From positions 11,932,088 to 11,996,087 of the forward strand of contig CM037593.1 of NCBI GenBank assembly GCA_021018995.1: a stretch of 64,000 nucleotides of DNA. The letters are read 5' to 3'. The notes below the pieces were generated by a model. The model was given only the letters and a program-made list of their open reading frames with translations. It ran no database searches and had not been told where the DNA came from. The translations under genes were made by a program, and so were the position numbers. This stretch comes from Chloranthus sessilifolius (Eukaryota > Streptophyta > Magnoliopsida > Chloranthales > Chloranthaceae). Positions 1 to 64,000 of the stretch are shown here, piece after piece; position 1 is the stretch's first letter, and each line of letters begins with the position of its first letter.

Positions 1-36
1 CAGTTCTATAGCACACAAATTGACGAAATGCCGATG

Positions 37-310
37 AATGTTGCTGATCTGATATACAATCTGATCTCAGAAACAGGCATTCCTCCTCTTGTTCAAATTC
101 TAGAAGCAGGATCTGCAAAAGCCAAGGAAGATTCCACAATTATGCTTGGAAATCTCTGTACTCAGCGAAGATATGCGGGCATGTGTCGAAAACGCCGATG
201 ATGTTCCTGCTTTATTATGGTTGCTGAAAAATGGAAGCCAAAATGGGCAAGAGTTGCAGTGAAGACATTGAACCATCAGCCAACTCACTTCTTTACTAAC
301 TAGTGATCTG
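37..310 (+). pseudogene. CSI-like armadillo-repeat protein fragment
   Basis: Translation gives [20 protein letters not shown], then in another frame [22 protein letters not shown] and NGQE. This order and wording match one armadillo repeat stretch of plant CELLULOSE SYNTHASE INTERACTIVE proteins (family text AIPPLVQLLE..SQKAKEDAAHVLWNLC..SEDIRACVE..GAVPAFLWLLK..), which link cellulose synthase complexes to cortical microtubules. Only about 90 residues of a protein of about 2,100 are present; the frame shifts near position 170 and stops follow, so it is a non-functional fragment. It may continue to the left of the window. Family assignment is from recall of the motif text, without an alignment. 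Confidence 0.65.
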
Positions 311-564
311 CCATCAGCCAACTCACTTCTTTGCTTTCTGCTGTCCCTTTGAGTGATATATTTTTTCTTTTTGTACTGTTGTAAAAAGACGATGCTGATG
401 TTCGAATTATAGTCGACATATTTTTCTTTTTGTACTATTGTAATTCTTACTTTTAATTCAATTGAGTTTCATATTCTCCCAATAAGTTTTCCAATCAGTT
501 TTCCTATTTTACTTTTATCTGAACCTCTATATCCGCAAAGCTTCTAATGGGCATCTCCCTGTTT

Positions 565-814
565 GTAACGGCGGTATAAATATGGTAGCGGCAGTTTTTT
601 AGTGGTTGTCACTATTATTAGCAACTTAGCGGCATCAGTTGTAAAAACTGCCGCTAATATCCTTACCGGTGGTTGTAAAAACTATCGCTAAAACAAAGTA
701 GCGACAGCACTAGTAGTGGCAGTTTTTACAACTGCCGGTGAGGGTATTAGAGGCAGTTTTTTTATTAATAGCGGCAGTTTTTGGCTGCCGCTAATAATCT
801 TATATTTTGTAGTG
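565..814. repeat. GCGGCAGTTTTT hairpin-rich CACTA-like MITE
   Basis: The segment repeats GCGGCAGTTTTT and its complement AAAAACTGCCGC many times in both orientations and ends in TTTTGTAGTG, the usual end of plant CACTA-type elements (inverse CACTACAAAA). The left boundary is not clear. It has no coding capacity. The wording resembles the shorter elements at 5968-6105 and 49700-49838, which share the (T)AGCG and CTACAAAAAA vocabulary. Confidence 0.5.
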
Positions 815-1164
815 TGTTTTCTTTGTTCTACTGAGTGAATGCAAATATATATTATTTTAAACCTCGGGTGATGCACAAATACCTAAGAAAACAAACAAAT
901 GGATCACACAATATTTCCTTGTAGATGTTCCATTGCTTGATTCTCTAATCTGCTTATCTCGCTAATATAAAATCAATCCATAGTCCTCTCTGTGTATAAA
1001 ATCAATCCACAACGATATATTTTATTTAATTTTTGCATTTATCCCAATGTAAAAAATCTTTGAAAAATACTATGAGAAATTCTCAAATTGATTTTGTAGG
1101 TGGGCGCTTTTAGAGATTGTGTGGGTATTAATAGAGGTAAGCTACTGGTATTATAAAATAATCC

Positions 1165-1452
1165 ATCGTTGCAACATGTCTTAGCTAAAGTATTATGCTT
1201 ATAAGTGGATGAAAATCGTCCGGTTGGTGAACTCTAATATCAGCCATCAAAATTAAGAATAATCATTGATATTAGAGTGCACAGATCAGATGATTTGAAT
1301 CTTCTAAAACATGTGATTTTTTTACCAATAGCCCTTCAATTGGTGATATATCACTTTGACGGGGCGGATTTTCAAGATCATAAGCCAATAAATGGTCTAA
1401 GATTGTTTAAACACTATTTGGTGCTTAAATGATATTTAGATAATCGGTCCTT
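1165..1452 (+). mobile_element. R1 MITE, partial copy (right part)
   Basis: Shares the internal R1 wording found at 3158-3557, 10052-10419, 26987-27380 and 49132-49494 (ATAAGTGGATG, AACTYTAATATCAGCCATYAAAAT, a TCACTTTGACGG block) and the right-end motif TTTAAACACTATTTGGTGCTTAAATGA. The left terminal repeat is not recognisable. R1 is a name used only here for a non-coding family of about 390-400 bp with terminal inverted repeats. Confidence 0.55.
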
Positions 1453-1839
1453 TAATAAATCACTACATCTTTATTTTTTTTTTTGAGAGGACTACATCTA
1501 TATGTGTAGATCCTTTATTAAGCATTTTTGCTCAAGAAATTCTACAATTCAATCGGACTCTATTCTAATTTTAGCATATTTAATGTTTTTAGTAAAATCT
1601 TAAATATTAATATCCTAATTTTAATCGTTTCCTACTAAGGTTTTTCACTTGTCTAATATTTAAATAATCCTAAAGATTTTATCTTATCCTCTTGTAATCG
1701 CACGTTACTTTGAATACTTTTAAAAAGTAAGGTGGAATGGGTTATAAAAATTAGGAGCCCTTCTTCCTAATGTTGATGTTTGGTATTTTTTGATGGAAGT
1801 GAACTAAATATCATCATTATCACGTTCTCCTTGTACCAA

Positions 1840-2165
1840 TTGAAATCCCAGGTGGAGTCAAGCTTAATATCAACAGCGCACGTAACCCTTGTTATAGATG
1901 TGGCGTAGGCCTCGTAGAATCGACGTTGTGTAATCGTTTCACATCAAACTCTAACATGCAATGTTTACTATTCTTCAGTAAGCTGGCGAGAGTGCCTCCG
2001 GAAACAACGAATATATTGTATAATTTTTCGCCGTTTTCTATCCTAATATAATAGCCGAAATAATGAAGTACATGAGTGCAGCTGTTGAAATTTTTCATAG
2101 TATTCGCCTCGTTCTCCAAAGAAGAAGAATGAGAGAGAGAGAGAGGTGCAGACTTAACTGACATT
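1840..2165 (-). pseudogene. Decayed MAPKKK20-like kinase copy
   Basis: The minus strand encodes LMSVKSAPLSLSHSSSLENE, FNSCTHVLHYFGYYI, GGTLASLLKNSK and a damaged catalytic loop. It is the tandem copy of the intact gene at 8144-8995. The first roughly 30 codons and everything after the catalytic loop (about 800 bp relative to unit B) are deleted, and there are frameshifts. The damaged loop still reads GAT ATT AAG (Asp-Ile-Lys) where the intact copy reads GAA ATT AAG, which suggests Asp was the ancestral residue. Certainly non-functional. Confidence 0.9.
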
Positions 2166-2378
2166 AATGGGGATATATACACACTCCCAATTATCTTAGA
2201 GTCTTAAGTAGAAGTAGAAGATCTTATAATAGGAAAGTTTAGTCTAAACATGTAATAACCGAAAACTAATTTGAGAGTTTTGAGATTGCTAAAATGAGCC
2301 CCGTTTAGTGTATATGAGAAACGGATTCGGTACCTCTGTTCCCCGAAAGCTAGCTCCACATCTCAAACTCCTTTAAGA

Positions 2379-2696
2379 TCATTGATTGTGTCTGATCAGA
2401 TGATGGAAGACGTGTTTCACCCCGATCTTCTACATAATAGATCTTTAGATCATGGCACACCTATCCAACGGTCAATTATTTATTCCATGTATCAAAGATC
2501 CCTCAAAAATGGCCTTAACTTGAATCATATAACACACATGACACTCAAATGTGACTTTAGGGCCATGTTTTGGGATATGTGACATGCAGAATCATAAAAC
2601 GACCTGATAGTTGTGTCAGGATCTCAAGATCCATTGTTTGGAAGATCGAGATGAAACACAATGTCCATCATCTGATCCTATGCAATCAATGGTGTT
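2379..2696. mobile_element. R2 foldback MITE (copy 1, unit A)
   Basis: R2 (name used only here) is a non-coding foldback of about 300-320 bp. Its left arm reads about TTGATTGC-TTGAATCAGATGATGG, GAGATCATTTTTCACC and GATCTTGAGATCAT, and its right arm is the reverse complement (GATCTCAAGATCCAT, GGTGAAAAATGATCTC, ATCATCTGATTC). Here both arms are present. Members of the family occur at least ten times in this window. Confidence 0.75.
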
Positions 2697-3070
2697 CAAG
2701 GGGTATGAGTCATGGGTGCTTTCAATAAACAGGGGAGCACCGACAGAGGTACTACCGACAGAGGTACTAAGGGATTAAATTATCCAATTTTTTTGTGGTT
2801 TGCTTTCCATACCCAAAATATGGGACCAAATTTCTGTGTAGGGCTTTTAATGGGCCGGGCTCAGTGCCAAAATCCTGTCCAGCTCGGTTCCAATTTGGGT
2901 TTAAAATATAAACCCTGAACATAAATGCGCTCAGACCAAGCATATATGGCCCAATTTTGTATCCAAGCAGCATTCAAGCCTCTCTTTAGAATAATTGGGC
3001 TCCTCAAAGCTTGGGCCCACCCTGAAAAAGCCCGGCCCGTTCGAGCCCAAGCCCGACACTGTTCAGGTGT

Positions 3071-3193
3071 GGGCTTTAAATAAAAGGGATGGCTCCTGAA
3101 GGACATTTAAATGATGTTACACCATGACTGTTCTAGCTTGGGCTTAAAACAAAAGGGATGGCTCCTGAAGGACATTTAAATGATGTTACACTA
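3071..3193. repeat. 68-bp tandem duplication private to unit A
   Basis: The block beginning GGGCTTTAAATAAAAGGGAT at 3071 returns 68 bp later at 3139, including AGGACATTTAAATGATGTTACAC. Unit B has the block once (about 10035-10085), so the duplication arose in unit A after the large duplication. It covers the left terminal repeat of the R1 MITE. Confidence 0.8.
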
Positions 3194-3557
3194 TTAAAAT
3201 GAGATTTTTTTCAACTCGCACCATTGAAGTGTGATTTATCATCATGTCATGTGGTGCTTATCTATGATCAATCTAAATTGTCTGGCACTCTATCATTAGA
3301 ACATGCCTCTGGCAAAAGAACATACATATAAGTGGATGTAAACCATCCCACTGTTGAACTTTAATGTTAGCCATTAAAACTAAAACAATGGTTGATATTG
3401 TAATCCACATATTAGATAGTTTAAATCTCTTTAAAATATTATTTTTTGCCTCTTGCGTTTCAATCCATGATCCATTACTTTGATGGTATAGATCACTCAC
3501 ATCTTAATCCAGTAAGATCATTTAAACACCATTTTGGTGTTTGAATGACGGTCAGGA
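3158..3557 (+). mobile_element. R1 MITE (unit A copy)
   Basis: Left end: a shortened terminal repeat GGACATTTAAATGATGTTACAC. Right end: GTAAGATCATTTAAACACC, then ATTTTGGTGTTTGAATGACGGTCAGGA. The full terminal repeat in other copies is a double palindrome (TTTAAACACC...GGTGTTTAAA). Non-coding; the unit B counterpart is 10052-10419. Confidence 0.7.
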
Positions 3558-3785
3558 GAGTCGGCTCAATAAAAAGCCTAAGAGCAAACCCAAGTCTATC
3601 CTTATGTTTTCTCAAAAAAAAAAAAAGTCTATCCATATGTTTAAGAGTCGAAAATAATCAAGCCGATCAAAAGCCCAGCCCAAACCGGTCTTGTCCCTGC
3701 CCTTTTTTGTTCTTTTTATAAGTAATGAGGTACTTGTATTCGCGCCTACCGTATTACTGAGGGCGCCTATGTTTGAGAACCCTTA

Positions 3786-4100
3786 ATTGATTTGAATTAA
3801 ACCATGGAGATCATTTTTCACTCTAACCTTCCCCGGAAAGGATCTTGAGACCATGAGTACACTATTAGCTAGGTTATTAGTTTCTGATTCCACATGACAC
3901 AAAATATTTAAAAGGTGGCCCTAAAAACACGTGGTTACATCACCCTCAACCCTAATTTTAGGGCTACATTTTGGGTTCTAGGCTACTTAGATTCAAAATT
4001 TGACCATCTAATGGTATGCTCATGTTCTTAAGATCCCTTGTGTGAAAGATTGGAGTGAACAACAATCTCCATCATTTGATTCTAAATAATCAATTGTTTC
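3786..4100. mobile_element. R2 foldback MITE (copy 2, unit A)
   Basis: Left arm GAGATCATTTTTCACTCTAA and GGATCTTGAGACCATGAGTA; right arm CTTAAGATCCCTTGTGTGAA, then ATCTCCATCATTTGATTC. Both arms are present. The unit B counterpart is at 10590-10910. Confidence 0.7.
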
Positions 4101-4499
4101 GGGCAGCTGCGCCCTCGGGAATCCAATAGGAGCGATCAGAGAAATCCTAAATGATACATATATAGGGGAGAACCTTCTTGCACAAGATATTTGTGTCGCT
4201 GGACATAGTTCAAAAGCAAGACTTGTTAATTTTGGAATGTGGAACATCATCTTAGCCTTCTGATTTGAAGGCTATGATGTAAAGATCCTTAGTGCCAAAG
4301 ATTGGCATAAAACATGATCTCTATCATTAGATTAAAGACAGTCAAACCCATCATCTTGTTCAATGGTTGATTTTGTTGTATCAGACGATAGAGATCATTT
4401 TTCGTACCAGTATTTAGAGAGGTGGTTTGAATTGGCATGTTAAAGTCTTCAAAAACCTTAAGTGCTCCTATCAGTAGAAGTTTGGTAATTGGAACCCAA

Positions 4500-4830
4500 A
4501 CCGAGTTTTCAATTCTTGTGTCAGTTTGGCCAAAGCCGAACTCAAACCGAATTTATCAGTTTTGGCTAACCAAAATTTGTAATTTGTGTAACTGAAACCG
4601 AACCAAACTGAGCCAGTTTCGGCTGGTTCGGTTCGCTTTTCAGGTTTTTATACATTTTTTTTTCTTTTAGTGAGATTTATTTTGGTGTTTTGTCGGTTTT
4701 CTCACCCTATTCAACTGGTTTTCGGTACCCAAAACAGAAACCGAACCTATCTGAAATCGGTTTCTGTTATGGTTCGGTTTCGGATCATTATTTTCGTTCA
4801 GTTTCATCGGTTTTTTATTTTTTGGTTTAT
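4500..4830. repeat. GGTTCGGTTT/AAACCGAACC low-complexity tract
   Basis: Dense runs of AACCGAAC, GGTTCGG and CGGTTT in both orientations. The counterpart in unit B is at about 11350-11720. No coding content can be supported. Confidence 0.6.
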
Positions 4831-4888
4831 TTTTCCACCCATTAGTACTAGGGTATACGAGCCTATAACCTCGTACTCGGTTCTCGGT

Positions 4889-4990
4889 TGCCGAATTATG
4901 AAAAGGTGTTTTGCGTGTTTATGGGTGCAAATGGGTCTTGGCTGCCGAATTATGAAACGGTGTTTTGCGTGTTTATGGGTGCAAGTTTTC
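4889..4990. repeat. 54-bp tandem duplication private to unit A
   Basis: GCCGAATTATGAAA.GGTGTT through GGGTGCAA occurs at 4889 and again 54 bp later at 4943. Unit B has a single copy near 11718. With the 68-bp case it shows small local duplications accumulating after the large one. Confidence 0.8.
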
Positions 4991-5099
4991 AAGAGCCGAC
5001 CTGCTTCAAGCTGCGTTTGGGTTTAATAAACTCGACCTGTCGGGTGAGGTCGGATCGAAAATCTCGGCTTGTTAGAGAAATAAGTTGGGCTTAATTTAG

Positions 5100-5967
5100 C
5101 CCCAAAGTGGAACCCGACCTTGTACCCGTTTACAATAATTTTAATAAAATTATACTAATAAGTCGGGTTTAGGTTGCAAGCAAATCCAAGTCTAAGTAAC
5201 AGGTCAGTTCCTGGTCTAGGTCTTTTGAACAAGTCAAGTGCAGGATCAGGTTACCGTTTAGACTTTAGAGGTTAACCGGTCCGGTTCAGGTTGACACTAG
5301 ACCCGTCACTAACCTGAGCCGTTTGCAGCCCTCAGTGTGTTTCGGACCATCACCACCAATCAAACTCTAGTTTAGAGTCAACAGCACGTGTAAACACCAC
5401 TTAACAAGCTCGTACTGTAGTTGACTAATTAAATGGTTGACTATGGAGGTTCTCCAGGTTCCCAGTATTCGTGGTGTAGTTGACGTCATTTGTTTAGCTT
5501 GGGCTTGTTTTGCATTTAATGGTAATTTGTTAAGCGTTGCTCTCCTACGTTTCTTTTGTCGTGCTTCTACTTGAGATTTTCTTAAAGGCCAAATTTGTTC
5601 TTTTCACTGATTTTGCATCCATGCGCATGAACATAATTGTAAATATCAGCCATATCTGGCGATATGTATCGGGTTAGGCCCTCTAATATGAATTGGATAA
5701 TAGAGGGTCAAATATCATGTCAAAGTAATCAAATATCGGTCTTTATCAAGTCATATTGGCTTATATGAATCAGATATAATACCAAAAGTATTTTTTAATA
5801 AAATATTTCTTATTTCAAAATTTTTAATATATTTTAATATTTAAAATACAAAAAACATTTGAATATCAGCCGGTTTAGCTTATATGAATTTGTTATATTC
5901 GATACGTATCAACTTAGAACCCAAACGATTGCTCACAAATAATTATGTACTTCCCAAGGCTTGGCAA
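5100..5967. other. Intergenic stretch
   Basis: No gene seen. It holds a GGGTCGGGTT-like low-complexity part (5020-5300) and a piece with TATCAGCCATATCTGGCGATA wording (5640-5900) resembling the GATACGTATCGG-type repeats at 41760-42010 and 54650-54790. Confidence 0.5.
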
Positions 5968-6105
5968 CACTACAAAAAATAAGATTATTAGCGACAATTT
6001 TTTGTTATTAGTTCCGTCGTTACAAAAAATTGTCGCTATTAGTCCTACCACTACCAAAAACTGTCTTAACAAAAAGTGCAACTGAATCACCTTATTTTTG
6101 TAGTG
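5968..6105. mobile_element. 138-bp CACTA-type MITE
   Basis: Begins CACTACAAAAAATAAG and ends CTTATTTTTGTAGTG, 15-bp near-perfect terminal inverted repeats; internal AGCGACAATTTTTTG and AATTGTCGCTATTAG are inverted to each other. A second copy lies at 49700-49838. No clear 3-bp target duplication is visible. Confidence 0.75.
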
Positions 6106-6110
6106 ATGCA

Positions 6111-6430
<320 letters not shown>

Positions 6431-6546
6431 AATAAATACCATACATATGGGATGCACGTGATGGGGAGGTATGAGGGAGAATTGGTATCTTTATTTTTAC
6501 CCTAAGATTCTTTCTTCTAAAATCGAGTTTCACGTGCTTATATCGT

Positions 6547-6850
6547 TGATTGCTTTGAATCAGATGAGGGAGATCATTTTTCACCCCAATCTTCTACACA
6601 ATGGATCTTGAGATCATCAGTCTACCATTAGATGGTCACTTTTTTTTTCACATGGCACACATCTCAAAAAAATTATCTAAGAATCATGTTTGATGTATGC
6701 CCTTGATCATATTCACTTTTTGGCATATCTGGAATACATAATCGTAATTGGACCGTTTGATTGTAGGCCCGTGGTTTTAAAATTCATTGTGTTGAAGATT
6801 AGGGCAAAAAATGATCTCCATCACCTGCTTTAAAACAGTCAACAGTTTAT
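6547..6850. mobile_element. R2 foldback MITE (copy 3)
   Basis: Left arm TGATTGCTTTGAATCAGATG and GATCATTTTTCACCCCAATC; right arm AAAAAATGATCTCCATCACC and TTTAAAACAGTCAACAG. The arms pair over roughly 110 bp. It is the clearest copy for seeing the foldback. Confidence 0.8.
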
Positions 6851-6949
6851 GCATATGAAACTTGGATTGCCAAGGAAGAAACTTCGGTAGTAAATGTATG
6901 TACACATTTTCACCCCAAGATTCTTACTTGTCAACTAGAGTTTCAAGTG

Positions 6950-7235
6950 ATTAAACCATTGACTAAGGTGAATTACACAATAGAGATTGGATTTTTGTCC
7001 CAATCTTCGTCAATGGATCTTGAGATCATGATCCTACCATCAGATGTTCAAGCTTTGATTTCACTTTTCCGAATATCATGTTTGATGTATTCCTATAATC
7101 ATTTTCATTTTTGCAAAGTATGTCATTTAGAATCAATTCTGATCATCTGATGGTAGACCCATGGTCGCAAGACCTATTATGTAGATTAGAAATGGTCTTC
7201 ATCCAAAGATTCAAAGCAACCAACAGTTTAAACAA
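6950..7235. mobile_element. R2 foldback MITE (copy 4)
   Basis: Left arm CCATTGACTAAGGTGAATTA and GATCTTGAGATCATGATCCT; right arm GATCATCTGATGGTAGACCC and AAAGATTCAAAGCAACCAAC. It lies about 100 bp from copy 3, in the same orientation. Confidence 0.7.
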
Positions 7236-8143
7236 GTGAAACCCAAGTTGAGAAGGAATAAAATTGGGGGGTAAATAAAGCCACCGCACTTCAAAATCAC
7301 CAAAAGAATATTTTCGTCCCTTGCCTACTTACTATTCTTCACCGTCGATCTAATGTTACAAAAATAAACCATAAACCGATGAAAGGTTCCAATAACCCCT
7401 TTTTAACCATTAACCAATGTCGACTAATAAGGCTTAATCTTTTTTTTTTTTATTGTAAAGGATCACTTAGGGCTATCAATGGGTGAGGTGGGCTTAAACA
7501 TTTGGCTCCCAATATGCGACATATGTGTTTCTAATAAATAAAATTATAACAATTGATTTAGATAATTGACCTTATTATCAAATAAGGTGTATGCTAATAA
7601 ATACTTAAAAATATGAGCCTTGTATTCATCTTAACTCATGTTTGTTCTTCCTTTTCGGGAAAAGAGAGTATTAATTCTAGTTCTTCTAATGTTGACGTTT
7701 GGTATTTTTTATATGAAGGTGAACTAAATGTTATTATTATCCACCCCAATAGAATGGAAATGCACCAAATATGTTGATTATCACTTTAAACGTCCAACAT
7801 CTAAACAACCCTAAAATGAATTTGGGATTATAAAAAATATGAACCTTCATCTTACCATGCACCAAATTCAACTCATGTTCATCTTCTCCATCAATAAACA
7901 ACGATATCTTTTAATTTTCGCAAAAAAACTATATACACCTAATTAGGTACATCAAAATAATAAATAAATAAATAAATTGATTCTCTAAACATAGAAATAA
8001 AAAATTTTAAAAAAAAAAAATGTCTAATGACCATCAAGCCGCTAGTTGATGATTGAGATCGGCAATATTTGTGATAAATCGAACGGATGAAAACTAAAAG
8101 CACTGGTTGGAGACATTAGATGTGCATCATCAACATCTATATC
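7236..8143. other. Intergenic stretch, 3' side of the kinase gene
   Basis: No gene recognised; AT-rich. From about 7675 it is collinear with 1735 onward (TGTTGACGTTTGGTATTTTT shared), which sets the left edge of the duplication. Confidence 0.5.
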
Positions 8144-8995
8144 TTACATACTTCCCATATTTGATAGAACCTCTCTATTTTCCTCTGTAATAAAGGGATG
8201 ATTTAAGAGCATCTCAGCCGTCCATCTCTGGGTAGGTTCCCTCACCAAACATTTGTTCAAGAAATCCCACAACCCATCCGACAACTCCCATGGAACCTCT
8301 GGCAAATCCTTCCCAAACCCAATCTGAAATAGAAGTTCACCTATCTCTGTATCCTTTCCTACCTTCCATAACGGCTTCCCCATCACCATCTCAGCTACAA
8401 CACACCCAAGTGACCATATATCAGAAGATGCACTGTATTGACTCGAGCCCACAGATTCTGGAGCCATGTATAGAGGTGTGCCCCTCAAGAAAATTCCATC
8501 TTCGCTCTCCTCATCCGCCCTCTTGGCGAACCCAAAGTCGGCGATCTTAGTAACATCTTTCTTCTCGTAGGAATTGAAATCCCAAGGAGAGCAAACAAGG
8601 ATGTTTTGAGGCTTAATTTCGCAGTGAACGTAACCCTTGTTATGGATGTGGCGTAGGCCTCGTAAAATTGAGGTTGTGTAGCGTTTCACATCAGACTCGC
8701 GACATTTACTATTCTTTAGTAGGCTGGCGAGAGTGCCTCCGGATACGTACTCGACGAATATATTGAATGATTCTTCTCCATTTTCTGTCGTAATATCGTA
8801 GCCGAAGTAGTGAAGTATTTGAGGGCAGCTGTTGAAGTTTTTCATAATCTTGGACTCGTTACGCAGAGAAGAAGAGTGAGAGAGAGGTGCAGACTTAACT
8901 GCCATTAAGGGAGGATACACACCTGGTTTAAGTGCAGCCAAATTCACACTACCAAAGCTTCCTTTACCCAATAATTCTCCTCTATACCACTCCAT
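8144..8995 (-). CDS. MAPKKK20-like (MEKK clade) protein kinase with altered catalytic Asp
   Basis: Single-exon 283-residue protein, essentially a kinase domain. The start MEWYRGELLGKGSFGSV is typical of plant MAPKKK15-21. Glycine loop GKGSFGSV at residues 10-17, ATP lysine in MAVKSA (K34), catalytic loop HCEIKPQN at 124-131, DFG at 153-155, GTPLYMAPES in the activation segment, then DIWSLGCVVAEM and RWTAEMLLNHPF near the end. Relatives are about 340-370 residues with a C-terminal tail that is short here. Oddity: the catalytic loop has Glu (codon GAA, 8618-8620) where nearly all active kinases have Asp; the other key residues are present. The family acts in cytoplasmic or nuclear MAPK cascades, often under ABA or stress. 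Activity here is doubtful; it could be a pseudokinase. The 5' flank carries a 130-bp tandem repeat. Confidence 0.92.
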   Translation of the reverse strand: MEWYRGELLGKGSFGSVNLAALKPGVYPPLMAVKSAPLSHSSSLRNESKIMKNFNSCPQILHYFGYDITTENGEESFNIFVEYVSGGTLASLLKNSKCRESDVKRYTTSILRGLRHIHNKGYVHCEIKPQNILVCSPWDFNSYEKKDVTKIADFGFAKRADEESEDGIFLRGTPLYMAPESVGSSQYSASSDIWSLGCVVAEMVMGKPLWKVGKDTEIGELLFQIGFGKDLPEVPWELSDGLWDFLNKCLVREPTQRWTAEMLLNHPFITEENREVLSNMGSM

Positions 8996-9070
8996 TTTAT
9001 TTTTTCTATTTCTTAATCTTCAGCGCAAATTGTGAAACTAATTTAAGTGTTTTGAGCTTATCTTAGATTC

Positions 9071-9330
9071 TAAGTAGAAGTAGAAGGTGTTATAATAGGA
9101 AAGTTTAGTTATATTACAAAAGAAAATTTTAGTTTAAACATGTAATAACCGAAAACAGCTGGTAGATGGCTAAAATCAGTTTAGTGTAAGTTATCCACCT
9201 GTTTAAGTAGAAGTAGAAGTAGAAGTACAAGATATTATAATTGGAAAGTTTAGTGTAAACATGTAATAACCGAAAACTTACAGCTGTCAGATTGCTAAAT
9301 AAGCCGCGTTTAGTGTATGTGAGAAATGGA
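9071..9330. repeat. ~133-bp tandem duplication upstream of the kinase gene
   Basis: TAAGTAGAAGTAGAAG, TTATAATAGGAAAGTTTAG and AAACATGTAATAACCGAAAA occur at 9071-9155 and again at 9204-9290. Unit A has the block once (about 2205-2270). It lies 75-335 bp upstream of the start codon and so may double promoter elements. No TATA box was assigned with confidence. Confidence 0.75.
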
Positions 9331-9389
9331 TTGGGTACCTCTGTTTGCCGAAAGCGCCACATCCCAAACCCCTTGTAAGCCATTGATTG

Positions 9390-9705
9390 AGTCTGATCAG
9401 ATGATGAAAGATGTGTTTCACCCTGATCATATATATAATAGATCTTTAGATCATGACGCACCTATCAGACGTTCAATTTCTTATTCCATGTATCAAATAT
9501 CCCTAAAAAGTGGCCCTTCAATCATATGCCACACGAGGCTCGAATGTGACTTTAGGGCCATATTTTGGGATCTGTGACATACAAAATCATAAATCGACCA
9601 TCTGATAGTTGCACCAAAATCTCAAGATCCATTGTGTGGAAGATCAATATGAAACACGACCTCTATCATCTGATCCTATGCAATCAATGGTGTTCAAAGG
9701 GTCTG
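9390..9705. mobile_element. R2 foldback MITE (copy 5, unit B)
   Basis: Left arm GAGTCTGATCAGATGATGAA and TAGATCTTTAGATCATGACG; right arm ATCTCAAGATCCATTGTGTG and ATCATCTGATCCTATGCAAT. Same position as copy 1 in unit A. Confidence 0.75.
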
Positions 9706-10051
9706 GGTCGTTGGTGCTTTCCTTAAACATGTGAGGGCGAAGAGAGGTACCAAAGGTTTACTTTATCCAATTTTTTTGTGGTATGCTTTCCAAACCTAAA
9801 AGAGGGTGTAGGGCTTTTAATGGGCCGGGCTCAGCGCCAGAATCCAGCTCGGTTCCAATTTGGGTTTAAAATATAAAGCCCAAACATAAATGCGCTCGGG
9901 CCTACCATGGCCCAATTTGTATCCAGGCCGCATTCAAGCCTCTCCTTAGAATAATTGGACTCCTCAGAGCAAGCCCAATTATCTTAAAGGTAAACCAAAC
10001 CCACTCGAACCCAAGCCCAATACTGTTCAGATTTGGGCTTTAAATGAAACG

Positions 10052-10419
10052 GAAGCTCCTTACGGACATTTAAATGATCTTACACCATTAAAATGAGATT
10101 TTTTTTTATCTTGCACCTTAAAGTGGGATTTATCATCATGTATGTGGTGCATATGTGTGACCAATCTAAATTGTCTGGCACTCTATCATTGGAACATGCT
10201 TCAGCCCAAAGAAGCATGCATTTAATATCAGCCATTAAAATTAAAATCAATGGTTGATATTATAATCCACAGATTAGATGGTTTAAATCTCTTTAAAATA
10301 CCATTTTTTGAATCTTGCATTTCAATCCATGATCCATTATTTTGACGGCACAGATGACTCGCATCTTAACCCAGTAAGAAAATTTAAACGCCATTTTAGC
10401 GTTTAAATGACGGTTAGGA
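10052..10419 (+). mobile_element. R1 MITE (unit B copy)
   Basis: Left end GGACATTTAAATGATCTTAC; right end AATTTAAACGCCATTTTAGC then GTTTAAATGACGGTTAGGA. Internal text as in the other R1 copies (GACCAATCTAAATTGTCTGG, CAGCCCAAAGAAGCATG). Non-coding. Confidence 0.75.
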
Positions 10420-10589
10420 TCTGAGTCGGCTCCTAGATAAAAAGCTTGGGCGCAAGCCCAAGTCCGTCCTTATGTTTTAGAGTTAAAATAATTAAGCCGA
10501 TCAAAAGCCCGGCCCAAACCTGTCTCAGCCCTGCACCTTTTTGTTCTTTTTATAAATAATGGGGTACCTGCATTTGCGCCTACATTTGA

Positions 10590-10910
10590 GAACCCTTAAT
10601 TGAATCAAATCAAATCATGGAGATTATTTTTCACCCCAACCTTCCACATAAAGGATGTTGAGACCTGAGTACACCATTAGGCGATTAGTTTGTTATTTAA
10701 TGTGGCACAAAATGTTTAAAAAGTGGCCTTATAATCACATGGTTACATCACTGTCAAATGTAATTTTAGGGCTACATTTTGGGATATATGCTATTTGGAA
10801 TAAAAATTTGATTATATGATGGTATGCTCATGTTCTCAAGATCCATTGTGTGAAAGATTGGGGTGAAAAATAATTTCCATCATTTGATTCTAAGCATTCA
10901 ATTGTTTCAG
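10590..10910. mobile_element. R2 foldback MITE (copy 6, unit B)
   Basis: Left arm GGAGATTATTTTTCACCCCA; right arm TCTCAAGATCCATTGTGTGA and GGTGAAAAATAATTTCCATC. Counterpart of 3786-4100. Confidence 0.75.
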
Positions 10911-11349
10911 GCATAGGCACCCTCTGGAGTCCAATTGGAGCGAGCAGAGGTACTCTAAATAATACATATGTAAGGGAGCAACTACTTAGCACATGAGATT
11001 TGGGTCGTTGGACATAGTTCAAAAGAAAGACTTTGCTTATTTTGGGGTCTGGAACGTCATCTAAGCATTCTAATTTGAAGGCGCCATTATGTAAAGATCC
11101 TTAGGACCAATGATTGGCATGAAACACAATGACCTTAATGTGCCAATTTCAAATAACCTCTCCAAATACGGGTAAGAAAAATGGTCTCTATCATTAGATT
11201 CAACACAATCAAAACCCATCATCTTGTTCAATGGTTGATAGTGTTGAATCAGATGATAGAGATCATTTTTCATACCAGTATTTAGAGAGGTTGTTTGAAA
11301 TTGGCACGTTAAGGTCTTCAAAAACTTTAAGTGCTCAGGGGTAGAACTT

Positions 11350-11720
11350 CGATATATGAAACTGAAACCAATTTTTCAATTGCAGTGTCAGTTTGGCCAA
11401 AACCAAACCCAAACCGAAATTTTCAGTTTCGATTAACCGAAATCTTTAATGTGTATAACTGAAACCGAACCATACCTATCCAATTTTAGTTTTGGTCGGT
11501 TCAGTTTGCTTTTCGATATTTTATATATTTTTTCCTTTAGAGAGAATTTTTCCGGTTTTTCGTTGGTTTTCTTTCCCTATTCAACCGATTTTCAGTACCT
11601 AAAATCGAGCCCAACCAAACCGGTTTTGTTTTTGTTTGGTTTCAGATCAATTTTTTCCGTTCGGTTTAGTCGGTTTTTTATTTTTCGAGTTTTTTTTTTC
11701 ACCCATAAGTACAAGGGTTA
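11350..11720. repeat. GGTTCGGTTT low-complexity tract (unit B)
   Basis: Same composition as 4500-4830, with AAACCGAA and TTCGGTTT words in both directions. No supported gene. Confidence 0.55.
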
Positions 11721-11994
11721 CCGAATTAGGAAAAGATATTTAGCGTGTTTACGGGTGCAAATGGGTCTGGTTTTACCTGGCAAGTTTTCTAGACCCGACC
11801 TGCTTCAAACTGTCTTTAAATGACGGTTGTCAGAGTCGGGTCGTTCAGTAAATGGTGATAGATTCACCCCGTTAGTGTATAATTCCTTCTTTCGTATAAT
11901 TCCTTCTACCTAAAAAAACGTGAGTGGTAGATTCACCCACTTTTTTGTAATAGTGTATATTAGTGTATGTTCCTTTTATCTAGCGGTTTTAGTA

Positions 11995-12765
11995 GTTTTT
12001 GCAAATATCTTTATGTTAGGTTGAAACTCTATAAAACTCCGAGTAGTGTCTATTTACATTGCATCTCTTACTTTTATGTTTCCTTTAGAAATACTCCTGC
12101 AGTTAAGTGACAGCTAATTAGGTGTTATTTTTTTAATTAAATGATATATTTGTTTTTACTTAATATTATATATAAAATAGTTATTATATTTTTCTCAACT
12201 TTGACTGTATTTTAAACCGTGGATAAGTATCGAATTCTGTCAAATTTTTTGGTTGGAACATTATTGATCTTCTCTAACTTATCATGTTACCTGATTTTTA
12301 ATTTGGGTATCCATAATATCTAATTGGTTTGTAACGATAGTAGGGTCAGGATGGTATAAATGGGGATAGCATTTTAGCGCTACCCAAGAGTCAAGCGAGC
12401 GTCATGGACATCCAAATCAAAAATCAGGTAATACGACAACTTATAGGAGATCAACCATATTTCATCCAAAAAATTTGAGCAAGATCCGATACTTATCCAC
12501 CGTTTAAAATGCGGTCAAAGTTAGAAAAAATACAATAATTATTTTATATATAATGTTAAGTAAGAGCAAACAAGTTATTTAATTGAAAAAATGATGCTAG
12601 TTAACTTTCATTTAACAGCAGGGTATTTATAAAAGAAATATAAAAGTAGGGGCAAGTGTAAATCGGCGTAACTAATATAAAAGTAGGGGCAAGTGTAAAT
12701 CGGCGTAACTAAGGGAGTTTTATACAATTTAAGCCTACTACAGGGGAGTATGTGCAAAAAACCTT
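11995..12765. mobile_element. Foldback element with ~300-bp arms, possibly MULE-like
   Basis: The left arm (about 11995-12320) and right arm (about 12400-12765) are imperfect inverted copies. For example GTGGATAAGTATCG, ACTTAATATTATATATAAAA and CCTGATTTTTAATTTGG on the left return as reverse complements on the right. The outer ends read GTTTTTGCAAATA and, inverted, GGTTTTTTGCACATA. The 8-bp sequence TTTTAGTA flanks both ends (11987-11994 and 12766-12773), a plausible target duplication. The loop of about 80 bp has no gene. The long arms suggest a Mutator-like non-autonomous element; an 8-bp duplication would also fit hAT. Confidence 0.7.
12638..12711. repeat. 37-bp perfect tandem repeat inside the foldback arm
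   Basis: ATATAAAAGTAGGGGCAAGT through GGCGTAACTA occurs at 12638-12674 and again, identical, at 12675-12711. The left arm has the corresponding text once, so the duplication is recent and limited to one arm. Confidence 0.85.
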
Positions 12766-12773
12766 TTTTAGTA

Positions 12774-13281
12774 TTTGCAGAGTAATTCACCAGAGGGTAA
12801 CAGATTTGATCTTTTGTCAGTTTCTCTACAACCATAAGATTGACGAACTGCTTCGCAATCTCAATCCTGACAAAGTCGGTATCCTAGATTTGGGAAACAT
12901 GAAGAGTACACAAGATCTTGAAAGTGGTATGGGAGTCACGGTTGCCTACTCTAGCAATCCGAAAGCTGGTCTCTAACATAGGTAAGAAGAGAGCTAGTTT
13001 TTACATAAATCTGCTGCTCTTTGTTTGATTTCTTTCTTTCTTCTTCTCATTATTATTATTATTATTATTAACATCAAAATTTGAATAAGATAAAGCAACA
13101 ATTACATTGTCAGCTAGTTGAGCGAGAAACTCTGGTCAGCCCGCTGCGATGTATAATTGAGGAAAAGACTCGATCCATTTGTAGATACTCCTTAACCAAA
13201 TATCCGCAATATCCCCTCTTTTAGAACTTTCCAATTCTCCCTTTTCTTTATTTCCCTTTTTATATTAATATAAAATTAGGG
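12774..13281. other. Intergenic stretch with a weak coding-like piece
   Basis: A short plus-strand reading (12788-12976, including NHKIDELLRNLNPDKVGIL) could be a gene fragment, but no family was recognised. (ATT)n at about 13048-13070. Otherwise nothing seen. Confidence 0.3.
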
Positions 13282-14330
13282 TGATATGAGCCCAAATAGG
13301 AGCACCATTCCTATATCATGTGTGTGCCAAACTTCAGTTCTGGATTACATCATAGTGTTGTTGCATATGGCTCTAACTTGGTTGGCTCGCTCGAGCGAAC
13401 TGGTTGTCTCTCGAGCAAGATGGCACACCCTTTAGAACCAATTTACTCGTGTAAGTCGATCGAGCGACTTTGGTACTCACTCGAGTGACTAGTGCACTAT
13501 TACAAAGGGCTATTTCTCTGGTCTAAGTCACCCGAGCGATTTGGTTCTCGCTCGACCGACCCGTGACGACCTAGTTGCAATTACACTCCGTATTTTGCTA
13601 GTTTATCTTGTATTAGAAGTAGGATTTAGTGTCTTCTATATAAGGGAAAAACACTCGGACGAATTAAGGAGTTAAGTAAGTGAAGATATCTTTGTAAAGT
13701 TTTGGTAAACCTATCTAGGGTTTTGCGGAAGGCTTTGGTAAGGCTTGAGTATTCTTGTATACTTGTGGAATCATCAATATCATAGAATCATCGTTACCCG
13801 TGGACGTAGGCAAATTACCAAACTACGAAAATATTGTCTCTTGTGTGATTGTGTTTGATTTCCTTTTATTTTGTGTTCTTATTTGATCGGTTATCATGAG
13901 ATTGTTGGTTAATTTGAGAGCTTCCGTGCAACAAAATTGGTATTAGGGTCATAGGTATATATTTTACGATGGGAGATGAGATCAAAGTCTGTAAAAGTTT
14001 TGAACGCGAGGTTCGAGGTTTAGAAATTCGACGGGAAGATTAATTTCGGCTTGTGCAAAGTACAAGTCTGAGATATCTTGATTCAACAAGGGTTGTACAA
14101 GGCATTGAAAGGGCTTACAGGTAAGCCGACGGATCTATCCGATGGTGATTGGGAAGAAGTTGAGCTTTAAGCGTGTAATACAATTTGGCTACGTCTAGCG
14201 AAGGAAATTATGTACAATGTGATGCGGGAGAATACAAGATATATTTTGGTTTAAAACGTCACAAGTTTGCTAGACCTAGTTAGAAAAGCTGAAAAACTGG
14301 TAAACAATATGTGATTTTGTTTGTAAGTTT
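13282..14330 (+). mobile_element. Ty1/copia remnant: 5' LTR and start of gag
   Basis: A probable 5' LTR runs from about 13282 to 13933, with a TATA box CTATATAAGG at 13636-13645. A degenerate iMet-type primer site TGGTATTAGGGTC follows at 13938-13950. Gag starts at ATG 13969 and carries the copia hallmark LIQQGLYKALKGLTGKPTDL near 14075, followed by DWEE. Protease, integrase, RT and RNase H are absent. It is a truncated, broken fossil; the left LTR edge is uncertain. Confidence 0.75.
13386..13560. repeat. Palindrome pairs around TCGCTCGAGCGA in the copia LTR
   Basis: About six palindromic or near-palindromic sites centred on TCGA: TCGCTCGAGCGA at 13387, CTCTCGAGCAAG, AGTCGATCGAGCGACT near 13457, CACTCGAGTGACT near 13479, GTCACCCGAGCGAT and TCGCTCGACCGAC near 13530-13560. 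They are grouped in pairs with centres about 20-24 bp apart. All lie 75-260 bp upstream of the TATA box, in the U3 part. Confidence 0.7.
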
Positions 14331-14344
14331 CTCGCCACTATCAT

Positions 14345-14440
14345 TTTGCAACGGCATAATGGTTCGTGGCTGTCATTTAAACACTAAAATGGTATTTAAA
14401 TGATCTTATACCACAAAAATTAGACTTTTCATCTCACACC
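14345..14440 (+). mobile_element. R1 MITE, left end only
   Basis: TGTCATTTAAACACTAAAAT then GGTATTTAAATGATCTTATA and TTAGACTTTTCATCTCACAC. This is the complete double-palindrome form of the R1 left terminal repeat. The copy stops at about 14440, next to a 38-bp CACTAC...GTAGTG hairpin (14443-14480). Confidence 0.65.
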
Positions 14441-15342
14441 CACTACGTCAAAACTATAAGAAAATAACTTTTGTAGTGTCCAAAAGAATGATTGCCGTAG
14501 CAGTAATATAATAATCAACAGTGAAAAACAGCCATTTATTACATCAAGACAGTGGTTTAATTGATTACCCCTCATCCCATGCTATAAGATATCGTACCTG
14601 TAATAGCCCGAAATATTTGAAGGAGAATCCGTCTGTTTCGATTAGCGTGCCCGGCACGGGAATCGAGACAGATTTAAAAGTTTGAGAATTATATTATTAT
14701 AAATAATATTAGCTGATGATTAGATGAATTCACGTGTGAATTCTCGCTTAGGTCCGAGTCGTGTAGGACGTCGATGCGGCATGTTACGCCGTAGCGATCG
14801 TGTTTGCGCTTCACACCGGAGTCTAACTTAGGGTTTAAAGTGAAATATCAGAGATATTTCATTTTGGTAGCTTATAAGGGAAGGAAGAGACCAAGAAAGA
14901 TCTCCTCTCTTCTTCCTCTTGTTCTTGAACTAAAATTCTGTAGCTAGGTGGGGATCTGAGTGAGTTCTTTGAAGAAACAGGGTTAGAAATACCAAGGTCG
15001 TGCGTCAATCTGAGTTAGGGTATGTAGAGTTCAATAAGACGAACTCAAGTATAATCTAAATGTGTGTGAGGCCTCTGCGTGCTGAACCGGAGCCGATAAT
15101 CTCCTTGTCGGAGTCATTCTGGCGATAAACTCCGAGAGCCGGATCCGAAACCTTCTCGAATTGCGTTTGCTGAGACCCTGAAAGGGCCCAAATAAAGGTG
15201 AGCCTGTGCATTTAAATTGGGCAGATGAGAGCCCCTTATACGTGTGTTAGTGTGTGTATAAATGGTTGTAAGAAACCATTAATGAAAGTGGGTCAAAATA
15301 AGAAAAACAGGTGACCTCCATTAATGACAGAGATATGTCATT

Positions 15343-15943
15343 ATTGATCGATCAATACTAGATTGATCGATCAATGAAGGGTGTTGATCGATCAATAAGG
15401 TCATTGATCGATCAATTCATATAAGCTTTAAAAAGAGAACAGTGAACTTGAATTTCTGGAAGTTCAGGGCTCGAGGGGTATTGATCGATCAATTCTGAGG
15501 GTTGATCGATCACTGAGAGAGTGATCGATTAATGCCAAAGATTGATCGATCAATAAGTATATTGATCGATCACATGTGTATATTGATCGATCAATGAGGG
15601 CATTGATCGATCAATCTGTATAAGGTGACAAAGAGAACAGGAAGAGGAAAATTTGAAAATTTAGGGTATTGATCGATCAATAAGGTCATTGATCAATCAA
15701 TGAGACAGATTGATCGATCAACTGAGCCAGTGATCGATCAATTTTCCTCTATCAAAGTGTGAAGAAAAGGGGGCTATTGATCGATCAATTGAAGCATTGA
15801 TCGATCAATGATAGGAGGTGATCGATCAATAGAGACGATTGATCGATCAATTAACTCTGTTGCTTGTGAAGTAATTGGAGGGCATTGATCGATCAAAGAG
15901 GAGGATTGATCGATCAAAAAAGGTGTTGATCGATCAATCACCC
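15343..15943. repeat. Phased array of ~22 TTGATCGATCAA palindromes (LTR1)
   Basis: About 22 sites, most matching the perfect 12-mer palindrome TTGATCGATCAA, often extended to ATTGATCGATCAAT. Within blocks the start-to-start distance is almost always 20 or 21 bp, while the 7-9 bp spacers differ. The blocks hold about 4, 7, 4, 4 and 3 sites and are separated by 30-70 bp of other sequence. Several variants are C-to-T or G-to-A changes at the central CpG. The array starts about 470 bp downstream of the LTR TATA box, so it would be transcribed. Confidence 0.95.
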
Positions 15944-16979
15944 CTATTTTTGGCCTGTTTTATTTTTGTAAATTGAACACTACTGGACACTGCGCCAGTT
16001 GACATTCTGACATATCTGACACATAGTATACTATATTTATGGTCTAGGATCAGACCTTTACGCTTTGAAAAGCTTTGGATTTGCTTAGAAAGAGGTCTGA
16101 CTAAGGTAGGGGAAAACCAACCTAAACTGTTTTTGACTATGATTTCATGATTCTTTCATATCTGCACCCTGATTTCTGTTTTAACAAGCATGTTAGCATA
16201 TCATAAATTCCTGTTATCTATGATTCCTGTTTTCTGATTTTGTATTCTGAAACCTGCTCCTGATTTCTGCTATCTGATTTGTGAGGTCTATGTGTGTATG
16301 TGATTTTGATGATTTAACTAGATGATCCCCACCGACTGGGCGGTATATCCGTGCTTGACACACTTGTGCATCTGTTTTGTTAATCCCTCGGCACAATTGC
16401 ACTCCATAGATGAGGCATTGTTGCACCCTGAAATTGTTCATGTGAACGACGATTGGTTGGGGTTTCCTATCGGTAGATTCCTGTTTACTCCGTGTTATAT
16501 ATTCACGGGAGTTTCTTAAGTTAGAAAACATATACAATTTAAGTCATTGATTTTATACTTGCATAGCATCTTTTTCTTGTTTAAAAACTCAGTATTTGAT
16601 TTGATTTTGCTCTATTTACACGTTTTGATTTGATTTCCTGCTTTGAGATATCATGTCTTGCATATTCATTACATTTTAGTTGGAATTCTTCTATTGAGCT
16701 AGGATGTAGCTCACCCTGTTTTCATTAACATTTTAGGTTCTGAGGCTAGAGCTCCCGGCACCGAGAGCGACCCTGACTACCAGCCTGATCTAGAGGCTGA
16801 GGCTGAGGACGAGGAGACTGACGTCCAGGCGGACGACTTTTATCCTTAGTCTGGGTATACGAGTCTTTTATTTTTGGAATTTTGTATAAAACTTTGGATT
16901 ATTGTGTGCCTGGTGGCCACTTTCTGTATTAACTTTTTGTAAATGTTTTTCTTTTTCTTGTATTGTTATACATCCTATA

Positions 16980-17045
16980 GGAACCACTATCAGGAACCAT
17001 TGTTTGGGTGATGGATGTCCATCACCAGTGGTTCTTCTTGGTTCC
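16980..17045 (+). promoter_or_regulatory. Nested stem-loop near the 3' end of LTR1
   Basis: GGAACC...GGTTCC encloses GAACCA...TGGTTC, which encloses GGTGATGGATGTCCATCACC, a nearly perfect hairpin. Equivalent nested hairpins with different inner stem sequence occur at 46690-46744 (minus) and 58292-58336. A structured RNA element near the LTR end, perhaps for 3' processing, is inference. Confidence 0.6.
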
Positions 17046-17270
17046 TTTTTGAGGATGTATATTCCTTTGAAATATATATATACATGTTGTGTTTATTGTT
17101 TCTTTCTTTTACAAAGCCTTATGTGATGACTCGATCTACCACTGCTGGACAGTGTCTGCTTGATTTCCGCTAGACGAGCAGACACTTCGTGATTTGTCCT
17201 GGGGATCATCCAGAGTATGATCCTGATAGCACGAATTTTCGGGCACGAAATTCCGGGCTGTCACAGTACC

Positions 17271-18048
17271 CTATCAAACCAGATTAATTTTTTTTTTTAC
17301 TATTCTTAAACCGGCTCCTCCCCTCTACCTCCTTCTACGAAACCCTAGCCTCCATCTCCTCTTTAATGAAATCCTCTTCAAAACCCTAGCTTCCCAATGG
17401 TTTCCACACCCTCTGCTTCTGCTCTTCTCCTGCTTCGTCTTCTTCTTCTTCCTCTTCGACTCTCTTCAACCCTCACTTTTCAGTTCCTTTGCTCCACACA
17501 AATTCCCGAAACGAAACCATGTCTTCATTTATGACAGAATAGCTTTCCTCTCTGTTTTTCAATTTCCAAATCGAGTGAGATTCCGACACTGAGATCTTCA
17601 AATACTCAGTGCTCGAAGAAGCCGATCTGGAGAGCGGCGTGGTTTTGGCGACAACGAGGGTGTCGTCGAGGCCGTTGGAGGTTCCGTTTTCGCAGGAAAA
17701 GGGGCTGAAAATGACATCTGCAGACGACGGAGATCTACGAAGGAATTCTTTAGCAAGTTAGGGTTTTGAGTTCTGAGCGGCAAGGGCAGAGAAAGCAAGG
17801 GATCGGTGTCGGAGACCGGTGGAGAGAGCGGGTGATGGGTTTCAAAGAGTGTCAACATCGTGGAGAGAAGAGAGACATCTGCTAGGAACAGACAAATCAA
17901 AAGCAGGAGATCTGAAGGGAGGCGATTGTGGAGAGAGATCTAATAGCAATGGTAAGAACAAATCTACAAATCCGATCGATTAATTTTCTATCAATTTCTC
18001 CTTTCTATCAATCGATTTTCCAAAGTTTTCCCAATTCCCAAGTCCCAG
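17271..18048. other. 5'-UTR-like sequence next to the solo LTR
   Basis: Rich in CTTCTTCTTC and AAACCCTAGC words typical of plant 5' leaders. No complete gene is supported; it may belong to the shard that follows. Confidence 0.35.
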
Positions 18049-18196
18049 CTTTTGATAGGAGGTATAGTAGCTTTGGAAAAGTTCGATGCTCTTCACACTG
18101 GTCATCGAGAACTTGCAATACATGCATCAAAAGCTGGGACTCCTTTTCTCCTGTCATGTGTAGGAATGGCGGAAGTGCTTGGTTGGGAATATAGGT
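18049..18196 (+). pseudogene. Exon fragment of chloroplast FAD synthetase (RIBF)
   Basis: Reads [20 protein letters not shown] and then [28 protein letters not shown]. This is the nucleotidyltransferase start of plant RIBF (family text [46 protein letters not shown]), which adenylylates FMN to FAD in plastids and contains the GK/TFDALHxGHR signature. The piece ends at a splice-like AG/GTATAT. No following exon was found nearby, so it is an isolated shard, open across about 49 codons. The G-to-E change before KFDALH is unusual. It is the first of several plus-strand shards in 17.9-26.3 kb. Confidence 0.8.
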
Positions 18197-18455
18197 ATAT
18201 GTGTTATAAACTTTAACATATACTTTGTATTCTATCTATGTGATTTGGACATTTATTCTTAATTTCTTTTTTCATCATTAGTAGGAATGGTGTAGTATTT
18301 TAAGGTTATCTTCAAATGGGGTTCATTATTATCCTACTATATTTGTGTTGTTGATGAAGAATCCATTGATTTTGCCTATCTGTTACAGTTTGGATTTTCG
18401 ATTTGAGTATAAGATCAGGAACTATGGCAATGCAAAAGGACCAAAACATTAAAAT

Positions 18456-18560
18456 CACTACAAAAAAAAAAGAGTACGCCGACGGCTGCCACGGGTAGCC
18501 GTCGGCATAGGTATCACCTGCACCGACGACTATTATGGGCAGCCGTCGGCGGTCATATTA
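18456..18560 (+). mobile_element. CACTA transposon end with GCCGACGGCT subterminal repeats
   Basis: Starts CACTACAAAAAAAAAAGAG, followed by inverted and direct copies of GCCGACGGCTGCC and GGCAGCCGTCGGC. This is the classical arrangement of a plant En/Spm-type terminus. The partner end was not identified; the TAGTG end at 26986 has different subterminal words and no matching 3-bp flank. Confidence 0.7.
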
Positions 18561-18871
18561 TATTTTCCTTCCACACCGACTCCCCACTTTTATTTTTGAA
18601 ACCGCCTCCCCTTTCTCTATTTCTCCCTCTCTCCCTTCAAACCCTAGCTGCTTAAATGCATCAGATTTGATGCGATTCATCTCCGATCTCGCCCTAACCC
18701 TATATCTATGAGGCTTCCATTCGATCAAGTCTGCCGCAACTTCCAGAGGTCTTCATATTCAATTTCTAAGGCAATCATCAAGCGACTCCGTTCGATCAAG
18801 GCATCTACAACTTCATCATCTTTCGATTTCAATTTTCAAGTACTCTCCTCTCCTTATCTAAGATGTTGAAT

Positions 18872-19312
18872 TTGTGCCCTACATTTCCAATCTCCATAGA
18901 AACAAATTGTCTGGCTCGATCCTAATCCAGCTCTTCAATGCTTCATCTCTCCACAGTCTTCTTATACGATAATAACCTCACCGGCATCCTCTCCCCTTCA
19001 ATCTGCAATCTCCCTCGCTTCAAAACCTAGATCTTTCAAAAAACTCGCTTTCCAGCCAACTTTTTTCGGATCTCGGAAACTGCAGGCAGTTGCAGCGGCT
19101 TATACTAGCAAAAAACTGATTTTTCGGCGAGATTCCGGGGGGAATCTGGCCAAAGCTGGAGAATTTGGTCCAGCTCGATCTGTCATCAAACGAATTCAAT
19201 GGATCGCTGCCATCGGATCTCGGCGAGTTGAAATCGCTCTCTGGAACACTAAATTTGTCCTCCAACAAGTTCACTGGCGAGCTGAAATCGATCCCAATCC
19301 AGCTCTTTAATT
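18872..19312 (+). pseudogene. ZAR1-like LRR receptor kinase fragment (LRR part)
   Basis: Reads, over two frames, NKLSGSIPIQLFNASSLHSL, LYDNNLTGILSPSICNLPR, DLSKNSLSSQLFSDLGNC, GEIPGGIWPKLENLVQLDLS and SNEFNGSLPSDLGELKSLSG then TLNLSSNKFTGEL. The sequence of repeats, with the run LVQLDLSSNEF..S.P.DLGELKSLSGTLNLS, matches plant LRR-III kinases of the At2g01210/ZAR1 type (plasma-membrane receptor-like kinases). Only about five LRRs are present; no signal peptide, membrane segment or kinase domain follows, and stops and frame changes are present. It lies 400 bp inside the CACTA end at 18456 and could be a captured gene piece. Confidence 0.8.
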
Positions 19313-19319
19313 TTAATTG

Positions 19320-22068
19320 ATGTGTGCATAGTTAACTTTATTAGTTTCATTTTAAAAATAAAATTGAGGAATTTGTACCTAATCTAACTTTATGAGGACA
19401 TACGATAATAAATGTCGTTGGGAAGGGGCTGATGCTTAATAAGTCCGAGGAGAATTCAAGCAGAGGAATGGTTGGACCGATACAAGGCCCTAGGCACTAG
19501 AAAACTTATGGTGATATAAAGCCATCTCTCATCAACCACACCAAAAATCTCTCACTCAATCATTAGCCACCAAACAAAAACACAAGCTGGTAAGAACTAC
19601 ATAGTGACCAAAAAAATCTCGAACAAAAGGCGCACTAATTTAGCGCGGGCTGGTAGACTCCTCATGCCAATGACCACCATTAGATTGGCGATGCTTGTTG
19701 CTTTCATTTTTTGTTTGGCAGACGATAATGGATCGACCTTGCGCCTGAATCTGTGGCACCTAAACTTGTGTTGGGTGGCCACATGGATTCTTGTAATCTT
19801 CTGTTGGGTGCCCACCTTTTTGCTACTTTCCCATATTTATAAATTTTTGTAATCTATTATTAATTTCGACTCTAGGGTGCCCATGGATTCTCTGGCATTT
19901 GTAGTTTGAATTACTGCATTAGTAACGCACACATTAACTCCACCATTCCCTTATTAGGTGTCAGGTTCTTTACATCCTATTTGACTTCTTTTTTTTCCAA
20001 GGTCATACAATTCTTCCGACAGTTCTGTGAAAAATTCAAAATTTTAAATGGTTTATTGCTATATGATGTGGTGGTATTTTCTTGTTTAATTGCTTGTTTT
20101 CGGAATTTGGGTTTAGATTATGTGGCAATACCATACAAATTCTGTGCTAGAAATCTGGATGTTTCCATTTTTCTGTTATACTGGAAGCTGGTTTACTTCC
20201 TTTAATGCTCATGCTAGGGGCCAAAGGATGTGAGCCTAGTAAACAGAATCTACCTCTAAATTTTACTTTATGTACAGGAAGATAGTGAGAAAACTGGCAA
20301 GGTGACATCTACAGGGATGTTTTTTTACATTTTCAAGTACACCGTATGGATTCAACCTTGAATGCGGTAAACAGAGTCCTATGATTTCCATTCAGCTCTT
20401 CTTTTTTAGGCTATGTAATTCCAGCAGTAAATTGACAATCTCAGTATGCCTGCACAGTCAACAGTGTACCTGCACCAACTTGGTAGTTGTTTATCCAAAA
20501 TCAGATTCTTAAGAAGTATATTTCCTTTGAAATGAATGCCTAAAACAGATTTTAAAACATTTTAGAGTAACCTCATTTCAGAGTAACCTTGTACTTGAGA
20601 GCTTTATATTCCTTGAACAGTTAGTTCTCAATCCAATGGTTGCTGCTCAAAATGCAGTCTGCTCAAAGAGTGCAACAAAATTCAGCTATGAAGCATTTCC
20701 CTGGACGGCCAGATTCTTTGCCCCCTGATGAAGAGCATCAATATATCTCTTCAAAAGCAGAGGATAAAATCAATCAACTTGTTACTTACAGTTGTTTAGG
20801 ATAAAATCAATCAATTTATTAAATCTCTGCTAACTAATCTTTCCATACTTTTATATTATATTAATTATTAGCATATATAAGATAATGGCGTAGAGCTGGT
20901 TCCTAGGATATTTAATTATAGAGTTTGTATTGTAAGTATTTTTAAATACATCATACATCTTTGATTACTAATTAATAATGTTTGATTTCACTGGTGGGAC
21001 TGGCATCAATTTGACTCCTCCGACAACAATTATGAGGTTTGTTAAAAGAACGCTTGGCCTATGTAGCCTTTTTCTTGTTTTTTATCATCCTTTTTATTAA
21101 TAATAGAATTTATTTTTCCTGTCTGGAGCATGACTTGCTGACTGCTACTAAATGTGGAAAACTATAAATGTGTAGAAGGTTGTTAGTTGCAACCTTTTAC
21201 AACTTGTAAATTTACATCCACATTAAGAGCCTGAAAAAAAATTAATTGAAAACAAAATTTGTCACATTAGGACCTGCAACTTGTTTAGCAATGTCTATTT
21301 CCAGCTTCTTTATGAAACATCTCATACCTACCTGACCTTGAATGTTTTAGTTTCATCCCCTAACCCACCCAAAGAAAGGAACCTCCCAATATGAAGAAAC
21401 AGATGCTGGATAGGCAAAAGAGGAATTGTGATTAACGCCCATTGAATAACCGTTTCCCTGGTTTAGCAGGGTTTAAAATCCCAGTTTTGGGATTGGCCGG
21501 CATAAGCTGATACTGATTAACAACAGCAGTGCAAACTCTTTCTTAGCTTAAAATCCTTTGTACTGCAGTACAAAGTTTGTAACGTGCAGTAAGTAATATA
21601 GACTAACACACAATGGTTTGCTGGTATGGAGATGTTGAATCGCATTTGTCGGCATTGTAGCGTGGCTTATTGGTTATTGGCACCAAATCCTTGATCTCTT
21701 TGTTTAGTGATGGACATCCCCATTGAGTTGGTCTTTTGGGCCCTTCCTAGTGGATGCAATCAATAATTACTCTCTCCTTCAACTGGATTGGAGAATATAA
21801 GCAATAATCACTTATGTTATTGCTACACTAAACAAAAACTGCTATTATTTATGGCTGCCTAATTTTTTATTTTCTCTGCCGTATTCATTGTAATTCTAAA
21901 ATATCAGGGATTGCAAGAAGGGGAAAACAGATGCATCAAGTGGTGAATAACTATTCATCTATCGTCATAGCTTGGATATGATGTCATTGATCTAATTGAT
22001 AAACTCTTTTGGTAAATTTTTTTTAATGAAAGCAAATCTTTTTGTTTCAAACATTCATGGGTGTGCAG
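19320..22068. other. Intron-like or intergenic sequence with small exon-like pieces
   Basis: No complete gene. A coding-like piece at about 20654-20790 (MQSAQRVQQNSAMKHFPGR then PDSLPPDEEHQYISSKAE) was not recognised. The remainder is AT-rich with intron-like composition. Confidence 0.35.
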
Positions 22069-22519
22069 TTCCCAAATGGGCAGTTTACATATATAGCTGG
22101 TGAGGGGTTGACTTCCAGTGCTTTCTTACCTGTTTTTGGTGACCTACTTCAAGCTCAAGGACGATATCTAGGAGAACAAAGCTTAGTTTCTCTTGCAAGG
22201 TTAGCTAGTTAGCTTGTAAAATGATACATTGCTCAAAATCATAAAAATCCGATCGAGACCATCCATCAACTGGATGAGTGCTCTATTGCTCTCCATCCAT
22301 AGCTGGAGGTCGTGGATTTGATCCAAGCTTATGCATCCAATATGTTTACTCTGTTATGGATCTCTAGCATATTTAACACCAGTTTTTCTTGTAGAATAAG
22401 TGGGGCACAAGCATTATGCCAATGGTACAGTGGCCCGACAAATCTTTTTCACTTGGCCTTGCACAAGACTTAGCGTGGCAGAGATTAGGTCTCATGGTGC
22501 GACCAACTGTCCAATTCAG
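22069..22519 (+). pseudogene. Two exons of an unidentified conserved protein
   Basis: Exon-like piece 22069-22199 reads FPNGQFTYIAGEGLTSSAFL then PVFGDLLQAQGRYLG and, after a one-base shift, RTKLSFSCK; AG and AG/GT borders are present. Piece 22395-22519 reads NKWGTSIMPMVQWPDKSFSL then GLAQDLAWQRLGLMVRPTVQF, between GTAG and CAG/GTAGGC. Both are coding-like with good splice borders, and the shifted frame of the first joins in phase to the second. I do not recognise the family with confidence. The frameshift and lack of neighbours indicate a fragment. Strand and spacing agree with the other shards. Confidence 0.55.
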
Positions 22520-23021
22520 GTAGGCAATATATCGTTACTGTTTTAGATGACTAGTTTATAGTTACTAATATAAGGTTTTTGCTTGACTGCTCGAGTCACA
22601 ACTACTTGAAGAGTTTGTGAGATTGTTTACTGACCAAATGTTCTCCCTTTTAATCTAATCGAGCATTTTTCCTTTATACCTTGTCTATTTTTTAATAACA
22701 GCAAGGTCCTGAAGAGATCTAGATTACTGACCAAAGGTTGATTATCCATTTTTAATTTCATGCTGATGATTTCACTCATGCTTTGCATCAAAGTTCTGCT
22801 CAATCTTAAATGGATTTAATTGTTAAATCAGGTTTTGGGTATTCTGACCAAAGAAGAGATAAAGTGCATGAATCCAAATTACATAAGAGTTCAAATTTCC
22901 TCAAATCAAAGCTCATCCATGTCACAGGATTTGTGAACAATTCTGTCTTAGGAACATATTCTGTTTGTTATGTTATATGATTTAATGTTAGGGGGTTACT
23001 TTGTTCAATTTAATTTTTCAG

Positions 23022-23105
23022 ATTTTTCACAAGCGGATGCCTCCTGATGCAATTGATCTTGTATCAAGGCTTCTCCAGTATTCACAAATTTTGCGTTGCA
23101 TTGCT
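23022..23105 (+). pseudogene. Single exon of a GSK3/SHAGGY-like kinase
   Basis: Exactly 84 bp between TTTTTCAG and GTAACA, encoding [20 protein letters not shown] then SQILRCIA. This matches the conserved GSK3-family exon ([28 protein letters not shown]) in the C-lobe of SHAGGY-related kinases, which act in brassinosteroid and stress signalling. No other exon of the gene is seen within several kb, so this is an isolated shard. Spliced borders and phase are intact. The two changes Pro-to-Gln and Thr-to-Ile fall at conserved places. Confidence 0.85.
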
Positions 23106-25158
23106 GTAACAAATCAATGTTAACTTTAGAAGAAAATTATTTATTCTCAACGTGTCCAAAACTGTGACATATTTATAGTTACCCTGTATCCGCTTTTCTG
23201 GATTGACTCTCTTCCATAGTGGAAAATTTCTCCGAATTTTTTTGAAAACTTCTTTACATCATGGCCTCCACCTCAGACAGCTTAGATGGTGTTTCAAGTG
23301 GCGCAGGTCCCATAAATACCAAGTCTTCTTTTAAATTATGTGCAACAGTACAAATCTCGTGTGCATGCCTATGGGACTACCAGTTCACCATTCGCTGGGT
23401 GGAGGAGCGATTTAAGTAACATAGTTCTACACAGATCTTTGAGTTGAAACATTTCCTTTCTATGGGAATGTTGAATGGATTTGGTAACTGGATACAGACA
23501 AATGAATTAAATAAACCTAATGCGGAAAAATAGCCTTATAGGAGCATCATAATCTCAAGATTTATTGCCCATGCTTGTTTTTATTATGCTACATGCTGCT
23601 TTCTCTCAGTTATTTTATTTTTCATCCCTCTTGGTGCTTGAAAGTTTTATTTATTTGCATGTCTTCTTAATGGACAGGAAATTTCTCGAGCTGAACATCA
23701 TGAACCATGTACCTGTGATGCTGAATTCCTTGTAAGTTGTTCTGGTTCTTTGGGACTTAACTGGTTATATTGCTTCATAAACTGGTTATATCGCTTTCAT
23801 AACTGATAAAATAGTGAATGAGCAGTTTTTTGTTGGTTCAGAGAATGACTGTAAATCCTACAGACTGATATCCGCTTATTTGGGGGGAGGGTCACCCCTG
23901 GCAGACCCTTCTATCCTGTAGTAGGGAAAAAGGGAATTTCAAGACTTCCCTTGGCTTTGGTCCATTTAACTAGTCACAGGGCCTTACTTATTTCTTACAT
24001 AAATGGTCTGATAGAATTTCGTAGTGCTCATGAAGCCACTACCCGTCGTGGCGTGCAAATGAAATTGAATTGATACTACCCAATGCAAAACAACATGATC
24101 CGGTGTCTTTGTCCAATTTTTATCCCTTCTCTTTCTAATGTGAATCGCAGTCCACAATACTATGAAATAAGTTCATGGATGAAAACCCACCTGGAAAACG
24201 GAGTTACTGAGTGAAAACATCTCTAACGATCCTTAAGTTTAAACTATTAATAATGCAATTTCTGTTCCCTGGATGGTTTCAAACAAAACTCCAATAATCT
24301 ACTTGAGCTACTAATCAATATCTATAGTTACTGATAAAAACTGAATTAAACTACCTTAATAGAGGTTTCAGATATGAGGAATAAAACAGCAGGAACAATT
24401 TAAACTGGAGTTGGAATTGGAGGAGCTGGACTTTAAATGTTTTATTACTAACAATTTAAACATTTAAGTGATCACGTGAGCCAGGGGAAATTGCCCAGAA
24501 CAATATCTTGTGCTTAGGTCGGGACTCTAGTACTAATTCATTGATAATCCAAAACCAACCTATCTAAAGAACTTTCATGAGTTACAGGGCTGTTATTTAT
24601 CAAGGCTGTAAACAGCAGGGTATCATACTGTTTTAGAGTCTGATAACAGAGGTAGAAGGACTGAAAGAGAGACTGGAACAATACTAGCTTACTAATTACA
24701 AATTCTGGCAACATAAACATTCATCCAACGTTCAATTTATTGCTTCATTATAGCAGCCAAAAATGGTTGAAGTATCTACAAGCAGCGTTTAACGGCACAA
24801 TTTCTTATCAGTTGTCCATTTATTTGGACTTTGAAATATGCCAGGATATTTATGACATGCACAAACTTTACAGAGCCTAAACATCTGTGTATATGTCAGT
24901 TGTCCAAGTAAATGACAGCATAAAGATCACTGTCTAACATAGAAATATATTAAAGTTGGGGATCTAATTCAAATCTTTAGCCTTTGCATTCTCATATATC
25001 AAATGGCACTCTTCTGCCCACTGTCTTTTCTTGTTTATTATTATCATATAGTTTTGGAAATACTATAAATGTTTTGTTACTAACACTTATTCATGATTGC
25101 TGTAATGTCCTTGAAGTGTTGGCCGATGTGAAGTAATGTATTAATGTTTTTATTGTAG
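23106..25158. other. Intron-like sequence
   Basis: No gene seen. A 58-bp piece at about 23679-23732 between ACAG and GTAAGT is exon-like but too short to identify. Confidence 0.35.
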
Positions 25159-25315
25159 GTGAACATGGATTGTGGTCTTTAATCAACTATAGGGATTAGG
25201 GAAGGCAATAATGCATGCTGCACAAGAGGTTGAGGAGGGAAAGCTGGATGATCATTTCCCACTTATCATATGGCAGACTGGAAGTGGGACTCAAAGTAAC
25301 ATGAATGCCAATGAG
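25159..25315 (+). pseudogene. Single exon of mitochondrial fumarase
   Basis: Between TATTGTAG and GTCAGT. Encodes VNMDCGL, then in another frame [20 protein letters not shown] and [19 protein letters not shown]. This matches class II fumarase ([37 protein letters not shown] then [13 protein letters not shown]), including the substrate-binding SGTQSNMN motif; fumarase hydrates fumarate to malate in the TCA cycle. A stop and a net insertion of about 8 bp after NMDCGL break it. No other fumarase exon is nearby. Isolated shard on the same strand as the others. Confidence 0.9.
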
Positions 25316-25974
25316 GTCAGTGTATGAAAGGGTTCATGTGCTTGTTGTTTTAAGTTTAGTAATAATGAAATATGTTTGATCAAGACTAGAAAATATGAAG
25401 TATGGTCGGAGCACGTTGGGTATAATGTACATGTTTGTTATTAAGAGCTGTAATTGATATTCTCTGTTACAAATTATTGATAGTCTGGTCTCTCAATGAC
25501 TGATAACAGGTCTTTGACCCTCTTCTCTTTGATTAGGCATCAATAAGGTCTCTGTAGCATATTTAATTCAACAATAAGCTTATCTGTAGCATATTTAATT
25601 CCCTGATGGATTGGCCTGCTGAATAAGGTCTCAATAATCTGATAGTTATTATTTCTCTCTTTCTTTATGTTTTGTACATATGGCCTGCTGAATCCTAGTT
25701 TCTTCAAGTAAATAATACAGATTCTGGCCAAATCATGAGAGCAGGTTGTATGTACTTGAAAACACAGGTAAAGCTACTTCATCTCATTTCCATTTTTTGT
25801 CACTTCCTTTGATGATCATAGACTCTTGATTATTTTTATTTTCTCGTTTTACTGTGACATCAGAGGTAGAAACGACATCGCCTTGCTGTGGTGCAACATC
25901 ATCAACATGACATTAATTTATTTTCTTGTTTTATAAAATTTCAACACTTCTGCTTCATCCATTTTAGGATTGTG

Positions 25975-26315
25975 AGCCAACCAATCATGAACAGTGTCAG
26001 GCCCCTTACGGTGCAGATCTGTGGACAAGCATGGACAGAGTGATTGAGGGATGCTTAGGGAGAAATGCGGCATGTCGGCCGAGAATGGACTGGATTGTGC
26101 AGTTTTTGTCAAAAATATTAGCTACTTCACTGACTTGTGAGTTATCAAGCAATCTCCTTGATGTCCTAAGTAACGGCAATCACATCGTAGAACTTATAGA
26201 CGATGAACTTGACATGGAAGTTGAAAAGGAGATGGCACTTATGGTACTTGAATATAGTAGAACAGAAGTAGTTCAGGACAAGGCTAATATATTGTATATA
26301 TTATATGTGTTTTAG
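25975..26315 (+). pseudogene. Unidentified coding-like fragment
   Basis: An open plus-strand stretch reads SMDRVIEGCLGRNAACRPRM, DWIVQFLSKILATSLTCELS, SNLLDVLSNGNHIVELIDDE then LDMEVEKEMALMVLEYSRTE. Composition (alternating charged and hydrophobic residues, probable helices) is protein-like. The family was not recognised. It is followed by AT-rich sequence and the CACTA end. It may be another captured exon or the tail of a host gene. Confidence 0.4.
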
Positions 26316-26639
26316 ATGTATGCTTTATAGTTTTCACATTGTTATTCTTAATTGTGCATATCTCTCTTGTGACAAAAGACTTTATCCATTGGAACTTGAA
26401 AGTGTTTTGCCTTTTAAATGGTAGTGGTTATGACCATGGTTAAAATCTAAATTTTCCGATATGTATGCTTGATACCAATACCAAGAACAAAGTTTATGCA
26501 TCAGGCGGAACAAACTTGCACAAAAAAAAGGCAATAAAAAAATTGTATTAAAAAAAACATTTAAAAAAATGCATTAAAAAAAGCATTAGAAAAAATATTA
26601 TATAAAAAAAAAATTGCATAAAAAATGATTGGTGTAGAA
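26316..26639. other. AT-rich stretch
   Basis: Poly-A-rich low-complexity sequence (AAAAAAACATT, AAAAAATGCATT repeats). No gene. Confidence 0.5.
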
Positions 26640-26986
26640 TTTTTTTTTTTTTTAATTTGTATAAAAAATGATTGCCCAAAATAGTCGTTCTTCTATGACT
26701 GTTAAGAGCAGTCGTTGTTGAAGTTCAAAAGCGATTGTTGTTAAAGATTTTTTTTGTTTTTTAAAATAATATATATATTTTTAAAAACAAAAATTTGTAT
26801 AAAAAAAGACTACCCAAAATAGTCGTTCTTCTATGACTTTAAGAGCAGTCGTTGTTGAAGTTCATAAACGACTGTCGTGTACAATAGTAAAACAAAATCA
26901 TTGCTTTTTAACAACTGGTTAGGACAGTCGTTTTTTAAAAAAACGATTGTTTAAAGCAGTCGTTTGTTTGGCTTTTTCATGTAGTG
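26640..26986 (+). mobile_element. CACTA transposon end with AGTCGTT subterminal repeats
   Basis: Repeats of AGTCGTTCTTCTATGACT and GAGCAGTCGTTGTTGAAGTT and their inverted words, ending GCTTTTTCATGTAGTG at 26986. Very similar end text (GCATTTTCACGTAGTG) closes the element at 33367, so the two belong to the same or sister CACTA families. Confidence 0.65.
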
Positions 26987-27380
26987 ACCATTGAAGTGTG
27001 ATGTATCATTATGCAATATGATGCACATCTTTGATCAATCGAAATTTTAAAATGACAATCTATTATTGAAACATGACTCAGCCCGAAGAATCATGTTTAT
27101 AAGTGGATGTGAACTATTTGATTGATGAACTTTAATATCAACCATTAAAATTAAAAGCACCATTTGATTTTATAGTCTGCAAATTGGATGGGTGAAATCT
27201 CCCTAAAACACTATTTTTGAGTTTGTTTCACTTCAATCCATGGATCAAAATTTCGGCCGAAATGGTCGAAATTTCGGTTTCGGTCCCCTCCGAAACCGAA
27301 ATGATACCCGAAATTTTGATCCTTGCGTCAATCCATGGTCTATGTCTTTGATGGTACGAATCACCCACATCTTAAACTAT
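26987..27380 (+). mobile_element. R1 MITE, truncated, abutting the CACTA end
   Basis: Begins inside R1 text (ACCATTGAAGTGTGATGTAT) directly after the CACTA TAGTG, then follows R1 through GATCAATCGAAATTT, CAGCCCGAAGAATCATG and ATCAACCATTAAAATTAAAA to the CACCCACATCTTAA block. The CACTA element therefore probably inserted into R1. A small foldback sits inside it (27244-27327). Confidence 0.7.
27244..27327. mobile_element. 84-bp GAAATTTCGG foldback insertion with 11-bp duplication
   Basis: ATCAAAATTTCGG (27244) is inverted at CGAAATTTTGAT (ending 27320); in between are GGTTTCGG and CCGAAACC, also inverted. The flanks carry TCAATCCATGG on both sides (27233-27243 and 27328-27338), while other R1 copies have this text once. 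It is therefore an insertion with an apparent 11-bp target duplication. Confidence 0.75.
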
Positions 27381-27939
27381 AGTGAGGAAAGAGAGGCAAC
27401 GATGGAGGGAGAGAGAGAAAGTTAAAAATTTAATATGATCAACAAGTTAAGAACCGCCTTAGCCTAATCTTTATCTTTAGAAATTCAGTTGTTGTAACCA
27501 TAAAGGATGGAAACTTCTTGTTGCATATTCGTGTATATCCAACGCCTCAAATCTGTTGCGATATGTTTTTTCAATTTATAAATGCAATAAAGCAACACCG
27601 AAAAAAATAGTATAGAGCAGGGAAACTTTGCCTTGGCCATTTTGATTTCTTGGGCCTAAGAATTTAATATTAGAGTAGATTAGCATTGAAATCACATCTA
27701 GGATTAGAAAATTCTTTAATAGCATTGCTTGTACAACCTTTCCACTGGGAAGTCGTCTATTATCTCTCTCCATTTTCTCTGACAGGTAGGAGACGATTCT
27801 TCTATCTCATCGTTGATTCGTTCCGCGATCCTTTCGGCCGAGCATACAGAGGTTACGAGGTTATTTTTTTTTTCATTTCTTATGTCATCCAAAATTTCTA
27901 GGGTCTCTTTGTATACTGTTTGGGTTTTCTTTCTCTGGT

Positions 27940-28150
27940 TTCTTTGTGTATTTTAGGGCGTTAATTATTTGTTTATTTGTACATTTTAGGGCTTTATTTA
28001 TATGTTTATTTGTATATTTTAGGGCTTTAGTTTCTTTGTATTTTTCTAATATTTATTATATTTTCTAGAGTTTATTTGTATATTTTAGGGCATTATTTAT
28101 TTGTTTATTTGTATATTTTAGGGCTTTATTTGTTTATTTATTTATTGACA
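27940..28150. repeat. Minisatellite of TTTGTATATTTTAGGGC units
   Basis: About five imperfect units of roughly 35-40 bp built from TATTTTAGGGC and TTTATTTGTTTATTTGTATA. Non-coding. Confidence 0.8.
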
Positions 28151-29280
28151 GAGTCAATCGACTCCAAACGAATCTGCAATATCGAAAACGAAAAATAGAA
28201 TTATTGCTATCAGCCATCCCTCAAATAAATTCGAATCTAGATTTTTATATTAAATTTGATTTACGTATGACAATCTGTTCTTGCATGCAGATGGGAGCAT
28301 TCTGATTTTGGTAAACCATAGAGTTTGGTTCTCATGTTTGAAAATAAGTTAGGATCTGTTTGTTCTTATAAATAGTTGTGCATGCATGGTGTTTAAACTT
28401 GTAATTTCTGCTTAATTCTAAATATTGCTAGCTAATTAAACATCTGGGAACATTGACTACCTGGATTATGTTCTGATATAATTTTGGGTTAATGGTGGGA
28501 TTTGGTTTTGAACCTGAAATTGGTAAAAGTCCCTGACTCCATGCATGAATCCTCAACTAGCTCCTTAGGTTTTCAATTTATTTTTAATTGTATTGCCGGG
28601 CAATATTATTTGATTTTGATCTAGTCAACCTATTAATAGTGATAAGGGAAATAGAACAAAACAAATTCCACTAAATTTTCTGATGCTACTATATGTAACA
28701 ACTGATGGGAAATTGAATCAGTGATCAACTGCTTAAGTTTGGCCGAGTCTTCATGGATGAATTTTTGGAAGAGGAGTTACCTTATGCCTAGAACTCAAAT
28801 TTTTTTATTTGACGTAAATACTCAAACTTCAATACATAATGACCTTTTTTTTTTCTGATAATGTGTGGGCCCTGTATTAGGTTGGGCCAGGATGGATTGA
28901 ATTTCGGTCCATTTCAGGTTGCGCACAAGTAGGCTTAATGGATTCAGGCCACCTGAGAATATTTGTGAGTCCACAAGAGTTGTAAAACATCAAGTGTTGT
29001 TTTAAATACAGACTTAATGAGGTCTTATTAAGCCATTTGGCCCACATATGGCTGAATTGTTAGGTTGAATCTAGTTATAATTAAGTATGTTGTTTGTTTA
29101 TTTTGTGAACTCCTTGCTCACCCCTAGCCATTTGTGTTTGGTTCTCTGTTGCATTTTTTATGCTGTTTTGGTTGGTTTCATTTATTTTTGAGAAAAAAGA
29201 AAAGAAAAGTGAGGCAACTATTGACATAGATGGGGCACCATGTTTTTCCCACTTTGGAGTAGAAAAATGTCCAGAATATT
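28151..29280. other. Intergenic stretch
   Basis: No gene recognised. A short GGGCC-rich repeat lies at about 28865-29000. Possibly the leader or intron region of a lost gene; nothing further can be said. Confidence 0.4.
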
Positions 29281-29830
29281 GCGAAAGGCACTTTGATGCA
29301 TCATAGTCAATTACAAGTTAATTTGGCTCAGCATGTATGTAAACCTGTCTTATCGGAATCTCCGTGCTCTGCTTCCGAGAAAAAACTGAAGTGCCTCATC
29401 AGCATCTTGCCCATCACTGTGTTCTGGGCTATTTGTGACGAGCGTAATTTGAGAAAAATTGATGGGAAGTGTTCTGATATATTTGCTATCCTTGACTCTG
29501 CCCATGGCTTCTTTCTTCTTGGGGCTGGTCTTTCTAAAGTGCGCAGAGGCTGGTTTTCTCAAGAGGCCGAAGACTTTTGGGGATCGTTGATCCTAGGCCT
29601 GACTTTTGGCTTTCTGTGTGTTGTTTCTTTTTGCTCATGGCATACTCTCCTTTGCTCCAAGGGTGATAGCGATGCCGAAGCTCTCGTGACATAGGACCTG
29701 GGTGCCCCAATTTGTTTTTGTTTTTTGCTTTTTTTTCTTTTATGTTCTTTTGCTGCTAAACGTCTTATGCAATCCAGATGTATTTCTGTTTGTTTAATAA
29801 AATTGCATCTTCGCCGATAAAAAATATAAA
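29281..29830 (+). mobile_element. LINE 3' end fragment
   Basis: Reads PITVFWAICDERNLRKIDGK then CSDIFAILDSAHGFFLLGAG, resembling the C-terminal region of plant L1 ORF2 (FWAIWKERNRRIFEGK...). It is followed by a T-rich 3' region with AATAAAATTGCATC and an A-rich end at about 29818-29830. Truncated at the 5' side, as is usual for LINEs. Confidence 0.6.
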
Positions 29831-30936
29831 ACATTATTAATGTTCAGTAATCTTACACTGTATTTGGGCTTGGATGCTTTGGTGTCAGTCTAGGCTCAGG
29901 ATTTTTATTTATTTTTACTTTAATTTTTTTGAAAGGTAAAAGACAAATTGTTCTAAATTTGAAGGTATTTCTAGCTACCAAACGTTGACTTAGATATGCA
30001 CAGTATCACCCCATAGAGGGATCACTTATAATGCTCATTTTTTAATGGTGAAATAGAACAGACAAAGACAACCCATATATATGGGACAAGGCAATGATGA
30101 TGATGGTTTTTCATGATGCATGCACAAGGATGAAGCTACAAAACCACAAGCAACACAAGGCAACAGCCAACAAATCACTATTACATCTCTCACTTCTTCC
30201 AAACCAATAAATAAATATATAATTGGGCCTCCAAAAAAATAAACAAATAAATAGTCACCAAAGAAACTCCAGCATGGCTACAAGAAAGTAACATATGGCC
30301 ATATTCATATTTTCATTTGTATCCCTTGTCCCAGTTCAGCTAGAATGCACAGTTGTCCTTGCTAATCCACACAATGACATTAAGGACCCTCGCCAGCCCC
30401 CGGCAACCCAATTTCTGTATCGAAAAATAAAACTTCGGCCAACAAGTTTAAAGAAAAATGTAAAGGTTTATATAGGAATGGAGTTGTGATGCCCGACCTT
30501 TTTTTTTATTATTATTTTTTATGCCCCATTATGTTATGCTTAATGTTAATGGAAATATTGATTATTATTTTTTATAAGATGAGTAGATCTAATAATGTCA
30601 AATTCTCAAGCTATGATTTTTTTATAGGAGAATTGTGGTGTTGTTTATATACAGTTTTTTGGTCTATTAGTATGGGATCACCATGCATTCGAACCCATAT
30701 CCTTGGGCCTACATGGGGTTTGCCACACTAGCAGTAGGGTGGGACCTACACGAGGTTTGAATCACCTACACCAGAAATTGGGTTTATATAATTCAATATA
30801 ACTGTTTATTCAATATTAAAAAATAATAATTGCAATTTTTATGAAATATTTATTGTGAAGACAATGAATGTACGTGTTTTGTTTGCGACTATTAAGGAAG
30901 CAACCAATGAATAAATCTTTTTGTTTTATTTTTAGT
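29831..30936. other. Intergenic stretch
   Basis: AT-rich; a weak ORF at 30295-30489 has a hydrophobic start but no recognised family. Part of it may be the 5' portion of the CACTA element that follows. Confidence 0.35.
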
Positions 30937-32724
30937 AAAGAATTGATGGCACAATCTGAATCTAAAACAAGTGGGTTTGAGTCTCCACCAAATGAGGCTG
31001 AACAAAACGACACTCAAGAAAATCGGTCTGAACAAAGCAATATTCAAGGGACTGGTTAGTTTGCTTCTTTTTTATATAATAATTATTATGAATAGTTTAC
31101 TAACAAGATATTATTCATTTAGGTGAGCCTAAAAAATCACCATCTTTTAATGAATACGGGTAAATTGTTGAAGGTTCAGCATAATTCTCCACGTTTGTAG
31201 GCCAAATGGCGAGGGCACATTGTCCACCTACATACAGTACTTGACGTGACATACCAATTGTCGTGAAAGAGCAAATATGGAGTAAAGTCTTTGTGAGTGG
31301 AAGTAAATCATTTAAAATCTAATTTAATTGTTCCACTAATAATTTTTTTTTATCTTTTTTTTATTATCACAAGCTAAATATGATATTTTTATAAGTCATA
31401 AAAGTATGGTCTTATTGAAAGCTAACACTTATTGGAATAGTGGAAACATGAACTGCGCATACACTACGATAAACATCAGACAAATGCGAAACGGAAAAAT
31501 GATATATCAAATCGTGTGAAAAAAGAAGTCTGAGAAAATTTTGTTGATATGTGTTCGGCGAAACAAGAGCAAGTACGTCGAGAAAAATGAAAGTCTTCTA
31601 GGGAAAAGATGAAAAACCCACATACCACTGGTAGACGAGGAGCAGCTAACATGGCCGAGGAATTGGTAACATATATCCAATATTCTATTTGTATATAATT
31701 ATTTGCATAAAATTTTTATTGTACATGCAGAAAAAGCAGAGTTCGGATGGTAGAGTCATTAGGACACAAATATATATCGCCTCTCATATCAAGAAAGATG
31801 GGACTTGTTCTGTTCCCGCTATGAGCAATCAACTAGTAAGACTATTATTTTAGTTTATTTTACATCAGAATTTTAGTATTGAAATGTTTTATTAACATTT
31901 ATTCTTTGCAGGAGAAAAATTATTATGAGCAATCCTCTTTTAGGGGATACCGATTTAGCTAAAGTAAATGATGCTCACCTCCCCTTTTTATTTCTTCTTT
32001 TCTTTGTAAGAAATTTATAGTTCAAAAATATTTTGTTGCTTAGGTTTGTGGCCATGATGGAAGAGGTTGTGTACGGGACATGGGTAGGGTGTATCTAAGA
32101 CCGTTATTCAAGCATCAATGCAGAGAGAACGCTCAACGGGAGAAGGGAGCACGTGAAAGTGTATCTAAGACCGCTATTCAAGCATGAACGTCTTGTAGAG
32201 AGAACGCTTAACAGGAGAAGAGAACACATGAAAACATTGAATTGAAGTTTGATATACTTATTTAACAATATGATGATGACCGTAAGGCACGCAAGACCCT
32301 TGAGGAAAAAATCAATACATTATCAAGTCAAGTTCTTTCTCAATGAGCGCATATGTCAGATTCAGGTTCTTCTAAGGTACAAATTTCAATCTCATGAAGG
32401 CTCAATTTTCTTTTCAAAATCATAATTTTTTTATATAAATTTTTTAATATCAATCAGCTATCATTATTTTTGTAGGCACAATGACATTCATCGGTTCTTT
32501 CTGATTCACTTGTGGATCAATCATCCACGCGTTGCTTATTAAAGAACTTCAAGAAAAAATTTGCTGCACTGAGACGTATAAATAGTGAGGCGACAATATC
32601 AACAGATTCATTTAGCATCATAGTAGATGATATTTATGATATCGACGTCGAGCTTTATGCAAGTGAAGGTTCATTAGCAGATATTACACTTGGAATACAA
32701 TTATCTGGCCAAAGGGACTTATAG
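30937..32724 (+). pseudogene. CACTA TNP1-like (Transposase_24 / Ptta-En-Spm) gene remnant
   Basis: Exon-like pieces in order: MAQSESKTSGFESPPNEAEQ... (30947-31055); EPKKSPSFNEYG; a PPTYSTWRDIPIVVKEQIW-like segment near 31230; PHTTGRRGAANMAEEL near 31615-31665; EKQSSDGRVIRTQIYIASHI then KKDGTCSVPAMSNQL at 31731-31832; GHDGRGCVRDMGRVYLRPLF near 32050; a charged C-terminal region with KARKTLEEKINTLSSQ. This is the layout of the plant TNP1-type protein (Transposase_24), a DNA-binding partner protein of CACTA elements. Intron-like gaps with AG and GT borders separate the pieces; stops and frame changes show it is dead. The 3' end of the element is at 33367. Confidence 0.75.
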
Positions 32725-32999
32725 TTTTTATGTGATTATTGTTAGGTGTAAATGTAATTTGGATTTATTTAGTTATAGACATTTAATAGATTTGGATGCG
32801 TAATAGCTTTTTTGGGGAATTTTAAGTTTTATGTTTTTTATGATTATTTCAAAATTGACAGTTGTAATTAAGAAGGATGATTATCTATTTATTTATTTTA
32901 AGATGTGAGGTTTTCTTATGGTGAATTTAGAAATTTATGAATTTTGATGATTATAGATTTCATTAGATTTTAGATGCAAATTAAAAAAAATACGACGTT

Positions 33000-33367
33000 A
33001 CGAAATCGTCATTTCTTAAAATTTAAATGTTTTTTTAAAAAATAGAAAAAAAAAAATGCGACTACTCAAAACCGTGATTGTTTCATGAACTTGATTATTT
33101 TAAAGAGAAACGACAGTCATAATATGTCGATTATGTGAGGAAAACGGCATGTCTTTTTCAATAAAGCAACATAAAAAATAACAACTCAAAATCGTCGTTT
33201 ATGGTCAACAGCCGAAGACAGCTATTTTGATGACATAAATGACGGTCTAAATATATCGTTGAAAAATACTACTGCTTTTTCTAGGACAACTCACTCGACT
33301 GTAAAAAACTGTTGTATTTTTGAAAAATGACTGTTTTCGGTTGTTTTTTTTGCATTTTCACGTAGTG
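33000..33367 (+). mobile_element. CACTA 3' end of the TNP1-bearing element
   Basis: Subterminal words ACGAC, GACAGTC, AAAACTGTTGT and GACTGTTTTCGG in both orientations, ending TTTTCACGTAGTG at 33367. The left end of the element was not located. Confidence 0.65.
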
Positions 33368-33373
33368 TTTATA

Positions 33374-33910
33374 CCCGAATCTCATTTTACTCAACATCCA
33401 AAGTAGGCAGTCCCAATGACTCAATTGTATGCCTTCTCTATATCAACTTTGATAAGACACCCTTCTTTTTTAAGACAATTTTGAATGAATGCACTCTTGT
33501 GCAATAACGGCAAGGTCTATAATCAGCTTCCCTTCAATGAACGCACTTTAGGATTTTCATATAATCGAGCCGATAACACCCTTCAAATGGTTGGCAAGAA
33601 ATTTGGTTATGATTTTTGTAGAGATTGGAGCTAAGGAATATTGGTTTGAACTTCTTGATATCGGAAGCACCACTTTCTTTGGGGATTAGGAGGACGACGG
33701 AGGCATTTATACACTTGTGAATGTGCCCATCTTCCCAGAATTTGTCAACCATTCGGATCACGTCATCTTTGACAACCAACTAAAATTTTTGAAAGAAGCC
33801 TAGAGTGAAGCCGTCAAGTTTGGGGGCACATTCGGCATTGCAGTTTTTAATGGCTTCCCATATATCATCAACATGAAATTTCCTCTCAATATCGGCTGCT
33901 TCCTAATGAG
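33374..33910 (-). pseudogene. LINE reverse transcriptase, inverted 5' piece
   Basis: The minus strand reads APKLDGFTLGFFQKF, VVKDDVIRMVDKFWEDGHIH, VVLLIPKESGASDIKKFKPI then, near the left edge, CLIKVDIEKAY and LLWMLSKMRFG. These are the first RT blocks of a plant L1-type ORF2. The reading ends at about 33374, just short of where the plus-strand piece at 34083 starts in the protein. Broken by stops and shifts. Confidence 0.8.
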
Positions 33911-33999
33911 TAATTATCTTTGAATGTATGTGATGATATCAATGTCCGTTGTTTTTAGTTTTTAATTGCTGATATTGAAGTGCATCAATAGGATGGTTC

Positions 34000-34085
34000 A
34001 CTTAGGCATGTTTCTTTGGGCTGAGACATGTTACACTGATAGATTGTCACTTGGACAATTTAGATTGATACACATGGTAATTGTA
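34000..34085 (-). mobile_element. R1 MITE fragment between the LINE pieces
   Basis: The reverse complement reads ATCAATCTAAATTGTCCAAG, TGACAATCTATCAGTGTAAC and TCTCAGCCCAAAGAAACATG, matching the internal R1 text at 10156-10215. Only about 85 bp. Confidence 0.55.
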
Positions 34086-36385
34086 TCACTAATGTGTGGT
34101 TTTCCATCATGATGAATGACACTTATCGAGGTTTTTTCCAGTCAAAGCGTGGACTGCGGCAGGGAGATCCGCTATCGCCATACCTTTTTATTCTTATGGA
34201 AGAGGTTTTCTCAAGATTGCTAAACTCAAGGTTATTGGAGAGGGGTATTCAGCCTTTTTCTCATCCTGGGAATGTCCTACGAATAAATCATCTATTGTAT
34301 GCGGATGATATGGTGGTCTTCACAAATGGTAGCAAGAGGTCGGTTAGATGTGTGATGGGAGTTCTGAAAGAGTATGAATGCTGGTCAAGGTAGAGGGTAA
34401 ACTATGACAAGTCGACAATTTTTTTTTCTAAACATTTGTCAAGTGGCAGAGCTCGGGAGATACGGGAGGAAATTGGTTTTTCTGAGGACTTGTTTCCTTT
34501 TATGTATTTGGGAGCGCCAATAGTGGATGGTAGATTAAAAATTAGGCACTTCTTGCCTTTGTTGGAGAGAGTGGAAAAAAAGTTATCGAGGTGGAAGAGT
34601 AGACTGTTATCTTAGGGGGGGAAGGATAGTTCTGTTGAGGCATGTTCTTTCGACTTTACCACTTCTTCTGGTTTCCGTTTTACAAGTTCCTAAAGCTGAA
34701 ATCTCAAAGCTTAATGATCTTTTTGCTAAATTTTTCTGGGGGGAACAAGAGGGTAGAAGCAAGAGGCATTGGAGAGCATGGAACAAGCTATGTTTGCCAG
34801 TAGAGGAAGGGGGTATTGGAGTGAGGAATCTATAAGAGGTTCAACAATCTTTGTTTATGAAATTTGGCTGAAAACTGCTGACCACGGAGAACCTTTGGGC
34901 AAAATTCTTTAAAGCTAAGTATGTTAAACATGGACAAGTTGATTTGTCCACTGTTGAAATTAAGGGCTCCAGGTTTTGGAAAAGGATAGTGGAGGGGTTT
35001 CCTTTTCTGCTGCAACATACTAAATGGAAGGTTCGTGAGGATAACATATCTTGTGGTTTGATAAATTCTTAGATCAAGGGCCGATGTGTGCAGATATTGC
35101 TGTGGTGGAAAACCCAAGATTGAAAGTGAGAGACATGGTGGTAAATGATAGATGGGATATTGAGAGGCTTGAGTTGCTGGTGGGTACGCAGAGAGCAAGT
35201 GAGATTATGAGGCAAGTTGGAAGATTAAGAAATGAGAATGATGTTTTGCTTTAGCTTCCAGAAAAATAGGGTAAGTTCTCAGTAAAATCAGCATGGGAGG
35301 TTATAAGGCTCAAGATACCCAAATTTGATTGGGCAAGGTGGATTTGGCATAGAGATATTCCGAAAAAAATGTCAATTGTTATGTGGAAAGCATATTTCAG
35401 GTGCCTAAGTGTGGACGAGCAGCCAAAAATTCCCAGGTTGGTACTGTGTTGGGATTAATCCTTATTATTGTTACATGGAGGGTGTGGAAAAGGCGATGTA
35501 TTGCACGAATGGAAAACATATACGAGTTTGTTCAGTAAGTTTGGAATGTAATTAAATATTGGGTGCAAGCTATTGTAGCCAAAATTTCTAAGGTGAAGAG
35601 AATTTCGCATGCTGATGTGCAAGTTCTGACGAGGGTGGGGATCACACTTGTGGACCCGAGGCCAAGTAAAGCTATATGTATTAGATGGTTGAAGCCTATG
35701 AATGGTAGGTGGAAACTAAATTTAGATGGCAGCTCTTTTGAAAATTCGGGACCTGGTGGGGGAGGTGGAGTTCTTCGGGATCATAAAGGGAGGTTAGTTT
35801 TTGCTTTCTCAACATCCTTTGGATCTTGTACTAATAGTGAAGCTGAGCTTCAGGCTGTTATAGAGGGATTAAAAATCTGCCGTTAGTGGGATTTCTCTTG
35901 CATTGATATTGAGTGTGATTCTTTGATAGTGGTTTCTTGATTGATTAATAAAGGTTGTGCAGTGTGGTATTTGTGGGACTTTTGGGATCAGGTGATAACC
36001 TTGTTGGAGGAGATTGATTTCTCTATTAAGCATATTTATAGGGAAGGAAATAAAATGGCTGATGAGTTGGCAAAGTTGGGTGTGTTGGGGAAGGAGTTGA
36101 TTGTTTTTGAATCTGCAGATTTACCTCATGTGGTGAGAGGATTATATAGGTTGGATTTAATACGTACGACATATGTAAGACATAACTTTTAATTCATTGG
36201 GAGGTAGTGTCGGTTTATATTGATTGGGGGGGTTTATATTTTGATCAATGGCTTGGGTGTTTTTATTTCAGTTGGTTCGGTTTTCCTCCGCCATAAGTGA
36301 GGGTTTTGTGAATAAAGATGGGGAAATAAAGATGGGGAGAGGTCATTTGACTTGTGACCTCAACTCTTTCAAAAAATAAATAAAT
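34083..36385 (+). pseudogene. LINE ORF2 remnant: RT second half, zf-RVT and RNase H
   Basis: Begins CITNVWFSIMMNDTYRGFFQ and continues SKRGLRQGDPLSPYLFILME, then YADDMVVF (RT catalytic box) at about 34300, YLGAPIVDGRL, LFAKFFWGEQEG...HWRAWNKLCLP, a zf-RVT-like SVKSAWEV...WIWHRDIPKKMSIVMWKAYF, and an RNase H domain at about 35690-36130 (WKLNLDGSSF, GGGGVLRDHKG, NSEAELQAVIEGL, IYREGNKMADELAKLG). The 3' region ends in (AAATAA)n at about 36365-36390. Plant L1-type LINE with C-terminal RNase H; several stops and shifts, not functional. See 33374-33910 for the inverted part. Confidence 0.9.
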
Positions 36386-36390
36386 AAAAA

Positions 36391-36699
36391 AGAGGAAAAA
36401 GTTCTAAAGCTCACAGGTTTAGTCTTTCTTAGGATCCCAGAATTATAGATTTTAACTAATCTTTTTATTTCCGAACCTAATATTAGCGAAGATACAAAAA
36501 ATTTTCTAAGCATAAATTTCAAACCAATATTTAAATGTTCACAATGGAATTAATTATGCTAAACAATAGCAGTTTTACCGTGATATGAATATTTAAGAAT
36601 TAAAATTTTCATGCATTAGTGACTACAATTTGAAAACTATGCCAAAAATAAACAGTGATGATTTATTTTTTATTTTTTAAACATGGTATTGAAGGTGTA
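36391..36699. other. Intergenic stretch
   Basis: AT-rich, nothing recognised; may be flank of R3. Confidence 0.4.
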
Positions 36700-37369
36700 T
36701 TTTAAATAGTGGATCAACACGCGAAATAAAAGTTACAGAACATGAACCACGCATTAAGCACAACACCCCCAAACCTAAGTGGTGCTATGTCCTTATTGCA
36801 CAAAACTGTAAACATGAAAATAACAATAGGACAGCTGGAAAAATATGATAACAAATCGACATAAGTACCAACGATGCTCGCTCAACGTCTCTTTCAAAGG
36901 AAGAGGGGGAAGAGCCAAGGTCACTCCCTGCTTTTTTTTTTAAAACAAACTGGACTGGTCACAATTCAGAATCGATCGATTGGTTTAAATAAATCAATCG
37001 ATTGATTTGCCACAGAGTTAGCAAGTTTCTGCTTCTCAGTCAATCGATTGTTTTAAAATAGTATCCTTGCAAGTGCACAAGTTCGATAAATGAGGGTGAG
37101 TACAAGGGTGTCAAACCATAGAGCGCAAAATTTTAATTAATTTCTAAAAGTGCAAAAAGAACTTAAGGAAGTACCAAAGGTTGAGATTTTTATGATAAAG
37201 ATTAACTATTCAAGACAAAATTAAAAAGATCTAAACAATGCCTATGCAAGAAAAATAATCGATAATCGAAACAATTATGATGAAAGGATTTAAGGATTTA
37301 GCTAACCCTAGATTCATAATTTTCCTACTAACAATCCAAACATTTTAATGGTAAATTATTTGCCCTCAT

Positions 37370-37865
37370 TTAACTATAAGAAAAACGATTCGATAAAAAT
37401 GTGACTATGATAATCGGCATACACTCTCCTAACACTATGACGTATTCAATTACGACATGAACCATGCAAAATACAAAACGCATCACAAACACATAACCAC
37501 ACTAGAAAAATTAATCGTGCGTCATCCTATATCGATCTACAAGATCGATCTAAGTGGAATAATTCTTTTATTATAGCCGATAACTAAGATCTACCACTAT
37601 AAATGAGTATTTGATGATAACACAATATGCGCAAACTTACAGTCATATAATTTAATAATTGTAACAAGCCTCATTTTACTACAATCAAAAGGATTTGAAA
37701 ATAATGTGATTATTAGATTCGACATACCCTATCTTAACACTATGACGCATTCAATCACGACATGAATCATGCGAAAGACATAACGTATCACAAACATACA
37801 ACCACGACAATAATTATCAATCGTACAAATATCCTATATCGGTCTACAAGATCGATCTCATCCAG
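37370..37865. repeat. ~190-bp direct repeat inside R3
   Basis: The block with AACACTATGACGTATTCAAT, ACGACATGAACCATGC, ATCACAAACA and TCTACAAGATCGATCT occurs at about 37370-37560 and again, diverged, at about 37680-37865. Confidence 0.75.
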
Positions 37866-38179
37866 GGTTCGCTTCGTCCTTTAATGAGTGATTTTAGCCG
37901 CTCATCTCCGATCTACACGCAATGCACAAATTTGAAATTATCGATAAAGTTATTTAATTATCAAGTGTTTGGATCTTTTAGGAAAATATCTGGAACCTTA
38001 GCCTTGATTCCTAATTACAAACTAAATTATCTAAAGTTAAAACTACAAACTGAAAAAACTAAGGAGAGAACCTAAGAAAAATAAGAAAATTCTGCCCAGA
38101 AGGGACCCAAAAGAAGAGTGCCAAACCCTTAAACACTCTTTTATTTATATAGGGCTCGGACTAAAAACCTTCCATAAAC

Positions 38180-38395
38180 AGTTCAATCGATTGAATTTCA
38201 AGATTCAATTGATTGAATTACAAAATTCAATTGATTGAATTAAAAATCTGAAATTTGCAGACTTAAGTGAATTTAAACTCAATCGATTGAGTCTCAAAAT
38301 GCAATCGATTGAATTCAAATTCAGATCTAAAAGGCAAAATAGCCACCTTAAGATCAATCGATTGAATTTAAAATCTCAATCGATTGAGGTAGACA
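38180..38395. repeat. TCAATCGATTGA palindrome array upstream of the R3 TATA box
   Basis: Seven sites of TTCAATCGATTGAA type in pairs or triplets with a spacing of about 22 bp (38185, 38207, 38229; 38279 and 38302; 38353 and 38375). Some read CAATTGATTG, a G-to-A or C-to-T change at the central CpG. More sites lie at 36970-37050. The array is 30-250 bp upstream of the minus-strand TATA box. Confidence 0.85.
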
Positions 38396-38700
38396 TGTGA
38401 CAAATTTAACACTTCTCCAACAATGTTTGGATTTAATCATTTCTTTTTGATTGCTTAGTTGGCTTCATGGTTTGGTACTTCCATGTTGTTTTTAATTATG
38501 CTCTTTTATGTCTCTGCACGATCCAACGATTATGAACACCTGAAACCACTAAAACTATGTAATAGTTTTTAAATTGCTTTCATCGGATAGCCAAATGCTG
38601 GTATTAGGATATGAAATATAGTCATATTTTGGCATGAATCACCAACCAAGTTAGAGTCACTTTACAACAATATGTACTTGAAGCAAATGGTAGTAGTCGT

Positions 38701-39340
38701 ACGGCTATCTGAAAAGAAACTTTTTTTTTCTTAATGTTGACTAGTTACTATTGATTATACATACAAATCTGAATATGAACTTAACGTGAAACTCCATCTT
38801 CGTTTATGCTTGAACTAATTATGTTGTGGTTCATCTTAACACTGAACTTCTTTTGTTTTGTCAATATGTGGAACAATGAGAAAGAAGAGTCCACTTTGCA
38901 AAACCAAGAACCAAGTAATTCCTAAACACATTTTTATGTACTTCTCTTCATGGAAACTGAACACATTTATAATTTTTTAAATCTACAGCCTGATTTTTGC
39001 TCTGTTCTGAATTTTTTTATGGTTATTTCAAGTTTCAAATTGGTTCATATAGATCACAATCACTGAACAATATTGGTGTTAGCCGATATTCTGATGTTCG
39101 TATTAAGAGTCATGTCTTTTTTTCTATTCATTTGTGGAATTTATGATCGGATCTATTGGTTATCAGTTTGTTGTAAGGCATAATTTAATGCTAACATATC
39201 AGACGATGCAGGCTTGTTTAAAGGAAGATGGTGCTTTTAATCAGAAGGAAGATACAAGGAATCTGCAGGCTCCATGGAGACAAATGGTGGAAATGTCTTG
39301 GATTGCAAAGTTAAATGAGTTTAATGCATAAAGAGTCATT
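38701..39340 (+). other. Stretch with short unrecognised exon-like pieces
   Basis: Pieces such as NMWNNEKEESTLQNQEPS (38868-38915) and ACLKEDGAFNQKEDTRNLQA then PWRQMVEMSWIAKLNEFNA (39210-39330) look coding-like, with a stop after LNEFNA. No family recognised. Confidence 0.3.
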
Positions 39341-39915
39341 CATGTGTTTGCTACTTTTTTTGTTTCCTTACATGAAGTAAAATAAGTTGGAAATATATAT
39401 ATATATAATTGGGAGGATGGATTAGAACCAGCTGCTCATGCTAGATCATTTATAAGTCTCTGGCCTTTCAAACTAATGAAAGTATTTTCACTTTTTTGAA
39501 TTAAAGGGAGTGCACACACCTTGGATTTCTTAATGCCATATTAATTCACCATCACTGTATATCCAGTAGTTGTTGGGTCGTGACTGGGGACAAGATTTTT
39601 GAGGCTTGACATCTAATTAGATAGCCACATGTGCCTCAATATTAAATTTTTTTTCTAGCTGTGGCACAATACACTATAGATTAGCTAATCGCTCGTTTGA
39701 AGTTGATAGAGTGTAATCTCATTAGTTACAGTAGAGACTTATGTATAGGATGAATGTACTTCCAATCTATATGATGCTCCAGTGAACCATCTGGCACCAA
39801 ATAGAAAAACATTGTCATGTGTACCGAATTTATGACCTATTCAGTCACAAGAATGAACGGTGTGGTGAGAAAACATGAGATAAAATGTGATAATAGGGTA
39901 GCAGAAAGGATACTT
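39341..39915. other. Intergenic stretch with a dispersed repeat
   Basis: About 39770-39845 (CCAGTGAACCATCTGGCACC, AAAAACATTGTCATGTGTA) recurs at about 54930-54995 in the same orientation. No gene. Confidence 0.55.
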
Positions 39916-39924
39916 TTTTCTTTT

Positions 39925-40085
39925 GGGTACCGTCATTCACACCTCATGAGATTGCTTTCTCACCCCACTGTTGAAAAACGCCACTAAAAGGGGACTCTTG
40001 TAAAATTTACACCCCACTTCATTTTTATTTATTTTTGTTTATTGGGGTGAGAAAGCAGCCATGTGGGGTGTGAATAATGGTACCC
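39925..40085. mobile_element. 161-bp foldback MITE with 9-bp flanking repeat
   Basis: GGGTACCGTCATTCACACC at the left is inverted as GGTGTGAATAATGGTACCC at the right, and the inner TTGCTTTCTCACCCCA is inverted to TGGGGTGAGAAAGCAG. TTTTCTTTT flanks both sides (39916-39924 and 40086-40094). The 9-bp duplication suggests a Mutator-type MITE, though the repeat is low-complexity. Confidence 0.7.
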
Positions 40086-40144
40086 TTTTCTTTTTGGCTA
40101 CCAATGATTTTTTCGGTGGAACTGATGGTTCCATGATTAACACT

Positions 40145-40345
40145 GTTGATTGCCTTGAATAAGATAGTCGAGATCATTTTTCATTCCAATCTTTCACACA
40201 ATAGATCTTGAAATCATGGACCACCTATCAAATGGTCATATATTGATTCCACATGAAATGTATGCCAAAAGTAGCCCAAGAACCCTTCTCATGGTACATC
40301 ATGATTACGAATGTGTGCCACATGTATATATAATTTTGATCCAGG
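40145..40345. mobile_element. R2 MITE, left two-thirds
   Basis: TTGATTGCCTTGAATAAGAT, GAGATCATTTTTCATTCCAA, GATCTTGAAATCATGGACCA and the central ACATGATTACGAATGTG-like text are present; the right arm is missing. Confidence 0.65.
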
Positions 40346-40399
40346 TATGTAAGTTCAACAAATAAATCACTATCAATTTCAAAAAGTTTTCTCCCATAA

Positions 40400-40800
40400 T
40401 TCACCTGTTGATGACCCCTTGATTGATAAAATCCTCGATCCTTCTTATGTGGATGGTGAGGCGAATACGTTCGGTAGTCTTCGGAGCATTGTAACCATTA
40501 GTTCACTCGCTGCATGGGTTGGTGAGATGGGAGGGGCTTACACACTATTAGCCACAATCTATCTTGTTACCAATGCATTTGTATTCGTTTCTCTGATTCT
40601 TTTAAGTTTTCTAGTTTTGGGGATGATTTATTTAAGGTATCATTAAGTTTTTAAGTGGATAGGTACTTGGATGAAAGTGAATTTAGCGACAAGTGGGCCC
40701 TTTCCGGTACTGAAGAAAAGGAGCTTGTACGAGTTGTGTACCCACTATGACTATGGTGAAACTAATATATCAACTACTCGCATGTCTGTTGTTTGAGGAA
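40400..40800 (+). other. Unrecognised coding-like fragment
   Basis: LIDKILDPSYVDGEANTFGS then LRSIVTISSLAAWVGEMG (40416-40545), and YLDESEFSDKWALSGTEEKE then LVRVVYP (40663-40745). The first phrase vaguely resembles the end of a receptor kinase domain (DP.L), which is too weak to assign. Confidence 0.25.
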
Positions 40801-40914
40801 GTGCCTGGGTGAGTCCATTTACTTTTTTGTCTGTGCATCATAGCTGGTGCATGGTTGATTTAGGTTATAAATTTTTTTTTCCTTTTTTTATAAATTTTGT
40901 GCCGTTGTTTGCAG

Positions 40915-41210
40915 CCATAGTCAATAGGTTTGCATGTGCTTTGGATCGAATGATGGAGATCATTTTCCCTCTCCTTTTTTTCGCACAATAAATCTTGAGA
41001 TTATGGCTCTACATTATACTATTAGATGTTGATTACACGTGGCACACATCCCCAATAGTAGCTTGAAAATCTTGTTCGATGGTACACCGTGATCAGATTC
41101 ACATTTTTGGGATGTGTGTCACGTGTGATACAAAATTTGTCTTTCATGGTGTGCCCTTATCTCAACATTTAATGTGCTTCATCGTCTAATTTAAAGCAAT
41201 TAATAATTGC
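40915..41210. mobile_element. R2 foldback MITE (copy 8)
   Basis: GATCGAATGATGGAGATCAT and AAATCTTGAGATTATGGC at the left; TCATCGTCTAATTTAAAGCA at the right; the centre AATCTTGTTCGATGGTACAC matches the other copies. Confidence 0.65.
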
Positions 41211-41419
41211 AAAGAAAGAATCTTTGGTTGTAAATATAGATACCTAAATTTTTGTATAGGCTCAGCATCCGCTCTTCGATTTCTTGCTTTTATCGTTTGA
41301 TTTAGACGAGTCAAAACAAAATAATTGCAATTGCCAACGTTTGTGCTTTGGTGGACCCACCAGTGAAAAAGGATCTTAATTTTCAGACTTCTATGAAGAA
41401 ACAGCTGCCATCTTGTATT

Positions 41420-41710
41420 CAAAATCATTGACTGCTAATAATCCTTCGATGGAGATCGCTCATCATCCCAATCTTCCATACAATAGATCTTGAGATCGTA
41501 GTTGTATAATCATACTATCACTTTTTCATTTCATATGGCACACATCACAAAAGATTACTCGAAAAACACATGGCACATATCACAATAAAACATTAATTTT
41601 TAAGTCACTTTTTGGGATATGTTTTAAAGGGAATGAAATGGATGTTGATGGTACGCCCATGATCTCAAAATCCATTATTCGATTCCAAGACAAGACTTGA
41701 CTATGTTCAA
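41420..41710. mobile_element. R2 foldback MITE (copy 9)
   Basis: CGATGGAGATCGCTCATCAT and AGATCTTGAGATCGTAG at the left; CCCATGATCTCAAAATCCAT at the right. A short internal repeat of CACATGGCACATATCACA occurs in the centre. Confidence 0.6.
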
Positions 41711-41759
41711 AATCTTGTCCAAACCAGTATGTATCGGAAGGAAGATAGTATCAAAAGTC

Positions 41760-42010
41760 ACTGGCATGGTTTCAAATATCGGCCGATACCGATCCAAATC
41801 GCCCGATCCGGATCGGTTTTGGCCCAAACAATACCAATTCTATAGATTGTATCGCTTGTACGTAGGTATCGGCTGAGGATCAGTTCGATCGCTCCGAATC
41901 AGCCGATCCCAAGCGATATTTAAAGGATCACCGATCCACCGATACAAAGAGTTTGTATACATAAACACAAAGTTTTGAAAGATACGTATCGGTTTCGGAA
42001 GTCATTGGTA
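41760..42010. repeat. ATCGGCCGATACCGATCC palindrome-rich tract
   Basis: Overlapping degenerate palindromes of ATCGGCCGAT, CCGATCCGGATCGG and GATACGTATC type without regular spacing. A related tract lies at 54650-54790. Confidence 0.6.
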
Positions 42011-42299
42011 TGATATTTTGAATGTATTTTACTGGTGCATTACATAAATATATTTTTAATATATTGAATAATAATTATCAATGTATCGTCTAGAATTAGT
42101 GCGTACCAGACTTGAAAGCCAGGCAATGAGTACTGAAAAACCAAGATTTTAACCCATGGTCTTGACATAGTATTCTTACAAAAATGAGTCCCCAAACTCC
42201 ACCAATACCACTAGTGCAATTGGTAGTTAAACAAGCTATATTATCTCGCACATCAATTATTGGAGAGTGTGATCAGTGGAATCTACATCCACATAATAT

Positions 42300-42990
42300 A
42301 TGCATTTCTCTGTCACTCATTTCAAAGCTTAAAAGGAGAAAAGGTTTGTGATAATGTTGGATGATGTTTGGGCAAGGCTGAGTGTTGAGGACTTGGGAAT
42401 TCATCTTCCTCATTGCCAAAACAAGTCCAAGTTACTATTCACGACCAGATCTGACGAAGTATGCGGACAAATGGAAACTCCCTGGAAGGTTAAAGTAGAA
42501 TGTTTCGCACATAAGGAAGCATGGGATCTATTTAGAGAAAAGGTAGGTGAAGAGGCACTGAATTCTCATCCGGATGTACTAAAGCTTGCTGAGGATGTTG
42601 CTGATAAGTGTTGTCTCTAGCAACACTCATCACCATTGGCCGAGCCATGGCAACCAAGAAGACACCGCCAGAGTGGAAGCATGCAATAAAAGTTTTGGAC
42701 AGCTCACCATTGCAACTTCTAGGTATGGAAGATCAAGTGCTATCTCATTTGAAATTTAGCTACGACAATCTAAGCGATGATATATTGAGAGTGTTTCTTT
42801 TACTGTTCTCTATTTCTTGAAGATTTTAATATCGCTAAAGCTAAACTCATAGATTATTAGATTGGGGTAGGGTTCTTAGATAACGATGAGAGTGATGACC
42901 TTGATGAAGCTCAAAACAGGGGGCATTATCTCATTGGAAGACTAAAGAATGCCTAACTTCGGTATTAGATCCACGTATTGAAAACTAAGA
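42300..42990 (+). pseudogene. CC-NBS-LRR (CNL) resistance gene fragment, NB-ARC part
   Basis: Order of motifs: FVIMLDDVW (kinase-2, about 42345), SKLLFTTRSDEVCGQM (RNBS-B), ECFAHKEAWDLFREKVGEEA (RNBS-C), [20 protein letters not shown] ([13 protein letters not shown] region, shifted), [20 protein letters not shown] (RNBS-D start), then a degraded stretch with FNIAKAKLIDY and DEAQNRGHYLIGRLKNA in mixed frames. This is the RPS2/RFL1-like CNL type of intracellular immune receptor. The coiled coil, P-loop and LRRs are missing; frameshifts and stops are present. Its right side runs into a LINE tail. Confidence 0.85.
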
Positions 42991-42999
42991 AGTTGTGCC

Positions 43000-43335
43000 C
43001 TCGTTTCAAGGGTGGTGGTGTGGTGTTTCCTCAGGCTTTGGCTCGCTATTATGTGGTCTATTTGGAGCAGCGTACCGGCATAACCCGATGGCAAGTTTCA
43101 GACCTCGATGGCACTAGCGTCCAGATTGCTTCTCTGCTGGCTTGGTGGGGCTTTTATGCAGGGTAGGTGCAGGTTTAGGCGCTGATGTTGAGCCTCTTCC
43201 AAGTGGGCTTTACTGTTTTAATCTCGCCTGTTTTTTTGTTCTTGTTTTTCGTTCTTTTCGAGCCTTTGTGCTCTTCTTTTGGTCTTGGTAATTTTTTTTC
43301 AATAAAATTTATGCATTATCAATCAAAAAAAAACT
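43000..43335 (+). mobile_element. LINE 3' end fragment
   Basis: Degraded coding text near 43040-43170 (ITRWQVSDLDGTSVQIASLL then AWWGFYAG) followed by a T-rich 3' region with CAATAAAATTTATGC and a poly-A end at about 43325-43333. The layout matches plant LINE 3' ends; the coding match is weak. It lies at the right edge of the CNL fragment. Confidence 0.5.
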
Positions 43336-44414
43336 ACGTAGGAAAAGAGATGCATCTCCATGCCTACGGTTGTGTTAAGCACGGGTTGTGCGCCAAAAAT
43401 AGCTCTCTCCGTGTGATGTTGCAGGTTTTCTCTGTTATGCTTTCTACCTTAATGTTTGTATGTCATTGAGATGGGTCCCGGGTACTAGGGACCCGTTCCA
43501 AGTGCTAGCAGTGGAATTCAGGTCAATCTTCTTTCTTTCAATTGTTCAAGCCTCAGGAGTCGCACAGCTATTTGTAAACATGCAAATCAATGAAAGTTTA
43601 CTTTTGATCTTTCGCTGATTTGGTACTCAAAATTATTGGTGCTTCAAGGCTGTCAGCTTGAGATTGACCCAAGTGCTGCCCCTGGCACTTGTATCAGGTT
43701 CCTTCTACTAAGTCATGTAGGGCTTATGGGTACACGTTTAAGGAATATTGTTGGGAAACAAATGTAATCAAGCCAAGAAACTTGAGACTTGCTTGTCTCA
43801 TGTATGAAGATCTCGATCTCTTTGTGCGAAAAATCTGTTCTATTTGTAGACTCGTGTGAAAGACTCGTTTGAACACGCTCGGTGGACTACTTGGATTGGC
43901 CAAAGATGCACACTACATGAAAATTGATTGCGTCTCAAATTCTGTGCATTTCATACATGTACTTGAATTGATCAAAGGTTGAATGACTGCTAGTCCATGT
44001 GTTGACTATACAGTAAGCCAAACTTCTTTAATTAGACGAAGTACTGGAGCACAATGACAAGGAAAATCGAACTGAAATTAGGCCCACTTGAGTTGATATT
44101 GGCTACAACGAGTGGTTCACTTATTGTGGAAAAATAAGCAGCAGATGGAGAGGTAGACCCTGTGTCACAGACGGATCTTTGTGTACTTTAAAGTCCATGA
44201 TCATCTCAAAGATCCACATGGCATGTTATAGTCTGTAAAGGTTTTGTTTTATATTTCAAGAATCCAACTACACCCTGGTTCCTTCCTCAAACCCTTCTTG
44301 CCCATCAAATTCAAAAGCACTCTCGACTCCTCCATTCTTCCTGTCCTTTCGTATATATTCACCAACATAACATAACTTGCAACATTATCCGGCTCCAACA
44401 TCTGAGTCTCTCAG
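43336..44414. other. Intergenic stretch
   Basis: No gene recognised. CGTGTGAAAGACTCGTTTGA-like text and AT-rich sequence; possibly the 3' flank of the PPR gene. Confidence 0.4.
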
Positions 44415-45560
44415 CAGCTATTTCACCCACCTCTCCACTCCAGCCAAGCAGGCACCAAGAAAAGCTGCCCATGCCATGGAATTTGCCACAAATGGCATCC
44501 GACACAAAAGATCATGTGCCTCAGACACTTTTTCGGCTCTTCCGAGCATATCTATTACACAAATATAATGGTCCAAGCTCGGTTCGATACCATATTGTGT
44601 ACTCATCGAGCTAAAAAACTTCATTCCTTCATCAACTAATCCTCTGTGGCTACAACTCATCAATATTCCAATAAACGTGTTGTAGTTATAAATCTTTAAC
44701 TTCAATGCCTCATCTGCAATATCAAATGCTTTTCTACTGTACCCATTTTTCCCAAGGCCTAGTATAATCGAATTCACAGAAACAACTCTTTGTTAAGCAT
44801 CACAGTAAAGACTTCGTTTCAGGCCACGACCTTAACAAATATAAAAAGAGTTCTAAAACTTTTTCCCCGCGAACCACTACCAAACCTGAGATAACAATGT
44901 TCCATGAAAGAACTTTTTTTCTTTCATTTTGTAGAAAATTCTTAGAGCTTTATCGATCTCCAAGTGGTGTGCGTAAGCTGCCATCATAGTATTCCAGGAA
45001 CTCAAATCCTTCCACTTCAGTGTAAATCAATCAAAGAGTTCTGAACATATATACTTTCCTTATCTTCCTGACCTAATGTCTTAACTATTACAGCAAGGAC
45101 TTGGCTTGCAATCACAATGGATCCCACACTGGAACACGATTTTAGCAAAATAGTGAAAGTATACGAATTGGGTATAACCTTAAACGAGAAAAAATTGCTG
45201 TAAGAGTCCGAGAAAAGCTTTAAAGCTTTTGTGGACTGGCAATTCTGCTCATAACACGAAATCATGGCCGCCCAAGAGATTACGATCTAATCAGAAAATG
45301 GAACAGAATTGAAGATCATACGTGCTTCGGTGACAAAACCCAATTTCGAAAACCCGGTGATCATCATTGTGAATGATATTGAATTTCTTTGAGGCATTTC
45401 CTCAAACAGACAGGCACTATCTAAACTACCCAAGTCAAGAAACACAGCTAGCATTACGTTCCAAGTAATTTGATTTCTGTAAGACATTTCATTGAAGACT
45501 TTGAAGGCTTTCTTTAATTCTCCGTTTCTTCCGTAATAAATTATCTAGTTGGTCAAAGAT
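44415..45560 (-). pseudogene. Pentatricopeptide repeat (PPR, PLS-like) gene, broken
   Basis: Minus-strand pieces in order: FNEMSYRNQITWNVMLAVFL, LFEEMPQRNSISFTMMITGF then SKLGFVTEARMIF (45287-45500); SWAAMISCYEQNCQSTKALK then NSYTFTILLKSCSSVGSIVI (45017-45270); a degraded gap; VNSIILGLGKNGYSRKAFDI, YNTFIGILMSCSHRGLVDEG then MKFFSSMSTQYGIEPSLDHY and DMLGRAEKVSEAHDLLCRMP (44418-44777). These are P-, L- and S-type motifs of a plant organellar RNA-binding PPR protein, including the GIEPSLDHY..C.IDMLGRA text typical before an E domain. Several stops, shifts and a damaged central part show it is a pseudogene. No organelle targeting peptide or E/DYW end is seen. Confidence 0.85.
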
Positions 45561-45783
45561 TTGACCCTCTTTTCAGATGTTCTCTCCGATGCTTCTCGAA
45601 AAACCGTTATCGTTCGCGCGCTACTTGCTTTATAGCTTTTGAGACAGCTAATTCTATCTTAGGCATGGTGGTTAAATGTGCACCCATGTTTTTAGTGAGC
45701 CTTTATTATTTGGAGTTGGGCTATTCACACCCGTCTTTCTGTTTTTCTTGTGAAGAGCATACACTCTTTCATATCGAAAAGCC

Positions 45784-45960
45784 ATTGATTGCTTTGAATC
45801 GAGATGATCTGATTTTTTATCCAATCTTCTAAAAAGATCTTGAGATCATACCTACCAGAAGGTCAGATCTTGATTCTACATGCAACAAATTCCCAAAAGT
45901 AATCATGATCATAAGCAGTACCTATCAGATTGTCGCCACGTGGAATCAACTTCACTTTTA
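45784..45960. mobile_element. R2 MITE, partial
   Basis: TTGATTGCTTTGAATCGAGA, GATCTTGAGATCATACCTAC and GATCATAAGCAGTACCTATC. Left arm and part of the centre. Confidence 0.55.
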
Positions 45961-46449
45961 CTAGGGAATAGAAAATTATATTTTTGTAATGCTAGAGGAA
46001 TTTCAACCTTTAAGTCGATGTCCTCCAATTCGGCTATGAAATTTTCTTCCAAGGGAACTCCGGGCTTTAACCCCCCCCCCCACCGAAAAATTACCGAAAA
46101 CGAAAATTGTCACTATGGTTTCATGAGCATTTAGTTTGTAAAATAGTATTTCTTGTAACATATCACCTTTTGTGGCAAGCTCCTTAAGAAGCCGGTATAA
46201 ATTGCCGAGATGAGCTCAAATCCAAAAGGTCAAAAAGGCATAATGATCACATTGAACAATCAGATATAAAAAAAATATTATTATTGCCGATCAAAACAAT
46301 TCGACAGCCATTAAAGGAGGAACTGTAGGCTTTCTATGCACGTTTCAACCGTCAATGATGTTGTAACAATGGTTCAAATCGTCGATGATGTTCAAACATC
46401 TTCAGTCATATTTTTCAAATATCGTGCATTTTTAAAAAGGGGTAATGGT
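45961..46449. other. Intergenic stretch
   Basis: No gene. C-run at 46070-46081. Confidence 0.45.
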
Positions 46450-46689
46450 TCCTAACCAACATTTAAACACCGAAATTGTAACAACCCGAATTTTCACACC
46501 TGAAAACCCGTGCTATCAGGATTATGCTCTGGATAATCCCCGGGACAAGTCAAAGTGTCTGCTCATCTAGCGGAAATCAGAACAGACACTGTCCAGTAGT
46601 GACAGATCGAGTCATCATAAAAAGGCTCAAAAGCGAAGAAAAAAAAATAAACAATGCATATATATAAAAAGAATATGCATCTTCAAAAA

Positions 46690-46744
46690 GGAACTAAAAA
46701 GAATCAATGGTAATGGACATTCATCACTCAAAAACAGTGGTTCC
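46690..46744 (-). promoter_or_regulatory. Nested stem-loop near the 3' end of LTR2
   Basis: On the minus strand GGAACCA...AGTTCC encloses TGATGAATGTCCATTA. Same place as the hairpins at 16980-17045 and 58292-58336. Confidence 0.5.
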
Positions 46745-47786
46745 TATAGAATGTATATGAATACAAGTAACACATCAAATATAAAAATAATATAAAAGGT
46801 GGCCACCAGGCGTACAGATATTCTAAGATACAAATCCCAAAACCCAAAACAAAACTAATATCCAAATAGCTAATAGAACTCGTTAGCTGGAGTATCAGTG
46901 TCCTCCTCCTCAGACTTAGCCTCTGGATCAGGCTGGTACTCACTGTTGCTCTCCGTACTGAGGATTCTAGCCTCATAACCTATTGTATAGAAAATAGGGT
47001 GAGCTACCATCTAAGCTCAGTAGAAGAAACTCAAGTAAATTGCATTTGAAATATAAAGCATGAGATACAGAAAGTAACTCAAGCAGATAGATAATCTGAG
47101 TGTAAGCTGAATAGCAATAATAGAGGATGATGATTAGAGATGTAACATAATAAGCATGCAGGGCTTTTAAATGAACAGAGCATATGTAGAAGCAAAAAAA
47201 AACAGACTTGATTTCAGAATGATCAGATACATGCATACAGTAATTATCTTCTTAATTTCTATATACTTAAATAACTCTCATGAATATAGCACGTGATAGC
47301 CAGATTGGTGTCGATGGGTAACCCTAACTATCATCGTTCAATGAATAATTTCAGAATACAACAATGCTTCAACTAAAGAGTGCAATTGTGCCGATGATTT
47401 TTCAAAGCAGACGCACTAATATTCTGCCGTGCCGATCACGGGTATACCGCTGAGTCGGTGGGATTCGTTAAATGAGCTTTAAATCATTACTCATTAGACC
47501 TCAGAGTCAGATAATAGAACAGATGCAGAGGCAGATAATATAACTTGTATAGCAGAAGAAAACAGATACTTATGTTCAGAAATCATGCCGTCAAAATCGG
47601 ATACAATTTAGGTTGAATATCCCCTACCTCTGAATTTATCTTTCTAAGCAAATCCAAAGCCTTTTAAGATGTCCAGGCTTTGACCTAGATCATTCATATA
47701 GTACACTACAAATCAGAACAACAAAAGCACACTGAGCAGCAGTGTTTGATTCCCAAAAGCCCAAAACAAAGATAGTTCAAAAGAAC

Positions 47787-48415
47787 AGGGGATTCGATCG
47801 ATCAATATTCCTATTTGATCGATCAAATTCATATATGATCGATCAATCTCTTCATTGATCGATTGGATGCCTCAGACCTATACCTTCAAAATAGAGGACA
47901 TCTGATCGATCAATCTCCTCATTGATCGATTGGATTCTCAAGTTGATTGATCAATATCCACTGTTGATTGATCAAACCCACCTTCTTCATATACACAGAA
48001 CAATCCTGGCTTTGATCGATCAATCTCCCATTTGATCGATCAAGCCCCAAATTCGATCGATCAATCCTTATGTTTGATCAATCGGATCAAATTTTAAGAA
48101 AAACTAACCTTCTGTTCTCACAGTGTCCTTATAAAATTTGATCGATCAATTCCATAATTTGATCGATCAATTTCATAGATTGATCGAACAATTCTCAATT
48201 GATTGATCAGTTCACACCTGATCGATCACTTCATAATTTGATCGATTTGTATCAAATTCGATCTATCAAAATACCAGTTTGATCAATCGAGCATATCGGG
48301 TTTTAACTTCTCAAGAAAATCACCCTTCTGTTTCATAAGGGCATAATAAAATTTGATCGATCAACTCCTTAGTTTGATCGATCAGATTACATCAAATTGA
48401 TCAATCGGGTATGAC
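47787..48415. repeat. Phased array of ~23 TTGATCGATCAA-type palindromes (LTR2)
   Basis: About 23 sites in blocks of about 4, 4, 4, 8 and 3, again mostly 20-21 bp apart within blocks. Site variants such as TTGATTGATCAA and TTGATCAATC are mainly changes at the CpG. The spacer text is unrelated to that of LTR1. Same place in the LTR as the array of LTR1. Confidence 0.93.
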
Positions 48416-49699
48416 AGTCAAGCTGTCATTAATGGGGTTGTTGAATCTTAACCCATTTCAACCCTAAGACTTATGACTCTCTACAAAACATCGACACACC
48501 CATAAATACAAATTTATTACACCCAAACCCACATAAAACCCATGACAACTCACCTCTTAAAGGTTGATTCCTTGGTTCACCGCGTTGCGATCCATAGTGG
48601 GTTTCGGATCTGAACTCGAGAGTCTGCCAGAGTGGGTTCTCCAATGAACCAAGATACTACCCACGTTAATACACAGGTGTATGACACTCACAACGTAATC
48701 GGCGTATACCCGTCGATTGACTCATGCTCAAATCAGAAGATCAGAGATCTAGGGTTTCACAAGCTTGGTTTCTCATAGGGGAAGTTCTAGCAAAGGTTTT
48801 GCAAGCAGAGGATTCAAGGGAAGAGAAAAAGCATCAGGTTTTCCCTAACCTTGCTTCTCTTATAAGATACCAATGGAAATATCTTTGATATTTCCATTTC
48901 CAAACTTTCGCTCCTGTGTTGAGCGCGCACACACACTCCCACGTACCCAGCATCTTACAATGAATTCTATCGGACCTCAGATTTGTGTCGCAAGTGACAT
49001 ATCACTTCGCATGCTCCCAGATCATAGATTCCCATATTAATATTCTTTTATTTAAAATTTTAAATTTTCGTGCCGTGCACGGACACCAAAGCAGTCAGAT
49101 GTTATCAGAATTTTAGGGTCGTTATAGAAATGGTGTTTAAATGATCTAACACCATTAAATTAGATTTTGTTATCTTACACCTTTGAAGAGTGGTTATTAT
49201 GCTATGTGGCAGACATTTGTGATCAATCTAAATTTTTCAAGTGGCAATCTACCATTGAACCATATGATTGGCAGACTTTAACATCAACCATTAAAACTAA
49301 AAATAATGGTTGATCGATATTAGACTGGACAGATAAGATGGCCCAAGTCTCCCAAAAAATGTGATTTTTGGGTTCAATGCGCTTCACTTCATGATCTATC
49401 ACTTTGACGGTGTGGATTGCCCACATTGTAAGCCATTAATGTTGTAAGATCATTTAAACATGGGTGTTTAAAAGACGGTCAGGAGAGCCGAGTCCTTTTG
49501 AAAATTAGGGAATAATTCACAAATTTTTTAATAAATCATGAATTTTTATTTTTTTGAAAATTCTTCGTACTTTTTAATTTTATCTATTTTGTATTCTTTA
49601 GCTTTTCTCTCCGATTTTCGCTGAATATTTTTTGTACTTCTCGAATTTTTTCTGATTTCAACCTTGCCGAACCTCGAATAATTTGGGCCATTTCATTTG

Positions 49700-49838
49700 C
49701 ACGACAAAAAATAAGAATATTAACAAAAAACTACCGCTATTAGTCTTGTTGCTACAAAAAAACTACCGCTATTAGTCTTGTCGCTACCAAAAATTGCCTT
49801 AATAGCAAGTGCCGCTGAAACACCTTATTTTTGTAGTG
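49700..49838. mobile_element. 139-bp CACTA-type MITE, second copy
   Basis: CACGACAAAAAATAAG to CTTATTTTTGTAGTG, with an internal duplication of ACTACCGCTATTAGTCTTGT. Sister of 5968-6105. Confidence 0.75.
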
Positions 49839-49914
49839 ACGGTTGTTTTACATTTTGAGTTGGTGTATGGTACCTAATCTATTCACCCTTGGGAGTAAAT
49901 GGGGTCAGTGATTC

Positions 49915-52900
49915 TTCTCTCTCTCTCTCTCTCTCTCTCTTTTGATAACGAAATATTCATTAATGGGAAAAATCATATAAAATTACATCATGGAGTTGGG
50001 GAGGGATATCCTCCATCCAGATTTCATCACAGTTTTTTTGCAATCTGATTTTCGACAATAAATCAGCCACAACATTGGCTATTCTCATGATATGCCTACT
50101 AGAATGGGATTGGAAAAACTTCATGCAATCATTGATTTCGTCAAAAATATAGCCTAGCTCCGATATATCATACTTTAAAGTTTTGACGGCATTGCTATCT
50201 GGGCAGAATCTCCTTCAAAATCAACATCTTGAAACCCACACTGATAAGCGAAACGAGCGGCTTCGAGAAATGCAAAAGCCTTAGAATGGTTCGGTTTAGA
50301 AACATTTGGAATATTTTTAGCCATCGAAACAAGAACCATTCCATCATGATCCCGAATGATAACTCCTACACCTTTTATCCATTAAGCACCATCAAAATTT
50401 ATTTTAAAGCGATCATGGGTGGGAGGAGACCAGGATACATCTGAGAGCGTATTGATGTGGTTGTGCGCCTCATGGGTTTTGATATGTTAGAACTCAGCCA
50501 AGTAGCATTTGGCTTACATAGAAATTGAGGTTGGGTCATTCTGTTAAACCTATATACCACCTGATTCCTCTCATTCCATATTCCCCAAGCAATAATGAAA
50601 AAAAGGATCTAACTGGGCTTAGCCGAATTGAGTATGAAACACCATAGCCCGCTCTTTAAAATCTACTTGGGCACTCTCACGAACTCGGCCCCCCAACGAT
50701 GAGCAAAACCAGCTCATTTCAGCTTTGTGACAGTCTCTCAAATCGTGATTGACTAACTCAACGGTAGAACCGCAAGAATCACATATTGGTGAGATGGGAT
50801 TTTTTTGTGGAGTAAAGCCTTGACCGGGAGGATATTTTGACATGCTCGCCACACAAATATTTTGACCTTATTCGGAATATGGAGCCTCCACAGATCTCGC
50901 CAGAAGACGTTTACTGCTTGAGAAGAAGATGAAGCCTCCCTTTCCTTTGTAGGTTCATCAAAAATAGCTCTATAGGCACTTTTAACTAAAAATTTACCGT
51001 TCTTCTCTAAGGCCCATGCTAGTCTGTCTTCCTTTTTAGTGATAGAGATGGGGATACCCAAGATAGCGATCACATCCTCCTCCCAAAAAGCCTCTCTAAG
51101 AAGTTGCTCATTCCAACGCATAGGGTTACTGTACATCAACTCTGCGACCTTTTCTAATTGACTATTCCTCTTTGGGGATAAGACTTTAAATGTATGTGCT
51201 CTAGGGATCCACCTATCCTGTCAGATTCTTATAGATTTACCACTTCCAACCCTCCAAATAAGGCTATTTTCAATCCCAGATTTTTCGGATAAGATACTAG
51301 ATCATGTGTAGGAAGGATTTCGTCCAATTTTAGCATCAAGAATGGAGGTACGAGGAAAATACTTGGCTCAATAATCAACTAGTCAATGAGGACGAATTTG
51401 AGATAATCCTCCATACCTGTTTAGCAAGCATCGCAGTGTTGAAGGATTTGAGATTTTTGAACCCCATCCCCCCTACGCCTTTTGGTAGACATAGATCTTT
51501 CCAAGCCTTCCAATGTAAGCTGCTATCCTTTCCCTTTTGGCCCCACCAATATTTTGCTGTCATTGCTGAGATCTCTTTGAGTAAGGTGGTAGGAAGATTA
51601 AAACAACTCATCACATATGTGGGAATTACTTGCGCAACTGCTTTGATGAGTATCTCTTTCCCTGCCCGAGATAATAGCTTCCTTTTCCACCTGCTGAGTT
51701 TTTCAAACTTTTATACCTTCAAATGCTATTTTTTTGGATCTGCCTATGCACATAGGTAGACCCAAATATTTATCTTGTGACCAAGTTCCTTTGATCTGAA
51801 AGATATTGAGAATTCTTGAGCTGCAATGTTGTTTAACATTTGAGCTAAAAGATAACGTCGATTTATCATAGTTAATTTTTTGACCCGACACATCTTCATA
51901 AAGCTTAAGGATGTTAATAATTTCCCCACTTTCAGTATCAGTTGCCTTACTGATAGATGAGGCTATCATCGGTAAAGAAAGGGTGGGAGATGACAGAGGC
52001 ACCTCGACAAATACGGATACCAGAAATTTTACCCGATTAGACAACATTTGTGAGGAGATTTGAAAAGACCTTGGCACACACAATGAATAAATAGGGGGAC
52101 AATGGATCCCCTTGTCTCAGACCTCTTTCGGGACAAACTTTGCTCAAGATATGACCATTGACCACAAATTCGTATGACACGGATTTAATGTAGCCCATAA
52201 TGAGGTTTACCCATTGAGGGATAAAGCCTATTTTTCGAGAGTTTTTTAAGAAAGGTTCATTCGACTCTATCTTAAGCTTTGCTCATGTCCAACTTCAGGG
52301 AACACCACCTTTCTTTACCATATCTTTTATTCTTCAGGTAATGAGTAACCTCAAAGGCGATAAGAGTATTATCAGTTATGAGTCTCCCAGGGATGAAAGC
52401 ACTTTGAGAATCAGAAATGATGTTAAGAAGAATTTCCTTGAATCAATTTGCTAAGACTTTCGCTATGATTTTGTACAAGACATTGCATAAGCTAATGGGA
52501 CGAAAATGAGAAAGATTTTTTGGATTTTTCATTTTGGGAATGAGAATGATATGAGTATGATTGATCCCATATAAATTCATGTTTCCATTGAGATATTTTA
52601 AAACAAAACTCAATACTGACTCACTAACAATGGACCAATAAGATTGGAAAAAGAGGGGGCATATCGTGAGGGCCTGGGGATTTGATCAGATGCATTTGAA
52701 AAAGGGTCTTTCGAACCTCCCCCGATGAGAATTCGCGTACTAGCCAATTATTTTGTTCTACCAAGACCCGATCATGAATTCCCTCCAAAGCCTCGTCCAA
52801 ACGAATCGGGCCAATTGATTTGAAACGGTTAGTAAAATGGGAAGATAGGACCCTTTCAACATCCTCTTTTGAGGTTTTCCATACGCCATTTTCATCGTGT

Positions 52901-54600
52901 AGTCCAGCCATTCAGTTCGTTTTCCTTCTTTGCGATGCGACGGAATGGAAATATTTTGAGTTCTTGTCCCCATGTTTAATCCGCATCTCCTTTGATCTCT
53001 GGTGCCATAGCATTTCCTCCTTCTCAAGCAAGGTATCTATCTCTTTTTTAATTCTCTCCTCTTCCTTACAATTGGAATCGTTAGAAGCCCCAATTCTGAT
53101 TTGATTTAATTTGTTTTGTAGTTTATTAAGATGATGATGAATATTACCCCAAAGGAGGTTTTATTCCATCTATCAAGGGCTTGTGCAACATGGGCGATCT
53201 TACTGCAGATCTGAGAGGTGCCAAGGGCATAGTTGGGGGCATCCCAGCTTTTCCTAATAATATCTTCACACTGTTTTTCTTGTGACCACATAAACTCAAA
53301 GTGAAATATTTTGGGTCCCTTACACCATAAATTCGGTTGGGGGGGATGTAGCTGTGAGGATTGGCGAGTGATCAAATCTGGATGATGAGAGGTGGGTAAC
53401 GTCAGAAATAGGAAAGTGATTACACCACGAGAAACTAGAGCCATATCGAGGTGCTCTTCAATGATTTCATCTCCTTCCTTCCTGTTTGACCAAGTAAACT
53501 TTGGCCCCGAATAACCTAGATCCCTAAGCCCACATTCTTCTATGACTAAACGAAACTGATGCATCTGAGTCTGTGTCTTCGGGTTCCCTCCTCGTTTCTC
53601 ATGTGAGAATAAGATCTCGTTAAAATCTCCAACACATAACCAAGGAATCGAAGAGCATTTGCTGAGATTTGATAATAAATTCTAAGTTAAGTGGCGATTA
53701 TGAGATTCTGGTGCGCCATAGAACCCTGTGATTCTCCAATCCGCTATTCCGTTGTTATCAACTATCATGTCAATGTGGGATTTTGACATAGATTGTAGAT
53801 TCACCGAATAATCGTTTTTCCAATATAAAGCCAACCCCAGATCTGCCAACAGAGTTTACAAAAACCCCATTCTGATAGGCTATCTTCATCTTTAATTGGT
53901 CCATATGGTAAGAGCACATTTTCATCTCGATCAGAAAGATGAAATCAAGATCTTCTCTCCGAAGGAGGAGACAGAGAGCTCGAACTGTGCTAGGGTTCCC
54001 AAGCCCTCGATAGTTCCAACTTAAGATTTTCATTATGGTCGGCGAGGTCGTTGAGCAACCATCGCCGATGAAGTTTGATTACCATTCAGAGTAGATGTTT
54101 CAGTACAATTGATCTTAAAGGGACACTTATTATCATCCTTCGGATCATGCACTTGACAACTCTCTACTACTTTTTCTGACCAAAACCGTAACAATCTCGA
54201 GGTTGTTGGACTCAATAGGGGTAAGGTTTTGAGAGGGGGTTTCAGAGGTGGGTGTTCAGCCAAGTTTGAGTTAATGAGAGGAGAGCTTTTGGGTTGGGCT
54301 GACAGCTGCACTCTGGTACTGGTAAATTTAGATTTGAAATGGGTCTGAATTGGGTAAAACACTGTGATTATTTGGTCGGTAGGGGCAGTAAGAAGTTGGG
54401 TCGGGTTGGTTGGGTCAGCGAGGCTAAGGAGATGTGATGCTGATTTTTCGGGGCAGGTGGGATTGCGGAGTCGGAATAGGGTGCGACGCCGAGCGGGAGG
54501 AATCTTCAGCCATCATTTCCAAAGAGTGGGTTTGTTGTTGATTTGTAGGCGAGAGGTTTGGGGAGGAAGGTAGGGTAGAGTTTGAATTGGGGGGGGGGGG
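49915..54600 (-). mobile_element. Nearly full-length L1-type LINE
   Basis: Reads right to left. The 5' end is near the C/G run at 54587-54600. A short ORF1-like start is MMAEDSSRSASHPIPTPQSH at about 54515, with ORF1 text down to 54033 that lacks a zinc knuckle. ORF2 starts MKILSWNYRGLGNPSTVRAL at 54033 (AP-like endonuclease, to about 53110). RT: AGLHDENGVWKTSKEDVERV (52911), GLRQGDPLSPYLFIV (about 52110), TDDSLIY near 51980. Then AKYWWGQKGKDSSLHWKAWK (51560), zf-RVT VFWRDLWRLHIPNKVKIFVW (about 50900) and RNase H (50470-50010: FKINFDGA, GVGVIIRDHDGMVL, HIMRIANVVADLL). The 3' end has TTCGTTATCAAAAGAG and a (GA)n tail at 49917-49940. Length about 4.7 kb; ORF1 is shortened and ORF2 has several stops and shifts. 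The catalytic FADD box is changed to FTDD. Confidence 0.88.
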
Positions 54601-54649
54601 ATTAGAGTCTCTCTATATATCGGCACTTTTTTAAAATAATAAAATAAAA

Positions 54650-54790
54650 ATTGCATGTCTTGGCTCAAACCGATGCGTATCGACCGATATAGGCCCGTAT
54701 CAGTCAATACCGATACCAAGTTGAAGAACCGATACGTATCGATTTACTGGAAAACCGATACGTATTGGTATCGGCCGATTTTTGATACCT
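54650..54790. repeat. GATACGTATCGG palindrome-rich tract
   Basis: CCGATGCGTATCGACCGATA, CCGATACGTATCGATT and GGTATCGGCCGATT with related words, irregular spacing. Related to 41760-42010. Confidence 0.6.
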
Positions 54791-54899
54791 TGTATATTAC
54801 ACAAATATACCACCACGTGATTAAGGGTCAAAAGGCACTACAAAATGGGCAACTTCAATGATCCAAATCTGTTTTGGGGATCGTTTAGCTTTAGTTTTT

Positions 54900-55863
54900 T
54901 ATACAATTGTTGGCTGTGTCCAATCTAAATGATGCCCCAGTGAACCATCTGGCACCAAATGAAAAACATTGTCATGTGTATAGAATTGATGACTGATGAG
55001 TAGTGAAATATGATGATATTTCACCCCTAGATACCTACATTTAGCTATCCGATGAAGGCTATCTGATAAGAATTATTAGATTTAAATACAAATAGTAAAA
55101 GTCTGAGCCCAAGAATTCTGAGAATAATGTCAAAACACTGTAACTTTGGGTCATCGAGAACTTGGTGCGACTTGCAGCTCAATTTGGACCTTTAAGACGG
55201 CCGAATTATGAAATTATCAAAATACACAAGTTGTAGATCTTTCTGTAAACTTTTCAACGGCACAAGAATTGCCTTAATCCGAGTTCGGAACAGAAAGTTA
55301 TAACTAAAATACCGAAGCCGTATCTGATGCAAAAGTGGGAAAAAATTCACGAATTTTTGGGAGGTCGATGCATCGACCCTTTTGGTCGATTAATCGAGGA
55401 CAAAAAGCTGTCAGACACGGAACTTACACTTTAAAGCAGATTTTGAGGATTTTTTGCAGGGTCGATGCATCGACCCTATAGGGTTGATTAATCGACCCTG
55501 ACTTGTCGAGGGACACTTCGCTGACGTGGGTGCTATTTAAAGCCAAATCAAACACTTCGAGAAAGGAGAATTTTGGAGGATTATTATTCATTATTATTAT
55601 TATTGGTTTTAGACTCCTCTGGGCATCTTTTGAAGAGTTCTTCTCTTCTCCTTCTTCTAGGGTTTTGATCTGGGTAGATTGTACTTAGGATTTGCACTAT
55701 CTCTCTCTTTTACATTCATAGATTGTATTTAGGAAAAGCATTGTAAACAAAGATCTTTTGGAAGAAATGAAAAGTGGAATGATTTTGAATGAACAAGGAG
55801 ATCATACACTAAAGATGAGCGGCTAAATCAGTTGATCGGGGAAGATGCGATCCCCAGATAAGT
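54900..55863 (+). mobile_element. R3 LTR-like element, plus-strand copy, cut by the Tekay insertion
   Basis: Shares GCTATCCGATGAAGG (55046 region), palindromes before a TATA box (TATTTAAA, 55534-55541) and GATGAGCGGCTAAA (55815) with the minus-strand copy at 36700-38700, in the same order. Interrupted at 55863 by the Tekay element. The left edge is uncertain; 54930-54995 is a repeat also found at 39770-39845. Confidence 0.55.
55355..55505. repeat. Palindrome pairs GGTCGATGCATCGACC and TCGATTAATCGA upstream of the R3 TATA box
   Basis: Two pairs: GGTCGATGCATCGACC at 55363 followed about 21 bp later by GGTCGATTAATCGAGG; then GGTCGATGCATCGACC at 55461 followed about 22 bp later by GGTTGATTAATCGACC. 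They lie 30-180 bp upstream of the TATA box, the same place as the different TCAATCGATTGA array in the other R3 copy. Confidence 0.85.
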
Positions 55864-56437
55864 TGTAATAGCCCAAAGAAAATCACGTTAAACTATGACC
55901 TCGGGATCCGTGTCCGATTGGTCTTAGGTTTGACCAACTAGGAGTTCAATAGTTAGCGTAGAGTGTGATGAGTGAATGTGATGTGATGGGTTGTGTAACA
56001 ATGTGGTGTGTGTTGAAAATCTAAAGTCACATACACCTATTGAGGTGCATGTGCTTAACACACAAACTAGGAGAGATATAAAAGGGTTTAATAACCCTAA
56101 ATGAATGTTTTTGGGTTGTTGAAGGAGAGTAAAGAAGAGAGAGAGAGAGAGAAGTAAGAGAAGAGTTATTGCAACTGTTTGGAAGAAGGATTCAAGCATT
56201 AAAGAGGCCGGATTCGACGCAAGGGATCCGTTAGAACCAAAGCTAGAAACCCTAGCCTTCCAACTATTGATTTGAAATCAACTTGAGATCTATCCAAGGT
56301 AAAATTTTTGTAAATAAGATGCATAGATTATAGGGGTTAAGTTGTGGTTAAATGTGAGTTAGATCATAGGATAATGGCTTAGAAAAATAGAGGAAAAAGT
56401 GTAGGAAAAAGATTGGGAAGAAACTGACTCAAAAAGA

Positions 56438-57110
56438 AATTTGAATCGACAATTCGATTAATCGAAATTGGGTTCGATTAATCGAAATTGGCGAAAGTTG
56501 AAAGGTCGAAGACCACGACTTGATTAATCGAATTGGATTTGATTAATGAATTTGATTCGATTAATCGATTTGAGAATCGATTAATCGATCGGGAACTCTC
56601 GATGGACCCCAAGGGTTGGAGGAAATGATTTGGAAAAATCGACTAATCGAAATGGGATTTGATTAATCGATTGAGTTTTCGATGTCGATTTGGGATCGAT
56701 TAATCGACTTGTAAATTCAAGCTATTCGAGCGGTAGGTACCATGGGAAAAGAAGAAATTCGATTAATGGAAACTAGATTCGATTAATCTAATGAAAACTC
56801 AACTGTTCGAACAGTAGGTGTACACTGCGGAAAGAAGAATTTCGATTAATGGAAACTGGATTCGATTAATCGAACGGAAACTATTTGTTGAGCGGTGAGT
56901 TTACTGCGAAAAGAAGAATTTCGATTAATCAGCAGATTCGATTAATCGAATGACAATTCATTTCGAGGCGAGAATGGACTTTGCGAAAAGGAGAATTTGA
57001 TTAATCGAAATTACTTGATTAATCGATATTGACCTTGATTAATCGATGTTGGAAATCGATTAATCCGAGTTCGATTAATCGATTACGGATTTCGATTAAT
57101 CGTAGGATAA
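56438..57110. repeat. Phased array of TCGATTAATCGA palindromes (LTR3)
   Basis: More than 20 sites of TCGATTAATCGA or close variants (TTGATTAATCGA, CGATTAATCG), spaced about 20 bp within pairs and blocks. The blocks repeat with a period of about 80-90 bp, with inter-block text such as GAACAGTAGGTGTACACTGC and GCGAAAAGAAGAA. Same place in the LTR as the TTGATCGATCAA arrays of LTR1 and LTR2. Confidence 0.92.
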
Positions 57111-58291
57111 ATTTTGTTGACTTTTAGGTTTGACTTTAAGATTCTTGGAGGATCTTATACCTTCTTTATTGCATCCCTTGTGATGTGTTTTACTGTTGTA
57201 TGGTACCATAGGTGGTGCGTGTGAGCTAGTGCACGAGGAGCCACGTGGGACCTTGATGCATTGAACAAGTGAAGACTTGAGGTAGGGAACACCGAACATG
57301 TACTTTATTTTACAAGAGCATGTATGTAGTGATATAAATTTCAATTCAATTATTTTCTCAAAGAATTGTGAAAAGTGTGTGTGTGACATTCATAAGAGTA
57401 AAATGAGCCATCCCGGGGATGAAGAAGTAAAGAGATAAGAGCATCGGGTGTGATGGTTAATGGATACATCCAGGATGTATCCATGATTGAATCATGTTTG
57501 ATAGGGCCTAAGCGATATAAGATAGCACACTTACACGGTGAATAACTATATGTAAGGCACCGATATTTTTGTTATTTGAGGTTCCTTAGGTTACCCCAAG
57601 CGTGGCGGGATATCCACGGCCCGACACGGCGGATATCCGTGGATCTGACTGGCGGCGAAACCGTAGGCGGTCGGAGGCTTATCCGTGCGTAGTAAGCACA
57701 CCCGGGTGTTGATGAGATGTGAAACCCGCCACCAATCCCGTGGGAAAGGGGCTTGGGTACTATATAGTATTCGGGGAATACATTAAAGCTGTCTATATAG
57801 ATGACGATGAAGGGTAGCTCATCGGGGCTCGATGCTATATTGCTCGGGGATTACTTAAGTTGAAAGTTTAAGTTTTGCTTTAGGCCTTTTCAGATTATTC
57901 ATGAGTAAATGAAAACATAAGAAATCAACAAGAAAGCGAATGCTTTTAACTGCTTTATCAACAAGCTGCATAGTCACATCATGCATGGCATATCATAGAA
58001 TATATGTGAGTTATAACTTATATGTTGATGTTTGTTCCCTATTGAGCTAGGATGTAGCTCACCCTATAGACTATCGTCGCAGTCCATTAGTAGCATTGTA
58101 GCCGAGGTTTCAGGGACGTGATCCGTGAGTCGGACTTCTTCTTGGGCGAGTTGGAGCCACCTCAGAGGACTTCTTCTAGAGGACTCGTTGTGCTACTTTG
58201 GGGAGTTTTGAAGATTGTTATGCGGCTTGGTATGTCAAGCCTTTATTTTGTGAAAACATGTATATGTATAGAGTTTGGATTATTCCTGGGC

Positions 58292-58336
58292 GAACCATCC
58301 GTGATGATTTATATCATCGATGGTTGGGATCGGTTC
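58292..58336 (+). promoter_or_regulatory. Nested stem-loop near the 3' end of LTR3
   Basis: GAACCATC...GATGGTT with the inner stem GATGAT-TTAT-ATCATC, and GGTTC closing. Inner stem sequence differs from LTR1 but pairing is kept. Confidence 0.55.
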
Positions 58337-58517
58337 TCCTTCATGTAGGGGCATGAGGTAGAACCGTCTTTTGAAAAGTATTTCTAATTAGATTTAAATT
58401 CGCAAGTTGTTCTTACTTCTTTTATGCTTGATATACCAAAGGTGCATAGTTAAGGGCACGGTCAAGATGATCGTCTTGATGGCACGGGTTTGGGTCTTAA
58501 AATCCGGCATCACGATT

Positions 58518-58530
58518 TGGTATCAAAGCC
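58518..58530 (+). other. Primer-binding site (iMet-type)
   Basis: TGGTATCAAAGCC, close to the TGGTATCAGAGC complement of initiator methionine tRNA used by most plant LTR elements. It fixes the right edge of the 5' LTR. Confidence 0.85.
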
Positions 58531-58615
58531 ATTTTCTTTAGCAATTCTGACAAGAGTTCTTTCGTCAGATCATAGGGGCTTCTGCTAACGAAACCTTAGT
58601 TTCAAATGCAGTAAA

Positions 58616-59930
58616 ATGTCGACTAGAGAGGCCGACCAAGGGAGGCCATCAAAGGAGTTTACGAGTGGAGATGGTTACATCCCTCCTACCAATAGAGTGC
58701 CTTTAGGAGGTAATGAGGCCCCAGGGGGCAGTAGTAGCAGACAACATGAAGAAGAGGATCGAGATCATCAGGATCAAGATCTAAGAGAGCAAGAAAGATT
58801 GAGAGAAAGGCAAGAAGATAGAGAGGAGCGACAGAGAATGATGCACACTAAGGAGACTATGGCGGTGCCATGGCACAACAATGACATCCTTTGCATCTCA
58901 TCGTCAAGAGAACGTGACCACCTACACCACATGAGGACTGCGTTGCTGTGCCCTCATCTTTCTGAGTTTAGAAGGATGAGACCTCACAATGGTTCACGGC
59001 GAGAATTGGCCGATGGAAATGGAGAAAGTTTTAAGCGTGCTAACTTGCACGGAAGATGAGAGTGTAAGATGGGCAGCTTACATGTTGGATGGGGAGGCTG
59101 GGCCTTGGTGGAAGTCCGTGATACGGACTCGGGCTCAGGAGACCCTAGAGCTGCCATGGACTTGGGAGGAGTTTGTTGAGGAGTTCAACAAACAATATTT
59201 TCCGGAAGTAGTGAGGAACCAGCTTGAGATTCAGTTCCTACAGCTAGTACAAGGGAGGATGACTGTGAGAGAATACGGGGTAGAGTTTCTGACTTGCCGC
59301 GTTTGCTCGGATACGTAAACCACAGTGATGAAGTCCAAGAGGTTTGACAAGGTTTGAAGCACGAGGTTAGGGGGCGTAGCTCCATTTCAGCGAGGACCTA
59401 TGAAGAGGTCATGAGCAAAGCATTGGTTGTAGAAGAGGAGAACCAGGATATAGACAGAGAGAGCAGAGAGGACTTGACCACGGAAGGATGGGGAACTTCT
59501 GAACCGTGAATAAAAAGCCGAGATTCGTGGGTCGAGTCGAGACCATTTGAGGAGGTTTTGGAAGACCGTAACAACAAGAACAACAACACCAGAGGTTTCC
59601 ATTACTTGCGTCGGGAGACCTATTCGCCATGAGAGCCCCGCCATGTCACGGTGCCACTATCACAGGGGTTCTCGACAGTATCTTCCGCACCTCGAGAGAC
59701 GTGCAGCGATGTGTGGCAACCGCATAGGACTATAGACCGCAGAATCGGAACTAGAGGTTGTTCCGATGTGGCAAGGTGGGCCACATGATCAAGGATTGCC
59801 CGAGAGACAGGACAAGGGCAAGACGGCTTGCTGATTCTGACCAGACCCATTCAAGCAAGGAAGCCGATTGTTAGGGGGAGAGCCTATATCGATCCGTCAG
59901 AAGCGGGGAATGTGCAGCGTCATCCAAGGT
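58616..59930 (+). pseudogene. Tekay-like gag region
   Basis: Gag begins MSTREADQGRPSKEFTSGDG. Core text AAYMLDGEAGPWWKSV and WEEFVEEFNKQYFPEVVRNQ then KEIQFL-like (LEIQFLQLVQGRMTVREY) at about 59070-59290 is the retrotransposon gag domain. A zinc-knuckle text CGKVGHMIKDCP lies at about 59770-59805. Fossil copy, not intact; capsid-nucleocapsid part of the element. Confidence 0.8.
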
Positions 59931-60059
59931 GAGAAATTTTATTTTTATTAAAGAAAATTCCGTTTCATAAAGAATTTTAGATGGAAAAAGGTGCATGCAT
60001 TAGGAATAGTGTAGGTTCTTTTAATATAAGCCGAGAGTGCATTTTGATGTGTAAATTTA

Positions 60060-63000
60060 CGTATGTATGTGTATATATATTATAGGTACTTTAACTATGT
60101 ATGAAAGGGAAGTGTATTTAGACATGACGCCGAGTGTTGATAGACCGGTCTACCCACTCATTAAATCTACTCCACGTTTGCTAAGAAGATGAAGATCGTT
60201 CCAGACGTTGGATTTCGTCCTATCGTGTCTATTCATTTGGAGAGTTAGTAGACACGGAGTTAGCTTGCAAATCCATCATCGAGCAGTTCAAGACTTAGAA
60301 GTGCATGAATTGGAAGCAAAGTTGGTATTAGACATGCAAGGGTTTGATGTGATCCTTGGCATGGGTCGGTTGTATGACATTGTGCGACCATTGATTGCAA
60401 GAACAAGGTAGTCATTTTCGGACCCAACACAAGAAGATCATTTCGGTTTCAAGGGTGAGGTCGTCATACGTGCCCTTGATCTCGTGAAGGAGTAGAAAAT
60501 GATCGAGAAAGGGATGATGGATACTTAGCTTTCTTAAAGGAGGACAAGGAGGAAAAGAACGTCATTTACGAGATAGCAATTATGCGAGACTTCACGACGT
60601 GTTTCGGAAGAATTGCACGGATTACCTCCGAAAGAGAAGTAGAATTCGCCATTGACTTAGCACCGAGGAACGGAGCCTATTTGAAAGCACCTTATAGAAT
60701 GGCTCCGGCCGAGCTAAAGGAGTTGAAGGAACAACTACAAGAGCGATGGACAAGGGGTTTGTTAGACCAAGTGTATCTCCATGGGGAGCACCGGTCTTGT
60801 TTGTCAAGAAGAAAGATGGGTCAATGAGACTATGCATTGACTATCGACAATTGAACAAACTCACCGTGAAGAACCGATACCCTTTGCCTAGAATTGACGA
60901 TCTATTCGACCAACTGCAAGGTGCAAAGTATTTTTCCAAGATAGACCTGAGATCTGGGTATCATCAGTTGCGAGTCAAAGCTGAGGACATTCAGAAGACA
61001 GCTTTCCGGACACGGTATGGACACTATGAATTCCTTGTGATGCCGTTTGGGTTAACGAATGCTCCAAAGATCGTTTATGGATCCGATGAACCGAAAGTGT
61101 TTAAACCACACTTGGACTCTGCGTTGTAGTATTTGTTGATGATATACTAATATACTCCAAATCCAAGACAGAACACGAAGAACACTTGAGGATTGCTCTA
61201 CAAACGCTACGTGAACACCAATTATACGCCAAACTCAGTAAGTGTGAGTTTTGGCTGGAAGAAGTCAGCTTTTTGGGACATGTCGTCTCGAAGCACGGCG
61301 TCACGGTAGATCCAGCAAAGATAGAAGCAGTAGTTAAATGGGAGCAACCAAAGACAGTGACAGATGTCCGAAGTTTTCTGGGCTTAGCAGGCTATTATCG
61401 ACGTTTCGTTGAGGGGTTTTCAAAGATATCGGGACCTCTCACAAAGCTGACACGAAAAGATTCAAGGTTTGAGTGGAGTGAGGCATGCGAGAAGAGTTTT
61501 CAAGAACTCAAAACGAGACTCACTTCAGCTCCAGTGTTGGCAATTCCTTGACGGTGGAGGATACGCATGTCTGACGCGTCATACAATGGCCTTGGTTGTG
61601 TGCTCAACCAACACCGAAGGTGATAGCTACGGATCAAGAATTTGAAAGAACACGAGAAAAATTACCCGACTCATGACTTGAACGGCAGTACATTTTTACC
61701 GAAAATTTGGAGACATTACTTGTATGGTGAGACTTTTGAAATTTTCACCGATCATAAGAGCCTCCGATATCTGTTTACACAGAAAGAGCTCAATATGAGA
61801 CAGCGCAGATGGATGGAATTCCTCAAGGATTATGATTGCTCCATACAATATCATCCTGGCAAGGCGAATGTAGTAGCCGATGCATTGAGTCGAAAGGGTT
61901 CAGCTCAGTTAGCTTCATTGATTTTGGGTATGCACCGATGGAAACTATTGGAAGACCTGGCATGCTATGATGCGAACATTGAGTCAAAGGACACTGGATC
62001 CTTTTTGGCTAACATCTCAGTAAAGCCAGTGATATTTGAACATATCCACGAGCTACAGATGAAAGATCCAGCATTAACAAAGATTCGTCAAGACGTGAGT
62101 GAAGGCATCAGTTCGGACTTCTCAATAAAAGCAGATGGTTCTTTGTTGTTTAAAGGCCGTCTATGCATCCCGGATAATGCCGATCTAAGACGAACAATTC
62201 TGGATGAGGCTCATAAGTCAAATTATGCCATCCACCCTGGTAGCACCAAAATGTACCAAGATTTGAAAAAGAATTATTGGTGGAGAGGACTGAAACAAGA
62301 CGTGGCCGAGTATGTGTCACGATGTTTGACTTGTCAACAAGTGAAGGTTGATCATAGACATCTGCGGACTATTGCAACCTTTACCAATACCGTAATGGAA
62401 GTGGAATCGATCTCAATGGATTTCATTGTTGGATTACCTCGCTAAGAAACATAATGCTATTTGGGTCGTCAGAGACCGATTGACCAAATCAACAGACTTT
62501 TGCCATACAAAACTACATATCGGGAAGATTGGCAACCTATATATGAAAGAGATTGTAAGATTACATGGTATTCCAAAGATAGTTTGATCGTGATCCACTT
62601 GTACGCCCAAGTTTTGGAAGAAATTTCAAGAAGGAATGGGAACGCGACTAGACTTTAGTTCACTTTCCATCCTCAAACCGATGGATGACAGAGTGTGAAT
62701 CAAGTGATAGAAGACATGCTCAGAGCTTGCATGCTTGATATGCAAGGATACTGGGATGAGTATCTACCGATGCTCGAGTTCGCATATAACAACAGTTTTT
62801 CAAACGAGCATTGGCATGGCACCGTATGAAGCTCTGTATGGACGACGATGCAAGTCACCTCACGAATTGGGAGGAAACAGGTGAGAAATTTGTATTAGGA
62901 CCAAAAGCGCTTGAAGACAACGCCACCGTCGTCAAATTATCGAGAGAAAGGTTGAAGACAAAGACAGTAGATGAAAAGTTACGATGCGATGAAGCGGACT

Positions 63001-63440
63001 AGTGTTGACTACAAAGTGGGCGAGCATGTGTTTGTGAAGGTGTCACCTATGAAAGGTGTAATGCGATTTGGCAAGAGGGGAAGTTAAGTCCACGTTATGT
63101 TGGACCATTTGAAATTTTGGGACGAATAGGTGAAGTTGCATATCGCATTAGTTTACCACCTATTCGATCGAGTACATAATGTCTTCCACATATCGATGCT
63201 CGAGAAAGTACGTGAATGATCCGTCTCATGTGTTAGGGAAGCAACCTATAGAGATGTGTGAGGACATGAGCATGATAGAGGAACCGGTGGAGATCTTGGA
63301 TGGAAAGAACAAAATCGCGCACTAAAGTAATTCCCTTAGTGCTTGTTCGATGGAACAATCATCCTAAAGAAGAGGCTACTTGGGAGCGAGAGGCCGATGT
63401 AAAGAACAATACCCGACCTTGTTTCCAACGACGTGAAAGT
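60060..63440 (+). pseudogene. Tekay-like pol region (protease, RT, RNase H, integrase, chromodomain)
   Basis: Protease end DMQGFDVILGMGRL at about 60336-60377. RT at about 60650-61550: [66 protein letters not shown]. RNase H at about 61640-61905: [20 protein letters not shown] and [16 protein letters not shown]. Integrase zinc-binding and core from about 62160: [40 protein letters not shown]. Chromodomain-like VLVRWNNHPKEEATWERE at about 63340-63395. The order RT-RNase H-integrase-chromodomain makes it a Ty3 chromovirus; motif wording and the long LTR favour Tekay/Del. Broken fossil. Confidence 0.88.
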
Positions 63441-63559
63441 GCGATGTAAACCACAAGCGTGTTGTGAAATCTCCACTATACTTGTAATTCAATGGAAATT
63501 TTAATCCAATCATCATGAATTGTCGAAAATAAGAAAAGAAACAAAGAGATTTAAATTCT

Positions 63560-64000
63560 GTAGAAACTGGGCAAAATCGATTAAACGAATTTCAAATCGA
63601 TTAATCGATTTGGAATTTCGATTAATCGATAATGTTCGGGTAGTCGATCGGCATGTGCCGGATTTGGAAATGAAAAGTTGAGTTAGAAAATGCATAGAAA
63701 GAAATTTGATTAATCGAAATGGGATTTCGATTAATCAAATACTTAAGGAATTTTGGAAAATTTTTGAAGTTTTTGCACGATTTCGATTAATCGAAACTAA
63801 GTTCGACTAATCGATTTTGAGATTTGGATTAATCGAAATGAATTTCGATTAATCGCCTGGCACGCGCCAGTGAGCTCAAAATTTTAAATTTTTAAACAAA
63901 CACGATTTCGATTAATCGAAATATTTTCGATAAATCGAATTTTATTTTCGATTAATCAATTTTAAATTTCGATTAATCGATTTTACTGCTTAACCTAGTT
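63560..64000. repeat. Second TCGATTAATCGA palindrome array, 3' of pol
   Basis: About 16 sites of TCGATTAATCGA type between the pol end and the window edge, mostly 19-22 bp apart. The sequence around them does not match the start of the 5' LTR, so this array is probably in the internal 3' region, before the 3' LTR. Confidence 0.85.

Follow-up and report, generated by a model that had tools for sequence, protein, structure and literature searches.

Regularly spaced palindrome arrays in Ty3/gypsy retrotransposons of Chloranthus sessilifolius as candidate binding-site clusters for a dimeric protein

Arrays of short palindromes that conform to TYRATNNATYRA were found in chromodomain (Tekay-type) and Athila-like Ty3/gypsy elements of Chloranthus sessilifolius, both in the LTRs and after pol. 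We hold with moderate confidence that these arrays are cis-regulatory clusters acting at the DNA level, to which a homodimeric and probably host protein would bind, and which at least two unrelated Ty3/gypsy lineages would use. The study started from one stretch of 64 kb, analysed as a whole and called the window hereafter, for which a sequence-only reading had proposed helically phased palindrome arrays inside Tekay-type LTRs. The elements and arrays of the window are collected in Table 1.

Table 1. Palindrome arrays, their host elements and candidate signals, with positions in the window
Feature	Position	Strand	Basis
LTR1, solo LTR, probably Tekay-type, with type-A array	14599..17265	+	sequence read
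Putative LTR1 TATA box, CTTATAAGGGAAG (LTR2: CTTATAAGAGAAG)	14873..14878	+	inferred from by-eye comparison
Putative LTR1 leader intron, AAAG/GTGAG ... TTTTAG/GTTCTGAGG, contains array	15198..16736	+	donor word and acceptor-like site
Type-A array of LTR1, 22 x TTGATCGATCAA, blocks of 4, 7, 4, 4, 3	15344..15937	.	match search
Type-C palindromes, TCAATCGATTGA and near forms, neighbours 22 bp apart	36972..38387	.	minus-strand relative of L022
LTR2, solo LTR, TSD ATTTC at 46472-46476 and 49127-49131	46477..49126	-	sequence read
Type-A array of LTR2, 18 sites, 6 perfect	47794..48385	.	match search
Two palindrome pairs, TCGATGCATCGA then T[CT]GATTAATCGA, 21-22 bp apart	55365..55495	.	Athila-like LTR fragment 55201-55863
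LTR3, 5' LTR of chromodomain element, 3' end approximate	55864..58515	+	PBS-like TTTGGTATCAAAGC follows; gag/RT/RH/INT/chromodomain downstream
Type-B array of LTR3, TCGATTAATCGA, 20 sites, 8 perfect	56454..57103	.	
Chromodomain piece of LTR3 element	63279..63446	+	Pfam PF00385, 26.3 bits, cut-off 25.1
Type-B array after pol, outside 5' LTR, 13 sites, 5 perfect	63577..63980	.	

LTR1 is bounded by the 5-bp TSD GTACC (14594-14598 and 17266-17270), and its part 16672-17265 showed 74% similarity to LTR2. With up to two mismatches allowed, 16 of the 22 copies of TTGATCGATCAA in its array were perfect, and the window as a whole held 45 matches compared to 5.8 expected, a number that none of 100 shuffles reached. 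Start-to-start distances within blocks were 19-21 bp in 17 of 17 cases, and those between blocks were 77, 66, 47, and 46 bp (in order: 19, 21, 20, (77), 21, 19, 21, 20, 21, 20, (66), 20, 21, 20, (47), 20, 21, 21, (46), 21, 20). About 22 near-identical palindromes with a spacing of 20-21 bp had been read from the letters, and this was confirmed. The spacers had been called unrelated, which was nearly right: they are mostly so, with a faint trace of common origin (mean pairwise identity of the 17 spacers 0.41 vs 0.35 for shuffled spacers, p ~0.001; TAAGGTCA present twice). The cores reached 0.95.

An inverted repeat, ATGACAG...CTGTCAT, stands directly before the first palindrome (15324-15341, and in aligned copies). 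Among 11 aligned type-A copies it was exact in five, near-exact in five more, and absent from locus L002. Downstream of its array, L002 was 90% like LTR1; its array layout differed and its upstream part had no match, as if arrays or upstream parts had been swapped between families. The gaps after the first and second palindrome blocks contain a TATAA-like word followed by GAACAG or GAACAT (15420-15442, 15619-15640, and five other arrays). Of the 12 gaps of this kind in these six arrays, 9 have GAACAT. TATAAG words standing between blocks seem unlikely to be the real TATA box: each follows a palindrome within a few bases, which differs from the arrangement in Athila-like LTRs.

Similar arrays had been reported from LTR2 and LTR3. 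LTR2, on the minus strand, carries the LTR1 palindrome itself; the array of LTR3 consists of a different word and is spaced more loosely than that of LTR1 (20, 37, 59-63 bp, and so on). Beyond those listed in that reading, there were an array after pol, which lies just behind the chromodomain of the LTR3 element, and palindromes at 55365-55495 and 36972-38387 in Athila-like sequence. Within the fragment 55201-55863, the nearer palindrome pair starts 50 and 72 bp upstream of the AT-rich word TATTTAAA at 55534. The start of LTR3 coincides exactly with the end of this fragment, which carries palindromes of its own (55201-55864), as if LTR3 had been inserted there.

At least four words, designated types A to D, were far more frequent than their controls and dominated among the palindromes observed; all four conform to TYRATNNATYRA. 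Perfect forward matches in the genome numbered 65,226 for type A (TTGATCGATCAA), 241,617 for type B (TCGATTAATCGA), 64,441 for type C (TCAATCGATTGA), and 11,063 for type D (TCGATGCATCGA), compared to 317, 55, 79, and 26 for the respective reversed controls, i.e., the same words read backwards. An asymmetric hybrid with one A arm and one C arm, TTGATCGATTGA, had 3,101 + 3,062 copies. At the fetched loci, the arms were symmetric in 260 of 312 array sites vs 38 of 67 isolated sites, and the centre was palindromic in 81% of array sites vs 51% if centre letters were independent; fit to TYRATNNATYRA had been the criterion for choosing the sites, most of which came from loci retrieved for type A or D. 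Type B with one CpG lost was present in 25,560 + 25,633 copies and with both lost in 4,075 (control 465). As independent loss predicts ~2,700 by our own arithmetic, most copies seem to decay neutrally. Maintenance of symmetry copy by copy found no support, the type-B losses looking nearly independent; it was probably in active lineages that symmetric forms A to D became established. On contig C1, type-D palindromes recur every ~1.4-3 kb over 12 kb (G000 C1:9240485-9252410), as if Athila-like LTR pieces stood in a row.

The spacing seen in LTR1 returned in other copies. Across 15 arrays (13 of type A, that of LTR3, and the post-pol array of the LTR3 element), 177 of 206 neighbour spacings of at most 30 bp were 20 or 21 bp and 197 were 19-22 bp; most type-A arrays had been fetched with a pair pattern that itself allowed 17-25 bp, 11 of the 13 for holding a close type-A palindrome pair. 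Among the matches listed for this pattern, all of them on C1 and on either strand, 57 of 62 distinct pairs were at 20 or 21 bp. Loci L003 and L004, which overlap L002, were dropped from the counts of array spacing, conservation, symmetry, and lattice. A sequence-independent test covered 20 stretches, each 10 kb long and placed at arbitrary round coordinates of C1-C10, and registered perfect 12-bp palindromes of any sequence with at least three letters. It yielded 126 palindromes vs 48 in local letter shuffles, and distance peaks at 20 (5 pairs), 21 (4), 22 (11), and 24 bp (3), with at most 0.05 expected. Clear arrays were present in 4 of the 20 stretches (L008, L015, L016, and L022).

Mean spacing was 20.4 bp for type A, 20.2 for type B, and 21.9 for type C. 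Among the matches listed, 30 of 40 neighbours of perfect type-B sites stood at 20 or 21 bp and 37 of 40 at 19-22 bp, and 28 of 34 perfect type-C neighbours within 30 bp were exactly 22 bp apart. Successive type-A spacings were negatively correlated, with permutation p 0.003 for all 13 arrays, some of which share descent, and p 0.017 for six representatives. For simple alternation, the respective values were 0.028 and 0.57. Because these tests are weak, a strict helical lattice is unproven; the block gaps of 46-77 bp are not multiples of the spacing. All sites had been expected to lie on one face of the DNA. Their distance of about two helical turns agrees with this, and the means of 20.4 and 21.9 bp, the off-phase block gaps, and the weak lattice test do not.

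The LTR3 element contains gag, RT, RNase H, and integrase in Ty3/gypsy order within 58980-62442 (Pfam), in a reading broken into several frames, and its relative L016 has the same domains, with a chromodomain hit of its own (PF00385, 27.4 bits, cut-off 25.1). We take the element to be of Tekay type, as the sequence-only reading did. LTR1 and LTR2, which may belong to the same lineage, are solo LTRs without a coding part, and a motif GAGCTA...TAGCTCACC, in variant form, is common to them and to LTR3 and L016. The assignment of the arrays to Tekay-type elements was supported for LTR3 by its chromodomain and its gag, RT, RNase H, and integrase, and too narrow overall, as the arrays are not confined to that lineage. 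Locus L015, which we take to be Athila-like, had RNase H and integrase hits with only ~23% identity there to the chromovirus. No chromodomain was found in L015 or L022 by a pattern search that also missed the chromovirus-like L008, L010, and L017. The two LTRs of L022 are 91% alike, and it shares sequence with L015. Over 278 bp, the window fragment 55201-55863 had 77% similarity to L015; similarity to the fragment was 70-81% in pieces of L034, L035, and L037. The chromodomain element and Athila-like LTRs have type B in common; Athila-like LTRs combine it with type D, the D and B words being mostly 20-22 bp apart.

In Athila-like sequences, 11 occurrences of TATTTAAA were examined, and 7 of them have the start of the nearest palindrome 44-75 bp upstream (that of the window fragment, one of the pair in L034, two in L035, L037, and both LTRs of L022). 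The remaining four were the second in L034 (370 bp), that in L015 (135 bp), and those in the minus-strand type-C element of the window (14 and 297 bp), the 14-bp case having a further site at 60 bp. L036 (type D), the type-A arrays, and the Tekay type-B arrays lay outside this comparison. LTR1 and LTR2 have CTTATAAG in common ~470 bp upstream of the type-A array. Arrays had been placed downstream of the TATA box, which held for type-A LTRs with their putative TATA box; the palindromes precede the TATA-like word in most of the Athila-like LTRs examined.

Of 11 aligned type-A copies, 8 retain the donor word AGGTGAG ~150 bp before the array; the acceptor-like site has its end at 16736 and is followed by a 3-periodic reading. 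Donor and acceptor-like end together suggest that the type-A array probably lies in an intron of the LTR leader. An inverted repeat, ATTGAGCTAGGATGTAGCTCACC, occurs in variant forms ~20-30 bp before the acceptor-like site (16693-16715) and is also present in LTR2, LTR3, L001, L002, L005, L008, L010, L016, and L017.

These positions bear on the alternative that the arrays act in RNA, where neighbouring palindromes would form hairpins serving RNA dimerisation, packaging, or small-RNA silencing as proposed for Sirevirus palindromes. Lying downstream of the putative TATA box, a type-A array would be transcribed; the LTR1 array folded at -255 kcal/mol compared to a mean of -154 for 20 shuffles (z = -26), and purines made up 62-74% of the inner spacer letters on the transcribed strand in each of 12 type-A arrays. 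However, any row of identical palindromes folds this stably, which makes the z-score uninformative, and a hairpin loop needs no length of 8-9 nt, yet the spacing is almost fixed and thus far tighter than a loop requires. Moreover, where palindromes precede the TATA-like word, as they do in the majority of the Athila-like LTRs examined, transcription would reach them only at the 3' end, and type-A arrays lie in a probable intron. An RNA hairpin role had been rated as equally possible; it appears unlikely to us. The inner spacers of type A contain only 7% C, unlike type C and the Athila-like D/B arrays, which are pyrimidine-rich in three of four.

Directly after the acceptor-like site, LTR1 contains an acidic reading, SEARAPGTESDPDYQPDLEAEAEDEETDVQADDFYP, followed by a stop (16737-16849), with counterparts in L001, L002, L008, L010, L016, and L017. 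Substitutions among the LTR copies were 3-periodic (32:10:3, p 2e-7 before any correction for the number of windows scanned). Comparable acidic readings are present in other Tekay-type LTRs, and two of these readings end in PPPEDFF. By these features the reading looks like a conserved coding exon inside the LTR. A first exon was not found in the stretch upstream of the donor, compared across copies; 3-periodic windows at 15094-15213 (best p ~3e-4, uncorrected) were rejected as a coding exon, being incoherent across copies.

VANDAL elements are DNA transposons, not retrotransposons. The VANC targets of Arabidopsis VANDAL elements resemble the present arrays in being arrays of short motifs in non-coding regions or introns that differ between related families and evolve together (PMC5735166); they differ in their motif, YAGTATTAY, which is no palindrome, and in a binder encoded by the element itself. 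If the palindromes were likewise targets of an element-encoded anti-silencing protein, it would fit that most arrays are dominated by one palindrome, which differs between families, and that Tekay-type LTRs hold the 3-periodic acidic reading. The pieces searched contained no DNA-binding reading frame, though, Pfam returning no DNA-binding domain there besides zinc-binding parts of integrase, and the stretch upstream of the donor was not coherently coding. As the presence of the same palindrome in two kinds of element also suits a host factor better, we judge this explanation rather improbable.

Core and spacer were compared by pairwise alignment in 10 of the 13 type-A copies; L029 and L030, which match LTR1 and LTR2 in the array only, and L002, which matches only in the array and downstream, were left out. 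With both partners labelled, values were 0.92 for cores, 0.50 for spacers, 0.57 for block gaps, and 0.63/0.65 for left/right flanks. Sites had been picked by palindrome similarity, which favours cores, and labelling one partner only lowered the core value to 0.89, with 0.50 for spacers, 0.56 for block gaps, and 0.63/0.65 for flanks (90 ordered pairs). The description of conserved cores with free spacers, unlike an ordinary satellite, was hence borne out between LTR copies, and a simple tandem repeat or satellite, the whole unit of which would be equally conserved, was rejected. Equal conservation of core and spacer, or no peak near 20-21 bp in other copies, had been named in advance as speaking against the proposal; both were looked for, and neither was seen.

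Neutral spread of a tandem repeat by slippage, without function, is a related explanation, with which higher-order duplications (period 108 bp in LTR1, 83 bp in LTR3), the residual similarity of the LTR1 spacers, and a block layout common to related copies are in line. It is nevertheless very unlikely, as divergence was greater in spacers than in flanks and cores were preserved, palindromes that differ between lineages have the same form and near-equal spacing, and types B and D are neighbours in a single array. A ~10-bp period acting on DNA bending or on the rotational setting of nucleosomes would fit the TT/AA steps that type A shows about every 10 bp. It is scarcely credible, however, because the A/T steps of type B stand at the dyad, half a turn away by sequence from those of type A, which makes a common bending or nucleosome signal unlikely.

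The general kind of structure is already known, because palindromic repeated motifs occur in LTR control regions of Ty1/copia Sireviruses, upstream of TATA (PMC2829016); the statement that no description was known thus did not hold in full generality. Sirevirus motifs are likewise high-copy and dyad-symmetric, lie in LTRs near a conserved TATA, have a second non-coding place, and are variants of one core (PMC2829016, PMC10760457). In the available parts of these sources, they belong to copia elements and have a CGG-CCG core that forms CpG islands, with no mention of a fixed spacing, whereas the present arrays combine the AT-rich TYRATNNATYRA with a spacing of 20-22 bp in Ty3/gypsy elements, type-A arrays of Tekay type lying downstream of a putative TATA box. 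The LTR3 element and L015 fall outside Ty1/copia, having RNase H before integrase and Ty3/gypsy-type Pfam hits, and the position tables of types A, B, and C lack the CGG-CCG core. The gypsy insulator of Drosophila is a cluster of twelve protein-binding repeats in the 5' untranslated region (PMC2493044); it comes from an insect and is bound by the zinc-finger protein Su(Hw), palindromes are not described in the available part of the source, and no homology is claimed. Retand elements also have repeat arrays between pol and the 3' LTR (PMC11963269), which are, as far as that source text was available, tandem repeats of 8-100 bp, highly variable, and described without palindromes or fixed helical spacing. 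The main text of a survey of plant LTR retrotransposon classification (PMC6317226) contains no term that starts with "palindrom". Among titles and abstract starts of open-licence PubMed Central papers, preprints excluded, we found none on these exact words in retrotransposon arrays, and among listed papers of the same kind, again without preprints, none on regularly spaced palindromes in Ty3/gypsy LTRs, the Sirevirus papers coming closest. The Ty3/gypsy setting, the tight spacing, and a half-site common to two lineages look new.

According to the reading that we prefer, that of protein-binding clusters, a homodimeric protein would recognise the half-site ATYRA in both arms of TYRATNNATYRA. With about two helical turns between neighbours, the dimers of a block would share roughly one face of the DNA, an arrangement favourable to cooperative binding. 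A dimeric DNA-binding protein is suggested by dyad symmetry, by a form and spacing that stay constant while letters change, by occurrence in two kinds of element, and by the position upstream of a TATA-like word in Athila-like LTRs. The motifs with their spacing, conservation, and abundance, their spread over two kinds of element, and their position relative to TATA-like words were observed; that a protein binds and that it is dimeric, host-derived, and activating is what we infer. Arrays in Athila-like LTRs would act as cis-regulatory elements upstream of the TATA box, and those of Tekay-type elements would lie in the transcribed leader, probably in its intron, and in the post-pol region. Most simply, the binder would be a host factor, and the likeliest function would be recruitment of a host transcription or chromatin factor, by which the element is activated or kept open. 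The location of the type-A array downstream of its putative TATA box, unlike a classical upstream site, speaks against cis-regulation, and the block gaps, which break the helical phase, speak against a common face.

A bolder form of this reading seems possible to us, though on balance doubtful. At least two unrelated Ty3/gypsy lineages would have come independently to exploit one host dimeric factor, or a small paralogous family, that recognises TYRAT-NN-ATYRA; they would have built cooperative arrays with helical spacing, and the switches of arm and centre would record co-evolution with the paralogues. Successive active families would then have changed both arms together (ATCGA to ATCAA or ATTGA) and the centre too (TA, CG, GC). 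If this is true, the ~382,000 perfect copies of the four words are an enormous sink for that factor, and the half-site common to two unrelated lineages would clearly show one regulator captured by convergence. Symmetric switching from family to family would be a natural record of protein-DNA co-evolution, and the tightly spaced arrays could serve as probes for cooperative DNA binding. If one protein does bind them, this would help to explain how the very abundant elements of a 2.17-Gb genome switch on or escape silencing.
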